Assembly (NCBI RefSeq): GCF_014649115.1
Contig: NZ_BMSK01000003.1
Location: 434,001-498,000, forward strand
Length of the DNA stretch: 64,000 nucleotides
Direction of reading: 5' to 3'
Source: Streptomyces eurythermus
GTDB taxonomy: Bacteria > Actinomycetota > Actinomycetes > Streptomycetales > Streptomycetaceae
In this document: piece after piece, positions 1 through 64,000 of the stretch
How positions within the stretch are numbered: the stretch's first letter is position 1
How the letters are laid out: every line of letters starts with the position of its first letter
Position numbers and translations under genes: made by a program
Notes under the pieces: generated by a model
What the model was told of the DNA's origin: nothing
Database searches by the model: none
The model's input: only the letters and a program-made list of their open reading frames with translations

Positions 1-576
1 CAGCCCAACCTCACCGCCTCGTGGGTGAAGTCGGTGAACTCTCTCGGCTGGAAGCTCATCCCGATCTACGTCGGCGCGCAGCCGCCCTGCCAGACCGGCT
101 CCAGCCCCGAGAAGCTGACCGCCGCGACGGCCGCCTCGCTGGGCACGAAGGACGCCAACGACGCCGTGGCGAAGGCGTCCGCGCTCGGCATGAAGGCCGG
201 CAGCCCCATCTACCTCGACATGGAGGCGTACGACATCGGGAACAAGGCGTGCAACGACGCCGTCCTGACGTACGTGCGCTCCTTCACGAAGACGCTGCGC
301 GCCAAGACCTACCGCGGCGGCTACTACGGCTTCACCAGCTCCAGCGCCAAGGCCGTCGCCACCGCCGCGGACAAGAACGACCTGCCGGGCAACCTCTGGT
401 ACGCGCTGTACGACAAGAAGGACACGACGACGGCGGACTGGCCGTGGGGCGCCGGTCAGTTCACCCCGCACAGCCGCGGCCACCAGTACCTGGTCAACAG
501 CAAGGAGACCCGCGGCGGTGTCACGCTGACCGTCGACCGGGACTCCTGGGACGCGCCGGTGGCCATCATCGGCTGA
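1..576 (+). CDS. DUF1906 (Rv2525c-like) glycoside-hydrolase-like secreted protein, 5' truncated
   Basis: The reading frame is open from the first base of the window, so the start and the expected export signal lie outside it. The visible 191 residues look like the DUF1906/Rv2525c family, a TIM-barrel fold related to GH25 that is usually Tat- or Sec-exported and thought to act on or bind cell-wall or polysaccharide substrates. Family-like blocks are the strand with WKLIPIYVGAQ, the acidic strand IYLDMEAYD, the GGYYGFTSS strand and the C-terminal DRDSWD. The acidic LDMEAYD block is where GH25-like enzymes carry catalytic acids. The gene ends in TGA just before an unrelated lipoprotein gene. Family call is confident, activity is not. 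Confidence 0.72.
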   Translation, partial: QPNLTASWVKSVNSLGWKLIPIYVGAQPPCQTGSSPEKLTAATAASLGTKDANDAVAKASALGMKAGSPIYLDMEAYDIGNKACNDAVLTYVRSFTKTLRAKTYRGGYYGFTSSSAKAVATAADKNDLPGNLWYALYDKKDTTTADWPWGAGQFTPHSRGHQYLVNSKETRGGVTLTVDRDSWDAPVAIIG

Positions 577-727
577 CCCGGCGGTCCGTTCCCCGAGCGG
601 CGCGGCGGTGCCCGAAGCGGGTGCGAATCGTTGGTCGAATGGGTTGGCCGCGGCCAGCCCACTGCCTACCATCGATCACCGCAAGACCTTGTGCACCGTC
701 GCACAATCTCCCCCCAGGAGGTTCACC

Positions 728-1381
728 TTGCACCGCCGCCGTCGCACCGCGCTCGTCCTCACCGCCGCGATCGTCGCCGCGGCCCCCCTGCTGACCGCCT
801 GCGGAAGCGAGGCGCACCCGGGCGCCGCGGCCGTCGTCGGCGGGCAGCGGATCACCGTGGCCCAGCTGGAGAACCGGGTCGAGGAGGTCCGCCGGGCCCA
901 GCGGGCCGCGGTACCGGACGAGACGCAGTACCAGCAGGTCGTCTCCTCCACCAGCAGTCTCACCCGGGACACCCTGCACAACATGGTGCTCGACCGGGTG
1001 CTGCACCGCGCCGCCCGGGACAAGGGCGTCACGGTCACCCGCGCGGAGATCCAGCGGATGCGCGCGGGCCTGGAGCAGCAGGCCGGCGGCGGCAGGGGCC
1101 TGGAGACGGCCTGGCTGCAGAAGTACGGCATCGCACCGGCCCGCCTCGACGACAATCTGCGTCTGCAACTGGAGGCGCAGAAGCTCGCCGCCGAGCTCGG
1201 CACCGACACCAGCCAGCCCGCGTTCTGGCAGGCCCTGTCCAAGGCGTCCACGGAACTCCACGTGGACCTCAACCCGCGCTACGGCTCCTGGGACGTGCAG
1301 AAGAGCAGCCGGGTGGACGCCAAGACGCCATGGGTACGGGAGGTCACGGCGGCGGCGGGCGGACAGCCGGTGACGACGTAG
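728..1381 (+). CDS. SurA N-terminal-domain-like lipoprotein (putative extracytoplasmic chaperone/foldase)
   Basis: A 217-residue exported lipoprotein. The TTG at 728 is chosen because a perfect AGGAGG sits at 716-721, six bases upstream; in-frame starts further upstream have no site. The N-terminus is basic (HRRRRTALV), followed by a hydrophobic stretch and a lipobox LLTAC whose Cys would be lipidated. The mature part (VVGGQRITVAQLENRVEEVR) matches the SurA_N-type helical domain found in SurA and PrsA-like chaperones. No parvulin PPIase domain follows, so it is probably a chaperone-like or structural protein, not an isomerase. The 176-bp gap to the next gene has no clear terminator. Confidence 0.75.
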   Translation: MHRRRRTALVLTAAIVAAAPLLTACGSEAHPGAAAVVGGQRITVAQLENRVEEVRRAQRAAVPDETQYQQVVSSTSSLTRDTLHNMVLDRVLHRAARDKGVTVTRAEIQRMRAGLEQQAGGGRGLETAWLQKYGIAPARLDDNLRLQLEAQKLAAELGTDTSQPAFWQALSKASTELHVDLNPRYGSWDVQKSSRVDAKTPWVREVTAAAGGQPVTT

Positions 1382-1545
1382 GCGGGGAGCGGGCGGGGCG
1401 GTGGCCCGGTGCGGAGCCGGAGCCGGTGCGGAGCCAGAGCCGGAGACGGGGCGGAAGCGGAACCGGAAGCGGAATCTCCGGTCGTACGATCACACGAGCA
1501 CCTGGGCCCTGTGGATAACTCCGTCCGCCCTTGCGCGGCGTGGGT

Positions 1546-1560
1546 TACGTTCGGATCGTG
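1546..1560 (+). promoter_or_regulatory. Leaderless-type -10 element (TACGTT) for mazG
   Basis: TACGTT at 1546-1551 ends exactly six bases before the GTG at 1558, and no purine-rich ribosome binding site precedes that GTG. The predicted transcription start falls on or next to the start codon, implying a leaderless mRNA. Confidence 0.5.
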
Positions 1561-2598
1561 AACGAATCCAGCGCCGAAGCCCGCCCCGAGCCCAGCCCCG
1601 CCCCCGGCCGGGAATCCGCCCCTGGCCGCGTCGTCCTGCTGACCACCAGCCACCGCGTCGCCCCCGGCCTGCTGTCCTGGCCCGCCTGGCAGGCCCTGCG
1701 CACCGCCGACACCGTGCTGTGCGCGGACGGCGCGCACCCGCAGCTGCCGTATCTGCGTGAGGCCGGGATAGCGGTCACGGAGGCGTCCCCCACCGCGCGG
1801 GAACTGGTCGACGCCTGTGCCGGCGGACGGACGGTGGTGGTCGTGGCCACCGGCGAGGGCGAACCGGCGCTCACCGACGGCCTCGCCCGGCTGGCCGGCT
1901 CCGGCCGGGTCGCCATGCCGGAGCTGGAGCTGCTCCCCGCCTCCTACGACCTGCCCGGCGCCCGTCTGCTGGACCTGGTGCAGGTCATGGACCGCATCCG
2001 GGCCGAGTGCCCCTGGTCCTCCCGGCAGACTCACGAGGGCCTGGCCAAGTACGGCATCGAGGAGGCCTACGAACTGGTCGAGGCGATCGAGGCCGGCGAC
2101 CGCGAGGAGCTGCGCGAGGAACTGGGCGACGTCCTCCTCCAGGTCGTCTTCCACTCCCGGATAGCCGAGGAGGACCCGGACGCGCCGTTCTCCGTCGACG
2201 ACGTGGCCGGCGGCATCGTCGCCAAGCTCATCCACCGCCACCCGCACGTCTTCGGCGACGAGCGGGCGGAGACCCCGGAGGACGTCAAGGAGCACTGGCT
2301 GCGCACCAAGGCCGAGGAGAAGCGGCGCACGTCCATAACGGAGGGCGTCCCGCTCGGCCAGCCCGGCCTGGCTCTGGCCGCCAAGCTCGCCTCCCGCGTG
2401 CGTACGGCGGGCCTGGAGGTGCCCCTGCCCCGCGGCGAGGGCATCGGGTACGAGCTGCTGGCGCTGGCAGTCGCCGCCGAGGCGGACGGCGTCGACCCGG
2501 AGGCGGCGCTGCGGGCGGCGGCCCGGGCGTACCGGGACGCGATCAAGGACACCGAGGCGGCACACGCGACGGACGGCGGAAATAAGGACGAGGCGTAG
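1558..2598 (+). CDS. mazG: MazG-family nucleoside triphosphate pyrophosphohydrolase
   Basis: A 346-residue protein. The N-terminal ~130 residues (VVLLTTSHRVAPGL to the ELELLPASYDLPG stretch) look like a degenerate tetrapyrrole-methylase-type Rossmann domain, which in many MazG proteins is fused in front. The MazG domain follows: the block MDRIRAECPWSSRQTHEGL leads into the metal-binding EEAYELVEAI and EELREELGDVLLQ helices, the ExxE...ExxD signature that hydrolyses NTPs to NMP and PPi. Only one MazG domain is present, where the E. coli enzyme has two. Likely a house-cleaning enzyme removing aberrant NTPs. The GTG at 1558 is preferred over 1531 because the latter would overlap the promoter. 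Confidence 0.85.
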   Translation: MNESSAEARPEPSPAPGRESAPGRVVLLTTSHRVAPGLLSWPAWQALRTADTVLCADGAHPQLPYLREAGIAVTEASPTARELVDACAGGRTVVVVATGEGEPALTDGLARLAGSGRVAMPELELLPASYDLPGARLLDLVQVMDRIRAECPWSSRQTHEGLAKYGIEEAYELVEAIEAGDREELREELGDVLLQVVFHSRIAEEDPDAPFSVDDVAGGIVAKLIHRHPHVFGDERAETPEDVKEHWLRTKAEEKRRTSITEGVPLGQPGLALAAKLASRVRTAGLEVPLPRGEGIGYELLALAVAAEADGVDPEAALRAAARAYRDAIKDTEAAHATDGGNKDEA

Positions 2599-2628
2599 GC
2601 GGAACACCCTCCGGCACCCGGGCTCCCG

Positions 2629-2838
2629 CCCGGTTCCGCGAGGCCGTCGGCTGGGAGGCCCTGCCCGGTTCCGCGAGGTCGTCGGCTGGGAGGCCCTGCC
2701 CGGTTCCGCGAGGTCGTCGGCTGGGAGGCCCTGCCCGGTTCCGCGAGGTCGTCGGCTGGGAGGTCCCGCCCGGTTCCGCGAGGTCGTCGGCTGGGAGGCC
2801 CTGCCCGCTACCGCGAGGCCGTCGGCCGGGGCCGCCCC
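2629..2838 (+). repeat. 35-bp tandem repeat, about six copies, in the mazG-P450 intergenic region
   Basis: Units start at 2629, 2664, 2699, 2734, 2769 and 2804. The shared core is cgaggtcgtcggctgggagg. Copies 2 to 5 are nearly identical; the last is degenerate (cccgctaccgcg...). The 35-bp period is not a multiple of three and no credible gene crosses the array, so it is non-coding. It ends about 50 bp before the P450 start, whose own 5' end is an 18-bp tandem repeat. Confidence 0.9.
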
Positions 2839-2879
2839 GCCGCCCGGAAGGCGCTCGGCGGGACACCCGCCACGCCGGA

Positions 2880-2894
2880 TACGGTCGAGGAGTG
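2880..2894 (+). promoter_or_regulatory. Leaderless-type -10 element (TACGGT) for the P450 gene
   Basis: TACGGT at 2880-2885 ends six bases before the GTG at 2892. No convincing ribosome binding site is present (only cgagga in between). Same geometry as at mazG, purK, 20707 and 50166. Confidence 0.45.
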
Positions 2895-4505
2895 ACCGAT
2901 CAGCACCACCCCGACCAGCCGGCCCCCGCCGAGCAGCTGGCCTCCGCCGGGCAGGAGACCTCTGCCGGGCAGCCGGCCTCCGCTGGGCAGGAGACCTCTG
3001 CCGGGCAGCCGGCCTCCGCCGACCAGCTGGCCTCCGCCGAGCAGCTGGCCTCCGCCGGGCAGAGGACCTCTGCCGACCAGCCGGCCTCCGCAGAGCAGGG
3101 GACCTCTGCCGACCAGCCGGCCTCCGCCGACCAGCCGGCCTCCGCCGACCAGCCGGCCTCCGCCGACCAGCCGGCCTCCGCCGACCAGCCGGCCTCTGCC
3201 GGGCAGCCGGCCTCCGCAGAGCAGGGGACCTCCGCCGAGCAGCCGGCCCCTGTCCACCAGCCGGCCCCCGCTCTCTTCACGTGGGAGTTCGCCGCCGACC
3301 CCTACCCGGCCTACGCCTGGCTGCGCGAGCACGCCCCCGTGCACCGCACCCGGCTGCCGAGCGGGGTGGAGGCATGGCTGGTCACCCGGTACGCCGACGC
3401 CCGGCAGGCCCTGGCCGACCAGCGGCTGAGCAAGAACCCGGCCCACCACGACGAGCCCGCGCACGCCAAGGGCAAGACCGGCATCCCCGGCGAGCGCAAG
3501 GCCGAGCTGATGACGCACCTGCTGAACATCGACCCGCCGGACCACACCCGGCTGCGCAGACTGGTCAGCAAGGCGTTCACACCGCGCCGGGTCGCCGAGT
3601 TCGCCCCCCGGGTGCAGGAGCTGACCGACCAGCTCATCGACCGGTTCGAGAAGACCGGCTCCGCCGACCTCATCCACGAGTTCGCCTTCCCGCTGCCCAT
3701 CTACGCCATCTGCGACCTGCTCGGAGTCCCGCGCGAGGACCAGGACGACTTCCGGGACTGGGCGGGCATGATGATCCGGCACGGGGGAGGGCCGAGGGGA
3801 GGGGTCGCGCGGTCCGTGAAGAAGATGCGCGGCTATCTCGCCGAGCTGATCCACAAGAAGCGCGAGGCGCTGTCCGCCACGCCCGCGCCCGGCGAGGACC
3901 TCATCTCCGGCCTCATCCGCGCCTCCGACCACGGCGAGCACCTCACGGAGAACGAGGCCGCCGCCATGGCCTTCATCCTGCTGTTCGCCGGCTTCGAGAC
4001 GACCGTCAACCTCATCGGCAACGGCACCTACGCCCTGCTCACCCACCCCGGCCAGCGCGCCCGGCTCCAGGACTCCCTGGCCCGCGGCGAACGGGACCTG
4101 CTGGAGACGGGCGTCGAGGAACTCCTGCGCTACGACGGCCCGGTGGAGCTGGCCACCTGGCGGTTCGCCACCGAACCGCTGACCATCGGCGGGCAGGACA
4201 TAGCGCAGGGCGACCCGGTGCTCGTCGTCCTCGCCGCCGCCGACCGGGACCCGGAACGGTTCGCCGACCCGGACGTACTGGACCTCGGGCGCCGCGACAA
4301 CCAGCACCTCGGGTACGGCCACGGCATCCACTACTGCCTGGGCGCCCCGCTCGCCCGGCTGGAGGGCCAGACCGCGCTGGCCACCCTGTTCACCCGCCTG
4401 CCCGACCTGCGGCTCGCCGCCGATCCGGCCGATCTGCGCTGGCGCGGCGGGCTCATCATGCGCGGCCTGCGCACCCTGCCGGTGGAGTTCACGCCGACCG
4501 CCTGA
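2892..4505 (+). CDS. Cytochrome P450 with an N-terminal hexapeptide-repeat extension (CYP107-like)
   Basis: A 537-residue protein. Residues 10-129 are 20 near-perfect hexapeptides of the form P/L-A-S-A-D/E/G-Q; bacterial P450s are normally about 400 residues and lack this. The catalytic part starts near LFTWEFAADPYPAY. It has the I-helix AGFETT (about residue 366) for oxygen activation, the ExxR motif EELLR (about 409) and the heme-thiolate loop GYGHGIHYCLG, with Cys near 482 as the axial ligand. The usual Phe that opens the heme loop is Tyr. The substrate is unknown, and no ferredoxin or reductase gene lies alongside. Membership of the CYP107 class is a guess from overall look. The repeat is low-complexity and probably disordered. 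Confidence 0.88.
   Translation: MTDQHHPDQPAPAEQLASAGQETSAGQPASAGQETSAGQPASADQLASAEQLASAGQRTSADQPASAEQGTSADQPASADQPASADQPASADQPASADQPASAGQPASAEQGTSAEQPAPVHQPAPALFTWEFAADPYPAYAWLREHAPVHRTRLPSGVEAWLVTRYADARQALADQRLSKNPAHHDEPAHAKGKTGIPGERKAELMTHLLNIDPPDHTRLRRLVSKAFTPRRVAEFAPRVQELTDQLIDRFEKTGSADLIHEFAFPLPIYAICDLLGVPREDQDDFRDWAGMMIRHGGGPRGGVARSVKKMRGYLAELIHKKREALSATPAPGEDLISGLIRASDHGEHLTENEAAAMAFILLFAGFETTVNLIGNGTYALLTHPGQRARLQDSLARGERDLLETGVEELLRYDGPVELATWRFATEPLTIGGQDIAQGDPVLVVLAAADRDPERFADPDVLDLGRRDNQHLGYGHGIHYCLGAPLARLEGQTALATLFTRLPDLRLAADPADLRWRGGLIMRGLRTLPVEFTPTA
2919..3278 (+). repeat. 18-bp in-frame tandem repeat (20 hexapeptide units) in the P450 gene
   Basis: Consensus unit ccggcctccgccgaccag, with variants ending gggcag or gagcag. 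The central units (about 3114-3203) are virtually identical, a sign of recent slippage expansion. Because 18 is a multiple of three, copy number can change without a frameshift. The repeat creates long open frames on the opposite strand that are not genes. Confidence 0.92.
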
Positions 4506-4545
4506 ACACAGGCCCTCCAGAGGAAGGTGACACTTTCTCAACTCT

Positions 4546-4591
4546 GTGATCTTCGCGTGATCTGTGCGGCATGAACTTGTGACAAGTGATC
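4546..4591 (+). promoter_or_regulatory. rpfC upstream element: three GTGATC repeats and a 13-bp palindrome
   Basis: GTGATC occurs at 4546, 4557 and 4586, all on the same strand. The perfect palindrome ACTTGT-g-ACAAGT lies at 4575-4587. The group sits 80-130 bp before the Rpf gene at 4674. The binding protein is unknown. Confidence 0.45.
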
Positions 4592-4673
4592 GTCTGCCGA
4601 TACGTTCACCCATCAGCGCGGCGAGCGGCTCCAACCGCCGCGCCGGCCCTGCTGTCGCTCGAAAGGCTTCTGC

Positions 4674-5807
4674 ATGCTCTCCGGGAACGGCCGACACCGT
4701 CGCCCCCGCCAGGCTCCGGCCCTCCTCGTCGCGGCCGGAGTGACCGGCTCCGCCATCGCCATCCCGCTCCTCGGCGCGGCGAGCGCCAACGCGGCCGACG
4801 GCACCACGTGGGACAAGGTGGCCGAGTGCGAGAGCGGCGGCTCCTGGAGCGCGGACAACGGCACCGGGTACTACGGCGGCCTGCAGATCTCGCAGGACGA
4901 CTGGGACAAGTACGGCGGCGGCCAGTACGCGGCCAGCCCCGACCAGGCCAGCCGCCAGCAGCAGATCGCCGTCGCCGAGAAGATCCTGGCCGCCCGGGGC
5001 ACCGCCCCCTGGGCCACCTGCGCCCTGCTGTCCGGCCTGACGCGGGACTCGGGGTCCATGGACGTCGACACGGGCGTCGGCGGCTCCGGCGGCTCCGGCG
5101 GTACGACGGATGCGTCCGGATCGGCCGGCGGCTCCGGTAAGTCCGGAACTCCCGGAACGTCCGACCCGTCCGGTACACCGGACGCGTCGCCCTCCACCGG
5201 ATCCGCCGGCTCCACCGCCGACCCGGAGTCCGGCCCCTCCTCGGACCCGGCCGGCACGCCGTCCACCAAGCAGGACAAGGGCGACAAGGCCGACAAGGGT
5301 GACAAGGGCACGGGCAGGGAGACCGGCGAAGACGCGGGCAAGGCGGCGGACAAGGGCGCGGGAGAGACCCCCGGCTCCACCGGCACCGACACCGCCGAGT
5401 CCGACAAGTCCCCCACGCCCGGCACCGGAAACACCCAGTACCCCGGCGGATCCCCGACGGCCACCCCGGACGCCGGGACCGTGAGCAACCCGCAGCAGGC
5501 GGCGGGGTCCTGGAGCCTGGTCGACACCGGGGCCGTCGCCACCGGCGGGCGCCACCGGGGCCCGAGCGCGGATGAAAGCCTGACAAACGGTCAGAGCGGT
5601 ACATCCTCCGGCCGTCACGCCACCCGTGAACCGGACACCTACACCGTCCGCCAGGGTGACTCGCTGTCCTCCATCGCCGACTCCCTTGACGTCGACGGCG
5701 GATGGCGCGCGCTGTACGACGGCAACAAGAAGGCCATCGGCACCGACCCGAACCACATCACCGCCGGTCAGACCCTGGATGTCCAGGGCGAAACGGGCGC
5801 GAAGTAG
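4674..5807 (+). CDS. rpfC: Resuscitation-promoting factor, Rpf plus C-terminal LysM (RpfC-like)
   Basis: A 377-residue secreted muralytic enzyme. It has a basic N-terminus and hydrophobic signal ending at SANAADG (about residue 42). The Rpf transglycosylase-like domain (about 44-115) runs from TTWDKVAECESGGSW through GYYGGLQISQDDW to the paired Cys in WATCALL. Glu in AECESGG is the presumed catalytic acid. A ~200-residue linker rich in Gly, Ser, Pro and Lys follows, then one LysM domain (about 322-375; YTVRQGDSLSSIA) that binds peptidoglycan. Rpf enzymes cleave glycan strands and promote spore germination or resuscitation. The start has AAGG seven bases upstream. It sits next to a paralogue at 6172. 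The symbol is by synteny from memory. Confidence 0.85.
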   Translation: MLSGNGRHRRPRQAPALLVAAGVTGSAIAIPLLGAASANAADGTTWDKVAECESGGSWSADNGTGYYGGLQISQDDWDKYGGGQYAASPDQASRQQQIAVAEKILAARGTAPWATCALLSGLTRDSGSMDVDTGVGGSGGSGGTTDASGSAGGSGKSGTPGTSDPSGTPDASPSTGSAGSTADPESGPSSDPAGTPSTKQDKGDKADKGDKGTGRETGEDAGKAADKGAGETPGSTGTDTAESDKSPTPGTGNTQYPGGSPTATPDAGTVSNPQQAAGSWSLVDTGAVATGGRHRGPSADESLTNGQSGTSSGRHATREPDTYTVRQGDSLSSIADSLDVDGGWRALYDGNKKAIGTDPNHITAGQTLDVQGETGAK

Positions 5808-5865
5808 CGGGAATTGACGTCCCGCTTAACGCCCTAATGTCCGGTTTGGCGAAAGTGTGGGATGA

Positions 5866-8581
<2,716 letters not shown>

Positions 8582-8612
8582 CCCAACCTGGGCTAAGTCC
8601 TAGCCAGTCGTA

Positions 8613-8657
8613 CGTACGTCCCCGTACCCGGTCCCGTACCGTGTCCGGGGACGTACG
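8613..8657. other. Inverted repeat between eno and the septum gene
   Basis: CGTACGTCCCCG (8613-8624) and CGGGGACGTACG (8646-8657) form a perfect 12-bp stem with a 21-nt loop and no T-run. It may be an mRNA stabiliser, attenuator or weak terminator, so eno and downstream genes may be only partly co-transcribed. Confidence 0.6.
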
Positions 8658-8681
8658 CGCGTGTGACGGGAGGCGGGGAAG

Positions 8682-9158
8682 ATGGGCGTGAAGGGCCGTG
8701 ACCGGTTCTCCACCGCGACCAGGATCAGGCTGCTCGGCGAGCAGACCGCGGCCCGCGTCTACCGCTCGCAGACCAAACGGCAGGCCCGCCGCTCCCGGCT
8801 CACCGGCCGGGCGGCGCTGCTCGCGCTGGTGCTGTGCACGATGGTCGTCGCCCTCGCCTACCCGATGCGGCAGTACGTCTCCCAGCGGGCGGAGATCGCC
8901 GACCTCCAGCGCGAGCAGCGGCAGGCCCGCGAACGGGTGGAGCAGCTGCGGGACCTCAAGGCGCGCTGGCAGGACGACGCCTACGCCGAGCAGCAGATCC
9001 GCCGCCGGCTGCACTACGTACGGCCCGGCGAGACCGGGTACGTGGTCGTCGACCCCGGCGCCGCCAAGCAGTCCCGCGCCGACCTCGGGGCCGCCGGCCG
9101 GCCCTGGTACGCGAACGTCTGGGACGGCGTCGACAAGTCCGACGCCTCCGACCAGTGA
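8682..9158 (+). CDS. Septum formation initiator family protein (DivIC/FtsB-like)
   Basis: A 158-residue bitopic membrane protein. It has a basic cytoplasmic N-terminus (residues 1-43), one TM helix (about 44-62; AALLALVLCTMVVALAYP), then a coiled coil (about 68-95, ISQ-type heptads with REQRQARERVEQLRDL). A short extracytoplasmic tail ends in the family feature YVRPGETGYVVVDP. This architecture is that of DivIC/FtsB, which complexes with FtsL and FtsQ/DivIB at the division septum. The ribosome binding site GGGAGG is at 8670. It lies just after eno, the usual actinobacterial location of this gene. Confidence 0.85.
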   Translation: MGVKGRDRFSTATRIRLLGEQTAARVYRSQTKRQARRSRLTGRAALLALVLCTMVVALAYPMRQYVSQRAEIADLQREQRQARERVEQLRDLKARWQDDAYAEQQIRRRLHYVRPGETGYVVVDPGAAKQSRADLGAAGRPWYANVWDGVDKSDASDQ

Positions 9159-9186
9159 ACCGACAGAAAGTCTCCGACAGCCAGTC

Positions 9187-9723
9187 ATGGAAACCCCTCC
9201 GCCGCCCACTCCGCGCACCGAGCCCACCGACGCGGACGTAGAGGCCTTCAAGCAGCAGCTGGGCCGCCCGCCGCGGGGCCTTCGGGCCATCGCGCACCGT
9301 TGCCCGTGCGGTCAGCCGGACGTCGTGGAGACGGCGCCGCGCCTGCCCGACGGCACGCCCTTCCCGACGCTGTACTACCTGACGTGCCCGAAGGCGTCCT
9401 CCGCCATCGGCACGCTGGAGGCGAACGGCGTGATGAAGGAGATGACCGAGCGGCTCCAGAGCGACCCCGAGCTGGCCGCCGCCTACCGGGCCGCGCACGA
9501 GGACTACATCCGGCGCCGGGACGAGATCGAGGTCCTCCAGGGCTTCCCGAGCGCGGGCGGCATGCCCGACCGGGTGAAGTGCCTGCACGTCCTCGTCGCC
9601 CACTCGCTGGCCGCCGGCCCGGGCGTGAACCCGCTCGGCGACGAGGCCCTGGCGATGCTGCCGGAGTGGTGGCGCAAGGGCGCGTGCGTGACCGCCGACA
9701 CCCCCGAGGAGGACGCGAAGTGA
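9187..9723 (+). CDS. DUF501 domain protein
   Basis: A 178-residue cytoplasmic protein of the conserved actinobacterial DUF501 family. Family features visible are QQLGRPPRGL, the Cys-containing RCPCGQPDVVETAPRLPDG, the LYYLTCP motif and the C-terminal DRVKCLHVLVAHSL and PEWW. The conserved Cys and His suggest metal or redox chemistry, but no function is established. It is nearly always encoded between the FtsB-like gene and ppx/gppA, as here. Its TGA overlaps the GTG of the next gene by four bases (GTGA), indicating translational coupling. Confidence 0.85.
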   Translation: METPPPPTPRTEPTDADVEAFKQQLGRPPRGLRAIAHRCPCGQPDVVETAPRLPDGTPFPTLYYLTCPKASSAIGTLEANGVMKEMTERLQSDPELAAAYRAAHEDYIRRRDEIEVLQGFPSAGGMPDRVKCLHVLVAHSLAAGPGVNPLGDEALAMLPEWWRKGACVTADTPEEDAK

Positions 9724-10661
9724 CCCGTGTGGCCGCCGTCGACTGCGGTACGAACTCCATCCGGCTGCTGGTCGCCGACGCCGACCCGGCGACCGGGGAA
9801 CTGACCGAGCTGGACCGCCGGATGACGATCGTGCGGCTCGGCCAGGACGTCGACCGCACCGGCCGGCTCGCCCCGGAGGCGCTGGAGCGCACCTTCGCCG
9901 CCTGCCGCGAGTACGCCGGGATCATCAAGGAGCACGGCGCCCAGCGGGTCCGCTTCGTCGCCACCTCCGCCTCCCGGGACGCCGAGAACCGCGAGGACTT
10001 CGTGCGCGGCGTGCTGGACATCCTCGGGGTGGAGCCGGAGGTCATCACCGGCGACCAGGAGGCCGAGTTCTCCTTCACCGGCGCCACGAGGGAACTCACC
10101 GGCCGTACCGACCTCGCCCGGCCCTACCTGGTGGTGGACATCGGCGGCGGCTCCACCGAGTTCGTCGTCGGCGACGATCATGTGCGCGCCGCGCGGTCGG
10201 TGGACATCGGCTGCGTGCGGATGACCGAGCGGCACCTGGTGCGCGGCGGCGAGGTCTCCGACCCGCCCACCGGGGAGCAGATCGCGGCCATAAGGGCCGA
10301 TGTGGAGGCCGCCCTGGACCTGGCCGAGCGGACGGTCCCGCTGCGCGAGGCGCGCACCCTGGTGGGTCTGGCCGGCTCGGTCACCACGGTGTCCGCGATC
10401 GCCCAGGAGCTGCCCGAGTACGACTCGGCGCGCATCCACCACTCCCGGATCTCCCAAGAGCGCGTCCGGGAGATCACCGAGTGGCTGCTGCGCTCCACGC
10501 ACGCCGAGCGCGCCGCCGTCCCGTCCATGCACCCGGGCCGGGTCGACGTCATCGGCGCGGGCGCCCTCGTCCTGCTCGCGATCATGGAACGCACGGGCGC
10601 CGAGGAGGTCGTGGTGAGCGAGCACGACATCCTGGACGGCATCGCGTGGTCGGTGGCGTAG
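9720..10661 (+). CDS. ppx: Ppx/GppA family phosphatase (exopolyphosphatase type)
   Basis: A 313-residue member of the ASKHA-fold Ppx/GppA family, hydrolysing polyphosphate and/or pppGpp. Visible nucleotide-phosphate loops are AAVDCGTNSIRLLVAD at the N-terminus and VDIGGGSTEFVVG near residue 140. The GxGxF-type adenosine segment is replaced by the VGLAGSVTTVSAIAQ loop. The length fits the short form (Ppx1/Ppx2 of mycobacteria), which lacks the C-terminal HD domain of E. coli Ppx. Starts at GTG overlapping the DUF501 stop. Which substrate it prefers cannot be told from sequence. Confidence 0.87.
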   Translation: MTRVAAVDCGTNSIRLLVADADPATGELTELDRRMTIVRLGQDVDRTGRLAPEALERTFAACREYAGIIKEHGAQRVRFVATSASRDAENREDFVRGVLDILGVEPEVITGDQEAEFSFTGATRELTGRTDLARPYLVVDIGGGSTEFVVGDDHVRAARSVDIGCVRMTERHLVRGGEVSDPPTGEQIAAIRADVEAALDLAERTVPLREARTLVGLAGSVTTVSAIAQELPEYDSARIHHSRISQERVREITEWLLRSTHAERAAVPSMHPGRVDVIGAGALVLLAIMERTGAEEVVVSEHDILDGIAWSVA

Positions 10662-10722
10662 GTCCCTTTTGTTACTCGCCGGTAGCCGACCGCTGAGCAG
10701 GTTGGATAACGTTTGAGCGGCC

Positions 10723-10748
10723 CGGAGGGCCCCCTCGGGGGCCCTCCG
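10723..10748 (+). terminator. Hairpin terminator after ppx
   Basis: CGGAGGGCCCC (10723-10733) pairs with GGGGCCCTCCG (10738-10748) around a 4-nt loop. No U-run follows, as is common for Streptomyces terminators. Confidence 0.7.
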
Positions 10749-10768
10749 TCGTATGCGCGCGGAAAAGT

Positions 10769-10786
10769 TCGTGAAGTTCTTCACAA
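10769..10786. promoter_or_regulatory. Candidate Rex operator 1 upstream of ndh
   Basis: TcGTGAA-gttc-TTCACAA matches the Rex operator consensus TTGTGAAnnnnTTCACAA at 13 of the 14 specified positions. Rex is the NADH/NAD+-sensing repressor of respiratory genes in actinobacteria. A role here is inferred from the match and from the downstream NADH dehydrogenase. Confidence 0.6.
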
Positions 10787-10849
10787 GGAATTGGGGCCCG
10801 GGGGTCCCCCGGACGGGGCCGGTTGGCCCTTCCGGGGCGTTAACGACCG

Positions 10850-10865
10850 TTTGAACATGTTCAGA
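10850..10865. promoter_or_regulatory. Candidate Rex operator 2 upstream of ndh
   Basis: TTTGAACATGTTCAGA contains the perfect 12-bp palindrome TGAACATGTTCA and resembles the S. coelicolor cyd-type operator (TGTGAAC..GTTCACA), with two symmetric changes. It lies 80 bp from candidate operator 1. Confidence 0.45.
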
Positions 10866-11105
10866 TGAAGGGCGCGAACGGGCCCTGGAGGAGGCTGTTC
10901 CGGAGGTGTCACGACACTCTCACGACCACCCCGCGACTCCGGAGAGGCTGCTCACGCGGCCTTGACAACGGGGCGAACCGCCGCGCGGTTCCCGCCGAAC
11001 CGCATGACCTCGGTCACGCGGGTCGCGGAGTTTAACACAGGGCCTGTCGGTTCTTGTGAAGGGGCGCACGAGCGACCCCCCTGGGGCGGGTGGATACTCG
11101 ATGGC

Positions 11106-12485
11106 ATGAGCACCACGGAGCGTCCCAGGATCCTCGTAGTAGGCGGTGGGTACGTAGGCCTGTACGCAGCTCGGCGCATCCTCAAGAAGATGCGCTACGG
11201 CGAGGCGACCGTCACGGTCGTCGACCCCCGGTCGTACATGACCTACCAGCCCTTCCTCCCCGAAGCCGCCGCCGGCAGCATCTCCCCTCGCCACGTCGTC
11301 GTCCCGCTGCGACGCGTGCTGCCGAAGGCGGAGGTCCTCACCGGTCGGGTCACCACCATCGACCAGGACCGCAAGGTCGCCACGATCGCCCCGCTGGTGG
11401 GCGAGGCGTACGAGCTGCCCTTCGACTACCTGGTCATCGCCATGGGCGCGGTCTCCCGCACCTTCCCGATCCCCGGCCTCGCCGAACAGGGCATCGGCAT
11501 GAAGGGCATCGAGGAGTCCATCGGCCTGCGCAACCACGTTCTGGAGCAGCTGGACAAGGCCGACTCCACGACCGACGAGGAGATCCGCCGCAAGGCGCTC
11601 ACCTTCGTCTTCATCGGCGGCGGCTTCGCGGGCGCGGAGACCATCGGCGAGGTCGAGGACATGGCCCGGGACGCGGCCAAGTACTACAAGAACGTGTCCC
11701 GCGAGGACATGCGTTTCATCCTCGTCGACGCCGCCGACAAGATCCTCCCCGAGGTCGGCCCCAAGCTCGGCCAGTACGGCAAGGAGCACCTGGAGAGCCG
11801 GGGCGTGGAGATCTACCTCTCCACCTCCATGGACTCCTGTGTCGACGGCCACGTGGTGCTGAAGAACGGCCTCGAGGTCGACGCCAACACCATCGTGTGG
11901 ACGGCCGGCGTCAAGCCGAACCCGGCCCTCGCCCGCTTCGGCCTGCCCCTCGGCCCGCGCGGCCACGTCGACTGCGAGCCCACGCTCCAGGTCAAGGGCA
12001 CGGACTACATCTGGGCCGCCGGTGACAACGCACAGGTCCCGGACCTCGTCGGCCGCAAGGCGGGCAACGAGAACGCCTGGTGCCCGCCGAACGCCCAGCA
12101 CGCGCTGCGCCAGGCCAAGGTCCTCGGCGACAACGTGGTCTCCGGTATGCGGGGCTTCCCGCAGAAGGAGTACGAGCACGCCAACAAGGGTGCCGTCGCC
12201 GGCCTCGGCCTGCACAAGGGCGTGGCGATGATCGTCATGGGCAAGATGAAGATCAAGCTCAAGGGCCGTCTCGCCTGGTACATGCACCGTGGCTACCACG
12301 GTCTGGCGATGCCGACCTGGAACCGCAAGATCCGCATCTTCGCCGACTGGACCCTCGGCATGTTCCTCAAGCGCGAGGTCGTCTCCCTCGGCGCCATGGA
12401 GAACCCGCGCGAGGAGTTCTACGAGGCCGCCAAGCCGGCGCCGGTCGCCGCCGCCAAGCCGGAGGAGAAGGCCAAGGCCTCCTGA
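11106..12485 (+). CDS. ndh: Type II NADH dehydrogenase (non-proton-pumping NDH-2)
   Basis: A 459-residue FAD protein that oxidises NADH and reduces menaquinone at the membrane surface. The N-terminal FAD dinucleotide fold is RILVVGGGYVGLYAARRI. A second fold for NADH is FVFIGGGFAGAETIGE (about residue 170). The quinone/FAD block is YIWAAGDNAQVPD, followed by the AQHALRQAKVLGDN segment. The C-terminal amphipathic region (GRLAWYMHRGYHGLAMP) fits membrane attachment. The ATG at 11101 is followed at once by TGA, so 11106 is the start. Two Rex-like palindromes upstream suggest induction when NADH is high. Confidence 0.92.
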   Translation: MSTTERPRILVVGGGYVGLYAARRILKKMRYGEATVTVVDPRSYMTYQPFLPEAAAGSISPRHVVVPLRRVLPKAEVLTGRVTTIDQDRKVATIAPLVGEAYELPFDYLVIAMGAVSRTFPIPGLAEQGIGMKGIEESIGLRNHVLEQLDKADSTTDEEIRRKALTFVFIGGGFAGAETIGEVEDMARDAAKYYKNVSREDMRFILVDAADKILPEVGPKLGQYGKEHLESRGVEIYLSTSMDSCVDGHVVLKNGLEVDANTIVWTAGVKPNPALARFGLPLGPRGHVDCEPTLQVKGTDYIWAAGDNAQVPDLVGRKAGNENAWCPPNAQHALRQAKVLGDNVVSGMRGFPQKEYEHANKGAVAGLGLHKGVAMIVMGKMKIKLKGRLAWYMHRGYHGLAMPTWNRKIRIFADWTLGMFLKREVVSLGAMENPREEFYEAAKPAPVAAAKPEEKAKAS

Positions 12486-12508
12486 CCTCCCGGTCACCCG
12501 TTTCCGAG

Positions 12509-12556
12509 CCCGAAGGGGCCGCCTGCCATCCGTGGTGCGGGCGGCCCCTTCGGGCT
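12509..12556 (+). terminator. Terminator after ndh
   Basis: A perfect 16-bp stem (gcccgaaggggccgcc, 12509-12524, with 12541-12556) and a 16-nt loop. No T-run. Confidence 0.85.
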
Positions 12557-12706
12557 GTCCGGCACCCAAGTGCCGCCGGGCGGGGGGCTTCTGACGCGCA
12601 CTCGCTTTTTACCCAGTCACAACACGGCGTGGGGACTACGGCCGGGCCCCGCGTGTGTTTACGTGGTGTTGGCATTCCGGGATCGTCCGTCACGGAGGTG
12701 TGCGTC

Positions 12707-13999
12707 ATGGCCGACGCCGCGCAGCGGCTGAGGAGTCTTGCCGAACAGGTGCTGGGAGCCCCGCTCCCGGTGCGGCTGAGGGCCTGGGACGGATCGCAGG
12801 GCGGCCCGCCGGACGCGCCGGCACTCGTGGTGCGCAACCGCCGCGCCCTGCGCCGGATGCTCTTCAAACCCGGTGAACTGGGCCTCGCCCGCGCCTGGGT
12901 CTCCGGCGACCTGGACGTCGAGGGCGACCTGTACACCGTGCTGGACGCGATGGCCGGCCTGATCTGGGAGCGCGGCGAGGACGCCCGCACCCTGCGCCAG
13001 GCCGTGCGCGACCCGGCTGTCCGGGCCGCCGTCCGCGACCTGCTGAAACTGGCCGGACCGCCGATCCCGCCCACCCCGCCGCGCGAGGAGATGCGCAGAC
13101 CCCGCCGGCACCTGCACACCCGCCGCACCGACAAGCGGGCCATCAGCCACCACTACGACGTCGGCAACGACTTCTACGAGATCGTCCTCGGCCCCTCCAT
13201 GGTCTACTCCTGCGCCTACTGGGAGGAGGACGGCACCCTGGAGACCGCCCAGCGCGACAAGCTCGAACTGATCTGCGCCAAGCTGGGCCTGAAGGAGGGT
13301 CAGCGGCTGCTCGACGTCGGCTGCGGCTGGGGCTCCATGGCCATCCACGCGGCCCGCGAGCACGGGGTGAGCGTCGTCGGGGTCACCCTGTCGCAGGAGC
13401 AGGCCGCCTACGCCCGCAAGCGCGTCGCCGACGCGGGGCTGACCGACCGGGTGGAGATCAGGGTCCAGGACTACCGGGACGTCGTGGACGGCCCCTACGA
13501 CGCGATCTCCTCCATCGGCATGGCCGAACACGTCGGCGCCGAACGCTACCTGGAGTACGCCCGCCAGCTGTACGCCCTGCTCGCGCCCGGCGGCCGGCTG
13601 CTCAACCACCAGATCGCCCGCCGCCCGCAGCGGGACGAGTCGGCGTACGAGGTGGACGAGTTCATCGACTCCTACGTCTTCCCCGACGGCGAACTCGCCC
13701 CCGTCGGCACCACCGTCACCCAGCTGGAGCGGGCCGGGTTCGAGGTGCGGGACGTGGAGTCCATCCGCGAGCACTACGCCCGCACCCTGCGCCGCTGGGT
13801 GGCCAACCTGGAGGACGACTGGGACCGCGCGGTCCGGCTCACCAGCCCGGGCCGGGCCCGGGTGTGGCGGCTGTACATGGCCGCCTCCGCGCTCGCCTTC
13901 GAACGCAACCGGATCGGTGTCAACCAGGTCCTCGCGGTCCGCACCCCCGTCTCCGGTGCCTCCGGGCTCCCGCTGCGGCCCCGCACCTGGCACGGCTGA
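12707..13999 (+). CDS. Cyclopropane-fatty-acyl-phospholipid synthase family methyltransferase
   Basis: A 430-residue CFA synthase-type enzyme that would transfer a methyl(ene) group from SAM to unsaturated acyl chains of phospholipids. The N-terminal region (about 1-130) is the lipid-binding part with an SCP2-like character. The HYDVGNDFYEIVLGPSMVYS block is the family hallmark. The SAM loop LLDVGCGWGSMAIHA lies near residue 201. The motifs GVTLSQEQ, IGMAEHVG (bicarbonate/base region) and LNHQIARRP are also present. The ATG at 12707 has GGAGG nine bases upstream. Monocistronic between two terminators. Cyclopropanation, methylation or 10-methyl branching cannot be told apart here. Confidence 0.87.
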   Translation: MADAAQRLRSLAEQVLGAPLPVRLRAWDGSQGGPPDAPALVVRNRRALRRMLFKPGELGLARAWVSGDLDVEGDLYTVLDAMAGLIWERGEDARTLRQAVRDPAVRAAVRDLLKLAGPPIPPTPPREEMRRPRRHLHTRRTDKRAISHHYDVGNDFYEIVLGPSMVYSCAYWEEDGTLETAQRDKLELICAKLGLKEGQRLLDVGCGWGSMAIHAAREHGVSVVGVTLSQEQAAYARKRVADAGLTDRVEIRVQDYRDVVDGPYDAISSIGMAEHVGAERYLEYARQLYALLAPGGRLLNHQIARRPQRDESAYEVDEFIDSYVFPDGELAPVGTTVTQLERAGFEVRDVESIREHYARTLRRWVANLEDDWDRAVRLTSPGRARVWRLYMAASALAFERNRIGVNQVLAVRTPVSGASGLPLRPRTWHG

Positions 14000-14030
14000 C
14001 CGCCCGCGCCGGACAGCCGGTACGCACGGC

Positions 14031-14061
14031 AAAAGGGGGCCCCTTCCCGAGGGGCCCCCTT
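14031..14061. terminator. Bidirectional terminator between the CFA synthase and ABC transporter genes
   Basis: AAGGGGGCCCC (14033-14043) pairs with GGGGCCCCCTT (14051-14061), loop 7 nt. On the - strand it is followed by TTTT (from AAAA at 14031), so it best serves the - strand ABC operon. Confidence 0.88.
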
Positions 14062-14078
14062 CACCGTCGTACGGCCGG

Positions 14079-16607
14079 CTACTCGGCCTTGATCGCCGTG
14101 AGCATGTTCAGCCGGGCCGCGCGGCGGGCCGGCCACAGGGCGGCCAGGACGCCGATCACGCCCGCCAGCAGCAGGAAGACCGCCATCCGGCCCCACGGCA
14201 GCTGCAGTTCGTACGTCGGTATCTCCGTGGCCAGCAGCTCGCCGGCCGCCCAGCCGAAGAACACGCCCAGGCCGAGGCCCAGCACCCCGCCGAACAGGGA
14301 GATCACCAGGGACTCCAGGCGGACCATCCGCTTGACCGCCCCGCGGTCCAGACCGATCGCGCGGAGCATGCCGATCTCCTGCGCGCGCTCGAAGACTGAC
14401 ATGGCCAGCGTGTTGACGACGCCGAGCACCGCGACGATCACCGCCATGCCGAGCAGGCCGTAGACCATGTTCAGCACCTGCGTGAACACGTTCCCGATCT
14501 CATGGGAGATGTCCTGCTTGTCCTGGATCTTGACCGCCGGGTTGGTGTCGAGGGTCTTCACCAGCCCCTTCTTGGCCGCGTCGGACGCGCCGTCCGCCAT
14601 CTTGACCATGACCCGCATGTCGGCCGGGTCGGTCAGGTGCGGGGTGAGGACCTTGTTGTCGAGGATGATCCCGTTGAACATGTCGTTGCCCTCGTAGACC
14701 CCGGCGACGGTCAGCCGGCGGGTCGCGCCGTCCTCGAAGTGCGCGGTGAGCTGCGAACCGGGCTTCCAGCCGTGCTTCTCGGCCCGGTCCTCGTCCACGA
14801 CGATGCGCGTGCCGCCCACCGAGAAGGAGCCGTCGGTCATCTTCAGGTCGGTCAGCTTGCCGATGGCCGCGCCGTCGACGCCGGTCAGCCACTGGGTGCC
14901 GCCGTCGACGCGGGACTCGCCGTTGCGCAGCGGGCTGCTGGCGGTGACGCCGTCGGCGGTGGCGAGCTTCTTCGCCACGTCGGGGGAGAGCGGGCCCTGG
15001 TTGGCCATCGAGACGACGTAGTCGGCGCGGATCGCGGAGCTGGCCATCCGGTCGATGGAGGACTGCAGGCTGCCCGCCATCACCGTCATGCCGGTGATCA
15101 GGGTCAGGCCGATCATCAGCGCGGAGGCGGTGGCCGCGGTACGGCGCGGGTTGCGCACCGAGTTCTGGCGGGCCAGCTTGCCCGACACCCCGAAGGCGCG
15201 CAGCACCGGCGAGGCGAGGGCGATCAGCGGGCGGGACAGCAGCGGGGTCAGCACGAACACGCCGATGATCAGCAGGACCGCGCCGATGCCCATCGGGCCC
15301 TGGGCGGAGTCGGAGTCCATGTTCGTGGCCATGAGAACCACCGCGATGCCGGCGGCCGCGAACAGCGAGCCGAGCGTGTTGCGCAGGACCAGGGACTTGG
15401 TGGTGGCCTTGGCGTGCAGGCTGCTCATCGCCGCCACCGGCGGGATCTTCGCGGCGCGCCGGGCGGGCAGCCAGGCGGCGAGCACGGTGACGAGGATGCC
15501 GACGGCGAGGGCGGCGACCACCGTACCGGAGCCGATCACCAGCGGTCCGTCGGGCACGGACTCGCCCAGGGAGCCCAGCAGGGAGCGCAGGCCCGCGCCG
15601 ATGCCGATACCGGCCACCAGACCGGCCACGCCGGCGACCGTGCCGACGGCGAACGCCTCCACGAGCACCGAGCGGGTGACCTGGCGGCGGGAGGCGCCGA
15701 CCGCCCGCAGCAGGGCGAGTTCACGGGTGCGCTGGGCGACCAGCATGGTGAAGGTGTTGGCGATGATGAAGGTGCCGACGAACAGGGCGATGCCCGCGAA
15801 CACCAGCAGGCTCTTCTTCAGGCCGCTCAGGGAGTCGGCGATCGCCGCCGCCTGGTCGTCGGCGAGCCGCTCGCCGGTGGTGGTCTCCACCAGCTTCCCG
15901 GGCAGGGCCTTGTCCAGCGCGGCCTTGAGCGCCTCCTGGCTGGTTCCGGCCGCCGCCCGCACGTCGATCTCGTCGTACGTGCCCTTCTTGCCGAACAGGG
16001 ACTGCGCGGTCGGCGTGTCGAACAGGGTGAGGCTGCCGCCGGCGGCCACGTTGCCGTCGTCGGTGGTGAAGATGCCGCTGACGGTGGGGGTGAGGACCGG
16101 GCCGTCGACGGAGAGGCGCACGGTGTCGCCGACCTTGAAGCCGGCCCGCTCGGCCGTCGCGGAGTCGATCAGCACCTGACCCTTGCCGCGCGGGGCGTGG
16201 CCGCTGACCAGGGGGTAGCGGGGGTCCTCGGTGCCCCAGTAGTTGCCGCCGGCCGACTGCCAGTCGCCGCCGACGAGTTCGCCGTCCTTGCCGGCGACGG
16301 CGGTGAAGCCGGTGACGACGCCGGTGGCGGAGGCGGCCCCGGGGACCTTGGCCGCCCGGTCCAGCAGGGCCTGGGTCAGCTCGGCGTCCTTGCCGACCCG
16401 ATCGCCCTCGGAATCCTGGTACTTGGGCCGTACGGCGACATCGACCTGGTCGAAGCCCTTGGCGAAACTCTTCTGGTAGGCGTCGGAGAGGGTGTTGGTG
16501 AAGACCAGCGTGCCGGAGACGAACGCGACGCCGAGCATGACGGCGAGCACGGTCATCAGCAGCCGGGCCTTGTGCGCGAGGACGTTGCGCAGGGCGGTGC
16601 GGAACAT
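14079..16607 (-). CDS. ABC transporter permease, FtsX/MacB type, two-module
   Basis: An 842-residue membrane protein with the duplicated FtsX architecture of actinobacterial export/lipoprotein-release permeases. It has an N-terminal TM (LLMTVLAVMLGVAFVSGTLV), then a periplasmic MacB-PCD-like domain of ~210 residues. Three TMs near residues 265-390 (ALFVGTFIIANTFTMLVAQ, RTRELALLRAVGASRRQV) follow, then a second TM at about 490 with ASALMIGLTLITGMTVM. A second extracytoplasmic domain precedes three C-terminal TMs including FERAQEIGMLRAIGLDRG. Both modules carry the ALLRAVGAS / GMLRAIGL coupling motif. Its ATG overlaps the ATPase stop by one base (TGATG), so the two are translated together. Substrate unknown; such pairs often export peptides, antibiotics or wall factors. 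Confidence 0.9.
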   Translation of the reverse strand: MFRTALRNVLAHKARLLMTVLAVMLGVAFVSGTLVFTNTLSDAYQKSFAKGFDQVDVAVRPKYQDSEGDRVGKDAELTQALLDRAAKVPGAASATGVVTGFTAVAGKDGELVGGDWQSAGGNYWGTEDPRYPLVSGHAPRGKGQVLIDSATAERAGFKVGDTVRLSVDGPVLTPTVSGIFTTDDGNVAAGGSLTLFDTPTAQSLFGKKGTYDEIDVRAAAGTSQEALKAALDKALPGKLVETTTGERLADDQAAAIADSLSGLKKSLLVFAGIALFVGTFIIANTFTMLVAQRTRELALLRAVGASRRQVTRSVLVEAFAVGTVAGVAGLVAGIGIGAGLRSLLGSLGESVPDGPLVIGSGTVVAALAVGILVTVLAAWLPARRAAKIPPVAAMSSLHAKATTKSLVLRNTLGSLFAAAGIAVVLMATNMDSDSAQGPMGIGAVLLIIGVFVLTPLLSRPLIALASPVLRAFGVSGKLARQNSVRNPRRTAATASALMIGLTLITGMTVMAGSLQSSIDRMASSAIRADYVVSMANQGPLSPDVAKKLATADGVTASSPLRNGESRVDGGTQWLTGVDGAAIGKLTDLKMTDGSFSVGGTRIVVDEDRAEKHGWKPGSQLTAHFEDGATRRLTVAGVYEGNDMFNGIILDNKVLTPHLTDPADMRVMVKMADGASDAAKKGLVKTLDTNPAVKIQDKQDISHEIGNVFTQVLNMVYGLLGMAVIVAVLGVVNTLAMSVFERAQEIGMLRAIGLDRGAVKRMVRLESLVISLFGGVLGLGLGVFFGWAAGELLATEIPTYELQLPWGRMAVFLLLAGVIGVLAALWPARRAARLNMLTAIKAE

Positions 16608-17377
16608 CAGCTGGTACGGCCCTTCGCGTCGAACTGCTTCATCGTGTCGAGGACGGACTCGGCCGTGGGGCCGTACATCTCGTCGACGATCCGGCCGTCG
16701 GCCAGGAAGATCACCCGGTCGGCGTAGGCGGCGGCCACCGGGTCGTGGGTCACCATGACCACCGTCTGGCCCAGCTCGCGCACGGAGTTGCGCAGGAAGC
16801 CGAGGACCTCGGCGCCGGAGCGGGAGTCCAGGTTGCCGGTGGGCTCGTCACCGAAGATGATCTCGGGCTTGGAGGCGAGGGCGCGGGCCACGGCGACGCG
16901 CTGCTGCTGGCCGCCGGACAGCTGGGAGGGCCGGTGGCCGAGGCGCCCGGACAGACCCACCATCTGGATGACCTGATCCAGCCACGCCTTGTCCGGCTTC
17001 CGCCCGGCGATGTCCATCGGGAGGGTGATGTTCTCCAGCGCGGTCAGCGTCGGCAGCAGGTTGAACGCCTGGAAGATGAAGCCGATCTTGTCCCGGCGCA
17101 ACTTGGTGAGCTGCTTGTCCTTCAGGGAGCCCAGCTCGGTGTCGCCGATCCGCACGGACCCGGAGGAGAAGGTGTCCAGACCGGCCACGCAGTGCATCAG
17201 CGTGGACTTGCCGGAACCGGACGGACCCATGATGGCGGTGAACTCGGCGGCCCGGAAGTCGACGGAGACCCGGTCCAGGGCGACCACCCGGGTCTCACCC
17301 TGCCCGTAGATCTTCGACAGCTCCATGGCGCGCGCGGCGACGGCGGTGGTCCGGCCGGCGGTGGGTGTGGTGGTCAC
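16607..17377 (-). CDS. ABC transporter ATP-binding protein, MacB/LolD type
   Basis: A 256-residue ATPase. It has Walker A GPSGSGKSTLMH, Q-loop FIFQAFNLLPTLTALEN, signature LSGGQQQRVAVARALA, Walker B IIFGDEPTGNLD, and H-loop VMVTHDPVAAAYADR. The sequence around the Q-loop places it in the MacB/LolD/FtsE clade, which partners FtsX-type permeases, in agreement with the coupled gene downstream. The GTG at 17377 (VTTTPT) is the likely start, with aggagc upstream. First gene of a two-gene operon ending at the terminator near 14040. Confidence 0.93.
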   Translation of the reverse strand: MTTTPTAGRTTAVAARAMELSKIYGQGETRVVALDRVSVDFRAAEFTAIMGPSGSGKSTLMHCVAGLDTFSSGSVRIGDTELGSLKDKQLTKLRRDKIGFIFQAFNLLPTLTALENITLPMDIAGRKPDKAWLDQVIQMVGLSGRLGHRPSQLSGGQQQRVAVARALASKPEIIFGDEPTGNLDSRSGAEVLGFLRNSVRELGQTVVMVTHDPVAAAYADRVIFLADGRIVDEMYGPTAESVLDTMKQFDAKGRTS

Positions 17378-17792
17378 GGGACGGTGCTCCTACTCGGGAC
17401 GACGTGTTTCCTGGGGACCGTTCCATCGTCCCGGCGCGGTGCGCGCCCGGAGTCAGTCGCTGTTCCGGTTCCGGGGGGCGACTGGGGTCGGACGCGGGGC
17501 CGCCGTGTCATACCTGGGGAGGACGGCTGACCCTGAGGGGAGGCGGGGCGCTCCGATGGCTGTCCGGGATCTCGTTAACCGGTGGACCGGTCTTGTTCGA
17601 GCGGTGAAATTCCGTCATTTCGCGTACACGCGCACACCTCTCGCGGCACGCTGTTGGCAAGTGCGGATGGCTAGTTCCGTCCGCTGATGCCCACTCAGAC
17701 GTCAATAAAATAAGACAACATCGGTCCACCCATCCGCTGTTCGGGGGATGGGTCCCGATAGGCTCGGACCCTCGATGCGGAGCCCCTGGCAA
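17378..17792. other. Intergenic region between the ABC operon and bldA
   Basis: 415 bp holding the divergent promoters for the ABC operon (- strand) and the bldA tRNA (+ strand). An AT-rich run lies at 17703-17718 (caataaaataagacaa). A possible -10 TAGGCT lies at 17759-17764, just upstream of the tRNA. Short open frames here lack Streptomyces codon bias and I do not call them. Confidence 0.5.
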
Positions 17793-17876
17793 GCCCGGAT
17801 GGTGGAATGCAGACACGGCGAGCTTAAACCTCGCTGCCCCTTCGCGGGCGTGCCGGTTCGAGTCCGGCTCCGGGCA
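17793..17876 (+). tRNA. bldA: tRNA-Leu, anticodon UAA (bldA)
   Basis: Acceptor arms GCCCGGA (17793-17799) and TCCGGGC (17869-17875) pair perfectly. The anticodon stem GCGAG/CTCGC (17818-17822 and 17830-17834) encloses the loop CTTAAAC, so the anticodon is TAA (17825-17827) and it reads UUA. A long variable arm (tgccccttcgcgggcg) and T arm GCCGG-TTCGAGT-CCGGC fit a class II leucine tRNA. CCA is not encoded. In Streptomyces this is the only tRNA for the rare UUA codon, and it gates morphological differentiation and secondary metabolism. Confidence 0.97.
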
Positions 17877-18045
17877 CTTTCCGCCTCTTGGCGCGTTTTG
17901 TACGGCTATGGCCGCAGTATGAGGACGCTCCGTCGGCTTGGGTCGCTTCCGGCAAGCCCCTCCACCGTCGGCGCCCGCCCGCGACCGCCGCTCACGTGTC
18001 GCCGGTCGCCGGTGTATCCCTGATCCCCCGATCCGAGCCCGGCCA

Positions 18046-18075
18046 TTGACAGTCCGGTCCGGTCGGGCCGAGACT
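18046..18075 (+). promoter_or_regulatory. Promoter of pobA
   Basis: A consensus -35 TTGACA (18046-18051) and -10-like GAGACT (18070-18075) with an 18-bp spacer predict a start near 18082. This is immediately upstream of the operator at 18087. Confidence 0.6.
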
Positions 18076-18086
18076 CGCGGGCAGTT

Positions 18087-18104
18087 GGTGAAGGAAACTT
18101 CACC
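18087..18104. promoter_or_regulatory. Putative repressor operator of pobA
   Basis: A perfect palindrome GGTGAAG-gaaa-CTTCACC lies between the predicted transcription start and the ribosome binding site. That position suits a repressor relieved by 4-hydroxybenzoate. No regulator gene is adjacent. Confidence 0.65.
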
Positions 18105-18136
18105 TGGCGAACGGCGTGGAGAGAAGGGGACGGTCG

Positions 18137-19312
18137 ATGCGTACCACCGTGGGGATCATCGGGGCGGGGCCGGCCGGGCTGTTGCTCGCGCGGCTGCTGC
18201 GTCGCGCCGGGATCGAGTCGGTCGTCCTGGAGAGCCGCGACCGCGCCTACGTCGAGCGGCGGCAGCGCGCCGGGATCCTGGAGCAGGGCACGGTCGACGT
18301 GCTGCGCGCCGCCGGGGCCGGGGAGCGGATGGACCGGGAGGGGCTGCGGCACGACGGGATCGAGCTGCGCTTCGACCGGCGCCGCCACCGCGTCGACTTC
18401 CCCGGGCTCACCGGCGGGCGGTCCGTGACCGTCTACGCCCAGACCGAGGTCTGCAAGGACCTCATCGCGCTCCAGCTGGAGGAGGGCGGGCCGCTGCTGT
18501 TCGAGGCCGAGGCCCTGGTGGTGGAGGGGGCCGAGGGCGACCGGCCGCGGATCCCGTTCCGGCACCAGGGGCGCGAGGACGTGCTGGAGTGCGAGTACGT
18601 CGTCGGCTGCGACGGGTTCTGGGGGGTGGCCCGCAAGGCATTCCCGGACGGGATCTCCCGGGTGTTCGAGCGGTCGTACCCGTACGCCTGGCTCGGGATC
18701 CTCGCCGACGTCGCCCCCTCGCACGACGAACTGGTCTACGCCCGCCACGAGCGCGGCTTCGCCCTGCTGTCCATGCGGTCCCCGGCCGTCTCCCGGCTCT
18801 ACCTCCAGGTCCCCGCGGGAACGGAGGCCGGGCAGTGGGACGACAAGGAGATCTGGGAGGAGCTGGAGCGGCGGCTGGAGACGGACGACGACTGGCGGCT
18901 GGAGCGCGGCCCCATCACCCAGAAGTCGGTGACCCCCATGCGTTCCTTCGTGCACGAGCCGATGCGGCACGGCCGGCTCTTCCTCGCCGGCGACGCCGCC
19001 CACATCGTGCCGCCCACCGGCGCCAAGGGCCTGAACCTCGCCGCCGGCGACGTCGTCACCCTCGCCCGCGCCCTCGTCCACGAGCGGGAGACCGGCTCCC
19101 CCGAGCTGCTCGACGCCTACTCCGCGACCTGCCTGCGCCGCGTCTGGCAGGCCGAACGGTTCTCCTACGACATGACGACCCTGCTGCACCGCGCCCCGGA
19201 CGCCACCCCCTTCGACGCCCGGCTCCAGCTCGCCCGGCTGGAACGGATCGCCTCCTCCCGCGCGGCCGAGACCGACCTCGCCGAGGCGTACACCGGGTTC
19301 CCGCTCGCCTAG
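18137..19312 (+). CDS. pobA: 4-Hydroxybenzoate 3-monooxygenase
   Basis: A 391-residue flavoprotein of PHBH length, converting 4-hydroxybenzoate to protocatechuate with NAD(P)H and O2. It has the FAD fold VGIIGAGPAGLLLARLLRRA, then RQRAGILEQGTVDVLRAAG, typical of PobA. The DG motif is YVVGCDGFWGVARKAFP. The second FAD motif is GRLFLAGDAAHIVPPTGAKG, with the active-site PPTGAKGLN loop. ATG at 18137 with AAGGGGA six bases upstream. Protocatechuate dioxygenase genes are not in the window, so the pathway is completed elsewhere. A clear operator lies in its leader. Confidence 0.93.
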   Translation: MRTTVGIIGAGPAGLLLARLLRRAGIESVVLESRDRAYVERRQRAGILEQGTVDVLRAAGAGERMDREGLRHDGIELRFDRRRHRVDFPGLTGGRSVTVYAQTEVCKDLIALQLEEGGPLLFEAEALVVEGAEGDRPRIPFRHQGREDVLECEYVVGCDGFWGVARKAFPDGISRVFERSYPYAWLGILADVAPSHDELVYARHERGFALLSMRSPAVSRLYLQVPAGTEAGQWDDKEIWEELERRLETDDDWRLERGPITQKSVTPMRSFVHEPMRHGRLFLAGDAAHIVPPTGAKGLNLAAGDVVTLARALVHERETGSPELLDAYSATCLRRVWQAERFSYDMTTLLHRAPDATPFDARLQLARLERIASSRAAETDLAEAYTGFPLA

Positions 19313-19460
19313 CGGTACGCCCGTGGCCGGGAATCGGACGTACGCGTAGCGTGTTGCGCAGCATGCAAGGGGAAGGATCCTCCTCAAGTATCATGGTCGG
19401 TCCTTTGCCAATCCATTACTCTTGAGCCAAGACTGCACTCGGCAGTCATGGAGGAGTGAA

Positions 19461-20318
19461 ATGAGGAGCAGCAACCCGGTCTTCTCGCGACGGGGCTTCA
19501 GCCGCGACAACGGCTACGCCGGCTTCAACACCGCACCGCAGGCCGGGTCCGCACAGGGCAACCCGTACGCGCAGAGCCCGTACGCGCAGAATCCCTACGC
19601 CCAGAACCCGTACGCGCAGGCGGACGTCCAGGCCCCGGCCACCACCGGCCGGATGACCATGGACGACGTCATCGTCCGCTCGGCCCTCACGCTCGGCACG
19701 GTCGCCGTCGGCGCCGTCCTCGCCTGGGCGCTGCTGCCGGTCTCCGGCACCAGCTACGGCCTGGCCGTCGGCGCCGCGCTGATCGCGTTCGTCCTGGCCA
19801 TGGTCCAGAGCTTCAAGCGCACCCCGTCGCCCGCGCTGATCCTCGGCTACGCCGCCTTCGAAGGCGTCTTCCTCGGCGTCTTCAGCGAGATGTTCAACAG
19901 CCGCTGGAGCGGAGCCCCGTTCCAGGCGGTGCTCGGCACCATGGCGGTCTCGGGCGCCACCCTGCTGATCTACAAGGCCGGCTGGATCCGGGTCACCGCC
20001 CGCTACGCCCGCGTCGGCCTGTCCATCGCGATCGCCTTCATGGTGGTCATGGCGATCAACCTGCTGCTGGTCGCGTTCGGCGTCGCCGAGGACGGCGGGC
20101 TGCGCAGCTTCGGCCCGCTCGGCGCGCTCGTCGGCATCATCGCGATCGTGCTCGGCGCGTTCTTCCTGACGCTGGACTTCAAGCAGATCGAGGACGGCAT
20201 CGCCTACGGCGCCCCGCGCAGCGAGTCCTGGCTCGCCGCGTTCGGCCTCACCATGACCCTGGTGTGGATCTACGTCGAGATGCTGCGCCTGGTGGCCATC
20301 TTCAGCAGCAACGACTAG
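19461..20318 (+). CDS. Bax inhibitor-1/YccA family membrane protein
   Basis: A 285-residue protein. The first ~60 residues are cytoplasmic and contain four imperfect NPYAQ/SPYAQ repeats. Then come seven hydrophobic segments (about 75-282), starting with SALTLGTVAVGAVLAWALL and ending with GLTMTLVWIYVEMLRLVAIF. This matches actinobacterial YccA/BI-1 proteins, a family that includes pH-gated Ca2+ leak channels and, in E. coli, a modulator of FtsH. The conserved acidic pair near the C-terminal helices is partly visible (DFKQIEDGI). ATG at 19461 follows GGAGGAG. Physiological role in Streptomyces unknown. Ends at a 13-bp hairpin terminator. Confidence 0.87.
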   Translation: MRSSNPVFSRRGFSRDNGYAGFNTAPQAGSAQGNPYAQSPYAQNPYAQNPYAQADVQAPATTGRMTMDDVIVRSALTLGTVAVGAVLAWALLPVSGTSYGLAVGAALIAFVLAMVQSFKRTPSPALILGYAAFEGVFLGVFSEMFNSRWSGAPFQAVLGTMAVSGATLLIYKAGWIRVTARYARVGLSIAIAFMVVMAINLLLVAFGVAEDGGLRSFGPLGALVGIIAIVLGAFFLTLDFKQIEDGIAYGAPRSESWLAAFGLTMTLVWIYVEMLRLVAIFSSND

Positions 20319-20339
20319 CGACGGTCACGAAGAACGGCG

Positions 20340-20370
20340 AAGTGCCCCGGGTGCGTCACCCGGGGCACTT
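20340..20370. terminator. Bidirectional terminator between the BI-1 gene and a DUF4287 gene
   Basis: A 13-bp perfect stem (AAGTGCCCCGGGT / ACCCGGGGCACTT) with a 5-nt loop lies between convergent genes. Confidence 0.88.
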
Positions 20371-20376
20371 CGGTGT

Positions 20377-20607
20377 TCAGAGCAGCCTGCGCGCCGCCCT
20401 CCTCAGGTCGTACTCGTGCACGATCGCCTTGGCGTGGCCGTACGCCAGGTCGTACTCGTGCCGGAGCCAGCTGACCTTCTCCTCGAAGCGGAACAGGGCG
20501 GGGCCTTCTTCTACGGCACGCAGCCAGTCGGACACCTCACGACCGGTGCAGTGCGGGATACGGGCGAGCAGATTGCGGTGGGTCTCCTCGGAGAAGACGT
20601 GGGACAT
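20377..20607 (-). CDS. Small DUF4287-like protein
   Basis: A 76-residue protein starting MSHVFSEETHRNLLARIP, followed by CTGREVSDWLRAV and a C-terminal helix-rich segment SWLRHEYDLAYGHAKAIVHEYDLRRA. The block GHAKAIVHEYDLRRAARRLL resembles DUF4287, a small domain seen alone or repeated in bacteria. The GH-A-[KQ]-A-[IL]-V pattern is its hallmark. Function unknown. It sits alone, convergent with the BI-1 gene across a terminator. Confidence 0.75.
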   Translation of the reverse strand: MSHVFSEETHRNLLARIPHCTGREVSDWLRAVEEGPALFRFEEKVSWLRHEYDLAYGHAKAIVHEYDLRRAARRLL

Positions 20608-20694
20608 CGGCGCCTCCGGACACAAAGGGGATGTAAGCCGGTCCTTCACGTCACCGTGCCTGAGCGTTCGCGTATTGGCAACAGTGCGGCACGT

Positions 20695-20709
20695 TACGCT
20701 CGGCGGGTG
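20695..20709 (+). promoter_or_regulatory. Leaderless-type -10 element (TACGCT) for the gene at 20707
   Basis: TACGCT at 20695-20700 ends six bases before GTG at 20707, with no ribosome binding site. Geometry identical to mazG, the P450 gene and purK. Confidence 0.45.
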
Positions 20710-21018
20710 GTTGATACGACGCCCTTGACCCAAGCAGTGGACCACTTCGCCGACCGGTTGCGGGCCGCGCCGCAGAGCCGGCTCCAGCGCGGCGCCGCGG
20801 CGGAGGCGCTGGCGCTGGCCCGGGAGCTGTCCGGGTGGGCCCAGCGCAAGGAATCGCCCGGCGCCGAGCCCCGCGAGATGCCGGACGCCGGGATGTTCGC
20901 CGCCGCCGACCAGATCCTGGTGGCGGCCCATGACCTCGCGGTCGTGCTGGACGGCGACGACCAGGTCGCCGAGGCGGTGCGCCTGGTGGAGGAGGCGCGG
21001 CAGCGGGCCGGGGTCTGA
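20707..21018 (+). CDS. Hypothetical protein, helical, 103 residues
   Basis: The protein begins VVDTTPLTQAVDHFADRLR and is almost entirely predicted helix, Ala/Arg/Glu rich. It has a central AAAEALALARELSGWAQ and a C-terminal AEAVRLVEEARQRAG. No signal, membrane span, Cys or catalytic motif. I do not recognise the family; it appears to be a short conserved actinobacterial protein. The start is set by the putative leaderless promoter. Convergent with the next gene. Confidence 0.6.
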   Translation: MVDTTPLTQAVDHFADRLRAAPQSRLQRGAAAEALALARELSGWAQRKESPGAEPREMPDAGMFAAADQILVAAHDLAVVLDGDDQVAEAVRLVEEARQRAGV

Positions 21019-21055
21019 GGCTTCGGCCCCCGCCCGGACTACGGGTCCTACGGGA

Positions 21056-21850
21056 CTACAGGGACGCGATCACCCGGTCGGCCAGGATGTACACCATGTC
21101 CTCGCCGCACGCGAAGGTCAGGGTGTACGACCCGGATACGCCCGAGCCGCCCAGGAGGTACGGCGTCTCGCCCGACTCCAGGGCCGCGGCCAGCCGTTCC
21201 GCCGTCTCGCGGTGGCCCGGGGTCATGCACAGCGTGGTGCCGTCGGCGAAGACGTAGACGTCGAGCGTGCCCAGCGGGCCGGGACGCACATCGGCGAGCA
21301 GCACCTGCCCGGCGGCCAGCTCCTCCAGGGCGGCCACCGTGCGCTCGTGGTCGCCCACGGCCGGGGACTGCGCCGGGACGAAGTCCGGGTGCGAGGGGTG
21401 CCGGCGGCGGGCGGCGGCCAGCTCCGGGGAGTCGCCCCCGGAGAAGTCCTCGGCGTCGGCGGTCGGCTCGGACACCGGCTCCAGCGACTCCAGGCCCGCG
21501 AAGTCCGCCTGCCGGGGCATGAAGAGATCACCCTCGGGCAGGCCGAACAGCATCGGCGTGTCGGAGGCGTCCCGCGCCTCCTGGGCGGCCCAGAAGGCCC
21601 GCGCCTCGGCCAGCTCCCGCTCCCGTTCCTCCGCGAGCGCCTCGGCCACGGCCGCCCGTATCCGGTCGGCGTCGGCGGCGGAACGGGCGCCGGGCAGCAG
21701 GGCGCGCGCGGTGGCCGCCTGGTCGTCGGCGAGCTGCCGCTGCAACTCGGTCAGCTGGCGGCGCAGCTTCAGGACGGTGCGCAGGACGGCGACGCCCACG
21801 GCGCCGGTGGCTGCCGTGGTGAGCAGCAGGGCGATCGGCATGGCGCTCAC
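21056..21850 (-). CDS. Membrane-anchored hypothetical protein with coiled coil
   Basis: A 264-residue protein. One N-terminal hydrophobic segment (residues 4-22; PIALLLTTAATGAVGVAVL) is followed by a coiled coil (about 25-85, RRQLTELQRQLADDQ and EALAEERERELAEAR). An acidic low-complexity linker (about 110-160) leads to a globular C-terminal domain (about 165-264) with GTLDVYVFADGTTLCMTPGHRETAERLAAA and YTLTFACGEDMVYILADRVIASL. Function unknown. The GTG at 21850 is preferred over an internal ATG three codons on because GGGAG lies seven bases before it. Confidence 0.62.
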   Translation of the reverse strand: MSAMPIALLLTTAATGAVGVAVLRTVLKLRRQLTELQRQLADDQAATARALLPGARSAADADRIRAAVAEALAEERERELAEARAFWAAQEARDASDTPMLFGLPEGDLFMPRQADFAGLESLEPVSEPTADAEDFSGGDSPELAAARRRHPSHPDFVPAQSPAVGDHERTVAALEELAAGQVLLADVRPGPLGTLDVYVFADGTTLCMTPGHRETAERLAAALESGETPYLLGGSGVSGSYTLTFACGEDMVYILADRVIASL

Positions 21851-22054
21851 TGACGTACTCCCGGTTCAAAGTCGACCCCCGACTTCCTACATCAGCTTGA
21901 AGGGCGGACTAACCAGCTGTCAGTGCGTAACGTCACGAATCGGACAGGACGTACGGCACGCGGTTTGGCCGCGCGTCGGCCTGATCGTCGCTGACCTGCG
22001 GCGATGCGTCCGGCGAGCGAGATAGGTCACATCCTGGGGGAGATTGGGTCACGG

Positions 22055-22095
22055 AAAGGCCCAAAACCGTGGTGTTTCCCCGGTTCTGGGCCCTT
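22055..22095 (-). terminator. Imperfect hairpin downstream of the thiolase gene
   Basis: Arms 22055-22069 and 22081-22095 pair over 15 bp with two mismatches (aaaggcccaaaaccg against cggttctgggccctt). On the - strand it lies 46 bp after the thiolase stop. The rest of the 290-bp gap to 21851 shows no gene. Confidence 0.6.
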
Positions 22096-22140
22096 CTGCG
22101 ACGTACCGTGCCAGGCCCGCTACGGACCGTGGGGCGCGGG

Positions 22141-23361
22141 TCAGCTGAGGCGTTCGATGACCATCGCCATGCCCTGGCCGCCGCCGACGCACATGGTCTC
22201 CAGACCGAACTGCTTGTCGTGCCACTGGAGCGAGTTGATGAGCGTGCCGGTGATCCGGGCGCCGGTCATGCCGAAGGGGTGGCCGACGGCGATGGCGCCG
22301 CCGTTGACGTTCAGCTTGTCGAGGTCGATGCCCAGGTCCCGGTAGGAGGGGATCACCTGGGCGGCGAAGGCCTCGTTGATCTCGACCAGGTCGATGTCGT
22401 CGATGGTCAGGCCCGCGCGCTTGAGGGCCTGCCTGCTGGCCTCGACCGGGCCGAGGCCCATGATCTCGGGGGAGAGGCCGGAGACGCCGGTGGACACGAT
22501 CCGGGCGAGCGGGGTCAGGCCCAGCTCGCGCGCCTTGGTGTCGGACATGATGACGAGCGCGGCGGCGCCGTCGTTGAGCGGGCAGCAGTTGCCGGCCGTG
22601 ACGAGACCGTCGGGGCGGAAGACCGGCTTCAGCCCGGCGACGCCCTCCAGGGTGACGCCGGCGCGCGGGCCGTCGTCCTTGCTGACCACCGTGCCGTCGG
22701 GGAGGGTCACCGGGGTGATCTCGCGCTCCCAGAAGCCGTTCTTGATGGCCTGCTCGGCGAGGTTCTGGGAGCGGACGCCGAACTCGTCCATCTCCTCGCG
22801 GGTGACGCCCTTCCAGCGGGCGAGGTTCTCGGCGGTCTGGCCCATCGCGATGTACGGGTCGGGCAGCAGGCCGTCCTCGCGCGGGTCGTGCCAGGTGCTG
22901 CCCTCCTGCCGGGCGACGGCCTCGGTGCGGGCCTCGGCCTCGGCGAACAGCGGGTTGTGCGTGCCCGGCAGGCCGTCGGAGCTGCCCTTGGCGTAGCGGG
23001 AGACCATCTCGACACCGGCCGAGATGAAGACGTCGCCCTCGCCGGCCTTGATGGCGTGCAGCGCCATGCGGGAGGTCTGCAGGGAGGAGGAGCAGTAGCG
23101 GGTGATCGTGCAGCCCGGCAGGTGGTCCATGCCCATCTGCACGGCGACCACCCGGCCGAGGTTGTGGCCCTGTTCGCCGCCGGGGAGGCCGCAGCCGAGC
23201 ATCAGGTCGTCGATGTCCTTGGGGTCGAGCTCGGGGATCTTGTCGAGCGCGGCCTGGATGATCGTGGCGGTGAGGTCGTCGGGGCGCAGGTCCTTCAGGG
23301 AGCCCTTGTTCGCGCGGCCGATGGGGGAGCGGGCGGTCGAGACGATGACGGCTTCGGGCAT
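22141..23361 (-). CDS. Acetyl-CoA C-acyltransferase (thiolase)
   Basis: A 406-residue thiolase, full family length. The nucleophilic Cys lies near residue 89 in [14 protein letters not shown]. The NEAFAAQ block ([13 protein letters not shown]), the base His in [14 protein letters not shown] and the second Cys in [11 protein letters not shown] are all present. The long loop with [19 protein letters not shown] is of the degradative (FadA) type. The reaction is thiolysis of 3-ketoacyl-CoA in beta-oxidation, or acetoacetyl-CoA exchange. No hydratase or dehydrogenase gene flanks it. An AAGCGCTT palindrome upstream may bind a TetR-type regulator. Confidence 0.92.
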
Positions 23362-23463
23362 CACGGCTCCAGTGAAAGGGGGTTGGGCAGGGCCGGTTCG
23401 GAAGTTACCCGGCCGTATGGTCCAGGTCACCGGTGTCGCGGTGTGACACTGACCGCAGTTTTC

Positions 23464-23478
23464 TAAGCGCTTGCTTGG
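23464..23478. promoter_or_regulatory. Palindromic operator-like site upstream of the thiolase gene
   Basis: taAGCGCTTgcttgg contains the perfect palindrome AAGCGCTT (23465-23472), about 105 bp before the thiolase start. CAAG/CTTG-centred palindromes are common targets of TetR-family regulators of lipid catabolism in actinobacteria. Assignment to a named regulator is not possible. Confidence 0.4.
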
Positions 23479-23493
23479 CCGGGTGGGGCGCGG

Positions 23494-24513
23494 TCACACC
23501 GACGGAGTCGCCGGTTCGGCTTCCGGAAGACGCCGGCGGCGCCTGCGCTTGAGCAGTGCCCACGGTCCCCGCGGCCCCGCCGGCATCGCCGCCGTGACCT
23601 CCGTCCCCGCCTCCTCCGCGGCCTCGGCCGCGGCACGGGCGACCGGCAGGAAGCCCTCGCGGCGCGACGCGTCCGGCCGTTCCTCCTCCGCCGGCCACAG
23701 CCCCAGTGCCGCGCACACCGTCGGCAGCAGGGCCATCGCCGCCGTGGCGTACCCCTCCGCCGACGGGTGGTAGTTGTCCGGCCCGAAATACTCCCGCGGA
23801 TGCGCCTCGAACTCCGGCCCGAGCAGATCCCCCAGCGACACCGTGCGCCCGCCCTGCGCCACCACCCCGATCGTCTGGGCCGCCGCCAGCTGCCGGGACG
23901 CCCGCCGGGCCAGCCACCGCAGCGGCTGTTGCACCGGCTCGATCGTGCCGAGGTCCGGACACGTGCCGACCACCACCTCCGCGCCGGCCGTGCGCAGCCG
24001 CCGTACCGCCGTCGACAGGTGCCGTACCGACTGGGCCGGCGGCATCCGGTGGGTCACGTCGTTCGCGCCGATCATGATCACGCACACGTCGGGGACGGGC
24101 CCGGGGGAGGACAGGATCAGCCCCACCTGACGGTCCAGGTCGTCCGAGCGCGCACCGGTGACCGCCACGTTCCGCAGCTCCACCGGGCGCTCCGCCACCG
24201 CCGCCAGCCCCGAGGCCAGCAGCGCCCCCGGTGTCTGGCCCGCCCGGTGCACGCCCTGCCCCGCCGCCGTGGAGTCGCCGAGCACGGCCAGCCGCAGCGC
24301 GGGTTCGCCCGGGATCTCGTACGCGTGCCCGTACACGCCGTCGGCCGCCGGCACCCGGTCGCTGAGCCCGTTGCCCAGCTGCCGCCGGGCCAGTCGCACC
24401 TCCGCCAGCACCAGTCCGACGACGGCGGCGCCGACCAGACCGGCCCCGCCGCCGCCGTACGCCGCCCCGGCCGCGATGCGCCGGGCCACCCGCGCCCTCG
24501 ACATGCTCGTCAT
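23494..24513 (-). CDS. SGNH/GDSL-family esterase, membrane-anchored or exported
   Basis: A 339-residue protein. The Arg-rich N-terminus is followed by a hydrophobic segment (about 20-42), suggesting a signal anchor. The SGNH blocks are complete: block I VLGDSTAAGQG (Ser near 80), the oxyanion Gly in VAVTGARSDDL, block III MIGANDVTH (Asn), and block V NYHPSAEGYA (Asp/His). Typical substrates are acyl esters on lipids, polysaccharides or metabolites; none can be assigned. The C-terminal 50 residues end in an Arg-rich stretch (LLKRRRRRRLPEAEP), which is unusual for a secreted enzyme and favours a cytoplasm-facing or membrane-associated tail. The ATG at 24513 has GGAGG 12 bases upstream. Confidence 0.82.
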   Translation of the reverse strand: MTSMSRARVARRIAAGAAYGGGGAGLVGAAVVGLVLAEVRLARRQLGNGLSDRVPAADGVYGHAYEIPGEPALRLAVLGDSTAAGQGVHRAGQTPGALLASGLAAVAERPVELRNVAVTGARSDDLDRQVGLILSSPGPVPDVCVIMIGANDVTHRMPPAQSVRHLSTAVRRLRTAGAEVVVGTCPDLGTIEPVQQPLRWLARRASRQLAAAQTIGVVAQGGRTVSLGDLLGPEFEAHPREYFGPDNYHPSAEGYATAAMALLPTVCAALGLWPAEEERPDASRREGFLPVARAAAEAAEEAGTEVTAAMPAGPRGPWALLKRRRRRRLPEAEPATPSV

Positions 24514-24675
24514 GCGTCGCCGCCACCTCCTCGTAGCCGTACACCCACTCCTTGCCCCGTACGGACCGTGCGTCAATCTCAACGGGGAGTGAACGGCCGC
24601 GCTCGCCGCGCGGCTGGCCTTAGGCTGGCGACACCACTACGAACACACCTTTTTTTGCAGCGACCGGAGACAACG

Positions 24676-26067
24676 GTGCAATACCACGACTCGATGATCA
24701 GCCTCGTCGGCAACACCCCGCTGGTGCGGCTCAACAACGTGACCAAGGGCATCCGGGCGACCGTCCTGGCCAAGGTGGAGTACTTCAACCCCGGCGGCTC
24801 CGTGAAGGACCGCATCGCCCTGCGTATGATCGAGGCCGCCGAGAAGAGCGGTGAGCTGAAGCCGGGCGGCACGATCGTCGAGCCGACCAGCGGGAACACC
24901 GGCGTCGGACTTGCCATCGTGGCCCAGCAGAAGGGCTACAAGTGCATCTTCGTCTGCCCCGACAAGGTGAGCACCGACAAGATCAACGTGCTGCGCGCGT
25001 ACGGCGCCGAGGTCGTGGTCTGCCCGACCGCCGTGGCGCCGGAGCACCCGGACTCGTACTACAACGTCTCCGACCGGCTCGTCCGTGAGACCCCGGGCGC
25101 CTGGAAGCCCGACCAGTACTCCAACCCCAACAACCCGCTCTCGCACTACCACTCCACCGGCCCCGAGCTGTGGGAGCAGACCGAGGGGAAGATCACCCAC
25201 TTCGTGGCGGGCGTCGGCACCGGCGGCACCATCTCCGGCACCGGCCGCTACCTGAAGGAGGCCAGCGACGGGAAGGTCAAGGTCATCGGCGCCGACCCGG
25301 AGGGCTCGGTGTACTCCGGCGGCTCCGGCCGGCCGTACCTGGTCGAGGGCGTCGGCGAGGACTTCTGGCCGACCGCCTACGACCGCCAGATCGCGGACGA
25401 GATCGTCGCCGTGTCCGACAAGGACTCCTTCCAGATGACCCGCCGGCTGGCCAAGGAGGAGGGCCTGCTGGTGGGCGGCTCCTGCGGCATGGCCGTCGTG
25501 GCCGCGCTGGAGGTCGCCGAGCGGCTCGGCCCGGACGACGTCGTGGTGGTCCTGCTCCCGGACAGCGGGCGCGGCTACCTCAGCAAGATCTTCAACGACG
25601 AGTGGATGGCCGACTACGGCTTCCTGGAGGACGAGGGCCCCAGCGCCCGCGTCGGCGACGTCCTGAACGACAAGGCCGCCGGTGCCATCCCGTCCCTGGT
25701 GCACATGCACCCGGAGGAGACCGTCGGCCAGGCCATCGAGGTGCTGCGCGAGTACGGCGTCTCGCAGATGCCCGTCGTCAAGCCGGGCGCCGGTCACCCG
25801 GACGTGATGGCCGCCGAGGTCGTCGGCTCCGTGGTGGAACGGGAGCTGCTCGACGCCCTGTTCAGCAAGCGGGCCTCGCTGGACGACCCGCTGGAGAAGC
25901 ACATGTGCTCCCCGCTGCCCCAGGTCGGCTCCGGCGAGCCGGTCGGCGACCTGATGCAGGTGCTCGGCGCGGCGGACGCGGCGATCGTCCTGGTCGAGGG
26001 CAAGCCGACCGGTGTGATCAGCCGGCAGGACCTGCTCGCCTTCCTGGCCAAGGGCGGCAACAAGTAG
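24676..26067 (+). CDS. Cystathionine beta-synthase
   Basis: A 463-residue PLP enzyme joining serine and homocysteine to cystathionine (reverse transsulfuration). The PLP domain (about 1-325) has the Schiff-base Lys near residue 44 in NPGGSVKDRIA, the substrate loop TSGNTGVGLA, the phosphate-binding GVGTGGTISGTGRYL, and the block GGSCGMAVVAAL. Two CBS motifs (about 335-460) follow, the expected site for adenosyl ligands. There is no N-terminal heme domain as in animals. The mid-domain loop EGSVYSGG and length fit CBS better than CysK/CysM. GTG start with ggaga upstream. Downstream cystathionine gamma-lyase is not in the window. Confidence 0.92.
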   Translation: MQYHDSMISLVGNTPLVRLNNVTKGIRATVLAKVEYFNPGGSVKDRIALRMIEAAEKSGELKPGGTIVEPTSGNTGVGLAIVAQQKGYKCIFVCPDKVSTDKINVLRAYGAEVVVCPTAVAPEHPDSYYNVSDRLVRETPGAWKPDQYSNPNNPLSHYHSTGPELWEQTEGKITHFVAGVGTGGTISGTGRYLKEASDGKVKVIGADPEGSVYSGGSGRPYLVEGVGEDFWPTAYDRQIADEIVAVSDKDSFQMTRRLAKEEGLLVGGSCGMAVVAALEVAERLGPDDVVVVLLPDSGRGYLSKIFNDEWMADYGFLEDEGPSARVGDVLNDKAAGAIPSLVHMHPEETVGQAIEVLREYGVSQMPVVKPGAGHPDVMAAEVVGSVVERELLDALFSKRASLDDPLEKHMCSPLPQVGSGEPVGDLMQVLGAADAAIVLVEGKPTGVISRQDLLAFLAKGGNK

Positions 26068-26289
26068 CCGAACCCGGCGCGGGGCCGGGGTTCGCGCAAG
26101 TGGTACGAGCGTGTCACGTGCGCGCAGCACCCGCTTAACACGCGTCCGGCAGATTGGTGGGCGTCGGCAGGGCGGGATCGGCTCCCCGCCCGGGCCGGCG
26201 CCGAACGGCGCCAGGACCTCCGGAGCGGCTCCCGGACCTCCATGGACGCCACGGACGCGCACGTCCGGTCCTGACCGGCCCGCGTCCCT

Positions 26290-26344
26290 CGCGGGGACCG
26301 CCGTCGTCCCGCCCCCCGGTTACGGGGGTGCGGCGGTCCCCGCG
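26290..26344. terminator. Terminator between convergent cbs and the MmyB-type regulator
   Basis: A perfect 14-bp stem (CGCGGGGACCGCCG 26290-26303 with 26331-26344) encloses a smaller nested hairpin (ccccccggttacggggg). It probably serves both directions. Confidence 0.8.
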
Positions 26345-26360
26345 AAAGTCTTTCCGGCGA

Positions 26361-27197
26361 CTAGAGGGTGGCCCAACTGCCCAGCAGTGCCAGCCGTTCC
26401 GCCGTCTCCGAGCCCGGTTCCGGGGTGTAGATCACCAGGGTCTGGTCCGGCTGGGACGGCACCGTCAGGGTTTCGTACGGCAGGGTCAGCAGGCCCGCGA
26501 CCGGGTGCCGGACGCGTTTCACGCCGTAGGAGCACTCCCGGACCTCGTGGTCCGCCCACAGCCTGCGGAAGTCCTCGCTCTTCACGGAGAGTTCGCCGAT
26601 CAGCGCGCACAACTCGGCGTCGTCGGCGTACCGGCCGGCGCCCAGCCGCAGATGGGCCACCGCCGACGAGGCCACCGCCGCCCACTCGGGGTACAGCTCC
26701 CGGGCGTCCGGGTCGAGGAAGAGGTGCCGGGGCACGTTCCGTTCGGCCGGCGTCATCCGGCCGTAGCCGCTCAGCGCGTCGGCGAGCGCGTTCCAGGCCA
26801 GCACGTTCATGCGGTGGTCCACCACGAACGCGGGGCTGCGCTCCATGCCGTCGAGGAGCGCCTGGACGCCGGGGCGGACCCGGGACGCCGCGGCGGGCCT
26901 CGCGCGCCGCCGGCCGGGGCGCGCCACCGCGCGCAGGTACGCCTGCTCGGTGTCGTCCAGCCGCAGCACCCGCGCGACCGCGTCCAGCACGGCGTCGCTG
27001 ACGTGCGCGCCCCGGCCCTGTTCCAGCCGGATGTAGTAGTCGACGCTCACGCCCGCGAGCTGGGCCACCTCCTCGCGGCGCAGGCCCGGCACGCGGCGCC
27101 GCCCGTGCGCGGGCAGCCCCACCTCCTCGGGCCTGATGCGGGCGCGGCGCGAGCGCAGGAAGTCGCCCACCTCTGCTTCGGTACGGTCCCCGTCCAT
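26361..27197 (-). CDS. XRE-type regulator with MmyB-like ligand-binding domain
   Basis: A 278-residue regulator. The N-terminal HTH (about 8-75) contains the segment FLRSRRARIRPEEVGLP, then RRVPGLRREEVAQLAGVS and DYYIRLEQGRGAHVSDAVL, a hallmark of this actinobacterial group. The C-terminal domain (about 105-275) begins PGVQALLDGMERSPAFVVDHRMNVLAWN, the MmyB-type fold that binds fatty-acid-like ligands, and includes RLWADHEVRE. Such regulators typically sit divergently from an oxidoreductase they control. Here the divergent gene is an SDR at 27346 with an inverted repeat between them. Probably represses or activates that gene. Confidence 0.88.
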   Translation of the reverse strand: MDGDRTEAEVGDFLRSRRARIRPEEVGLPAHGRRRVPGLRREEVAQLAGVSVDYYIRLEQGRGAHVSDAVLDAVARVLRLDDTEQAYLRAVARPGRRRARPAAASRVRPGVQALLDGMERSPAFVVDHRMNVLAWNALADALSGYGRMTPAERNVPRHLFLDPDARELYPEWAAVASSAVAHLRLGAGRYADDAELCALIGELSVKSEDFRRLWADHEVRECSYGVKRVRHPVAGLLTLPYETLTVPSQPDQTLVIYTPEPGSETAERLALLGSWATL

Positions 27198-27243
27198 GCG
27201 CCGATCGTAGGGGAGTGCCGCCGGTCCGTCCTGGTACTGGCAG

Positions 27244-27268
27244 ACCCAGGAAAAGCGCATCCCTGGGT
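27244..27268. promoter_or_regulatory. Operator-like inverted repeat between regulator and SDR
   Basis: ACCCAGG (27244-27250) and CCTGGGT (27262-27268) with an 11-bp spacer lie mid-way in the 148-bp divergent promoter region. It is a candidate binding site of the MmyB-like regulator. Confidence 0.55.
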
Positions 27269-27345
27269 ACGGTTCCCGGATCCGGCGAGGGTGGTGTCCG
27301 ACCGCCGGGGAGCCGCCCCGGACGGCAACCGCCGAGGGAGCACCC

Positions 27346-28107
27346 ATGTCGTACGAGAGCCTGTCCGGCCGTACCGCCGTCGTCACCGGAGCCGCCAGCG
27401 GCATCGGCGAGGCCGTCGCCCTCCAGCTGGCCGCCGAGGGGGCCCGGGTGGCGCTGCTCGCCCGCCGCGCGGACCGCCTCGACGCGCTGGTGGACAAGGT
27501 CCGCGCGGACGGCGGGCAGGCGCTCGCCGTGGCCGCCGACGTCACCGACGACGCGTCCGTGACGGCCACCCGGGACCGGATCCACGAGGCGTTCGGGCCC
27601 GTCGACCTGGTCGTCAACAACGCCGGAGTCATGCTGCCGGGCCCGGTGGAGGAGGGCCGGATCGACGAGTGGCGGCGGATGCTGGACACCAACGTCACCG
27701 GAGTGCTGCGGGTCATCCGCGCCTTCTCCGCCGACCTGGTCGCCGTCGCGGCCCAGGGAGGCGCCGCCGACCTGGTGAACGTCTCCTCCGTCGCCGCCCA
27801 CCTGACCTTCCCGAACTACACGGTGTACGGGGCGACCAAGGCGGCCGTCACGCACCTGTCGCAGTCGCTGCGCGCCGAGTTCGGGCCGCGGGACATCCGG
27901 GTCACCAACATCGAGCCGGGGCTGACCGACACCGAGCTGAAGACGTTCGTCCAGGACCCGGAGCTGTCCGGGCAGCTGGAGGGGATGTTCGAGGAGATCG
28001 GCGCGCTGTCGGCGGCGGAGGTGGCGGACGTCGTCGCCTATGTGGCAAGCCGCCCCCGGCACGTCAACCTCCGCCAGATCATGGTGCTGCCGACCCGGCA
28101 GGCGTGA
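27346..28107 (+). CDS. Short-chain dehydrogenase/reductase (SDR)
   Basis: A 253-residue classical SDR. It has the cofactor loop VTGAASGIGEAVA, the second-strand Arg (ARRADRLDAL) that suggests NADP(H) preference, LVVNNAGVMLPG, and catalytic Ser-Tyr-Lys in VNVSSVAAH and YTVYGATKAAV. The TNIEPGLTDTEL block then follows. The substrate is not predictable; the closest known types are serine/3-hydroxyacid dehydrogenases of the YdfG group. Divergent from, and probably controlled by, the MmyB-type regulator. ATG preceded by gggag. Confidence 0.9.
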   Translation: MSYESLSGRTAVVTGAASGIGEAVALQLAAEGARVALLARRADRLDALVDKVRADGGQALAVAADVTDDASVTATRDRIHEAFGPVDLVVNNAGVMLPGPVEEGRIDEWRRMLDTNVTGVLRVIRAFSADLVAVAAQGGAADLVNVSSVAAHLTFPNYTVYGATKAAVTHLSQSLRAEFGPRDIRVTNIEPGLTDTELKTFVQDPELSGQLEGMFEEIGALSAAEVADVVAYVASRPRHVNLRQIMVLPTRQA

Positions 28108-28124
28108 CACCTTCCCGGGGCGGG

Positions 28125-28601
28125 TCAGTCCTCGGGCCCGGGGTGGTCGCGGCCGGCCGGGGGTTCCCGGTTGAGGCGTACGGACTGGGCCGCGTTGACG
28201 CCGATGATGCCGAGCCAGGCGACCACCAGCCCGGACAGCCCGGCCATGCCGCCCGCGATCGCGGACAGCGGGATCGCCAGGACCAGCGTGATCAGCGCGA
28301 AGCCGTACCGCTCGGCCCAGGAGCCGGCCGGGCCCGGCCGCCGGGCCGCGCGGGCGTCGGCGAGCTGCCGCTCGGCCAGCTGCCGGCGCACCCGGCGGTC
28401 CACCGCGTCGTCGATCCGCCGCTCGACCCGCTCCAGGAAGGAGTCCGTCAGGGCGGAGTCGTACTCGTCGCCCAGCTCCGCGCGGGCCCGCACGGTCGCG
28501 TCCAGCTCCCTCCTGAGGTCGGGGTCCTTGCCGAGGCCGGGATCCTGACGGGGGGAGGTCTCCTCCCCGGGGCCGGTGGCGCGCGGATCGCGAGTGTCCA
28601 T
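28125..28601 (-). CDS. Hypothetical membrane protein, two TM helices
   Basis: A 158-residue protein. A charged cytoplasmic N-terminus (about 1-95) includes ERVERRIDDAVDRRVRRQLAE, likely a long helix. Two hydrophobic helices (about 100-145; GFALITLVLAIPLSAIAGG and LSGLVVAWLGIIGVNAAQS) follow, with a short tail. No enzyme motif. I do not recognise a named family; similar actinobacterial proteins are annotated as integral membrane proteins. The start is uncertain; an in-frame upstream start at 28637 would add 12 residues. It may be co-transcribed with the permease upstream. Confidence 0.6.
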   Translation of the reverse strand: MDTRDPRATGPGEETSPRQDPGLGKDPDLRRELDATVRARAELGDEYDSALTDSFLERVERRIDDAVDRRVRRQLAERQLADARAARRPGPAGSWAERYGFALITLVLAIPLSAIAGGMAGLSGLVVAWLGIIGVNAAQSVRLNREPPAGRDHPGPED

Positions 28602-28611
28602 GACGGTCAGC

Positions 28612-30039
28612 CTAGGGAGCGGTGGGCCGGGCCGCACTGGTGCAGGCCCCCGGTTCCGGCGCCGGGACGGCCGGCGGTGCGTCCGGTGGCGGGACCGGGC
28701 GGGCGACGAGCCGGTACAGCAGCGCCGGCACGGCGAGGCCCACGATCCAGGAGACGTCCGCGCCGCCGAGCGGCTCCACCAGCGGGCCGGTGTAGAAGCC
28801 GGTGGCGAGGAACGGCAGCTGTGCCAGCAGGCCGGCCGCGTAGACCGCGAGGGCGTCCCAGCGCCAGGCGCCGTAGCGGCCGTGCGGGTCGGCGAGGGCC
28901 GCCAGGTCGTAGCGTTCCTTGGAGATCAGGTAGTAGTCGACCAGGTTGATCGCCGACCAGGGCGTGAAGAACGTCAGCAGGAACAGCAGGAAGTCCTTGA
29001 ACGAGGACAGGAAGCTGTCCTTGCCCAGCAGGGCCACCGCGGTGCCCGCCGCCATCACCAGCGCGATGTACGCCACCCGGCCCGCCCGGGACAGCCGCCG
29101 CTGCCCGCGGAAGCCGCTCACGCCGGTCACCAGCGACATGAAACCGCCGTAGGTGTTGAGGACGTTGACGGTGAGCTTGCCGAGCGCGATGACGAAGTAC
29201 AGGAAGGACGCGACCAGGCCGGTGCCGCCGAGGCCGACGACATAGCCGACCTGGCTGTCCAGGAACGCCTCCCCGGCCGTGGCCGCGACCAGCACCCCGA
29301 AGGTCATCGACCACTGGGATCCGAGCGCCGAGCCGGACAGCGTCCACCAGAAGGTCGCCTTCGTGGACGTCGTACGCGGCAGATAGCGGGAGTAGTCGGC
29401 CACGTACGGCCCGAACGCCAGCTGCCAGGACGCCGACAGGGACACCGCCAGCAGGAACAGCGGCAGCGAGAAGTGCGCGTCGTGCAGCAGCGCGGAGGTG
29501 TCGGCGCGCTCCAGGAGGCGTACGGCGAGGAAGACGAAGGCGAGCGCGCACACCGTGCTCGCCACCCGGCCGAGAGCGTGCACGACCCGGTACCCGGCGG
29601 TCGCGATGACCCCCGTGACGGCGGCGAAGAGCAGGATCCCGGTGGTGTCGTCCGTGTGTGTCAGCTCGCCCACCGCCTGCCCGGCGAGCACACTGCCGGA
29701 GGCGAAGAAGCCGACGTACATCACGACCACCAGCAGCAGCGGGACGACCGCGCCGCGCACCCCGAACTGCGCCCTCGACTGGATCATCTGCGGCAGGCCG
29801 AGGCGCGGGCCCTGCGCGGAGTGCAGGGCCATCACCGCGCCGCCGAGCAGATTGCCGAGCAGCAGGCCGATCACCGACCAGACCACGTCACCGCCGAAGA
29901 CGACCGCGAGGGCGCCGGTGACGACGGCCGTGATCTGGAGGTTGGCCCCCAGCCACAGCGTGAACTGGCCGAAGGCCCTGCCGTGCCGTTCCTCGTCCGG
30001 AACGGCGTCGATGGAGCGCGGTTCCACGAACTGTGCCAT
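28612..30039 (-). CDS. NCS1-family nucleobase/cytosine permease
   Basis: A 475-residue transporter with about 12 TM helices. NCS1 features are QFTLWLGANLQITAVVTGALAV near the N-terminus, GLPQMIQSRAQFGVRGAV in the TM3 region, ASWQLAFGPYVADYSRYLP in TM6 (substrate site), and a loop with NVLNTYGGFMS. It would import cytosine, purines or allantoin-type compounds by symport. It lies divergently from an RpiR-type regulator; the 130-bp gap carries an A/T-rich stretch (tgtataacggtatgc) suited to promoter or operator function. Separate from, but near, the hut operon. Substrate not determinable by eye. Confidence 0.86.
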   Translation of the reverse strand: MAQFVEPRSIDAVPDEERHGRAFGQFTLWLGANLQITAVVTGALAVVFGGDVVWSVIGLLLGNLLGGAVMALHSAQGPRLGLPQMIQSRAQFGVRGAVVPLLLVVVMYVGFFASGSVLAGQAVGELTHTDDTTGILLFAAVTGVIATAGYRVVHALGRVASTVCALAFVFLAVRLLERADTSALLHDAHFSLPLFLLAVSLSASWQLAFGPYVADYSRYLPRTTSTKATFWWTLSGSALGSQWSMTFGVLVAATAGEAFLDSQVGYVVGLGGTGLVASFLYFVIALGKLTVNVLNTYGGFMSLVTGVSGFRGQRRLSRAGRVAYIALVMAAGTAVALLGKDSFLSSFKDFLLFLLTFFTPWSAINLVDYYLISKERYDLAALADPHGRYGAWRWDALAVYAAGLLAQLPFLATGFYTGPLVEPLGGADVSWIVGLAVPALLYRLVARPVPPPDAPPAVPAPEPGACTSAARPTAP

Positions 30040-30169
30040 GCGTTCTCCCCACACCGGGCTGTATAACGGTATGCAGCGACACACTGTCTGAATAGGCGGC
30101 CGGTGTTTGTCAATGCCCCGGCGCTGTACTCTCCCGGGGCGTCGAGGAGATCTGGAGGGGGAGTACCGC

Positions 30170-31012
30170 ATGAGCGCGAGCGACAGCCCTGCGAACCGGT
30201 TGCAGGCGCTCTTCGAGGGCCACCGGCTCACGCCGACCCAGCGCCGCATCGCGCACAGCATGGTGCGCCGCGCCGCCGACGTGCCCTTTCTGTCCAGTGT
30301 GGAGCTGGCCGAACTGGCCGGGGTCAGCCAGCCGTCGGTGACCCGGTTCGCCGTCGCCCTCGGCTTCGACGGCTACCCCGCCCTGCGCCGGCACCTGCGC
30401 GAGGTCGTCCCGGCCGAACCGGCCACCGGCGCAGGCGCCTACAACGAGTACCAGCAGGCCGTCGAGGCCGAGATCGAGAACCTCAGGCACCTGGCCGAGC
30501 TGCTCGCCGACCCGCGCCCGGTCAGGCGGGCCGGCCGGATCCTCGCCGCCTCCCGGCCGCTGCCGGTGCTGGGCCTGCGCGCCGCCGCCTCCCAGGCCTA
30601 CGGGTTCGCCTACTTCGCCGCCAAGGTCCACCCGGACGTCCGGCTGCTGCACGAGGGCGGCACGATGATCCAGGACCGGATCGACGGCGCCGTCCGGGCC
30701 GGCGCCACCGCCCTGCTGTGCTTCGCGCTGCCCCGGCACCCGCGCGAGGTCGTGGACACCCTCGCCCACGCCAAGGACGCGGGCCTGACCGTGGTCACGG
30801 TCGCCGACTCGGCGTTCGCGCCGGTCGCCAAGTACTCCGACCTGCTGCTGCCCGCCGCCGTCGGCACCGGGCTCGCCTTCGACACCGCGTGCGCGCCGAT
30901 GCTGCTCGGCCGGGTCCTGCTGGAGGCGCTGTGCGACGACCTGCCCGACGCCCAGGCCCGGCTGGAGGAGTTCGACGCCAAGGCGGCGGCCCGGGGGCTG
31001 TTCGTGGAGTGA
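30170..31012 (+). CDS. MurR/RpiR-family transcriptional regulator
   Basis: A 280-residue regulator. The N-terminal HTH_6 domain (about 5-85) has LTPTQRRIAHSMVRR, then SSVELAELAGVSQPSVTRFAVALGFDGYPALRRHLRE. The C-terminal SIS sugar-isomerase-like domain (about 120-260) has GRILAASRPLPVLGLRAAASQAYGFAYFAAK and later the TVVTVADSAFAPVAKYSD loop. These proteins sense phosphosugars or other small molecules. ATG follows ggaggggg. Divergent from the NCS1 permease, its most likely target. Confidence 0.88.
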   Translation: MSASDSPANRLQALFEGHRLTPTQRRIAHSMVRRAADVPFLSSVELAELAGVSQPSVTRFAVALGFDGYPALRRHLREVVPAEPATGAGAYNEYQQAVEAEIENLRHLAELLADPRPVRRAGRILAASRPLPVLGLRAAASQAYGFAYFAAKVHPDVRLLHEGGTMIQDRIDGAVRAGATALLCFALPRHPREVVDTLAHAKDAGLTVVTVADSAFAPVAKYSDLLLPAAVGTGLAFDTACAPMLLGRVLLEALCDDLPDAQARLEEFDAKAAARGLFVE

Positions 31013-31108
31013 CCGGGCCCCGCCGCTCTCAGATTCGTCTCACGTTCTGCTATTAGCTTCCCCAGCGAGACACAAGCGCTGTGTGGACACGTGACACGGG
31101 AGGCTGAC

Positions 31109-31702
31109 GTGGCGCGCGGAGGACGCGGAGGACAGGGACTGGCACGGGTGGCCGTCGTCGTACGGGCGGGCGCCGCGCCGCTGTGGTGGCTCGGGGTCGT
31201 CGCCGCCGGGCTCGGGGCCGTGCCCGAGGGGCTGACCGGGCGGCGGATCGGGACGACGGCCGGGGCCGCGCTGTTCCTGCTGGGCGCGGCCGCTGTGCTG
31301 CTGGCCCGCCGGGGCCGGTACGCGGCTCTCGCCCGCGGGGCGGCCCGCGCGGGCAAGTACGACGTGCTCCAGGACCGGGCGGTGACCGTGCGCGGCTGGC
31401 GCCGGGGGCACCGCTGGTGGCTGCTGCTGGGCTGGGCGCTCGCGCTGGGCTCGGCGTTCGCGGTGCCCGTGGCCGGCGGGCTGCTGCTGGCCGGGCTGGG
31501 TGCCGGGCTGTGGCTGAAGGCCGCCTGGATCGGGCGGCTGGAGCGGTCCGCCGAGGCCCTGCTGTGGGTGCGCGTCGACTGGCTCGGCCGGGGCGGCGGC
31601 AGCCCGGCGGGCAAGGCCGTCAAAAGCCTGCGGGCCACGGGCATCGCGGCCGGCGACGCGGCCCCGGGCGGGGCCCGCCGCCGTACCCCGGCCCTGGTCT
31701 GA
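31109..31702 (+). CDS. Hypothetical membrane protein
   Basis: A 197-residue protein with four hydrophobic segments: about 20-38 (APLWWLGVVAAGLGAVPEG), 43-62 (GTTAGAALFLLGAAAVLLA), 105-125 (WWLLLGWALALGSAFAVPVA) and 128-145. The latter two form a hairpin. The C-terminal part is basic and Gly-rich. No catalytic motif, family not recognised. The GTG at 31109 has GGGAGG five bases upstream and is preferred over 31091. Convergent with the roadblock operon, ten bases apart. Confidence 0.58.
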   Translation: MARGGRGGQGLARVAVVVRAGAAPLWWLGVVAAGLGAVPEGLTGRRIGTTAGAALFLLGAAAVLLARRGRYAALARGAARAGKYDVLQDRAVTVRGWRRGHRWWLLLGWALALGSAFAVPVAGGLLLAGLGAGLWLKAAWIGRLERSAEALLWVRVDWLGRGGGSPAGKAVKSLRATGIAAGDAAPGGARRRTPALV

Positions 31703-31712
31703 GCCGCCGCCG

Positions 31713-32087
31713 TCAGACCTCCAGCTCCTCCTCGATCCTGCGCAGCTGGTGCCGGGCCATCGCCAGATTGGCCCGGGAGGAGTCCAGGACCAGGTACAGG
31801 AACAGTCCGTTGCCGCCCCTGCCCTTGAGCAGGCGGATCAGGTGGTACTGGTCCGTCAGGGTGATCAGGATGTCCTCGATCTCGCTCTTGAGGCCGAGGA
31901 GTTCCATCGTGCGCATCTTGGCGCGGACCACGTCGGTGTTGCCGGCGGCGGCCACGTTCAGATCGAAGCTCGCGCTGTCGCCCATCGTGCCCAGCGCCAT
32001 TCCGCTGGTGTAGTCGACGAGCGCGGCTCCGGTGGCGCCCGCGATGGTGGTGAGGGCCTGCTTCAGGGCGGTCGCGGTGTCGGACAT
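31713..32087 (-). CDS. Roadblock/LC7 domain protein (third roadblock of the operon)
   Basis: A 124-residue single-domain protein. It starts MSDTATALKQALTTIAGATG, with the strand block GAALVDYTSGMALGTMG, a long helix (SEIEDILITLTDQYHLIRLL) and a C-terminal strand GNGLFLYLVLDSSRANLA, then a basic helix. The roadblock/LC7 fold is that of MglB and CvnB, which bind small GTPases or dimerise as scaffolds. It is a clear paralogue of the first gene of the operon (ALVDYTSGMALG against ALVDWTSGLALG). No GTPase gene is nearby. Last gene of the four-gene unit; 10 bp from the previous one. Confidence 0.85.
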   Translation of the reverse strand: MSDTATALKQALTTIAGATGAALVDYTSGMALGTMGDSASFDLNVAAAGNTDVVRAKMRTMELLGLKSEIEDILITLTDQYHLIRLLKGRGGNGLFLYLVLDSSRANLAMARHQLRRIEEELEV

Positions 32088-32097
32088 GGGGGTCCTC

Positions 32098-32577
32098 TCA
32101 GCTGTCGGTTGCGGTGCGGGCGTCGGCGGCCGGGGTGCGCGGCACGCGGGGGCCCGGGGGGCGTGCGGGGGTGGTGCCGGTCAGCGGGCGTACGGCCTCG
32201 GCGGCGTCCAGCAGCTCCCCGACGCGGGCGCCGGCCCGGCGGCCCTCCAGGTGCAGCCGGCCCACGTTGACCCGGTCCTGGGCGAGCAGCGTCAGCACGG
32301 CGGTGCGGCCGGCCGCGTAGGTGGCGACATAGCCGCGCTCGCCGCGCACCAGCAGCTCCCGCAGGGCCCCGTTCCCGGTGGCGTCGGAGGTCCGTACGGC
32401 GACCCCGAGCGCGGCGGCGGTGAGCGCGGCCAGGCCCTCGGGGTCGACGCCGGGGGTGTCGTGGGCGATGACGAGGCCGTCGACGCCGGCCGCGAGGGCA
32501 CCGGTGAGCTGCGGCACCCGGGTGCGCAGCCGGTGCAGTTCGGCCAGCACGGCCCGCAGGTCGTCCTCGGTCACCAT
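32098..32577 (-). CDS. Roadblock/LC7-type protein with C-terminal tail
   Basis: A 159-residue protein. The roadblock-like core (about 1-115) begins VTEDDLRAVLAELHRLRTRVP and contains DGLVIAHDTPGVDPEGLAAL, GNGALRELLVRGERGYVATYAAG and TAVLTLLAQDRVNVGRLHLE. This pattern recalls CvnB/MglB-type proteins more than the other two roadblocks here. A Pro/Arg-rich tail follows (PLTGTTPARPPGPRV). AAAGGAG lies six to seven bases before the ATG. Third gene of the operon. The partner is unknown. Confidence 0.75.
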   Translation of the reverse strand: MVTEDDLRAVLAELHRLRTRVPQLTGALAAGVDGLVIAHDTPGVDPEGLAALTAAALGVAVRTSDATGNGALRELLVRGERGYVATYAAGRTAVLTLLAQDRVNVGRLHLEGRRAGARVGELLDAAEAVRPLTGTTPARPPGPRVPRTPAADARTATDS

Positions 32578-32608
32578 CAGCTGTCTCCTTTCGGCGGGGC
32601 GGTGCCGT

Positions 32609-33424
32609 TCAAAGCGCCTCCAGCGCATCCCTGAGCCTCTTCAGCAGCGCGATGTCGGGGTCGGTGGTGACCGGGAGAGGGGGTGGTGCGGGCGGCGGGC
32701 CGGGGTCCGCGGGCACCGGCGCGATCCGGCCGGCCGCGGTGAGCCGGCGGACGTCGACCAGCGTGTGGAAGGCCTGCCGGCCCAGGTCCCGGGCCAGGTC
32801 GGCGGCCGTGCGGACGCCGTCCACGCGGTCCAGGACGGCCCGCTGCCGGGGGGTGACCGGCAGGGCGGGGGCGGGAGCGGGTGCCGGGTCGGCGCGGATC
32901 AGCGGGGCGCTGTCGGCGGCCGGGTCCGGCCACAGCCGGTGCAGCAGCAGCCGGCGGCGCAGCGTCTCGCGCTCCAGCGCGACCACCGGCACCGAGGGCA
33001 GCGGGCCGAGCCGGGGCCCGGCGCCGTACCGGAACCGGCCCGGGGTGCCGCTCGGCGCCAGCGCGAAGTACCCGGCGTCGTACAGCGCGTCCAGGTGGCA
33101 CAGTTCCAGCGCGCCGGTGGGCAGCACTCCGGAGCGCAGCAGCGCCTCCGCCGCCCGCGCGGGGTCCGGGGCCCGGGCGGCGGCGCGCTGCCAGGCGGCG
33201 GCCGCGAGGGTGCCGTGGGCCGTGAGGAGCACGCCGAGATCCGGGGCGAGGGGGCTCTCGGCGTGCACCACCCGGCCCTCGGCGAGATACAGGACGCCGT
33301 GTTCGCGGACCAGGACACCGGTGGCCCGCTCCTCGGCGAGCCGGGTCAGCATCGGGGACAGGGCGCGCGCGGCCCGCCTGTCCCGCACCGGCAGGGCCGG
33401 CGGAGGGATCCGCACCATGGTCAT
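32609..33424 (-). CDS. DUF4388/PatA-N-like protein in the roadblock operon
   Basis: A 271-residue protein. The N-terminal ~130 residues include the pattern ATGVLVREHGVLYLAEGRVVHAESP, which resembles the DUF4388 (PatA N-terminal) domain found with signalling proteins. The middle is helical (APDPARAAEALLRSGVLPTGALELC). A winged-helix-like segment follows (about 200-245; LDRVDGVRTAADLARDLGRQ), reminiscent of PatA-like C-terminal repeats, with a Pro-rich linker around it. The ATG at 33424 overlaps the stop of the preceding gene (ATGA). Role inferred: adaptor or sensor in a roadblock signalling module. Confidence 0.6.
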   Translation of the reverse strand: MTMVRIPPPALPVRDRRAARALSPMLTRLAEERATGVLVREHGVLYLAEGRVVHAESPLAPDLGVLLTAHGTLAAAAWQRAAARAPDPARAAEALLRSGVLPTGALELCHLDALYDAGYFALAPSGTPGRFRYGAGPRLGPLPSVPVVALERETLRRRLLLHRLWPDPAADSAPLIRADPAPAPAPALPVTPRQRAVLDRVDGVRTAADLARDLGRQAFHTLVDVRRLTAAGRIAPVPADPGPPPAPPPLPVTTDPDIALLKRLRDALEAL

Positions 33425-33804
33425 CCCAGCACCAGCCGGGCGGCCATCTCGCCGAGCCGGATCCGGGCCAGCGCCAGGTTGCCCTCCTCGCGGCCGAGCC
33501 ACAGGTGCAGGAACACGCTGCTGTCGAAGGAGGTGTCCACGAACCGCAGCAGGTGGTAGCTGTCACCGTTGCTGACGATCAGGTCCTCCACGGGCGGCAG
33601 CCCCGCGCGGACCGTGGCGAAGGTGCCGTGCTCGGCGGCCAGCCGGGCCAGTTCGGCGGCCTCGGCGGCACTCGTCTCGTGGTCCCCGCCGGGGGCCTCC
33701 CCGACCGCGCCGAGGGCCAGTCCGCTCGTCCAGTCCACCAGCGCGGCTCCCCGGGCACCGGGCAGGCGCATCGCTTCCAGTAAGCACTCGTCGATTCCGG
33801 GCAC
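33421..33804 (-). CDS. Roadblock/LC7 domain protein with a TTA leucine codon (operon leader gene)
   Basis: A 127-residue single-domain roadblock protein (VPGIDECLLEAMRLPG, then GAALVDWTSGLALGAVG, a helix with PPVEDLIVSNGDSYHLLRFV and strand SVFLHLWLGREEGNLA). GTG start at 33804 with gggaggaag upstream. The eighth codon is TTA (33783-33781 on the - strand), the only in-frame TTA I found in the window. It is therefore expected to depend on the bldA tRNA. Being the first gene and coupled (ATGA) to the next, this TTA could gate the whole unit. Paralogue of the gene at 31713. Confidence 0.85.
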   Translation of the reverse strand: MPGIDECLLEAMRLPGARGAALVDWTSGLALGAVGEAPGGDHETSAAEAAELARLAAEHGTFATVRAGLPPVEDLIVSNGDSYHLLRFVDTSFDSSVFLHLWLGREEGNLALARIRLGEMAARLVLG

Positions 33805-33892
33805 CGTGGCTTCCTCCCGCCTGGGACTCCGGCTGAGTGACGCCGACACTACGCAACGTGTGTGCGGGAGGAGGGGCCTTTGGCATTTTCCG

Positions 33893-33943
33893 GTGGAACA
33901 TGCGTCCGACGTACTAGTGTTGTCCAACTGACGTGTGTTCCAC
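33893..33943. promoter_or_regulatory. Long-spaced inverted repeat upstream of the roadblock operon
   Basis: GTGGAACA (33893-33900) and TGTTCCAC (33936-33943) are perfect inverted arms with a 35-bp spacer, 43 bp apart start-to-start (about four helical turns). They lie 90-140 bp before the operon start. This spacing suits two cooperating dimers or a looped complex. The region contains no gene. Confidence 0.5.
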
Positions 33944-33982
33944 GGCGGTTGAGCCGTCCGTGCGGCCGGCGGCCGGGGCGCG

Positions 33983-35407
33983 TCACCGGCTTTCGGGAGC
34001 CCGGAGGGTGGTGAGCGCCGACGCGTGCGCCCCTCCGGAGTCGGCCACCACCTCGGCGACGGTCTGGGGCCGCCGCACGGTCGCGAAGGCCATGCCCCCG
34101 TACCCGTCCGGGGCGTAGCCGTAGATCCCCGGCCGGACGAGGGAGTTGTAGGCGTAGTGGTGGGCGAAGCCGTACGCCCCCGTGTCCAGCGCCACCGCGT
34201 AGTCGCCCTGCTCCAGCGGGGGCAGCGCGCGCCCCTCGGCGAGCAGGTCGCCCGAGAAGCAGGCCGGCCCCGCGATGTCCTGCACGGTCTTCGGCCCCGC
34301 CTTCGGCCGCCCCCCGGCGTCGTACGCGGCGATCCTGAGCGGCCACACACCCGGCGCGTACACCGTCCGCACCGCCACCTGCACGCCCGCGTGCGTCACC
34401 GCGATCCGCCGGCCGCCCGCGTCCTTGGTGTACTCCACCCGGGCCACCACCGCCCCGTGCCGGGCCAGCAGCGACCGCCCGAACTCCGTCACCAGCCCGT
34501 ACCGCCCGTCGAACAGCCCCGGCACCCGCGCGGCCAGCAACCGCGCGTACTCGGCGAACGTCGGCGCGGTCTCCTCCGAGGCGAGGTTCACCGGCAGCCC
34601 GCCGCCGATGTCGATCGTGTCGACCTGGCGGCGCCCGACGGCGGCGTTGATCTCCTCCGCCAGCGCGTACACCTCCGCCACCCCCTGGGCCAGCAGCGGC
34701 AGCGGGACGCCCTGCGAGCCGGTGTGCGTGTGCAGCCGGGTCAGCCACGGCCGCCGCGCGTACGCCTCCACCACCCAGGCGCGCGCCCCCTCGTCCCGCA
34801 GGGCCACGCCGAACTTCGAGGTCCGGGTCGCCGTCGAGGTCGCGCCGATGGCGCCGGCGCCGATCTGCGGGTTGACCCGCAGGCCGAGCGGGGACCGGGA
34901 CGGGGCGGCGCGCACCAGGGCGTCGAGCCGGCGCAGCTCCTGCGGGTTGTCCGCGTTCACCGCGACCCCGAGGGCGAGGGCCTCGCGCAGCTCCGCCGGG
35001 GTCTTCGCCGGCGAGTCCAGCACCGTCCGCGCGGCCGGCACCCCGGCCGCGCGGGCCAGCGCCAGCTCACCGGGGCTCGCCGCCTCGGCGCCGAGGCCCG
35101 CCGTGTGCAGCAGCCGCACCACCGGCACCAGCGGGCACGCCTTGACCGCGAAGGCGTGCAGCACCGGCGTCCCCGGCGCCACGACCGCCCCGAACGCCGC
35201 CCGCAGCGCCGCCGCCGACTCCCGGATGCCGGTGACGTCCAGCAGCCCCACCACGGCCGCGCCCGGCCCCAGCAGCCCCTGCTCGACGGCCGCCCGCACC
35301 GCCCGGTCCCGCCGTGCCGCCCGCTCCCGGGCCTCGGCCCCGGGCTCCGGTACGGAGACGGCCTCCTCATCGATTCCGGCGTCCCGCGCGGCCCCGGTGT
35401 CCTTCAC
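33983..35407 (-). CDS. PLP-dependent group IV decarboxylase, LysA-like
   Basis: A 474-residue enzyme of the diaminopimelate/ornithine decarboxylase fold (alanine-racemase barrel plus beta domain). The PLP-Lys motif is HAFAVKACPL. HTHTGSQGVP, the glycine loop DIGGGLPV, the cross-subunit Cys block GPACFSGD and YNSLVRPGIYGY are present. It resembles LysA but is longer at the N-terminus and is not in a lysine or threonine operon, so a dedicated amino-acid decarboxylase role is possible. I chose the GTG at 35407 (ggag six bases upstream); a GTG at 35476 in the same frame is an alternative. Divergent from hutU. Confidence 0.8.
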   Translation of the reverse strand: MKDTGAARDAGIDEEAVSVPEPGAEARERAARRDRAVRAAVEQGLLGPGAAVVGLLDVTGIRESAAALRAAFGAVVAPGTPVLHAFAVKACPLVPVVRLLHTAGLGAEAASPGELALARAAGVPAARTVLDSPAKTPAELREALALGVAVNADNPQELRRLDALVRAAPSRSPLGLRVNPQIGAGAIGATSTATRTSKFGVALRDEGARAWVVEAYARRPWLTRLHTHTGSQGVPLPLLAQGVAEVYALAEEINAAVGRRQVDTIDIGGGLPVNLASEETAPTFAEYARLLAARVPGLFDGRYGLVTEFGRSLLARHGAVVARVEYTKDAGGRRIAVTHAGVQVAVRTVYAPGVWPLRIAAYDAGGRPKAGPKTVQDIAGPACFSGDLLAEGRALPPLEQGDYAVALDTGAYGFAHHYAYNSLVRPGIYGYAPDGYGGMAFATVRRPQTVAEVVADSGGAHASALTTLRAPESR

Positions 35408-35486
35408 GGGCCTCTCCGTCCTGTCCCGGCTTCCGGTGTCTCCAGCCGGATACCCGCCACTCCCGGACGGGACCACCCCCCCTGTA

Positions 35487-35523
35487 TTGACTAGCTCTAT
35501 TCAGACCTACAGGATGTGAATAG
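35487..35523 (+). promoter_or_regulatory. hutU promoter with overlapping operator
   Basis: TTGACT (35487-35492) and CAGGAT (35510-35515) are separated by 17 bp, a good housekeeping promoter with a start near 35522. An inverted repeat CTATTCA (35497-35503) / TGAATAG (35517-35523), 13-bp spacer, covers the -10 and start site. That is the position of a repressor operator. Confidence 0.65.
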
Positions 35524-35547
35524 TCGTAGGCACAGGAGGAGACAGAG

Positions 35548-37208
<1,661 letters not shown>

Positions 37209-37212
<4 letters not shown>

Positions 37213-38540
37213 CGGTGGGGCAGGGCGGGCACGGGGGCCCGGCGCCGGCGGCGGCCGGCCTCTCGTCGCCGTCCGGGGGTTCCGCCGTCCCGGGGCACGG
37301 CCCGGGGCCTGTGCCCGGCGGGCGTTCCTTTCACGCGATGTGGGCCGAGCTGCTCCCCGTCGGCCGGCACCCCGGCTCCGGCGGCTACCGGCGCTACGCC
37401 TGGACCGGGGCCGACGCCGAGTGCCGGGACTGGTTCCGGGAGCAGGCCGAGGCGCGCGGGCTGACGTACGAGGCCGACCGGAACGGGAACCAGTGGGCCT
37501 GGCTGGGGGACCCGGCCGCCGGGGACGCCGTCGTCACCGGGTCGCACCTGGACTCCGTGCCGGACGGCGGGGCCTTCGACGGGCCCCTCGGCGTGGTCTC
37601 CTCCTTCGCCGCGCTGGACGAACTGCGCGGCCGGGGCGTGCGGTTCACCAGGCCGCTCGCCATCGTCAACTTCGGTGACGAGGAGGGGGCCCGGTTCGGG
37701 CTCGCCTGTGTCGGGTCGCGGCTCACCGCCGGACAGCTGACCGCCGAGCAGGCGCACCGGCTCACCGACGGCGACGGGATCACCCTGCCCCGGGCCATGG
37801 AGGCCGCCGGGTACGACCCCGAGGCCATCGGGCCCGACCCCGAACGGCTCGCCCGGATCGGCGCGTTCGTGGAGCTGCACGTCGAACAGGGGCGGGCGCT
37901 GGACCTGTCCGGCGACCGGGTGGGCGTCGCCAGCGCCATCTGGCCGCACGGACGCTGGCGGTTCGACTTCCGGGGCGAGGCCAACCACGCCGGCACCACC
38001 CGGCTGGCCGACCGCCGCGACCCCATGCTGTCGTACGCCCAGACCGTGCTCGCCGCCCGCCGCGAGGCCGAACTCGCCGGTGCCGTCGCCACCTTCGGCA
38101 AGATCGCGGTGGAACCGAACGGCGTCAACGCGATCCCCTCGCTGGTGCGCGGCTGGCTCGACTCCCGCGCCGCCGACCAGGAGACCCTGGACGAGGTCGT
38201 CGGGGGAGTGGAGAGGGCCGCGCGCGAGTACGCCACCGCGCACGGCATCGACCTCGACGTCGTCCGGGAGTCCTTCACCCCGGTCGTCGAGTTCGACCAC
38301 GCCCTGCGCGACGAACTCGCCCGGATCCTCGGCAAGGACACCGGCCTGACCGTGCCCGTCCTCGGGACCGGAGCGGGACACGACGCCGGAATCCTCTCCG
38401 GGAGCGTCCCGACCGCCATGCTGTTCGTGCGCAACCCCACCGGTGTCTCGCACTCCCCGGCCGAGTTCGCGGCCGAGGACGACTGCGTGGCCGGGGTGCG
38501 CGCACTCGCCGACGTACTGGAAGGGCTGGCCTGCCGGTGA
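37209..38540 (+). CDS. M20-family amidohydrolase (allantoate amidohydrolase/N-carbamoylase type) in the hut operon
   Basis: A 443-residue zinc amidohydrolase. A Gly/Pro-rich N-terminus precedes the enzyme (about 40-440). Metal-binding motifs are [19 protein letters not shown] (His/Asp), the [17 protein letters not shown] Glu pair, [12 protein letters not shown] (His), [15 protein letters not shown] (dimer domain) and [11 protein letters not shown] (His). Its tight position (GTGA overlap with hutU, GTGA overlap into hutF) points to a role in histidine breakdown. The likely substrate is N-formyl-L-glutamate, giving glutamate and formate after HutF. This assignment is inferred from context. Alternatives are allantoate or N-carbamoyl-amino acids. 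Confidence 0.82.
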
Positions 38541-39874
38541 CCAAGGGAACCTACTGGCTGGAGCACGCCTGGCTCGGCGACCGCGTCGAGCCGGGCGTGG
38601 CCGTGGACGTGGCCGGCGGACGCATCGGCGCCGTGCGCACGGACGTGCACACCCCGCCCCCGGGCGCCGAGGTGCTGCGCGGGCTGACCCTGCCGGGGCT
38701 CGCCAACGCCCACAGCCACGCCTTCCACCGGGCCCTGCGGGGCGTGGTCCAGGTCGGCTCCGGGACCTTCTGGACCTGGCGCGAGGTGATGTACTCCGTC
38801 GCCGCCCGGCTGACCCCGGACGGCTACCACGCCCTGGCCCGCGCGGTGTACGCCGAGATGGCCCTGGCCGGCATCACCTGTGTCGGCGAGTTCCACTACG
38901 TGCACCACGCCCCCGGTGGCACCCGCTACGCCGACCCCAACGCCATGGGCGAGGCGCTGATCGAGGCCGCCGCCGAGGCCGGCATCCGGATCACCCTCCT
39001 GGACACCTGCTACCTCTCCGCCGGCTTCGGGGAGCCGCCGGGCGCCCACCAGCTGCGCTTCTCCGACGGCAGCGCGGCGGACTGGGCAGAACGCTGTGCG
39101 GTTCTCAAGGAACGGGATCACGCACGGATCGGAGCGGCGATCCACTCCGTACGGGCCGTGCCCGCCGGGCAGTTGGCGACCGTGGCGCGGTGGGCCGAGG
39201 AGCGGCGGGCCCCGCTGCACGTGCACCTGTCGGAGCAGCCCGCCGAGAACGAGGCATGCCTCGCCGCGCACGGCCGCACCCCCACCCGGCTGCTCGCCGA
39301 CCACGGCGTCCTCGGGCCGCGCACCACCGGCGTGCACAACACCCACCTCACCGAGGAGGACATCGCCCTGCTCGGCGGCTCGGGCACCGGCACCTGCATG
39401 TGCCCCACCACCGAACGGGACCTGGCCGACGGCATCGGCCCGGCCGTCGCCCTCCAGCGGGCCGGCTCCCCGCTCAGTCTCGGCTCCGACAGCCACGCCG
39501 TGATCGACCTGCTCGAAGAGGCGCGCGCGATGGAGCTGAACGAGCGGCTGCGCAGCCGCACCCGGGGCCACTGGACGGCCGCCGCCCTGCTGCGGGCCGC
39601 CACCGCCGACGGCCACGCCGCCCTCGGCTGGGACGAGGCCGGCACCATCGAGCCCGGCGCGCTCGCCGACCTGACGACGATCGCCCTGGACTCGGTCAGA
39701 ACGGCCGGGCCACCGCCCCGGCTGGGCGCCGAGACGGCCGTATTCGCGGCGAGCGCGGCGGACGTACGGCACACGGTCGTGGGGGGCCGGCAGATCGTGC
39801 GCGACGGGGCGCACACGCGCGTCCCCGATGTGCCGCAAGCCCTGGCGCGGGCCGTCGAAGCCCTCCGCGCCTGA
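38537..39874 (+). CDS. hutF: Formimidoylglutamate deiminase
   Basis: A 445-residue amidohydrolase. The N-terminal small domain is followed by the metal motif [15 protein letters not shown], the [17 protein letters not shown] block typical of HutF, His in [26 protein letters not shown], and the Asp loop [20 protein letters not shown]. HutF removes ammonia from N-formimidoyl-L-glutamate to give N-formylglutamate, the branch used by Streptomyces and Pseudomonas. It is fully consistent with its position between the M20 amidohydrolase and hutI. The start GTG overlaps the preceding stop. Confidence 0.93.
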
Positions 39875-39894
39875 CGACCACCCACGAGGACACC

Positions 39895-41106
39895 ATGAGC
39901 AGCAGCACCGTCATCACCAACATCGCCACGCTGGTCACCAACGACCCCTCCCTCGGATGGGGGTCCCCCCGTTCGAGCAAGTTCGAGAATGGGGGAAACT
40001 CCCCTCTCGGTCTGGTCCGGGACGCGGCCGTCGTCATCGACGGCGACCGGGTCGTGTGGACCGGTGAGTCAAGCAAAGCACCCGCCACTGACAACCGGGT
40101 CGACGCGGCCGGCCGGGCGGTGCTGCCCGGCTTCGTGGACTCCCACTCCCACCTGGTCTTCGCCGGCGACCGGACGCAGGAGTTCAACGCCCGCATGTCC
40201 GGCCGCCCCTACACCGCGGGCGGCATCCGCACCACGGTCGCGGCCACCCGCGCCGCGAGCGACGCGGAACTGGAGGCGAACCTCGCCCGTTACCTCGCCG
40301 AGGCCCTGCGCCAGGGCACGACCACGCTCGAGACCAAGTCGGGCTACGGCCTCACGGTCGAGGACGAGGCCCGCGCCCTGCGCCTGGCGGCCCGGCACAC
40401 CGAGGAGGTGACGTACCTCGGCGCGCACGTCGTCAGCCCCGACTACGCCGACGACCCGGCGGCCTATGTCGCCCTGGTCACCGGCGAGATGCTGGACGCC
40501 TGCGCGCCGCACGCCCGCTGGATCGACGTGTTCTGCGAGAAGGGCGCCTTCGACGGCGACCAGGCCCGTGCCGTCCTCACCGCGGGCAAGGCGAAGGGCC
40601 TGCACCCGCGCGTCCACGCCAACCAGCTCTCCTACGGCCCCGGCGTCCAGCTGGCCGTGGAACTCGACGCGGCCAGCGCCGACCACTGCACCCACCTGAC
40701 GGACGCGGACGTCGACGCGCTCGCGCACAGCCGTACGGTCGCCACCCTGCTGCCCGGTGCCGAGTTCTCCACCCGCGCCGAGTGGCCGGACGCCCGCCGC
40801 CTGCTGGACGCGGGCGTGACGGTCGCCCTGTCCACCGACTGCAACCCGGGCTCGTCCTTCACCTCGTCCGTGCCCTTCTGCATCGCCCTGGCCGTCCGGG
40901 ACATGGGGATGACCCCGGACGAGGCGGTGTGGTCGGCGACGGCGGGCGGCGCCGCCGCCCTGCGCCGCACCGACATCGGCCGGCTCGCCCCGGGCGCCCG
41001 CGCGGACCTGCTCCTGCTCGACGCCCCGAGCCATGTCCACCTGGCCTACCGCCCGGGCGTGCCGCTGGTCGCCGGGGTGTGGCGCGCCGGCGTACGCGTC
41101 GTCTGA
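39895..41106 (+). CDS. hutI: Imidazolonepropionase, with an extra N-terminal insertion
   Basis: A 403-residue amidohydrolase opening the imidazolone ring to N-formimidoylglutamate. It has metal His pair [65 protein letters not shown] and [16 protein letters not shown]. About 16 residues ([14 protein letters not shown] region, residues 22-37) interrupt the normally short SLG-to-PLGL turn and are encoded by a G/C-tract repeat element at 39957-40004. The reading frame is kept, so the enzyme is probably active. Last gene of the hut operon, ended by a 20-bp hairpin. Confidence 0.93.
39957..40004 (+). repeat. Short interspersed repeat element inside hutI
   Basis: About 48 bp with the pattern TGGGGGTCCCCCC, then TTCGAG-containing palindromic core, then TGGGGGAAACTCCCC. 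A second copy lies at 49669-49710 upstream of the peptide transporter. Both share a G-run, a TCCCCC arm, a central palindrome and a closing GGGGGA. The copy in hutI is in frame and free of stops. Confidence 0.7.
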
Positions 41107-41141
41107 CCGGCCGCCGGGCGGACCCGGCCCGCGACCGAGGA

Positions 41142-41187
41142 CCCCGATGGGCGGTCCGGCCTCGCGGGGCCGGACCGCCCATCGGGG
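41142..41187. terminator. 20-bp perfect hairpin between hutI and sigI
   Basis: CCCCGATGGGCGGTCCGGCC (41142-41161) pairs perfectly with 41168-41187 around a 6-nt loop between convergent genes. It acts as a bidirectional terminator. Confidence 0.92.
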
Positions 41188-41207
41188 CGCGCGAAGTGCC
41201 GCGCGGG

Positions 41208-42104
41208 TCACTCCTCCAGGGTCAGCCCCTTGCGCAGCCGTACCAGCGTGCGCGACAGCAGCCGGGAGACGTGCATCTGGGAGATGCCCAGTTCCTCGCC
41301 GATCTCGGACTGGGTCATGTTCGCCACGAAGCGCAGGGAGAGGATCTTCCGGTCCCGGGACGGCAGCGAGGCGATCAGCGGCTTGAGGGACTCGATGTAC
41401 TCGATGCCCTCGAGCCCGTGGTCCTCGTAGCCGATGCGGTCCGCGAGCGCGCCCTCGGAGTCGTCCTCCTCGGGCTGGGCGTCCAGCGAGGAGGCGGTGT
41501 AGGCGTTCGAGGCGGCCATGCCCTCGACGACCTCCTCGCTGGAGATGCCGAGGCGTTCGGCGAGTTCCGCGACCGTGGGCGCGCGGTCCAGCTGCTGCGC
41601 CAGCTCGTCGCCCGCCTTGGCGAGGTCGAGGCGCAGCTCCTGGAGCCGGCGCGGGACCCGCACCGACCACGAGGTGTCACGGAAGAACCGCTTGATCTCG
41701 CCGATGATGGTGGGCATCGCGAAAGTGGGGAACTCGACACCGCGGGAGAGTTCGAAGCGGTCGATGGCCTTGATCAGGCCGATGGTGCCGACCTGGATGA
41801 TGTCCTCCATCGGCTCGCTGCGGGAGCGGAAGCGGGAGGCGGCGAACTTGACGAGCGCGAGGTTGAGCTCGACGAGGGTGTTGCGGACGTACGCGTGTTC
41901 GTGCGTCCCTTCCTCCAGCGACTCCAGCCGCTTGAAGAGGGTCTTGGACAGGGCCCGCGCGTCGACCGGGCCGATCTCGTCGTAGGGGGGGATCTCCGGG
42001 AGTCCCTCGAAGGGGTCGAGGGGGTCGATGGGATGATCCAGCTGTACCGGTGGGGGTGTCGACGTCGCGATCGGGGTAGGCGATGCGTCGAGCCGGGGTG
42101 ACAT
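41208..42104 (-). CDS. sigI: RNA polymerase sigma factor, SigB/SigF group (SigI-like)
   Basis: A 298-residue group 3 sigma factor. Region 2 has NTLVELNLALVKFAASRFRSR, then PMEDIIQVGTIGLIKAIDRFE and FPTFAMPTIIGEIKRFFRD. Region 3 has VPRRLQELRLDLAKAGDEL. Region 4 has LPSRDRKILSLRFVANMTQSEIGEELGISQMHVSRLLSR. The N-terminal ~45 residues are Pro/Asp-rich. The nearest relatives are stress or developmental SigB-type factors controlled by partner switching. The STAS and ATP-binding genes next door are divergent from it and form the likely switch. Start by GGAGG six bases before ATG 42104. The name rests on synteny from memory. Confidence 0.9.
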   Translation of the reverse strand: MSPRLDASPTPIATSTPPPVQLDHPIDPLDPFEGLPEIPPYDEIGPVDARALSKTLFKRLESLEEGTHEHAYVRNTLVELNLALVKFAASRFRSRSEPMEDIIQVGTIGLIKAIDRFELSRGVEFPTFAMPTIIGEIKRFFRDTSWSVRVPRRLQELRLDLAKAGDELAQQLDRAPTVAELAERLGISSEEVVEGMAASNAYTASSLDAQPEEDDSEGALADRIGYEDHGLEGIEYIESLKPLIASLPSRDRKILSLRFVANMTQSEIGEELGISQMHVSRLLSRTLVRLRKGLTLEE

Positions 42105-42212
42105 GGGTGTCCTCCATCGTTCTCGGCATATGGCTGCCGAAGCCAGTACGTGCACTGCGGTGTGCGGCGCCTCCGAAGCCGGCGTGTAGGGGTGTGTGTC
42201 CTTACTAGCCCT

Positions 42213-42232
42213 ACCCGCTGCACCGAGCGGGT
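42213..42232. promoter_or_regulatory. Inverted repeat in the sigI-arsI divergent region
   Basis: ACCCGCT-gcaccg-AGCGGGT is a perfect 7-bp inverted repeat, 109 bp from the sigI start and 121 bp from the STAS gene. It is a candidate operator or promoter-proximal hairpin. Confidence 0.4.
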
Positions 42233-42352
42233 CGCAAGTGCGTTCTGTTGCGGTATGTCCGATTGTGTGCGGTTGTTCGGGTGTCGGAGTGCGCAGGGAG
42301 GGCGTAATGTTCGAGGGCATCAGCAGCCACGACCTCGGGAGAGAGAGACGGC

Positions 42353-42730
42353 ATGGACCACGGGACGGTCGGCAGCGCACAGTCGGGCCGGCTTCTGGTG
42401 GAGGTGCGGGAAGAGGGCTCCAGCGCCGTTGTGACACCGGCCGGCGAACTCGACCACCACACCGCCGATCTTTTGCGTGAGCCCCTCGACGACCTGTTGG
42501 ACAAGGGCTTCTCACGGCTCGTCGTGGACTGCTCCCGCCTGGAGTTCTGCGACTCCACGGGACTGAACGTCCTGCTCGGCGCCCGGCTGAAGGCGGACGC
42601 CGCCGGTGGCGGGGTCCACCTGGCCGGCATGCTGCCGGTGGTGGCCCGGGTGTTCGAGATCACAGGGGCGGAGACGGTCTTCACCGTCCACGACTCCGTG
42701 GAGGCCGCCCTGGCCGACGGTGCCGACTGA
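42353..42730 (+). CDS. arsI: STAS-domain anti-sigma factor antagonist (ArsI-like)
   Basis: A 125-residue STAS protein of SpoIIAA/RsbV type: strand VREEGSSAVVTPAGELDHHTADLL, then SRLVVDCSRLEFCDSTGLNVLLGA. The phosphorylatable Ser (near residue 68, in the CDSTGLN loop) is present. Unphosphorylated, such proteins bind the anti-sigma kinase and free the sigma factor. It is paired with the ATP-binding protein at 43045 and divergent SigI. ATG preceded by gggagagaga. Confidence 0.9.
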   Translation: MDHGTVGSAQSGRLLVEVREEGSSAVVTPAGELDHHTADLLREPLDDLLDKGFSRLVVDCSRLEFCDSTGLNVLLGARLKADAAGGGVHLAGMLPVVARVFEITGAETVFTVHDSVEAALADGAD

Positions 42731-43044
42731 GCCGCCGTGTCCTGCCATGAGGACGGGTCCGCGCCCGGCCCCCGCGGGCGTTGCGCGGGTCATCCGAACA
42801 CGGGGGTGTTCCCTGGGATCGGTCGGGCAGGAGAGGGCAGAAGAAGGCGGGGGACGGCCCGGCCGGCACGCGCACGGGACGCGCGTCCGGCGGACGGGCG
42901 GTCGGTCCCCGGGTGGTGCGACGGCCGACGCGGCCGGCGCTCGTCGTCCGGCCCCTTGGCCGGGACCACGGGCCGCGGTGCCGCTCGGACCGCTGACCGG
43001 ACTTTTGTAATCGTGAACTGGTGAATCGGTGAGGTGAAGCGCTG
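42731..43044 (+). other. Gap between the STAS and anti-sigma genes
   Basis: 314 bp, GC rich, with no gene supported by codon bias. Near its 3' end, three phased GTGA repeats (cgtgaactg, gtgaatcg, gtgaggtg; about 43013-43037) lie just before the ATG at 43045. They may form a ribosome binding or regulatory element. The gap is wide for an operon, so the anti-sigma gene probably has its own promoter. Confidence 0.5.
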
Positions 43045-43605
43045 ATGAGCACCACCCGGCCTTACTCGCCGGGCGAGCGCGGCCCGGAGCCCAGCGGCGC
43101 TTCCGGGGCGTCCGAGGGGGTCGCGCCGGCCGTCGGCGCGGCCGCGGGGGCAGCCGCGCCGTCCGTGCCGACCGACGGCACTCCGCGCAGCCGCGAACGG
43201 CAGGTGCGCAGACTCCGCCTGGAAGGCGAGAGCGGGGTCGTCCCGCTCGCGCGCGACTTCACCCGTCAGGCGTTGTACGCGTGGGACTGGCTGCCCGCCG
43301 CCACCGCCGACCGGCGGGCCGCCGCCGAGGATGTGCTGCTCGTCGTCTCCGAACTGGTCACCAACGCCTGCCTGCACGCCGAGGGCCCCGACGAACTCCG
43401 GCTCACCTGCGACAACAAGGTGATCCGGGTGGAGGTCTCGGACCGGGGCGCCGGCCAGCCGGCCCCGCGCACCCCGCACCGGGCCGGCCGGCCCGGCGGC
43501 CACGGCATGTTCATCGTGCAGCGGCTGTGTCTGGACTGGGGCGTCATCCGGATCAGCGGCACGCCGGGCAAGACGGTGTGGGCGGAACTGGGCGCGCCGG
43601 CCTGA
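43045..43605 (+). CDS. prsI: Anti-sigma factor with HATPase_c domain (PrsI-like)
   Basis: A 186-residue serine-kinase-type anti-sigma factor (SpoIIAB/RsbW group). A disordered Ala/Gly/Pro N-terminus (about 1-55) precedes the GHKL fold: N-box LVVSELVTNACLHA, G1 VEVSDRGAG and G2 GGHGMFIVQRL. It would bind and inhibit SigI and phosphorylate the STAS partner. The length and orientation fit the sigI-arsI-prsI set described in S. coelicolor. ATG with gaggtg six to nine bases upstream. Confidence 0.88.
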   Translation: MSTTRPYSPGERGPEPSGASGASEGVAPAVGAAAGAAAPSVPTDGTPRSRERQVRRLRLEGESGVVPLARDFTRQALYAWDWLPAATADRRAAAEDVLLVVSELVTNACLHAEGPDELRLTCDNKVIRVEVSDRGAGQPAPRTPHRAGRPGGHGMFIVQRLCLDWGVIRISGTPGKTVWAELGAPA

Positions 43606-43683
43606 CCCGTGGCGCGGCCGGGAAGCGCCCTCGCCCGATCGTCGGTGACGGCCTTCCGGCCCCTGGCACAGCCGGTGGCCGGA

Positions 43684-43760
43684 AGGCCCGGCCGTGCCGA
43701 CGGGTGTTCCGGCCCGGCCGTACCGGCGGGTGTTCCGGCCCGGCCGCACCGGAGGGTGTC
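43684..43760 (+). repeat. 26-bp tandem repeat, three copies
   Basis: Units begin about 43684, 43710 and 43736, each with ggcccggccg then gggtgttc or a variant. The period is not a multiple of three. It occupies the 312-bp gap after the anti-sigma gene; no gene is credible there. Confidence 0.7.
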
Positions 43761-43917
43761 CGGGCCGCCGCCTCCGCTCCGGTGTCCCGCCGTACCCGTC
43801 GTCCGCCCCGGGCCGCCTCAACTCCGGCGTGTGACGCGTCTTCCTTCCTCACGACCCCGGGCGTACCTTGACGGCCGCATCTGATACACCGTCAGGAACG
43901 GATGGGGTGGACCGACC

Positions 43918-44625
43918 GTGTCGTACCCGAAACGAACCGCCGCGCTCGCGTCCGCCGCGGCCCTGGCCGGCGCGGCGGCACTGGTGGCCGCACCGGCGGC
44001 CCACGCCGAGGTGACCGACGTCGACTACCGCTGCCGGACGCCGATCGGCGTCAAGAGCGCCGTGTCGCCCATCGACATCAAGGGCGCCCGGAGCGGCGCC
44101 GGCTACAAGATCACGATGTCCTGGCAGAAGGGCGTCTCCTCCAGCCCGATCGAACTGGGCAAGGGAGCGATGAACCCGAGCGCCACCATCCGGCTGGGCG
44201 GCGCCGACAGCGGCACGCTCACCGTCACCGGACCCGCCAACACCGCCGCGATCCCTGCCGACACCCCGATCAAGATCAGCGATCTGAGCGGCACCTACAC
44301 ACCCCGGAAGAGCGGTGCGGTCACCTTCACGGCCGGCACGCTCACCATCAAGGCCCTCGGTACGACGACCACCTGCACGCCGGCCGACAGCCCCGGACCG
44401 GCCCTGACCCTGAACGTGACGGCACCCGGCGGTTCGGCCGCGACGGGCGGCCCCGGTACGACGGGTGGCTCGGGTCCCACCAGCGGTTCCGGCGGCGGAC
44501 AGCTGCCGCAGACCGGTCCCCAGGACTCCGCCGTCGCCCTCGGCACGCTCGGCGGCACGGTGCTCCTCGCCGGCGCGGCGGGCGCCCTGTGGCTGTCCCG
44601 GCGCGGCCGCACCGCCCGCGGCTGA
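43918..44625 (+). CDS. Secreted surface protein with LPQTG sortase signal, single beta domain
   Basis: A 235-residue exported protein. The signal peptide (about 1-30) ends APAAHA. One beta-rich domain (about 33-160) is bounded by YRCRTPIGVKSAVSPIDIKG and a closing TTTTCTP, with two Cys that could form a disulfide. A Gly/Thr/Ser linker follows, then a sorting signal LPQTG, a hydrophobic span (ALGTLGGTVLLAGAAGALWL) and a basic tail RRGR. It should be anchored to peptidoglycan by a sortase. The domain recurs twice in the last gene of this locus. It may correspond to the DUF6801-type actinobacterial domain (unverified). GTG start. Confidence 0.82.
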   Translation: MSYPKRTAALASAAALAGAAALVAAPAAHAEVTDVDYRCRTPIGVKSAVSPIDIKGARSGAGYKITMSWQKGVSSSPIELGKGAMNPSATIRLGGADSGTLTVTGPANTAAIPADTPIKISDLSGTYTPRKSGAVTFTAGTLTIKALGTTTTCTPADSPGPALTLNVTAPGGSAATGGPGTTGGSGPTSGSGGGQLPQTGPQDSAVALGTLGGTVLLAGAAGALWLSRRGRTARG

Positions 44626-44768
44626 CGGACCGCGCCCACGGCCGGACCGCCACGAGTCCGGGAAGGCCCGGCCAGGCCCCCGCCGCCGGACCCGGCCGCA
44701 CCGCACACCACCACCGTCCCGGTGCCGTCGCCCGCCGCCCCCTTCGGCCACCACCGCTGGAGCCGCCC

Positions 44769-45647
44769 ATGCCGACCGCCGCACGCGCCCCCGTCCCGCC
44801 GCGCCCTCCCCGCTCCCTCGTACGTCCCGTCCGTCCGGCCCTCCCGGCCGTCCTCGCCGTCCTCCTGACGCTCGCCCCGCTGACCGATGCCCCGCGGGCC
44901 GTCGCGCGGTCCGGCGGATGGTCGGTCGCCCCGCTGGGCGGCGGGCGGCCCGCGTTCTACGCCGAGGGCACTCCCGGGGCGGTGCTGCGGGACACGGTGT
45001 CCGTGACCAACCCGGGCCGGACACCGGTCACGGTCCGGCTGCGCGGCACCGGCGTCCCGGCGGTGTTCGCCCGCGACGGTCTGCGGGTGCCCGCCCGCAC
45101 CCGGGCCCAGGTGCCCTTCACCGTCACCGTGCCGCGCGATGCCGGGCCCGGCGACCGCACAGGCTCCATAGAGGCGCGGGACGCCCACGGCCGCAGAGCC
45201 ACCGTGCCCGTCCGGCTGCGCGTCGGCGGCCCCGCGCTGGCCGCGCTGACCGTCGAGCATCTCGCCGTACACGCCGACCGGATCACCTATGACCTGGTCA
45301 ACCGCGGTACGACCGTCCTCGTACCGAGGATCGCGGTGCGCGCCGACGGACTCTTCGGCCGGCGCGTCCTGGACCGCGCCCCGCGCGCCCTGCCGGTCCG
45401 GCTGCCCCCGGGCACCCGGCGGACGCTCAGCGAGCCGTGGCCCGGCCGGCCGGTGCTGGACGAGGTGCGGGTACGGCTGACGGTGACGGCGGCGGGCGGG
45501 GCGCGCGCCACGGCGGCCACCTCGGCGGCGTACGTGCCGTGGGGCGCGGTGGGCGGCGGCGCCGCGGCGGTGGCCGGGCTCCTGTGGTGGCGCGCGCGGC
45601 GGCCCCGGCGGGCCCTGGCCGCCGCGTCGACGGGAGCGGTGTCGTGA
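44769..45647 (+). CDS. Exported membrane-anchored beta-sandwich protein (DUF916-like)
   Basis: A 292-residue protein with a Sec signal (about 18-48) ending near APRAVARSG. Two Ig-like beta domains follow (about 55-145 and 150-250; the first has AVLRDTVSVTNPGRTPVTVRLRG, the second TYDLVNRGTTVLVPRIAVRA). A C-terminal TM segment (about 258-275; WGAVGGGAAAVAGLLWW) ends in a basic tail RARRPRRA. This layout resembles DUF916/WxL-type cell-surface proteins. It lies in an overlapping operon (GTGA) with the next gene and between the two sortase-signal genes, suggesting one surface complex. Family assignment is tentative. Confidence 0.65.
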   Translation: MPTAARAPVPPRPPRSLVRPVRPALPAVLAVLLTLAPLTDAPRAVARSGGWSVAPLGGGRPAFYAEGTPGAVLRDTVSVTNPGRTPVTVRLRGTGVPAVFARDGLRVPARTRAQVPFTVTVPRDAGPGDRTGSIEARDAHGRRATVPVRLRVGGPALAALTVEHLAVHADRITYDLVNRGTTVLVPRIAVRADGLFGRRVLDRAPRALPVRLPPGTRRTLSEPWPGRPVLDEVRVRLTVTAAGGARATAATSAAYVPWGAVGGGAAAVAGLLWWRARRPRRALAAASTGAVS

Positions 45648-46765
45648 GGCGCCTCGCGCTGCTGCCGCCGGCCGCCGCGCTGCTGCTGGCCCTCGCCGTC
45701 CCGCCCGGCCAGGTCCGGGCGGCGGACGGACCGGCCGTGCGGCTGTCGGCGGTCCGGGCCGGGGCGGGCGGCTCGGTCACCGTGAGCGGCACCGGCTGGC
45801 GGCCCCGGGCGCTGCTGATGCTGCTGGTGTGCGGGCGGGCCACCCCGGCCCGGGGCGTGAGCGGCGGCACCAACTCCTGCGCCAACGGCGACGGCCGGGC
45901 CGTGACCACGGACGCCGACGGGGCGTTCGGCCGGCGGCTGCCGGTCGCCGAGCCGCCCGTCCCCTGCCCCTGCGTGGTGCACGTGGCCACCGTCACCGGC
46001 GCCCGCGCCGAGGCGGACGCCGTGCTGGAGATCGCCGGGCACCCGGTGGCCCCGCTGCCCGCCGAGCGTTCCGCCGGCCGGCTGGCGGTGCTGTCCGACA
46101 CCCGGCTGACCGGGTCGAGCGGGCTGCTGACCTGGTTCGGGGCGCCGCCGGGCCGCACTCTGGTGTTCACCGTCGGCAACACCGGCACGAGGACCGTCGA
46201 GAACCCGGTGTTCCAGGTCGGCACCGCGCACGGTGTGTTCGCACCCGAGTGGGACGAGCGGCAGTGGCACGGCACCCTGGCGCCCGGGAAGAAGGCGCGG
46301 GTCGAGCTGCCCGTCGAGCTGTCGGCCGGGGCGCACGGCGACTACACGGTGACGCTGCGGTACGCCGGCCGGGTGCTGGCCGAGCGGCCCTGGGGCGTGG
46401 CCCGGCCCTGGGGCGTGACGCTGTTCTGGGTCCTGCTCTGCCTGGTCGTCCCGGCCGCGCTGTTCCGCGCCGGCATGGCGGTGGTCGACCGGCTCCGCCC
46501 GCCCGGGCCCGGCGGGCGCCCGCGCCACCCCGCCGCCCACTCCGGCCCGCGCCCCCGCGTACGCCTGCCACGCCTGCGTACCCCCGGCACCCGGAACACC
46601 CCCGACGACTCCCCGGCCCCCGCACGCGACCCGGCCGCCAGGACGGCGAGCCTGCCGTGGTTCACCCCGGACTCCGCCCCGCGCGGCCCGGCCGGCCGGT
46701 CCTCCGCACCGCACGACGACAGTCCGACGAGTCCTGCGACTCCCACCCCGAAGGGACCCACGTGA
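45644..46765 (+). CDS. Exported membrane protein of the surface-protein locus
   Basis: A 373-residue protein. The signal peptide ends GQVRAADG (about residue 27). The following extracellular region (about 28-245) is beta-rich with Cys residues (LLVCGRATPARGVSGGTNSC and PVPCPCVVHVATV) and a second domain that includes GRTLVFTVGNTGTRTVENPVF. One TM segment (about 258-285; WGVTLFWVLLCLVVPAALFRAGMA) precedes a Pro/Arg-rich cytoplasmic tail of ~90 residues. No enzyme motif. Starts at GTG overlapping the previous stop, and its own stop overlaps the next start. It was probably made as one unit with its neighbours. Confidence 0.65.
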   Translation: MRRLALLPPAAALLLALAVPPGQVRAADGPAVRLSAVRAGAGGSVTVSGTGWRPRALLMLLVCGRATPARGVSGGTNSCANGDGRAVTTDADGAFGRRLPVAEPPVPCPCVVHVATVTGARAEADAVLEIAGHPVAPLPAERSAGRLAVLSDTRLTGSSGLLTWFGAPPGRTLVFTVGNTGTRTVENPVFQVGTAHGVFAPEWDERQWHGTLAPGKKARVELPVELSAGAHGDYTVTLRYAGRVLAERPWGVARPWGVTLFWVLLCLVVPAALFRAGMAVVDRLRPPGPGGRPRHPAAHSGPRPRVRLPRLRTPGTRNTPDDSPAPARDPAARTASLPWFTPDSAPRGPAGRSSAPHDDSPTSPATPTPKGPT

Positions 46766-48063
46766 GCATGCGAAGGACAGGCACAGCGGCCGGGAGCACG
46801 GGAGCCCTGCTGGTGCTCGGTGCGGCGGGCATCCTGCTGGGCCCGGCGGTGACGCCCGCGCGGGCGGCCGACGTGGCCTACGCCACCCACTGCGTGCCGC
46901 CCGCGGGCATCGACCCCGTCGACGGCACCACCGAGGTCGGGATCACCGCACCGGCCACGGCGAAGGTGGGCGACACCGTGACCGTCGGGTGGACGTTCGT
47001 CCGGGCCGCGTCCCGCAACCCGGACATCATCGACCTGCCCGCGAACTCCGTCCAGCCGTCCGGGGTGCTGAAGGCGGCCGGCGCGCAGAGCGCCGACATC
47101 GCGATGCGGGGCCCCCGGGAGAACCCCGCGATCCCCAAGGGCGGCGCCATGGTGCTCTCCGCCATGAAGGGCACGCTGAAGCTGACCGCCGCGGGAGAGG
47201 TGACGCTGACCCCGGACGCGTACACCGTCAACGCGATGTCCACGAACACTGAGTGCGCGCCCAGGGAGACCGTGCCGAAGGCGGCGACGATCCGGGTGAC
47301 GGCGGACGGCGGCGGCACGCCCACCACGACCCCCAGCACGACGCCGTCGGACACGGCGACCCCGACGCGGACCGCCACCGCGACGGCCACCCCGACCGCC
47401 ACGGCCACCGGCGGCACCGGGCAGACCGACTTCCCCGGCAAGGAGGTGCAGATCCCGTACGCCTGCAAGACCCCGATCGGCGACAAGAGCGCCACCTCGC
47501 CGGTGCGGATCGACGCGCGGAAGGACGGCGGGGGCTACGCCCTCACCGTGAAGTTCGGCAAGTCGGTGATGGACAGTCCCGCCGAGATCCCGAAGGGCTC
47601 GGTGAAGCCGTCCATGGAGGTGGTGCTGGGCGGCGCCGACAAGGGCACCGTGCACGTGGAGGGACCGGAGAACGCGGGGCCCATCAAGGCCGGCGCCCCC
47701 ATCGAGATCCCCGACCTCACCGGCACCTACAAGCCCGGCGCCGACGGCTCCTCGACGCTCTCCCCGGGCGTGCTGACGGTCAAGGCGCTCGGGACGACCA
47801 CGACGTGCACACCGGTGCGGACGGCCGTCTCGCTCACCCTGGACACGACGCGGCAGCCGGGCGGCGCTGCGGGCGGCACGTCGGCGTCGGGCGGTTCCTC
47901 GGGCACGGCCGCGACGGGCGGAGGGGACGGCGGCGCCGGCGGCCTCGCCGAGACCGGCGCGGGCGACCACGGCGCCCTGCGGGCCCTGGGCCTGGTGGCG
48001 GGCACGGCGGTCCTGCTGGGCGCCGCGGTGTTCACGCTGATGCCGCGACGCGGGACCCGATAG
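46762..48063 (+). CDS. Secreted surface protein with LAETG sortase signal, two beta domains
   Basis: A 433-residue exported protein (signal to about residue 35, TPARAADV). Domain 1 (about 38-170) and domain 2 (about 230-355) share the Cys-to-Cys beta layout, and domain 2 is a close match to the LPQTG protein at 43918 (CKTPIGDKSATSPV against CRTPIGVKSAVSPI; VKALGTTTTCTP against IKALGTTTTCTP). A Thr/Pro-rich linker (about 180-215; PTTTPSTTPSDTATPTRTA) joins them. The C-terminus is LAETG, a hydrophobic segment, then RRGTR, the preferred motif of Streptomyces class E sortases. GTG overlaps the preceding stop. Confidence 0.82.
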   Translation: MSMRRTGTAAGSTGALLVLGAAGILLGPAVTPARAADVAYATHCVPPAGIDPVDGTTEVGITAPATAKVGDTVTVGWTFVRAASRNPDIIDLPANSVQPSGVLKAAGAQSADIAMRGPRENPAIPKGGAMVLSAMKGTLKLTAAGEVTLTPDAYTVNAMSTNTECAPRETVPKAATIRVTADGGGTPTTTPSTTPSDTATPTRTATATATPTATATGGTGQTDFPGKEVQIPYACKTPIGDKSATSPVRIDARKDGGGYALTVKFGKSVMDSPAEIPKGSVKPSMEVVLGGADKGTVHVEGPENAGPIKAGAPIEIPDLTGTYKPGADGSSTLSPGVLTVKALGTTTTCTPVRTAVSLTLDTTRQPGGAAGGTSASGGSSGTAATGGGDGGAGGLAETGAGDHGALRALGLVAGTAVLLGAAVFTLMPRRGTR

Positions 48064-48111
48064 CCGAAAAGGGCCGCCGCACCCACCTGGGTGCAGCGGC
48101 CCTTTTCGGCT
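48062..48111. terminator. Bidirectional terminator between the surface locus and the POT gene
   Basis: A 16-bp perfect outer stem (agccgaaaagggccgc, 48062-48077, with 48096-48111) plus an inner stem gcaccca/tgggtgc. A/T pairs in the stem give an internal T-run in both directions. Confidence 0.9.
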
Positions 48112-48133
48112 TGGTCCCGAGGGACCGGACGGA

Positions 48134-49639
48134 CTAGTTGACGTTGCCCATCAGCTTCTTGACCTTGTTGCGGTACATCCACACCGCCACACCCGCGATC
48201 ACGGCGAGCACGGCCTCCAGGGCGACGAAGCCCTTCTTGTCGAGGTTGACGCCGCCGACGGCCGGGTTGGACAGCAGGGCGGTGACGGAGTCGCCCGCGG
48301 TCACCGCGAGGAACCAGACACCCATCATCTGCGAGGCGTACTTCTGCGGCGCCATCTTCGTGGTCACCGACAGACCCACCGGGGACAGCGTCAGCTCACC
48401 GACGGTCTGCACGAAGTAGATCGCGACCAGCCACAGCGCCGCGGCCTTGTGACCGCCCTCCGCGACCGACAGCGGGGCGAGGAAGACGAAGAAGGACACA
48501 CCGACCAGCACCAGACCGGAAGAGAACTTCACGATCGTGCTCGGCTCCTTGCCGCGCCGGTTCAGCCACAGCCACAGCCAGGCGAAGACCGGCGCCAGCG
48601 CCATGATCAGGACCGGGTTGACCGACTGGTACCAGGAGACCGGGAAGTCCCAGCCGAGGACCGAGTTCTCGGCGCCGTCCTTGGCGAACAGCGACAGGGT
48701 CGAGCCGCCCTGGTCGTAGATCATCCAGAAGACGGCGGCGGCCACGAAGAACCAGATGTACGCCGACACCTTCGAGCGCTCGCCGGCGTCCAGGTCCTTG
48801 TCCCGCCGGATCCGGGCGATGACCAGGATCGGCACGATCAGGCCGATGACGGTGAGCGGGATCAGCGCCCAGTTCAGGGTGAAGTGACCGGTGCCGCCGA
48901 CGACGCCGTAGAACACCGCGGCGACGGCCAGCCAGATCAGGCCCTTGCGCAGCGTGGCGGTCTTCTCCTCGGCGGTCAGCGGGGTCGGGACCTCGCTGCT
49001 CTTCGGGTTCAGGTGACGGCCGCCCAGCAGGTACTGGACCAGGCCCAGCGCCATGCCGAGCGCGGCCAGCGCGAAGCCCAGGTGCCAGTTGACGTTCTCG
49101 CCGATGGTGCCGATGACCAGCGGGGCGACGAAGGCGCCGAGGTTGATGCCGATGTAGAAGAGCGTGAAGCCACCGTCGCGGCGCGGGTCCTCCGGGCCGT
49201 TGTACAGGTGGCCGACCATCGTGGAGATGTTGGCCTTCAGCAGACCCGAACCGATGGCGACGAGCACCAGACCGACGTAGAAGCTCGCGGCGAAGGGGAC
49301 CGCCAGGCACAGGTGGCCCAGCATGATGACCGCGCCCGCGACGGCGACCGTCTTGCGCGGACCGAGCAGGCGGTCGGCGAACCAGCCGCCGGGCAGGGCG
49401 AGCAGGTACACGAGCGACAGGTACACCGCGTAGATCGCGCTCGCCGTGCCACCGTTGAGGTGCAGGCCACCCGGGGCCACCAGGTACAGCGGGAGCAGGG
49501 CCCTCATGCCGTAGTAGGAGAAGCGCTCCCACATCTCGGTCATGAAGAGAGTGGCCAGTCCGCGGGGGTGGCCGAAGAAGGTCTTCTCGGAACCGGGGGT
49601 GCCCGGTCGGACCGAGTCCTTCGTCAGGCTGGACGCCAT
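48134..49639 (-). CDS. POT/PTR-family proton-dependent oligopeptide transporter
   Basis: A 501-residue MFS transporter with 12-14 TM helices. It has the POT signature ExxERFxYYG in TM1 (EMWERFSYYGMRALLPLYL), the RxxxGxxxL-like ADRLLGPRKT loop, GGFTLFYIGINLGAFVAPL (FYxxINxG of PTR2) and a C-terminal PVGLSVTTKMAPQKYASQMMG. It imports di- and tripeptides with protons. It lies next to the DraR/DraK-like two-component genes on the opposite strand, a plausible nitrogen-source link. Its upstream region holds a short interspersed repeat at 49669. Start ATG 49639 with aaggaa upstream. Confidence 0.93.
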   Translation of the reverse strand: MASSLTKDSVRPGTPGSEKTFFGHPRGLATLFMTEMWERFSYYGMRALLPLYLVAPGGLHLNGGTASAIYAVYLSLVYLLALPGGWFADRLLGPRKTVAVAGAVIMLGHLCLAVPFAASFYVGLVLVAIGSGLLKANISTMVGHLYNGPEDPRRDGGFTLFYIGINLGAFVAPLVIGTIGENVNWHLGFALAALGMALGLVQYLLGGRHLNPKSSEVPTPLTAEEKTATLRKGLIWLAVAAVFYGVVGGTGHFTLNWALIPLTVIGLIVPILVIARIRRDKDLDAGERSKVSAYIWFFVAAAVFWMIYDQGGSTLSLFAKDGAENSVLGWDFPVSWYQSVNPVLIMALAPVFAWLWLWLNRRGKEPSTIVKFSSGLVLVGVSFFVFLAPLSVAEGGHKAAALWLVAIYFVQTVGELTLSPVGLSVTTKMAPQKYASQMMGVWFLAVTAGDSVTALLSNPAVGGVNLDKKGFVALEAVLAVIAGVAVWMYRNKVKKLMGNVN

Positions 49640-49668
49640 GGTCGTTCCTTGCTGGTCGGGACGCGCGG

Positions 49669-49710
49669 TTGGGGGTCCCCCCTGCTCGGCGAGCCGAGCT
49701 TGGGGGAGTG
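49669..49710 (+). repeat. Short interspersed repeat element upstream of the POT gene
   Basis: TTGGGGGTCCCCCC, core GCTCGG-cgag-CCGAGC, then TTGGGGGAGTG. It matches the hutI element at 39957 in layout and size. On the - strand it lies in the 5' leader of the transporter, 30 bp from its start codon, and could form a hairpin there. Confidence 0.7.
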
Positions 49711-50165
49711 CGCGCCCGGTGGGGTGCGGCCGGCACCGGCGGGTCGGCCGGCCACCCCCACGCCCAGGGGGATTCCGACTCCGGATCACGGAGGCGGCGG
49801 ACGGCGACCACCGGGATCCACGCCCCACACGCGTCGCTGCGCCCGGAGCCCGGCCAGAGGTCATTCCTTTCGAGGCTGGTCGGGGACCAGCCCGTACACA
49901 AAAGAGACCTTCAGCGTCGACTGCCCGCCAAAGGTCCCCGGTGCGTACTACAGGCGTTCAGGTCACCATACGGCAGGACACTGCCGGATATGGAAGGTCT
50001 TGAGACGCGGATCACAGGTGTCGCGGGAACCGCGCAACCGGTTTCGAAGGTCTCCTCTACGATCCCATCCCCAGGTCAATGGTTCGTACCAGCAGCGTAC
50101 GAAGGTAAGAGGCCGGGAAGGCGATCACGCCCCGGCCCCGTACACGGGCGGACTACCATCACCTC
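49711..50165. other. Divergent regulatory region between POT and two-component genes
   Basis: 455 bp with no gene. Two perfect hairpins, GGCTGGTC-ggg-GACCAGCC (49874-49892) and CGGCAG-gaca-CTGCCG (49971-49986), are notable. A -10-like TACCAT (50154-50159) ends six bases before the ATG at 50166, so the response regulator gene may be leaderless. Confidence 0.5.
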
Positions 50166-50843
50166 ATGACCCGTGTACTGCTCGCCGAGGACGACGCGTC
50201 CATCTCGGAGCCGCTGGCCCGCGCCCTGCGCCGGGAAGGTTACGAGGTCGAGGTGCGCGAGGACGGACCCGCCGCGCTCGACGCCGGAATGCAGGGCGGC
50301 GTCGACCTGGTCGTGCTGGACCTGGGCCTGCCCGGCATGGACGGCCTGGAGGTCGCCCGCCGGCTGCGGGCCGACGGTCACACCGTGCCGATCCTCATCC
50401 TGACCGCGCGCGCCGACGAGGTGGACACCGTCGTCGGCCTCGACGCGGGCGCCGACGACTACGTCACCAAGCCCTTCCGGCTCGCCGAACTGCTCGCCCG
50501 GGTGCGGGCGCTGCTGCGGCGCGGGTCCGCCGAGCCGCAGCAGCCGCCGGCCACGCACGGGGTGCGCATCGACGTCGAGTCGCACCGCGCGTGGATGGGC
50601 GACGAGGAGCTCCAGCTCACCGCCAAGGAATTCGACCTGCTGCGGGTGCTGGTGCGGGACGCCGGGCGCGTGGTCACCCGGGACCAGCTGATGCGCGAGG
50701 TCTGGGACACCACCTGGTGGTCGTCGACCAAGACCCTCGACATGCACATCTCCTGGCTGCGCAAGAAGCTCGGCGACGACGCGGCGAACCCCCGGTACAT
50801 CGCGACGGTGCGCGGCGTGGGCTTCCGCTTCGAGAAGAGCTGA
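50166..50843 (+). CDS. draR: OmpR/PhoB-family response regulator (DraR-like)
   Basis: A 225-residue regulator. The receiver domain (about 1-115) has acidic pocket LAEDDAS, phospho-acceptor Asp (near residue 51) in LVVLDLGLPGMDGL, LTARADEV Thr and the Lys in YVTKPFRLAEL. The winged-helix domain (about 125-222) has LQLTAKEFDLLRVLVRDAGRVVTRDQL and later SWLRKKLGDDAANPRYIATVRGVGFRFE. It is followed after 37 bp by its kinase. Synteny and context recall DraR-DraK of S. coelicolor, which affects antibiotic production under nitrogen excess. The name is tentative. Likely leaderless mRNA. Confidence 0.9.
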   Translation: MTRVLLAEDDASISEPLARALRREGYEVEVREDGPAALDAGMQGGVDLVVLDLGLPGMDGLEVARRLRADGHTVPILILTARADEVDTVVGLDAGADDYVTKPFRLAELLARVRALLRRGSAEPQQPPATHGVRIDVESHRAWMGDEELQLTAKEFDLLRVLVRDAGRVVTRDQLMREVWDTTWWSSTKTLDMHISWLRKKLGDDAANPRYIATVRGVGFRFEKS

Positions 50844-50880
50844 GCCGGTCCGGGCCGGCGATCACCCCAGGTAACGGACC

Positions 50881-52155
50881 ATGCGTCGACGTCTCATCCA
50901 GTCCACCCTCGCCGTCGTGCTGGTGGTGATCGCCGTCTTCGGCGTCTCGCTCGTCGCCGTCGAGACCCGGACCATCAGCAACAGCGCCCAGGAGCGGGTC
51001 GAGTCGGAGGCGGTGCGGCTGGCCAGCATCGTGGACAGCCGGCTGCTGGCCGCGGAGAACGTCAACGCGGACGTACTGCGCAATCCGGTCAGCAAGGACC
51101 AGTACGCGATCATCCGCATGCCCGGCCAGGCGCCCATAGAGATCGGCGAGAAGCCCGAGGGCGACACCATCCACTCCACCCAGCGGGGCGAGGAGGGCGA
51201 GACGGTCACCGTCGAGGAGCCCCGCTCCGCGGTGACCCGCGAGGTCGGCCGGACGCTGCTGATCATCGGGCTGGTCGCGCTGCTGGCGGTGGTCGCGGCC
51301 GTGCTGCTCGCCCTGAGGCAGGCGGGCCGGCTCGCCTCCCCGCTGACCGACCTCGCCGAGACCGCCGAACGCCTCGGCTCCGGCGACCCGCGCCCGCGGC
51401 ACAAGCGCTACGGCGTGCCCGAGCTGGACCGGGTCGCCGATGTGCTGGACTCCTCCGCCGAGCGGATCGCGCGCATGCTGACCGCCGAGCGGCGCCTCGC
51501 GGCCGACGCCTCGCACCAGCTGCGCACCCCGCTCACCGCCCTGTCCATGCGGCTGGAGGAGATCACCCTCACCGAGGACCTGGAGACGGTGAAGGAGGAG
51601 GCCACCATCGCGCTGACGCAGGTGGAGCGGCTGACCGATGTGGTGGAGCGGCTGCTGACCAACTCGCGCGACCCGCGCACCGGCTCCGCGGTCTCCTTCG
51701 ACCTGGACGAGGTCATCCAGCAGCAGCTCGCCGAGTGGCGGCCCGCCTACCGCAGTGCCGGCCGGGCCATCGTCAGCTCCGGCAAGCAGCACCTGACGGC
51801 GGTGGGCACGCCGGGCGCGGTCGCCCAGGTGCTGGCCGCGCTGATCGAGAACTCGCTGATGCACGGCGGCGGCACGGTGGCCCTGCGCACCCGGGTCACC
51901 GGCAACCAGGCCGTGATCGAGGTGACCGACGAGGGGCCGGGGGTGCCGGCCGACCTCGGGGCGCGGATCTTCGAGCGGACGATCAGCGGGCGGAACTCCA
52001 CGGGCATCGGCCTGGCCGTCGCGCGGGATCTCGCGGAGGCCGACGGCGGCCGCCTGGAGCTGCTCCAGGCGCAGCCCCCGGTCTTCGGCCTGTTCCTCTC
52101 CCGCACGCCCCCGGCGCCCAAGAGGGACGGGGAGCAGCGGGCGACGGTCCGCTGA
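50881..52155 (+). CDS. draK: Sensor histidine kinase (DraK-like)
   Basis: A 424-residue kinase. TM1 (about 8-28; LAVVLVVIAVFGVSLVAVE) leads to an extracytoplasmic sensor (about 30-120) with IMRTISNSAQERVESEA-like and TVTVEEPRSAVTREVG segments. TM2 (about 121-142; LLIIGLVALLAVVAAVLLAL) and HAMP (about 145-195) follow. The HisKA His lies near residue 211 in ADASHQLRTPLTALS. HATPase has N ALIENSLMHG, G1 EVTDEGPGVP and G2 STGIGLAVARDLAEADGG. In DraK, the short sensor has been reported to respond to pH in vitro, so this one may sense acidity or a small ligand. Paired with the regulator upstream. Confidence 0.9.
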   Translation: MRRRLIQSTLAVVLVVIAVFGVSLVAVETRTISNSAQERVESEAVRLASIVDSRLLAAENVNADVLRNPVSKDQYAIIRMPGQAPIEIGEKPEGDTIHSTQRGEEGETVTVEEPRSAVTREVGRTLLIIGLVALLAVVAAVLLALRQAGRLASPLTDLAETAERLGSGDPRPRHKRYGVPELDRVADVLDSSAERIARMLTAERRLAADASHQLRTPLTALSMRLEEITLTEDLETVKEEATIALTQVERLTDVVERLLTNSRDPRTGSAVSFDLDEVIQQQLAEWRPAYRSAGRAIVSSGKQHLTAVGTPGAVAQVLAALIENSLMHGGGTVALRTRVTGNQAVIEVTDEGPGVPADLGARIFERTISGRNSTGIGLAVARDLAEADGGRLELLQAQPPVFGLFLSRTPPAPKRDGEQRATVR

Positions 52156-52165
52156 GAAGGCCTGG

Positions 52166-52669
52166 TTACGGAACCCGCTGCCGGGGCGCGGGCCGCCGCG
52201 GTTCCTGCTTCAGAATCGATTCCGCACCCGCCACGGCCTGCCCGGCCGGCAGCGCCCGGAACACCCAGGTGCGGTAGGACCAGAACCGGAACAGCGTCGC
52301 CACACCGATGCCGACGAACTTGAAGACGTTGCTCTGCAGCGGGGTGTCCCACCCGAAGCTGTACGTCGCCAGGTACAGCACGCCGTTCTCGATCACCAGG
52401 CCGGCCGCGCTGAACAGCATGAACAGCACCAGTTCCCGGGTGCGCCCGCCCTTGTCGCGGTCGCGGTAGGTCCAGTACCGGAAGCCGACGTAGTTGAAGA
52501 CGATGGCCACGACGGTCGCGATGATGCTCGCCCGTACCACCGGCAGGTCCGACATGTTCCGGACCAGGTTGAACACACCGAGGTTCACGAGGACCCCGGC
52601 CCCGCCGACGGCGCCGAATTTCACCATCTCGCGTACGAGCCGTTGCAGCCTCGCGGAACGAGGTTCCAT
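52166..52669 (-). CDS. GtrA-family membrane protein
   Basis: A 167-residue protein with four TM helices, the GtrA/DPMS-flippase fold: VKFGAVGGAGVLVNLGVFN, IIATVVAIVFNYVGFRYWTYR, LFMLFSAAGLVIENGVLYL and VGIGVATLFRFWSYRTWVF. The NYxGxRxWTYR and FRFWSYRTWVF patterns are typical. These proteins are implicated in moving polyprenyl-linked sugars across the membrane. The partner glycosyltransferase is not adjacent. Convergent with the kinase gene, 10 bp apart. Confidence 0.88.
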   Translation of the reverse strand: MEPRSARLQRLVREMVKFGAVGGAGVLVNLGVFNLVRNMSDLPVVRASIIATVVAIVFNYVGFRYWTYRDRDKGGRTRELVLFMLFSAAGLVIENGVLYLATYSFGWDTPLQSNVFKFVGIGVATLFRFWSYRTWVFRALPAGQAVAGAESILKQEPRRPAPRQRVP

Positions 52670-52849
52670 GGCTGGGCAGCTCCCGTCGGTAGGGTTCGAC
52701 AACCCCGCCATGCTAGCCGCGCGGACCCCGGCGTGCCATGGACCGGCCCACAGCCGGGAAACCGGCCGGAAAACAGACCGGAAAGAGGCGGGAAAGCGTC
52801 GGGTAAGAGTTCCGCGAGGGAGGCGATCCGGCCACCCCCGCGTGGCCGA

Positions 52850-52864
52850 TACGCTAGGGGGGTG
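52850..52864 (+). promoter_or_regulatory. Leaderless-type -10 element (TACGCT) for purK
   Basis: TACGCT at 52850-52855 ends six bases before GTG 52862; the six bases are agggg g, an imperfect site. Same geometry as the other leaderless candidates. Confidence 0.45.
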
Positions 52865-54001
52865 ACGTTCCCGGTAGTCGGCATGGTCGGCGGGGGGCAG
52901 CTCGCGCGTATGACGCACGAGGCGGGCATCCCGTTGGGCATCAGGTTCAAGCTCCTCAGTGACACCCCTCAGGATTCCGCGGCGCAGGTCGTGAGCGATG
53001 TCGTCATCGGCGACTACCGCGACCTGGACACGCTGCGCGAGTTCGCGCGCGGATGCGACGTGATCACCTTCGATCACGAACACGTCCCCACCGAGCACCT
53101 ACGGGCCCTGGAGGCGGACGGCATTCCCGTGCGCCCGGGGCCCGACGCGCTGGTGCACGCCCAGGACAAGGGCGTGATGCGGGCGAAACTCGACGCGATC
53201 GGCATCCCGTGCCCCCGGCACCGGATCGTGGCCGACCCTGAGGACGTGGTGCGGTTCGCGGCCGAGGGCGATGGTTTCCCCGTCGTCCTGAAGACGGTCC
53301 GCGGCGGCTACGACGGCAAGGGGGTGTGGGTCGTGGAGAACGCCGAGGAGGCGGCCGAGCCGTTCCGCGCCGGCGTCCCCGTCCTCGCCGAGGAGAAGGT
53401 CGACTACGTCCGCGAACTGGCCGCCAACGTCGTCCGCTCCCCGCACGGCCAGGCCGTCGCCTACCCGGTGGTGGAGTCCCGTCAGGTGAACGGCGTCTGC
53501 GACACCGTGATCGCGCCCGCCCCGGACCTGCCCGAGGACCTCGCCCTGCACGCCGAGCGGCTGGCCCTGACCATCGCCAAGGAACTCGGCGTCGTCGGAC
53601 ACCTCGCCGTCGAGCTGTTCCAGACCCGCGACGGCCGCGTCCTGGTCAACGAGCTGGCGATGCGCCCGCACAACTCCGGCCACTGGTCCATGGACGGCGC
53701 GATCACCTCGCAGTTCGCCAACCACGTCCGCGCGGTCCTGGACCTGCCGCTGGGCGACCCGCGCCCGCGCGCCAAGTGGACGGTCATGGTCAACGTCCTG
53801 GGCGGCGACTTCCCGGACATGTACTCCGCCTACTTGCACTGCATGGCCCGGGACCCCAAGCTCAAGATCCACATGTACGGCAAGGACGTGAAGCCCGGCC
53901 GCAAGGTCGGACACGTCAACACCTACGGCGACGACCTGGACGACGTGCTGGAGCGCGCCCGTCACGCAGCCGGCTACCTGAGAGGCACGATCACCGAATG
54001 A
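52862..54001 (+). CDS. purK: N5-carboxyaminoimidazole ribonucleotide synthetase
   Basis: A 379-residue ATP-grasp enzyme converting AIR, ATP and bicarbonate to N5-CAIR in purine synthesis. It has an N-terminal [34 protein letters not shown], the ATP-grasp [20 protein letters not shown] and [20 protein letters not shown]. The metal-binding [16 protein letters not shown] and a C-terminal [16 protein letters not shown] complete it. GTG start at a probable leaderless promoter. Its stop overlaps the purE ATG (ATGA), so purK and purE are coupled, an order inverted from some bacteria. Confidence 0.95.
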
Positions 54002-54519
54002 GCCCAGTTGTAGGCATCGTTATGGGGTCGGACTCGGACTGGCCCGTCATGGAGGGCGCCGCCAAGGCCCTGGACGAGTTCGAGATCGCCTACGAGGTCG
54101 ACGTCGTCTCCGCGCACCGCATGCCCCGCGAGATGATCACCTACGGCGAGCAGGCCGCCGACCGCGGGCTGAAGGTGATCATCGCGGGCGCGGGCGGCGC
54201 CGCCCACCTGCCCGGCATGCTCGCCTCCGTCACCCCGCTGCCGGTCATCGGCGTGCCCGTGCCGCTGAAGTACCTGGACGGCATGGACTCGCTGCTGTCC
54301 ATCGTGCAGATGCCGGCCGGCGTCCCGGTCGCCACGGTCTCCGTCGCCGGCGCCCGCAACGCCGGTCTGCTCGCGGCCCGGATGCTCGCCGCGCACGACG
54401 AGGACCTGCTGCACCGGATGCGCGACTTCCAGCAGGACCTGAACGACCAGGCCACCGAGAAGGGCAAGCGGCTGCGCGCCAAGGTCGAGGGCGCGAGCGG
54501 CTTCGGCTTCGGGAAGTGA
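53998..54519 (+). CDS. purE: N5-carboxyaminoimidazole ribonucleotide mutase
   Basis: A 173-residue PurE (class I) isomerising N5-CAIR to CAIR. Signature features are [30 protein letters not shown] with the active-site His, the [14 protein letters not shown] loop, and [25 protein letters not shown]. It acts directly after PurK. Its TGA overlaps the GTG of the dipeptidase gene (GTGA). Confidence 0.96.
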
Positions 54520-55718
54520 CCGCCATGGGCGCGCTGGAGGAGGCCCGGGAACTGCTGCGCGAGTTCCCGGTCGTGGACGGCCACAACGACCTGCCGTGGG
54601 CGCTGCGCGAGCAGGTCCGCTACGACCTCGACGCCCTGGACATCGCCGGGGACCGCCGCGACCGGCTGCACACCGACCTGCCGCGGCTGCGCGCGGGCGG
54701 GGTCGGCGCGCAGTACTGGTCGGTGTACGTGCCGGCCGAGCAGCCGGACCCGGTCGCGGCCACCCTGGAGCAGATCGACTGCGTCCGCCGGATGCTCGAG
54801 CGCTACCCGGCGGACCTGGCGCCCGCGCGGACCGCCGCCGACCTGGAGACGGCCCGCGCCGAGGGCCGTATCGCCTCCCTCATGGGTGCCGAGGGCGGCC
54901 ACTCCATCGCCAACTCCCTGGGCACCCTGCGCGCCCTGCACGCGCTCGGTGTGCGCTACATGACGCTCACCCACAACTCCAACGTGGACTGGGCGGACTC
55001 CGCGACCGACGAGCCCCGGGCCGGCGGCCTGACCGCCTTCGGCCGCGAGGTGGTCGGGGAGATGAACCGGCTCGGCATGCTGGTCGACCTCTCGCACGTG
55101 GCCGCCACCACCATGCGGGACGCGCTGGACGCCTCCGCCGCGCCGGTGATCTTCTCGCACTCCTCCGCCCGCGCGGTCTGCGACCACCCGCGCAACATCC
55201 CCGACGACGTCCTGGAGCGGCTGCCCGCCAACGGCGGCGTGGCGATGGTGACGTTCGTGCCCAAGTTCGTGCTCCAGGCCGCCGTCGACTGGACGGCCGC
55301 CGCCGACGAGAACCTGCGCGCCCACGGACTGCACCACCTGGACACCAGCCCCGAGGCGATGCGGCTGCACCGCGCCTTCGAGGAGCGCCACCCGCGCCCG
55401 GTCGCCACGGTGTCCGTGGTGGCCGACCACCTGGACCACATGCGCGAGGTGGCCGGCATCGACCACCTGGGCATCGGCGGTGACTACGACGGCACCGCGT
55501 TCACCCCGGACGGCCTGGACGACGTCTCCGGCTACCCGAACCTCGTCGCCGAGCTGCTGGACCGCGGCTGGTCCCGCACCGACCTGGCCAAGCTCACCTG
55601 GCGGAACGCGGTACGGGTGCTGGGCGCGGCGGAGGACGTGGCCCGCGGTCTCCAGGCCACCCGCGGCCCCTCCCTCGCCACGATCGGGGAACTGGACGGC
55701 ACACCCGGCGAGAGCTGA
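54516..55718 (+). CDS. Membrane dipeptidase (renal dipeptidase, family M19), active copy
   Basis: A 400-residue M19 zinc dipeptidase. All metal ligands are visible: HxD in [10 protein letters not shown] (His 23, Asp 25), bridging Glu in MGAEGGHS, His in VDLSHVA and [15 protein letters not shown], and Asp in GIGGDYDG. The substrate-clasping Arg in DHPRN is present. It hydrolyses dipeptides and may act on D-amino-acid-containing wall peptides. No signal peptide or lipobox is visible, so it is probably cytoplasmic. Its GTG overlaps purE, so it is translationally coupled to a purine gene, an odd pairing. A degenerate paralogue lies immediately downstream. Confidence 0.92.
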
Positions 55719-55846
55719 CCGGATTACCCCCGAACGCCCCGCTCACCAGGAGGTCCGGCCCGCTCCGTGCGACCGTGTCGGTACGCCGGCCACAGCCCGT
55801 CGCAGCTCACGACCGGCGTTGCCGCCGACGACGTACGGAGCCCGCC

Positions 55847-56989
55847 ATGGCCGACCTCCAGGACGACATCCCCCGCACGACCGAGGTCGGCGAGGACGAC
55901 GGCCTGCCGGACGACCCCTTCCGCCTCCCGCCGGGGGACCTGCCCGCCGGGGAGGTGCCGGCAGAGGACGTGTCGGCCGGGGACCTGCTGGAGCGGGCCC
56001 GTGCCCTGCTGGCCGGGCACCCGGTCGCCGACGGCTACAGCGGCCTGCCCTGGGCCCTGCGCCACCTGCCCGGCTACGACCTCCAGCTGGGCGAGGCCGC
56101 CGTCGACACGGACCTGCCCCGGATGCGCGCCGGGCACGTCGGCGCGCTGTTCTGGTCGCTGCACCTGCCCGAGGGACCGGCCGGCGAGCGCCCGGTCGCG
56201 GCGACCCTGGAACAGCTGGACCTGGTGCGCTCGGTCGTCGAGACCCATCCGGAGGGGCTGCGCCTGGTGCGCACCGCCGGGCAGGTCATCGACGCCCGCA
56301 ACCGGGGCCGGATCGCCGTGCTGCTCGGCCCCGCGCACGGCGCCGCGCTGGACGGCTCCCTCGCCGTCCTGCGCGTCCTGCACGCCCTCGGCCTGCGCGT
56401 CCTCACCCTCGCCGGCACCGCCTGGGCCGGCGAGTCCGGGCTCACCCGGTTCGGGGAGGAGGTGGTGCGCGAGATGAACCGGCTCGGGGTGCTCGCCGAC
56501 GTCACCGGCGCCGGCCCGGCCACCGTCCAGCGCGCCCTCGCCCTGTCCAAGACACCCGTCCTGTGCACCCGCTCGGCCGCCCGCGCTCTGCGCCCGCACC
56601 CCGCCAACCTGTCCGACGACCTGCTGGCCGCCCTGGGCGGGGCCAAGGGCCTGTGCATGGTGCCGCTGACCGCCGAGCAGACCGGCCCGGCCGTCCCGGA
56701 CGTCGCCGACCACCTCGACCACGTCCGGGACGTGGCCGGCCCCGAGTGCGTCGGCCTGTCCGGCACCTACGACTCCGGGGCGGTCCACCCGCGCGAACTC
56801 GCGGACGCCTCCCGCTATCCGCACCTGATCGCCGAGCTGCTCCGGCGCGGCTGGTCCGAGACCGAACTGTCCCTGCTGACCTGGGGAAACGTCCAGCGGG
56901 TGCTGCGCAGCGCGGACTTCACGGCCCGCGCCGCCCAGCACCGCCGGGAGGCACCGACGCTGCGGATCAGCGACCTGGACGCCCCTTGA
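55847..56989 (+). CDS. Catalytically degenerate M19 dipeptidase paralogue (likely pseudoenzyme)
   Basis: A 380-residue M19-fold protein, paralogue of the preceding gene, with an acidic N-terminal extension (about 1-45). Alignment by eye of the flanking blocks (LPWALR, EEVVREMNRLG, DHLDHVRDVAG, LIAELLRRGWS) leaves no doubt of homology. But the metal site is gone: the HxD of ADGYSGLPW is Y64-S-G66, GGHS is PAHGA, the SH of DLSH is VTG, FSH is CTR, HPRN is HPAN, and GGDYDG is SGTYDS. Either a new function (binding, regulation) or decay has occurred. The frame is long and intact, arguing for retained function. Confidence 0.88.
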   Translation: MADLQDDIPRTTEVGEDDGLPDDPFRLPPGDLPAGEVPAEDVSAGDLLERARALLAGHPVADGYSGLPWALRHLPGYDLQLGEAAVDTDLPRMRAGHVGALFWSLHLPEGPAGERPVAATLEQLDLVRSVVETHPEGLRLVRTAGQVIDARNRGRIAVLLGPAHGAALDGSLAVLRVLHALGLRVLTLAGTAWAGESGLTRFGEEVVREMNRLGVLADVTGAGPATVQRALALSKTPVLCTRSAARALRPHPANLSDDLLAALGGAKGLCMVPLTAEQTGPAVPDVADHLDHVRDVAGPECVGLSGTYDSGAVHPRELADASRYPHLIAELLRRGWSETELSLLTWGNVQRVLRSADFTARAAQHRREAPTLRISDLDAP

Positions 56990-56993
56990 GCGC

Positions 56994-57386
56994 CTACGAC
57001 CGCTCGATCCGGGACAGGCAGAAGGGATGCCCGGCCGGGTCCGCGTACACCTGGAAGTCCTTCTTCTCGCGGTCCTCCAGGTCCAGCGGACGGGCGCCGA
57101 GCGCGAGCACCCGCTCGTGGGCGGCGTCGACGTCCGCCCAGGTCGGGCCCGCGTCGAAGTCGATGTGCAGCTGCTGGCCGTTGCGGTCGGCGCGCGGCCA
57201 CTCGGGCGGGGTGTAGCCCTCGGCCCGCTGGAAGGCCAGCCGGGGCCCGTCCGGCACCTGGAGGACGACCCAGTCGTCGTCCTCGGGCTCCGGGGTGCCC
57301 CCGGCCACCGCCGCGTAGAAGGCGGCCAGGCCGTGCGGGTCGGGACAGTCGAGCACGACGTTGCGGAAACGGGCCACGGGTGCCAT
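56994..57386 (-). CDS. VOC (glyoxalase/bleomycin resistance) family protein
   Basis: A 130-residue single VOC module: RFRNVVLDCPDPHGLAAFYAA, WVVLQVPDGPRLAFQRAEGY and QQLHIDFDAGPTWADVDAA. The C-terminal VYADPAGHPFCLSRI carries the ligand-type residues seen in this uncharacterised actinobacterial subgroup. The His of QLHID and Cys near the end could bind a metal. Half the size of a classical double module, so it probably dimerises. Tandem paralogue of the gene at 57416. Start ATG with gga-rich site upstream. Confidence 0.83.
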   Translation of the reverse strand: MAPVARFRNVVLDCPDPHGLAAFYAAVAGGTPEPEDDDWVVLQVPDGPRLAFQRAEGYTPPEWPRADRNGQQLHIDFDAGPTWADVDAAHERVLALGARPLDLEDREKKDFQVYADPAGHPFCLSRIERS

Positions 57387-57415
57387 GCGTCCTCCGGTTT
57401 CTTGTGCGAGGTGTC

Positions 57416-57775
57416 TCAGCCGGCGCAGAGACAGAACGGGTGCCCCGCCGGGTCGGCGTAGACACGGAAGCTGCGGGACCGGTCGGCGGTGTCCAGCGGC
57501 CGGGCGCCGAGCCGAAGCGCCTCCTTCTCGGCCGCGTCCAGGTCCGGCACGGTCAGGTCCAGGTGGAACTGCTGGGAGTGGTCCGCCGCGGGCCACCGGG
57601 GCGGCACGAACCCGGGCGCCCGCTGGAAGGCGAGCGTCGCGCCGCCGGGTACCCGCAGGTTCACCCACTCGTCGTCCCCCTCCACCGTGCCGCCCAGCAC
57701 ATCGGCGTAGAACCCGGCCAGGGCGCGGGGGTCGGGACAGTCCAGGACCACGGATTCGAGCTTGGCGAGAGCCAT
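57416..57775 (-). CDS. VOC family protein, tandem paralogue
   Basis: A 119-residue VOC module close to its neighbour: LESVVLDCPDPRALAGFYADVLGG, WVNLRVPGGATLAFQRAPGF, QQFHLDLTVPDLDAAEKEAL and VYADPAGHPFCLCAG. It has two C-terminal Cys where the paralogue has one, and Phe replaces Leu in the QxHxD motif. First of the two genes and divergent from the CGNR regulator. The shared promoter region holds a GTTACC repeat array. Function (detoxification or resistance) is unknown. Confidence 0.83.
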   Translation of the reverse strand: MALAKLESVVLDCPDPRALAGFYADVLGGTVEGDDEWVNLRVPGGATLAFQRAPGFVPPRWPAADHSQQFHLDLTVPDLDAAEKEALRLGARPLDTADRSRSFRVYADPAGHPFCLCAG

Positions 57776-57790
57776 GACTACCTCCTCGGT

Positions 57791-57850
57791 GTTACCTGTA
57801 GAGACGGGTAACCGGTAACGGTTACTGCATGCTCCCGCAGAAGGGGTAAC
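57791..57850. promoter_or_regulatory. GTTACC/GGTAAC repeat array in the VOC-CGNR divergent promoter
   Basis: Five copies of GGTAAC or its complement lie at 57791, 57807, 57814, about 57820 and 57845. The inner part forms a perfect inverted repeat GTAACCG-gtaa-CGGTTAC (57808-57825). The bases between the two start codons number only 84. Likely operators for the adjacent regulator. Confidence 0.65.
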
Positions 57851-57859
57851 GTCGCAAGC

Positions 57860-58366
57860 ATGAGCGAGAGATCCGCCGCTCCGGGCGGCCTGGCGCTGGT
57901 CGAGACGCTGGTGAACACGCTCGACATCGAGGCGGGCGCCGACGCCCTGGACACGCCGGAGGTCCGCGTCCGGCTGGGGATCACCGAGGACGGCGTCGCC
58001 GAGGCCCGCGAACTGCGCGAGTCGCTGCGGGCCACGCTGCTCGCCCACGCCGGCCACCCGCCGCACCGCGCCGTGACCCCGCTCGGCACCCTGCTCGCCC
58101 GGGCCCCGCTGTACGTCGCCGTGGACGACCACGACGGCTCCGCCCGGCTGGCCCCCGCCGCTCAGGGCCCGCTGCTCTCCCGGGTCGCCGCCGCCGTCGC
58201 CGAGGCGCTCGTCGCCGGTACCTGGAGCAGGCTCAAGGCGTGCGAGTCCGAGACCTGCCACTGGGCGTACTACGACCGCAGCCCCGCCGGGCGCGGACGC
58301 TGGTGCTCGATGCGGGTCTGCGGCGCCCGCGCCAAGATGCGCCGCTACCGCGCGAAGGGCCCCTGA
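57860..58366 (+). CDS. CGNR zinc-finger regulator (ABATE domain)
   Basis: A 168-residue protein with an N-terminal ABATE-like ligand domain (about 5-115; LALVETLVNTLDIEAGADALDTPE) and a C-terminal zinc-finger (about 120-168). The finger has Cys-rich LKACESETCHWAYYDRSPAG, followed by RWCSMRVCGARAKMRRYR. The usual CGNR tetrad is CGAR here. Such proteins are transcription factors that sense small molecules. It is divergent from a VOC gene across the GGTAAC array, implying autoregulation. A TAACGT -10 (57847-57852) ends seven bases before ATG, so the mRNA may be leaderless. Its product could control the VOC genes. Confidence 0.87.
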   Translation: MSERSAAPGGLALVETLVNTLDIEAGADALDTPEVRVRLGITEDGVAEARELRESLRATLLAHAGHPPHRAVTPLGTLLARAPLYVAVDDHDGSARLAPAAQGPLLSRVAAAVAEALVAGTWSRLKACESETCHWAYYDRSPAGRGRWCSMRVCGARAKMRRYRAKGP

Positions 58367-58397
58367 CCCCCGGCCCCGATGGTGCACAATGCGCACA

Positions 58398-58438
58398 GCC
58401 CCCGGTTCGGCCGACTGAGCCTCGGCCGAACCGGGGGC
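58398..58438. terminator. Bidirectional terminator between CGNR gene and ugd
   Basis: A perfect 17-bp stem (gcccccggttcggccga 58398-58414 with 58422-58438) and 7-nt loop lie between convergent genes. Confidence 0.9.
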
Positions 58439-58461
58439 GCCCTGGGCCTCCGGCCCGTGTG

Positions 58462-59805
58462 TTACGCCGTCGGCCGGCCCATCGCCCGGTACGTCCACCC
58501 CGCCCGGCGCCACAGCTCCGGGTCGAGGGCGTTGCGGCCGTCGAGCAGCACCCGGGCCGCCGCCGCCTCGCCCAGCGCCGCCGGGTCCAGCTCGCGGAAC
58601 TCGCGCCACTCGGTCAGGTGCAGGACGACATGGGCGCCCCGGACGGCCTCCTCCGCGGTGTCGGCGTAGCCCAGGGTCGGGAAGACCTTGCGGGCGTTGG
58701 CCATGCCCTTCGGGTCGTACACCGTCACCTGGCCGCCCTGGAGGTGGATCTGTCCGGCCACGTTCAGCGCCGGCGAGTCGCGCACGTCGTCCGAGTCCGG
58801 CTTGAAGGTGGCGCCGAGCACCGCGACCCGCTTGCCGAGGAAGGAGCCGCCGCCGAGCGCCTCCCGGGCCATCTCCACCATCTGGCCGCGCCGGCGCATG
58901 TTGATGGAGTCGATCTCGCGCAGGAAGGTCAGCGCCTGGTCGGCGCCCAGCTCGCCCGCGCGGGCCATGAACGCCCGGATGTCCTTGGGCAGACAGCCGC
59001 CGCCGAAGCCGACTCCGGCGCGCAGGAACTTGTGGCCGATCCGGTCGTCGTGGCCGATGGCCTCCGCCAGCTTCGCCACGTCGCCGCCGGCCGCCTCGCA
59101 CACCTCCGCCATCGCGTTGATGAAGGAGATCTTGGTGGCGAGGAAGGAGTTCGCGGCCGTCTTCACCAGCTCGGCGGTCGGGAAGTCGGTGACGACGAAC
59201 GGCGTGCCCTCGGCCACCGGCGTCGCGTACACCTCGCGCAGCAGCTTCTCGGCGCGCTCGCCTCGGACGCCGACCACGATCCGGTCCGGGTGCAGGGTGT
59301 CCTGGACGGCGAAGCCCTCGCGCAGGAACTCCGGGTTCCAGGCCAGCTCGGCGTCCGCGCCCGCCGGGGCGTGCTCGGCCAGGTAGGCCGCCAGCCGCTC
59401 GGCGGAGCCCACCGGCACCGTCGACTTGCCCACGACCAGGGCCGGGCCGCGCAGATGCGGGGCGAGGGAGGCGATCGCGGAGTCCACGTACGACATGTCG
59501 CAGGCGTACTCGCCGTGCTTCTGCGGGGTGTTCACGCACACGAAGTGCACATCGCCGAAGGCGCCGGCCTCGGCCCAGTCCGTGGTGAACCGCAGCCGCC
59601 CGGTCGAGCCCTCGATCCCGGCGACGTGCCTCCGCAGCAGCTCCTGGAGCCCCGGCTCGTACATCGGGGTCTCGCCGCGTTCCAGCAGGGCGATCTTCTC
59701 CGGTACGACGTCCAGGCCCAGCACCTCGAAGCCCAGCTCGGCCATGGCCGCGGCGTGCGTGGCGCCGAGGTAGCCGGTGCCGATCACGGTGATCTTCAGG
59801 CTCAT
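58462..59805 (-). CDS. UDP-glucose/GDP-mannose dehydrogenase family protein
   Basis: A 447-residue NAD+-dependent nucleotide-sugar 4-electron dehydrogenase. The N-terminal NAD fold is ITVIGTGYLGATHAAAMAELG, with VCVNTPQKHGEYACD. The middle helical domain has AELVKTAANSFLATKISFINAMAEVC. The catalytic Cys lies near residue 270 in GFGGGCLPKDIRAF. The C-terminal fold has RVAVLGATFKPDSDDVRDSPAL. Produces UDP-glucuronate or a related sugar acid for surface polysaccharide. No glycosyltransferase gene is nearby. The ATG at 59805 follows ggagc. Confidence 0.92.
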   Translation of the reverse strand: MSLKITVIGTGYLGATHAAAMAELGFEVLGLDVVPEKIALLERGETPMYEPGLQELLRRHVAGIEGSTGRLRFTTDWAEAGAFGDVHFVCVNTPQKHGEYACDMSYVDSAIASLAPHLRGPALVVGKSTVPVGSAERLAAYLAEHAPAGADAELAWNPEFLREGFAVQDTLHPDRIVVGVRGERAEKLLREVYATPVAEGTPFVVTDFPTAELVKTAANSFLATKISFINAMAEVCEAAGGDVAKLAEAIGHDDRIGHKFLRAGVGFGGGCLPKDIRAFMARAGELGADQALTFLREIDSINMRRRGQMVEMAREALGGGSFLGKRVAVLGATFKPDSDDVRDSPALNVAGQIHLQGGQVTVYDPKGMANARKVFPTLGYADTAEEAVRGAHVVLHLTEWREFRELDPAALGEAAAARVLLDGRNALDPELWRRAGWTYRAMGRPTA

Positions 59806-59928
59806 GGGTGCTCCAGCTCGGGTCCGTCGGTCGTGCGCGGTCATGCGGGCCCGAGCATATCCGGGCCGCCGACCGGGCATTTTTCCCGCTGTCGCGTAGG
59901 TCACGTAGGCGGGTGAGGGCCGGACCTC

Positions 59929-59953
59929 TAAAATTTGAGTTACTTAACGGTAA
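59929..59953. promoter_or_regulatory. AT-rich promoter/operator region of the acyl-CoA dehydrogenase gene
   Basis: A consensus-like -10 TAAAAT (59929-59934) is followed by an inverted repeat TTAC-ttaacg-GTAA (59940-59953). The stretch 59927-59957 is sharply AT-rich in a GC-rich genome. It lies 40-65 bp before the GTG at 59994. Confidence 0.5.
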
Positions 59954-59993
59954 TTAGCGTCAGTATCACTGCGTCTTTGGAGCGTGAGAGACC

Positions 59994-61151
59994 GTGGCCG
60001 GATCGGCTGACTTCGACCTGTACCGCCCGTCCGAGGAGCACGACATGCTCCGGGACGCCGTCCGTTCCCTGGTCGAGGCGAAGATCGCGCCGTACGCCGC
60101 GGCGGTGGACGAGGAGGCCCGCTTCCCGCAGGAGGCCCTCGACGCCCTGGTGGCCAACGACCTGCACGCCGTGCACGTCCCCGAGGAGTACGGCGGCTCC
60201 GGCGCCGACGCGCTCGCCACGGTCATCGTGATCGAGGAGGTCGCCCGCGCCTGTGTCTCCTCCTCGCTCATCCCGGCGGTGAACAAGCTGGGCTCGCTCC
60301 CGGTGATCCTCTCCGGCTCCGAGGAGCTGAAGAAGAAGTACCTGGGCCCGCTGGCCAAGGGCGACGCGATGTTCTCGTACTGCCTCTCCGAGCCGGAGGC
60401 GGGCTCGGACGCGGCCGGCATGAAGACCAAGGCCGTCCGCGACGGCGACCACTGGGTGCTCAACGGCGTCAAGCGCTGGATCACCAACGCGGGCGTCTCC
60501 GAGTACTACACGGTGATGGCCGTGACGGACCCCTCGAAGCGCTCCAAGGGCATCTCCGCCTTCGTCGTGGAGAAGTTCGACGAGGGCGTCTCCTTCGGCG
60601 CCCCGGAGAAGAAGCTCGGCATCAAGGGCTCCCCGACCCGCGAGGTCTACTTCGACAACGTCCGCATCCCCGCCGACCGCATGATCGGCGAGGAGGGCAC
60701 CGGCTTCATGACGGCCATGAAGACCCTGGACCACACCCGCATCACCATCGCCGCCCAGGCCCTCGGTGTCGCCCAGGGCGCCTTCGACTACGCCAAGGGC
60801 TACGTCCAGGAGCGCAAGCAGTTCGGCAAGCCGATCGCCGACTTCCAGGGCATCCAGTTCATGCTCGCCGACATGTCGATGAAGATCTCGGCGGCCCGCG
60901 CCCTCACCTACCAGGCCGCCGCCGCCTCCGAGCGCGGCGACGCCGACCTCACCTACCTGGGCGCCGCCGCCAAGTGCTTCGCCTCCGACGTCGCCATGGA
61001 GGTCACCACCGACGCCGTCCAGCTCCTCGGCGGCTACGGCTACACCCGCGACTACCCGGTGGAGCGCATGATGCGCGACGCCAAGATCACCCAGATCTAC
61101 GAGGGCACCAACCAGGTCCAGCGCATCGTCATGGCGCGCAACCTGCCGTAA
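59994..61151 (+). CDS. Acyl-CoA dehydrogenase
   Basis: A 385-residue FAD-dependent beta-oxidation enzyme. N-terminal helices: DFDLYRPSEEHDMLRDAVRS. It has FAD/substrate motif YCLSEPEAGSDAAGMKT, WITNAGVSEYYTVMAVTDP, and LDHTRITIAAQALGVAQGAFD. The catalytic Glu lies in QIYEGTNQVQRIVMA, and the GGYGYTRDYPVERMMRD segment is the short/branched-chain type. It uses ETF as acceptor (genes not here). GTG start preceded by a distant GGAG; the first residues are a little uncertain. Ends at a strong T-tailed terminator. Confidence 0.94.
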   Translation: MAGSADFDLYRPSEEHDMLRDAVRSLVEAKIAPYAAAVDEEARFPQEALDALVANDLHAVHVPEEYGGSGADALATVIVIEEVARACVSSSLIPAVNKLGSLPVILSGSEELKKKYLGPLAKGDAMFSYCLSEPEAGSDAAGMKTKAVRDGDHWVLNGVKRWITNAGVSEYYTVMAVTDPSKRSKGISAFVVEKFDEGVSFGAPEKKLGIKGSPTREVYFDNVRIPADRMIGEEGTGFMTAMKTLDHTRITIAAQALGVAQGAFDYAKGYVQERKQFGKPIADFQGIQFMLADMSMKISAARALTYQAAAASERGDADLTYLGAAAKCFASDVAMEVTTDAVQLLGGYGYTRDYPVERMMRDAKITQIYEGTNQVQRIVMARNLP

Positions 61152-61176
61152 CCGTCCGGGGTTTTCCCGGATTTCC

Positions 61177-61208
61177 GGAAGGCGCCCCTCCAGGCGCCTT
61201 CCTTCTTT
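61177..61208 (+). terminator. Terminator after the acyl-CoA dehydrogenase gene
   Basis: GGAAGGCGCC (61177-61186) pairs with GGCGCCTTCC (61193-61202), 6-nt loop, then TTCTTT. Confidence 0.93.
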
Positions 61209-61256
61209 ATGTTGGGCGCGTTCCGACCGTGATCACTTCGAAGGAGACCCGCGCCC

Positions 61257-62090
61257 ATGGCCCTGACCGACCACACCGCGGCAACGGGTGACGAAGGCGT
61301 CGCGCGCATGGCCCGGCTGCGCACCGACGTCTCCCACTCGGCGCGCATCTGGAACTACTGGCTCGGCGGCAAGGACCACTACCGGGTGGACGAGGAAGTC
61401 GGCGACCAGATCCTCGGCTTCGTCCCCGCGCTGCCCCGCTCGGCCGTCGCCGACCGGGCGTTCCTGGCCCGCGCGGTCCGGCACCTGGCCGGCACCGAGG
61501 GCATCCGGCAGTTCCTGGACATCGGCACCGGCCTGCCCACCGCCGACAACACCCACGAGGTCGCGCAGCGCGTCGACCCGTCCTGCCGGATCGTCTACGT
61601 CGACAACGACCCGCTGGTCCTCACCCACGCCCACGCGCTGCTGACCAGCACCCCCGAGGGCGCCACGGACTACATCGAGGCCGATGTGCGCGACCCGGAG
61701 GCCATCCTGCGGGGCGCCGCCCGGACCCTGGACCTGGACCGCCCGGTCGCCCTCACCCTGCTCGGCATCCTCAACTTCGTCATGGACACCGACGAGGCCG
61801 TATCCATCCTGCACCGGCTCCTGGACGCCGTGCCCTCCGGCAGCTTCCTGGTCGTCTCCCACCCCACCACCGAGGTCGACGGCGAGGCGATGACCCAGGC
61901 GGTGGAGTACTGGAACGGCCAGGGCTCCGCGCCCATGACCCTGCGCAGCCGCGCCGACCTGGCCCGTTTCCTCGACCGGGTCGAGCTGCTGGAGCCCGGC
62001 CTGGTCTCCTGCTCCCGCTGGCGGCCCGCGGCCGGGGAGCCGGAGCCGGCGGAGGTCACCCACTTCGGAGCGGTGGGCCGCAAGCCGTAG
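61257..62090 (+). CDS. SAM-dependent methyltransferase-like protein (PF04672 type, Streptomyces-expanded)
   Basis: A 277-residue protein of the actinobacterial family often annotated as SAM-dependent methyltransferase (formerly DUF574). Hallmarks are ARIWNYWLGGKDHYRVDEEVG near the N-terminus, LDIGTGLPTADNTHEVAQ (SAM loop), IVYVDNDPLVLTHAHALL, and VALTLLGILNFVMD. The C-terminus has RSRADLARFLDRVELLEPG. Members are numerous in Streptomyces and their substrates are mostly unknown. ATG with aaggaga upstream. Monocistronic between a terminator and a gene about 130 bp on. Confidence 0.9.
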   Translation: MALTDHTAATGDEGVARMARLRTDVSHSARIWNYWLGGKDHYRVDEEVGDQILGFVPALPRSAVADRAFLARAVRHLAGTEGIRQFLDIGTGLPTADNTHEVAQRVDPSCRIVYVDNDPLVLTHAHALLTSTPEGATDYIEADVRDPEAILRGAARTLDLDRPVALTLLGILNFVMDTDEAVSILHRLLDAVPSGSFLVVSHPTTEVDGEAMTQAVEYWNGQGSAPMTLRSRADLARFLDRVELLEPGLVSCSRWRPAAGEPEPAEVTHFGAVGRKP

Positions 62091-62224
62091 AACGGCGGGC
62101 GAGGAGCGGGGCGCGAGCCGTGGCCCGGGGTGCGGCCCGGGCCCGACGTGCGGGGCGGCGGGAGGGGACGTAGGACGGAAGAACACGGGGTCCGCCCCGG
62201 GCCCCCGCCTTCCCAGGAGGAGCC

Positions 62225-62590
62225 ATGACCCAGTCGCCGGCGATGCCCGCCCTCACGCGGCAGATGCAGGACTGCATCGCCGCCTGCATGGACTGCCACA
62301 GCATCTGCGAGGAGACCATGAGCTCCTGCATGCAGAAGGGCGGCCAGCAGCAGATGCAGATCATGCGCGCGCTGATGGACTGCTCCGAGACCACCCGGAT
62401 GTGCGCCGACATGATGATGCGCCGCTCGCCCATGCACACCGACATGTGCGCGCTGTGTGCCAAGGCGTGCGACCTGTGCGCCGAGGCGTGCGGCACCATG
62501 CCGGACGACCAGCAGCTGACGCGCTGTGCCGAGGCGTGTCGCCGCTGTGCCGAGAGCTGCCGGGCGATGGCGGGCGCCGGCCGCGTGTAG
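62225..62590 (+). CDS. Four-helix-bundle copper-binding protein (Csp/DUF326-like)
   Basis: A 121-residue protein with 16 Cys and many Met and His, in CxxxC-type spacings along four predicted helices (DCIAACMDCHSICEE, LMDCSETTRMC, MCALCAKACDLCAEACG, RCAEACRRCAESC). This is the layout of cytosolic copper-storage proteins (Csp3) and the ferredoxin-like DUF326 family. No signal peptide is present, so storage would be in the cytoplasm. Such proteins bind many Cu(I) ions inside the bundle. No copper regulator or pump lies beside it, so control is probably remote. ATG with aggagg six bases upstream. Confidence 0.9.
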   Translation: MTQSPAMPALTRQMQDCIAACMDCHSICEETMSSCMQKGGQQQMQIMRALMDCSETTRMCADMMMRRSPMHTDMCALCAKACDLCAEACGTMPDDQQLTRCAEACRRCAESCRAMAGAGRV

Positions 62591-62617
62591 CCCCCGCCGT
62601 AGCTCCCGCGACGGCAC

Positions 62618-62649
62618 GGCCGGGGGCACCCGGTCCGGTGCCCCCGGCC
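62618..62649. terminator. Bidirectional terminator between the Csp-like and LCP genes
   Basis: GGCCGGGGGCACC (62618-62630) pairs with GGTGCCCCCGGCC (62637-62649), 6-nt loop, between convergent genes. Confidence 0.85.
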
Positions 62650-62673
62650 CCCGCTCCCCGGTGCCTAGTTCCC

Positions 62674-63993
62674 CTAGTTCCCGGAGACGGTGACCTTCTC
62701 GTCGTTGTTCAGCTCGTCCACCAGCGTCTTCACCTTGGCCTTGTCCCAGACCAGGTTGCCGCCCGCGGAACCGGAGATCGGCATGTTCATCGAGGTGCCG
62801 TCACCGCCGCTGACGCCCTTCATCGCCCAGAACATCGACGCCAGGTCCCACAGCGACATGTCCTCGTCGACGATCAGGGAGTCCAGGCCCGCGCCCATGG
62901 TCGGGTAGAACTTGAACGGGTTCAGGATCGTCGACGGCGTCGCCACCTGGTGGGCCAGGGCGGCGAGGAACTTCTGCTGGTTCTTGGTCCGCTGGAGGTC
63001 GGAGGCGGCGAACGCGTGCCGGGTGCGCACGAACGCGAGGGCCTCCTGGCCGTTCAGCGTCTGCTTGCCGGCCTCGAAGTCGGCGCCCGACCACTTGTCC
63101 TTGAAGCCCTTGTCGATGTCGATCTCGACACCGCCCACCGCGTCCACGATGCTCGCGAAGCCCTGGAAGCCGATCTCCACGTAGTGGTCGATGCGCAGCC
63201 CGGTGTTGGCCTCGATCGTGCGGACCAGCAGCGTCGGCCCGTCCTCGGCGTAGGTGGCGTTCAGCTTGGTGTGCCGGCCCTGCGCCGGGAACACCTTCCC
63301 GGACGTCGACCCCTGGTACGACGGCACCACCACGTCCGAGTCGCGCGGCAGCGAGATCAGCGTGTCGCCGTTGTCGCCGACGTGCAGGATCATCATCGAG
63401 TCGGTGCGCTTGCCCTCGGCGCCGCCGGTGTGCAGCTTCTTCTCGTCCTCCTTGGACATGCCCTCACGGCTGTCCGAACCGACGATCAGGTAGTTCGTGC
63501 CGTCGCCGCCCTCCGGCCGGTCGATGACCTTGGACAGGTCCACCTCGCGGCGCAGCTTGGAGTCGGCCCAGAAGTAGGTCGCGACCGACGTGACGACGAA
63601 CACAGCCGCCACCGTGATCGCCGTCCACTTGATCCGCCGCCGCCAGTTCGGCGCCGGACGCGGGCCCCGGGCGGACGCGCCCCCCGGAGCGCCCGGACCG
63701 CGGCCGCCGGGGGAGCCGTAGACCTGGCCGGTGTTGTAGCCGCTGTCGTAGCCGCCGGCCCCCGGTTCATGGCCCCGGCCGTCCACGTACGCCGGCTGCT
63801 GCGGCACCCCGGCAGCGCTCGGCGGAGCCGCCGGGCCGGAGCCGTCGTGCCCCGAGCGCGGCCCGGGCGGTACCGCCGGGCCGCGCCGCACCTGACGCAT
63901 CACGCGGGCGCTCTCCGGCCGCGCGCCGGCGCTGCCGCGTCCGTAGCGCGGGCCGCGGTTGTCGTCGGACCATCCCTCGGGCCAGTCATTCAT
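62674..63993 (-). CDS. LytR-CpsA-Psr (LCP) family cell-wall glycopolymer transferase
   Basis: A 439-residue type II membrane protein. A disordered Gly/Pro/Arg cytoplasmic N-terminus (about 1-118), one TM (about 122-141; WTAITVAAVFVVTSVATYFW) and an extracytoplasmic LCP domain (about 165-400) make up the protein. LCP residues are visible: Asp and Arg in IVGSDSREG, the RTDSMMILHVG pair and SLPRDSDV, and the Arg in AFVRTRHAF. These coordinate the polyprenyl pyrophosphate glycopolymer. LCP enzymes attach teichoic acid-type or other polymers to peptidoglycan. The ATG at 63993 is followed on the upstream side by only seven bases of window, so its promoter is outside. Confidence 0.93.
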   Translation of the reverse strand: MNDWPEGWSDDNRGPRYGRGSAGARPESARVMRQVRRGPAVPPGPRSGHDGSGPAAPPSAAGVPQQPAYVDGRGHEPGAGGYDSGYNTGQVYGSPGGRGPGAPGGASARGPRPAPNWRRRIKWTAITVAAVFVVTSVATYFWADSKLRREVDLSKVIDRPEGGDGTNYLIVGSDSREGMSKEDEKKLHTGGAEGKRTDSMMILHVGDNGDTLISLPRDSDVVVPSYQGSTSGKVFPAQGRHTKLNATYAEDGPTLLVRTIEANTGLRIDHYVEIGFQGFASIVDAVGGVEIDIDKGFKDKWSGADFEAGKQTLNGQEALAFVRTRHAFAASDLQRTKNQQKFLAALAHQVATPSTILNPFKFYPTMGAGLDSLIVDEDMSLWDLASMFWAMKGVSGGDGTSMNMPISGSAGGNLVWDKAKVKTLVDELNNDEKVTVSGN

Positions 63994-64000
63994 GCGAACC

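Follow-up and report, generated by a model that had tools for sequence, protein, structure and literature searches.

The window, by which we mean the whole 64,000-nucleotide stretch of Streptomyces eurythermus DNA analysed here, carries a four-gene operon, A-B-C-D, on its minus strand (33804-31713). All four reading frames are present where the initial annotation had placed them. We give an even chance to the reading that A-B-C-D encodes the regulators of a bacterial small G-protein system but not the G protein itself, and that these regulators work in trans on conservon GTPases. The kinship of C with CvnB and of B with CvnC, combined with the presence of D near conservons or Ras-like GTPases in 10 of 56 loci, makes the operon a relative of the conservons and of the MglA/MglB world that lacks their switch. 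The initial annotation had suggested a different signalling or scaffolding module; this interpretation is partly supported, but the operon is not unrelated to those systems. No description of the A-B-C-D operon was found in the open-access literature searched, as the initial annotation had expected of an undescribed system.

Gene layout and conservation

The first gene, A (33421..33804, minus strand; 127 aa), encodes a roadblock-family paralogue and begins with GTG behind a GGAGG-type ribosome site. It overlaps B (32609..33424, minus strand; 271 aa) in an ATGA at 33424-33421. After a gap of 31 bp comes C (32098..32577, minus strand; 159 aa), whose start is the ATG at 32577 following AAAGGAG; a further in-frame ATG lies upstream, within B. 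D (31713..32087, minus strand; 124 aa) follows 10 bp after C. The dense packing originally described, with its ATGA overlap and gaps of 10-31 bp, was thus seen again.

A possible control region lies 5′ of A (33805..33950, minus strand), as judged by column conservation. Many columns there are 80-95% or more conserved across the window and 78 Streptomyces loci. Conserved stretches around AGTTGGACAACACTAG and GCATGTTCCACCGGAAAATGCC, read in the direction of A, may mark a regulator or promoter site, and the conserved columns had no match to any known regulator.

A genome scan with D returned at least 526 relatives, of which the best 80, all from Streptomyces, were taken. By tblastn, 77 of these 80 loci show the order A-B-C-D, which excludes a chance grouping. 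Two of the exceptions end at contig edges (L081, L091), and in the third (L092) B was recovered by gene calling. The 4 bp overlap of A and B is present in 75 of 78 measured loci. All 32 dN/dS values, from eight pairs and four genes, fall between 0.08 and 0.58, those of C being calculated on a longer called frame that starts inside B. A relative of hutU is also present in 76 of the 80 loci.

Across the class, A/D-type proteins were found in 106 of 394 genomes (27 of 137 genera), and across the phylum in 18 of 296 genomes (9 of 198 genera). D itself had a match in 43 of 61 relatives, spanning 4 of 14 genera. A further 57 neighbourhoods were chosen by hand and are not a random sample; 56 have a called A/D gene, and in the other (L193) no A/D gene was called and the search match contains stops. 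Among these hand-chosen loci, a one-direction A-B-C-D was seen in 9 of 12 from family f86 and two from f6 (L250 and L182, the C of L182 being recovered in the gap). D is divergent from A-B-C in three f3 loci and two from Streptomyces (L125-L128, L134), and five f87 loci have D alone. Genome-wide synteny, which had been proposed as a check, therefore bears the grouping out both within Streptomyces and in other families. Conservation in several related bacterial families suggests a shared controller or scaffold.

The four genes that flank the operon in Streptomyces have no relatives in 16 operon loci (from f86, f6, f3 and the two divergent-type Streptomyces), so A-B-C-D themselves are the unit. 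A link to the upstream PLP decarboxylase-like gene, to hutU or to the two downstream genes is disfavoured, as none of them is conserved in these 16 loci.

C is a canonical roadblock protein related to CvnB and MglB

C matches the roadblock profile PF03259 with 64.4 bits (E 7.8e-18, cut-off 23). It is the sole protein of the operon to exceed a Pfam cut-off, and is thus a canonical Roadblock/LC7 member. When C was aligned with CvnB using hhalign, the probability was 97.3% (E 1.9e-11). A search of solved structures by sequence gave six matches for C, among them an archaeal roadblock, CvnB5 and MglB chains.

In a tree of C and CvnB, which has long branches and is unrooted, a branch with support 98/93 sets CvnB apart, and operon C falls outside it. 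C proteins from the GTPase-bearing clusters of f18 are closer to CvnB in this tree than operon C is. The idea that C is a recent conservon fragment is disfavoured by its place outside the CvnB branch, again with the caveat of long branches.

B resembles DUF4388 in one half and CvnC in the other

B has a DUF4388-like N-terminal part, a winged helix, and a C-terminal helix related to CvnC/DUF742. The Pfam DUF4388 match covers residues 26-87, and the CvnC/DUF742-related part about residues 170-271. B had been called a DUF4388-like protein. The resemblance to DUF4388 (PF14332) stands, but the match is weak, at 15.7 bits against a curated cut-off of 25. PF14332 was matched at E up to 0.1 by 53 of 72 B proteins (best 6e-5), with no match at 0.05 in those of L238, L244 and L250. 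A distant relative of B in L186 reached 58.8 bits (E 7.2e-16). We take the DUF4388 part of B to be PATAN-like.

On profile-profile comparison over 87-88 columns, the C-terminal half of B resembles CvnC/DUF742, with a probability of 83% in a first test and 91% with more rows. The score of 47.3 compares with a best of 16.8 in 60 column shuffles and 10.8 in one reversed profile. The match rests partly on the winged helix, a common fold; B had no match to an ArsR winged-helix profile (0.6%). Restricting the comparison to the 11 B proteins from f86 and f6 gave a probability of only 27%. PF05331 was touched by 5 of the 72 B proteins (best E 0.019), and the CvnC profile alone picked up a frame in a single one of the 80 Streptomyces loci. 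The DUF4388-like half of B is absent from the CvnC proteins we saw.

B and CvnC also share an end motif. LLxxLxx[GA]LxxL occurs at the very C-terminus of 114 of 150 distinct B-like proteins, 10 of 13 CvnC proteins and none of 1,893 other distinct proteins, though the motif was drawn from the B and CvnC families themselves, and the count shows its rarity and is not a prediction. Many of the B-like exceptions carry the motif with one extra residue, and it is absent from the five divergent-type B proteins (L125-L128, L134). A C-terminal helix common to B and CvnC suggests that the two bind the same partner.

Structural searches added little for B. The B profile found nothing credible among solved structures by sequence, and Foldseek with the whole of B gave no E-value below 0.001. 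In VIA, rows reached Z 8.3 and were mostly winged helix, within the chance range of that tool.

A and D are roadblock-family paralogues

A and D are paralogous, with an hhalign profile-profile probability of 99.5%, and profile-profile comparison linked neither of them to C or CvnB. Against PF03259, A scores 15.6 bits (E 0.014), under the curated cut-off of 23, and the Pfam profile search gave no match for D. Within the A/D family as a whole, 56 of 100 members match PF03259 at E up to 0.1 (best 2.7e-4). A search of solved structures by sequence, with D as query and with the A/D profile, returned nothing credible.

D is nevertheless predicted to have the roadblock fold. A model built from 40 D and 60 A sequences in one alignment has a mean pLDDT of 91.2, and its order of helix, two strands, helix, three strands and helix is the roadblock topology. 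VIA aligned the model to MglB 6hjm over 116 residues (Z 16.8, rmsd 2.1). Its other neighbours were a roadblock of S. avermitilis (Z 16.6), the Ragulator subunit 5y3a_B (Z 15.7) and MglC (Z 12.0), with profilins and Rag C-terminal domains in lower rows. The best Foldseek E-value was to MglC 7ct3 (3.8e-7), whereas the VIA scores (16.8 versus 12.0) put D nearer MglB than MglC. The assignment of A as a roadblock protein rests on its kinship with D. The original count of three roadblock proteins, two of them paralogues, thus agrees with our data: C qualifies by sequence, and by the roadblock profile search that had been suggested, D by predicted fold and A by kinship.

In the A/D tree, a branch with support 99/96 separates A from the D proteins, those of the operon along with the stand-alone, conservon-adjacent and GTPase-adjacent copies. 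The tree is unrooted, has few columns for its rows, and contains several long branches. The D family may help to mark G-protein signalling genes that largely escape Pfam.

GTPases, conservons and ArsR-type genes in the genome and neighbourhoods

Searched against every frame of the window and of the 80 Streptomyces loci, profiles for CvnA, CvnD and ArsR-type proteins matched nothing, in agreement with the initial annotation, which saw neither kinase nor GTPase in the operon. Its broader statement that no conservon partner is visible holds for those two components, but not for the others, as C is like CvnB (97%) and B, in its C-terminal half, is like CvnC (83-91%).

The S. eurythermus genome has nine places matching PF03259, seven matching DUF742 and seven Ras-like GTPase loci, the last all on contigs other than that of the window. 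A conservon GTPase query and an f18 GTPase query found the same seven loci (eight match rows, two being pieces of one gene). Six of the seven adjoin their DUF742 gene, and the seventh is about 3.7 kb away. A clearly orphan GTPase was sought as a partner for the operon, as had been proposed, and none of the seven loci is clearly free: all are near a DUF742 gene, the one on contig 27 being the least certain. There (13047-18048; L141, L147), the genes between the GTPase and the DUF742 gene about 3.7 kb off are hydantoinase-like by eye. On contig 18 (12292-12877; L140, L152, L153), a GTPase in two pieces is broken or misassembled, and belongs to one of two adjacent, closely similar conservons. C and a second roadblock protein, on contig 10, are encoded on contigs where neither DUF742 nor a GTPase is matched. 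The one on contig 10 (L001:1501-1773), another orphan roadblock, scores best against PF03259 genome-wide.

Within six genes of the A/D gene, a GTPase was found in 10 of the 56 loci, B in 22, C in 24 (25 with L182) and an ArsR-type gene in 14. No GTPase was found within that distance in the other 46 loci, nor in 20 of the 22 that carry B, nor in the f86, f6 and f3 operon loci looked at, where the search was for the conservon type. By chance, a GTPase would be expected within a six-gene window at about 1% of places, an estimate from seven GTPases in 9.17 Mb that takes no account of the loci being related. GTPases thus occur near A/D genes more than chance would predict on that estimate.

Conservons lie within six genes of D in two Streptomyces loci (L121, L194) and four from f3 (L129, L130, L131, L135), with no CvnB called in L131. 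In L194 one frame (10143-12044) matches both the CvnA and CvnB profiles, a possible fusion; the related L121 has a separate gene for each, and the two overlap. GTPases also occur within six genes of D in L187 (f40) and L192 (f14), the latter short and weak (PF03029, 14.6 bits). Two f18 genomes (L185, L186) have a single cluster of a DUF4388-type protein, a Ras-like GTPase, C and D, and the GTPases of both exceed the PF00071 cut-off. In L186 the gene run is the DUF4388 protein (E 7.2e-16), the Ras-like GTPase, C and two D genes.

In one Streptomyces locus (L138:12967-17016), a cvnA-cvnB pair is located four genes upstream of A-B-C-D; the 18 kb fetched there had no cvnC or cvnD match. Of 12 stand-alone D loci from Streptomyces, 10 have a conserved ArsR-type winged-helix gene adjoining D (L119-L124 and L194-L197; not L132 or L190).

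Proposed role and alternative explanations

If A-B-C-D does act in trans on conservon GTPases, C would be a CvnB/MglB-type roadblock dimer with GAP-like activity. B, whose DUF4388-like domain is joined to a winged helix resembling that of CvnC and to a C-terminal helix as in CvnC, would be GEF-like. A and D, as two old roadblock paralogues and by analogy with the effect of MglC on MglB, may join or modulate the C dimer, and the four proteins probably form a heteromeric complex. Its targets would be one or more of the cell's seven conservon GTPases, and through them it could link several conservons or damp them. These roles are drawn from what is described for related proteins. In the available excerpts of PMC13343842 and PMC13015309, mycobacterial MfpD, homologous to CvnB, is a GAP, and MfpC, homologous to CvnC, is likely a GEF, with one figure legend of PMC13015309 swapping the two labels. 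The excerpt of PMC7949163 describes MglC binding MglB 2:4, placed between two MglB dimers. As stated in the excerpt of PMC8510531, Streptomyces carry many conservons, among which cross-talk is suspected and unexplained. We regard a conserved GAP-like and GEF-like set without a switch as a candidate for it. It is tempting, though more tentative, to extend this to a stand-alone GAP-GEF-scaffold complex that serves as a shared trans-regulator hub, coordinating the parallel conservon pathways of an actinomycete. A GTPase may have been lost, as opposed to never having been present; the trees are unrooted.

The main rival to action in trans on conservon GTPases, and one that we hold to be possible but rather doubtful, is that the module has left G-protein signalling altogether and is a GTPase-free scaffold. 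A, C and D would then form roadblock dimers or heterodimers, like those of Ragulator, and the winged helix of B would contact DNA or another protein. The lack of a conservon-type GTPase in the window, in the 80 Streptomyces loci and, up to six genes away from the operon, in those loci of f86, f6 and f3 that we inspected would fit this, as would the Ragulator roadblock subunit 5y3a_B among the close structural neighbours of D (VIA Z 15.7). The best VIA rows of B include winged-helix parts of GATOR1/SEA, but their Z-scores of 7.5-8.3 are within the chance range of the tool. To contrast, relatives of B, C and D are coupled to a GTPase in f18, some D genes are next to conservons, and CvnB- and CvnC-like parts have both been kept, which would be superfluous for a pure scaffold. 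The ArsR-type genes beside D raise another explanation, an improbable one in our judgement, in which proteins of the D family target winged-helix regulators of the ArsR type, and the operon works in the cytoplasm as the sensor or anti-regulator of one such protein encoded elsewhere. The pairing is seen in 10 of the 12 stand-alone Streptomyces D loci and in L251, and PF01022 confirmed one such regulator. However, it belongs to other copies of D, a conservon is nearby as well in L121 and L194, and the window and the 80 Streptomyces operon loci hold no relative of the D-adjacent ArsR gene.

Finally, the operon has some form of two conservon parts and lacks the other two, and some conservons are reported to have lost their GTPase (PMC4316618, in the excerpt available), so it might be a decaying, functionless conservon remnant. 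We consider this very improbable. Decay is disfavoured by dN/dS, below 0.6 in every comparison, and by a gene order intact in nearly all the Streptomyces loci and in f86, f6 and f3. Also against it, C lies outside the CvnB branch (98/93), and B has a DUF4388-like half that the CvnC proteins we saw lack.

Comparison with known systems

Conservons (CvnA-D) share with A-B-C-D a tight operon in actinomycetes, a CvnB-like protein (C) and a CvnC-like half with its end motif (in B), and the D family is sometimes found near them. In contrast to conservons, A-B-C-D lacks the kinase and GTPase, has a DUF4388-like half and two extra roadblock paralogues, and follows another gene order.

Ragulator (LAMTOR) has several roadblock subunits without nucleotide binding, and D aligns to one of its subunits, 5y3a_B. 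Ragulator is eukaryotic and binds Rag GTPases, so the likeness is an analogy only. For the MglB-MglC pair of Myxococcus, we know of no CvnC-like partner. This pair, as described in the excerpt of PMC7949163, similarly combines a roadblock protein of the GAP type with a divergent paralogue, also a roadblock protein, which binds to it. MglC 7ct3 gave D its best Foldseek E-value, a similarity of fold alone; D is structurally closer to MglB, and unlike our operon, Myxococcus has MglA.

We take PATAN to be linked to DUF4388. The excerpt of PMC4316618 (Wuichet and Sogaard-Andersen 2014) notes PATAN genes near some MglA, and the operon likewise has a roadblock gene adjoining one for a PatA-N-type protein, but without MglA. 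It also describes a small actinobacterial MglB clade, exclusively orphan and without flanking conservon genes. C fits this account, the comparison being by description only. The clade was set aside there in favour of coupled pairs, and A, B and D are absent from that passage.

The f18 genomes contain a second roadblock-DUF4388-type set divergent from the first (L186:960-3684, GTPase included, and L185:6211-7847), which suggests duplicated MglA-type systems.
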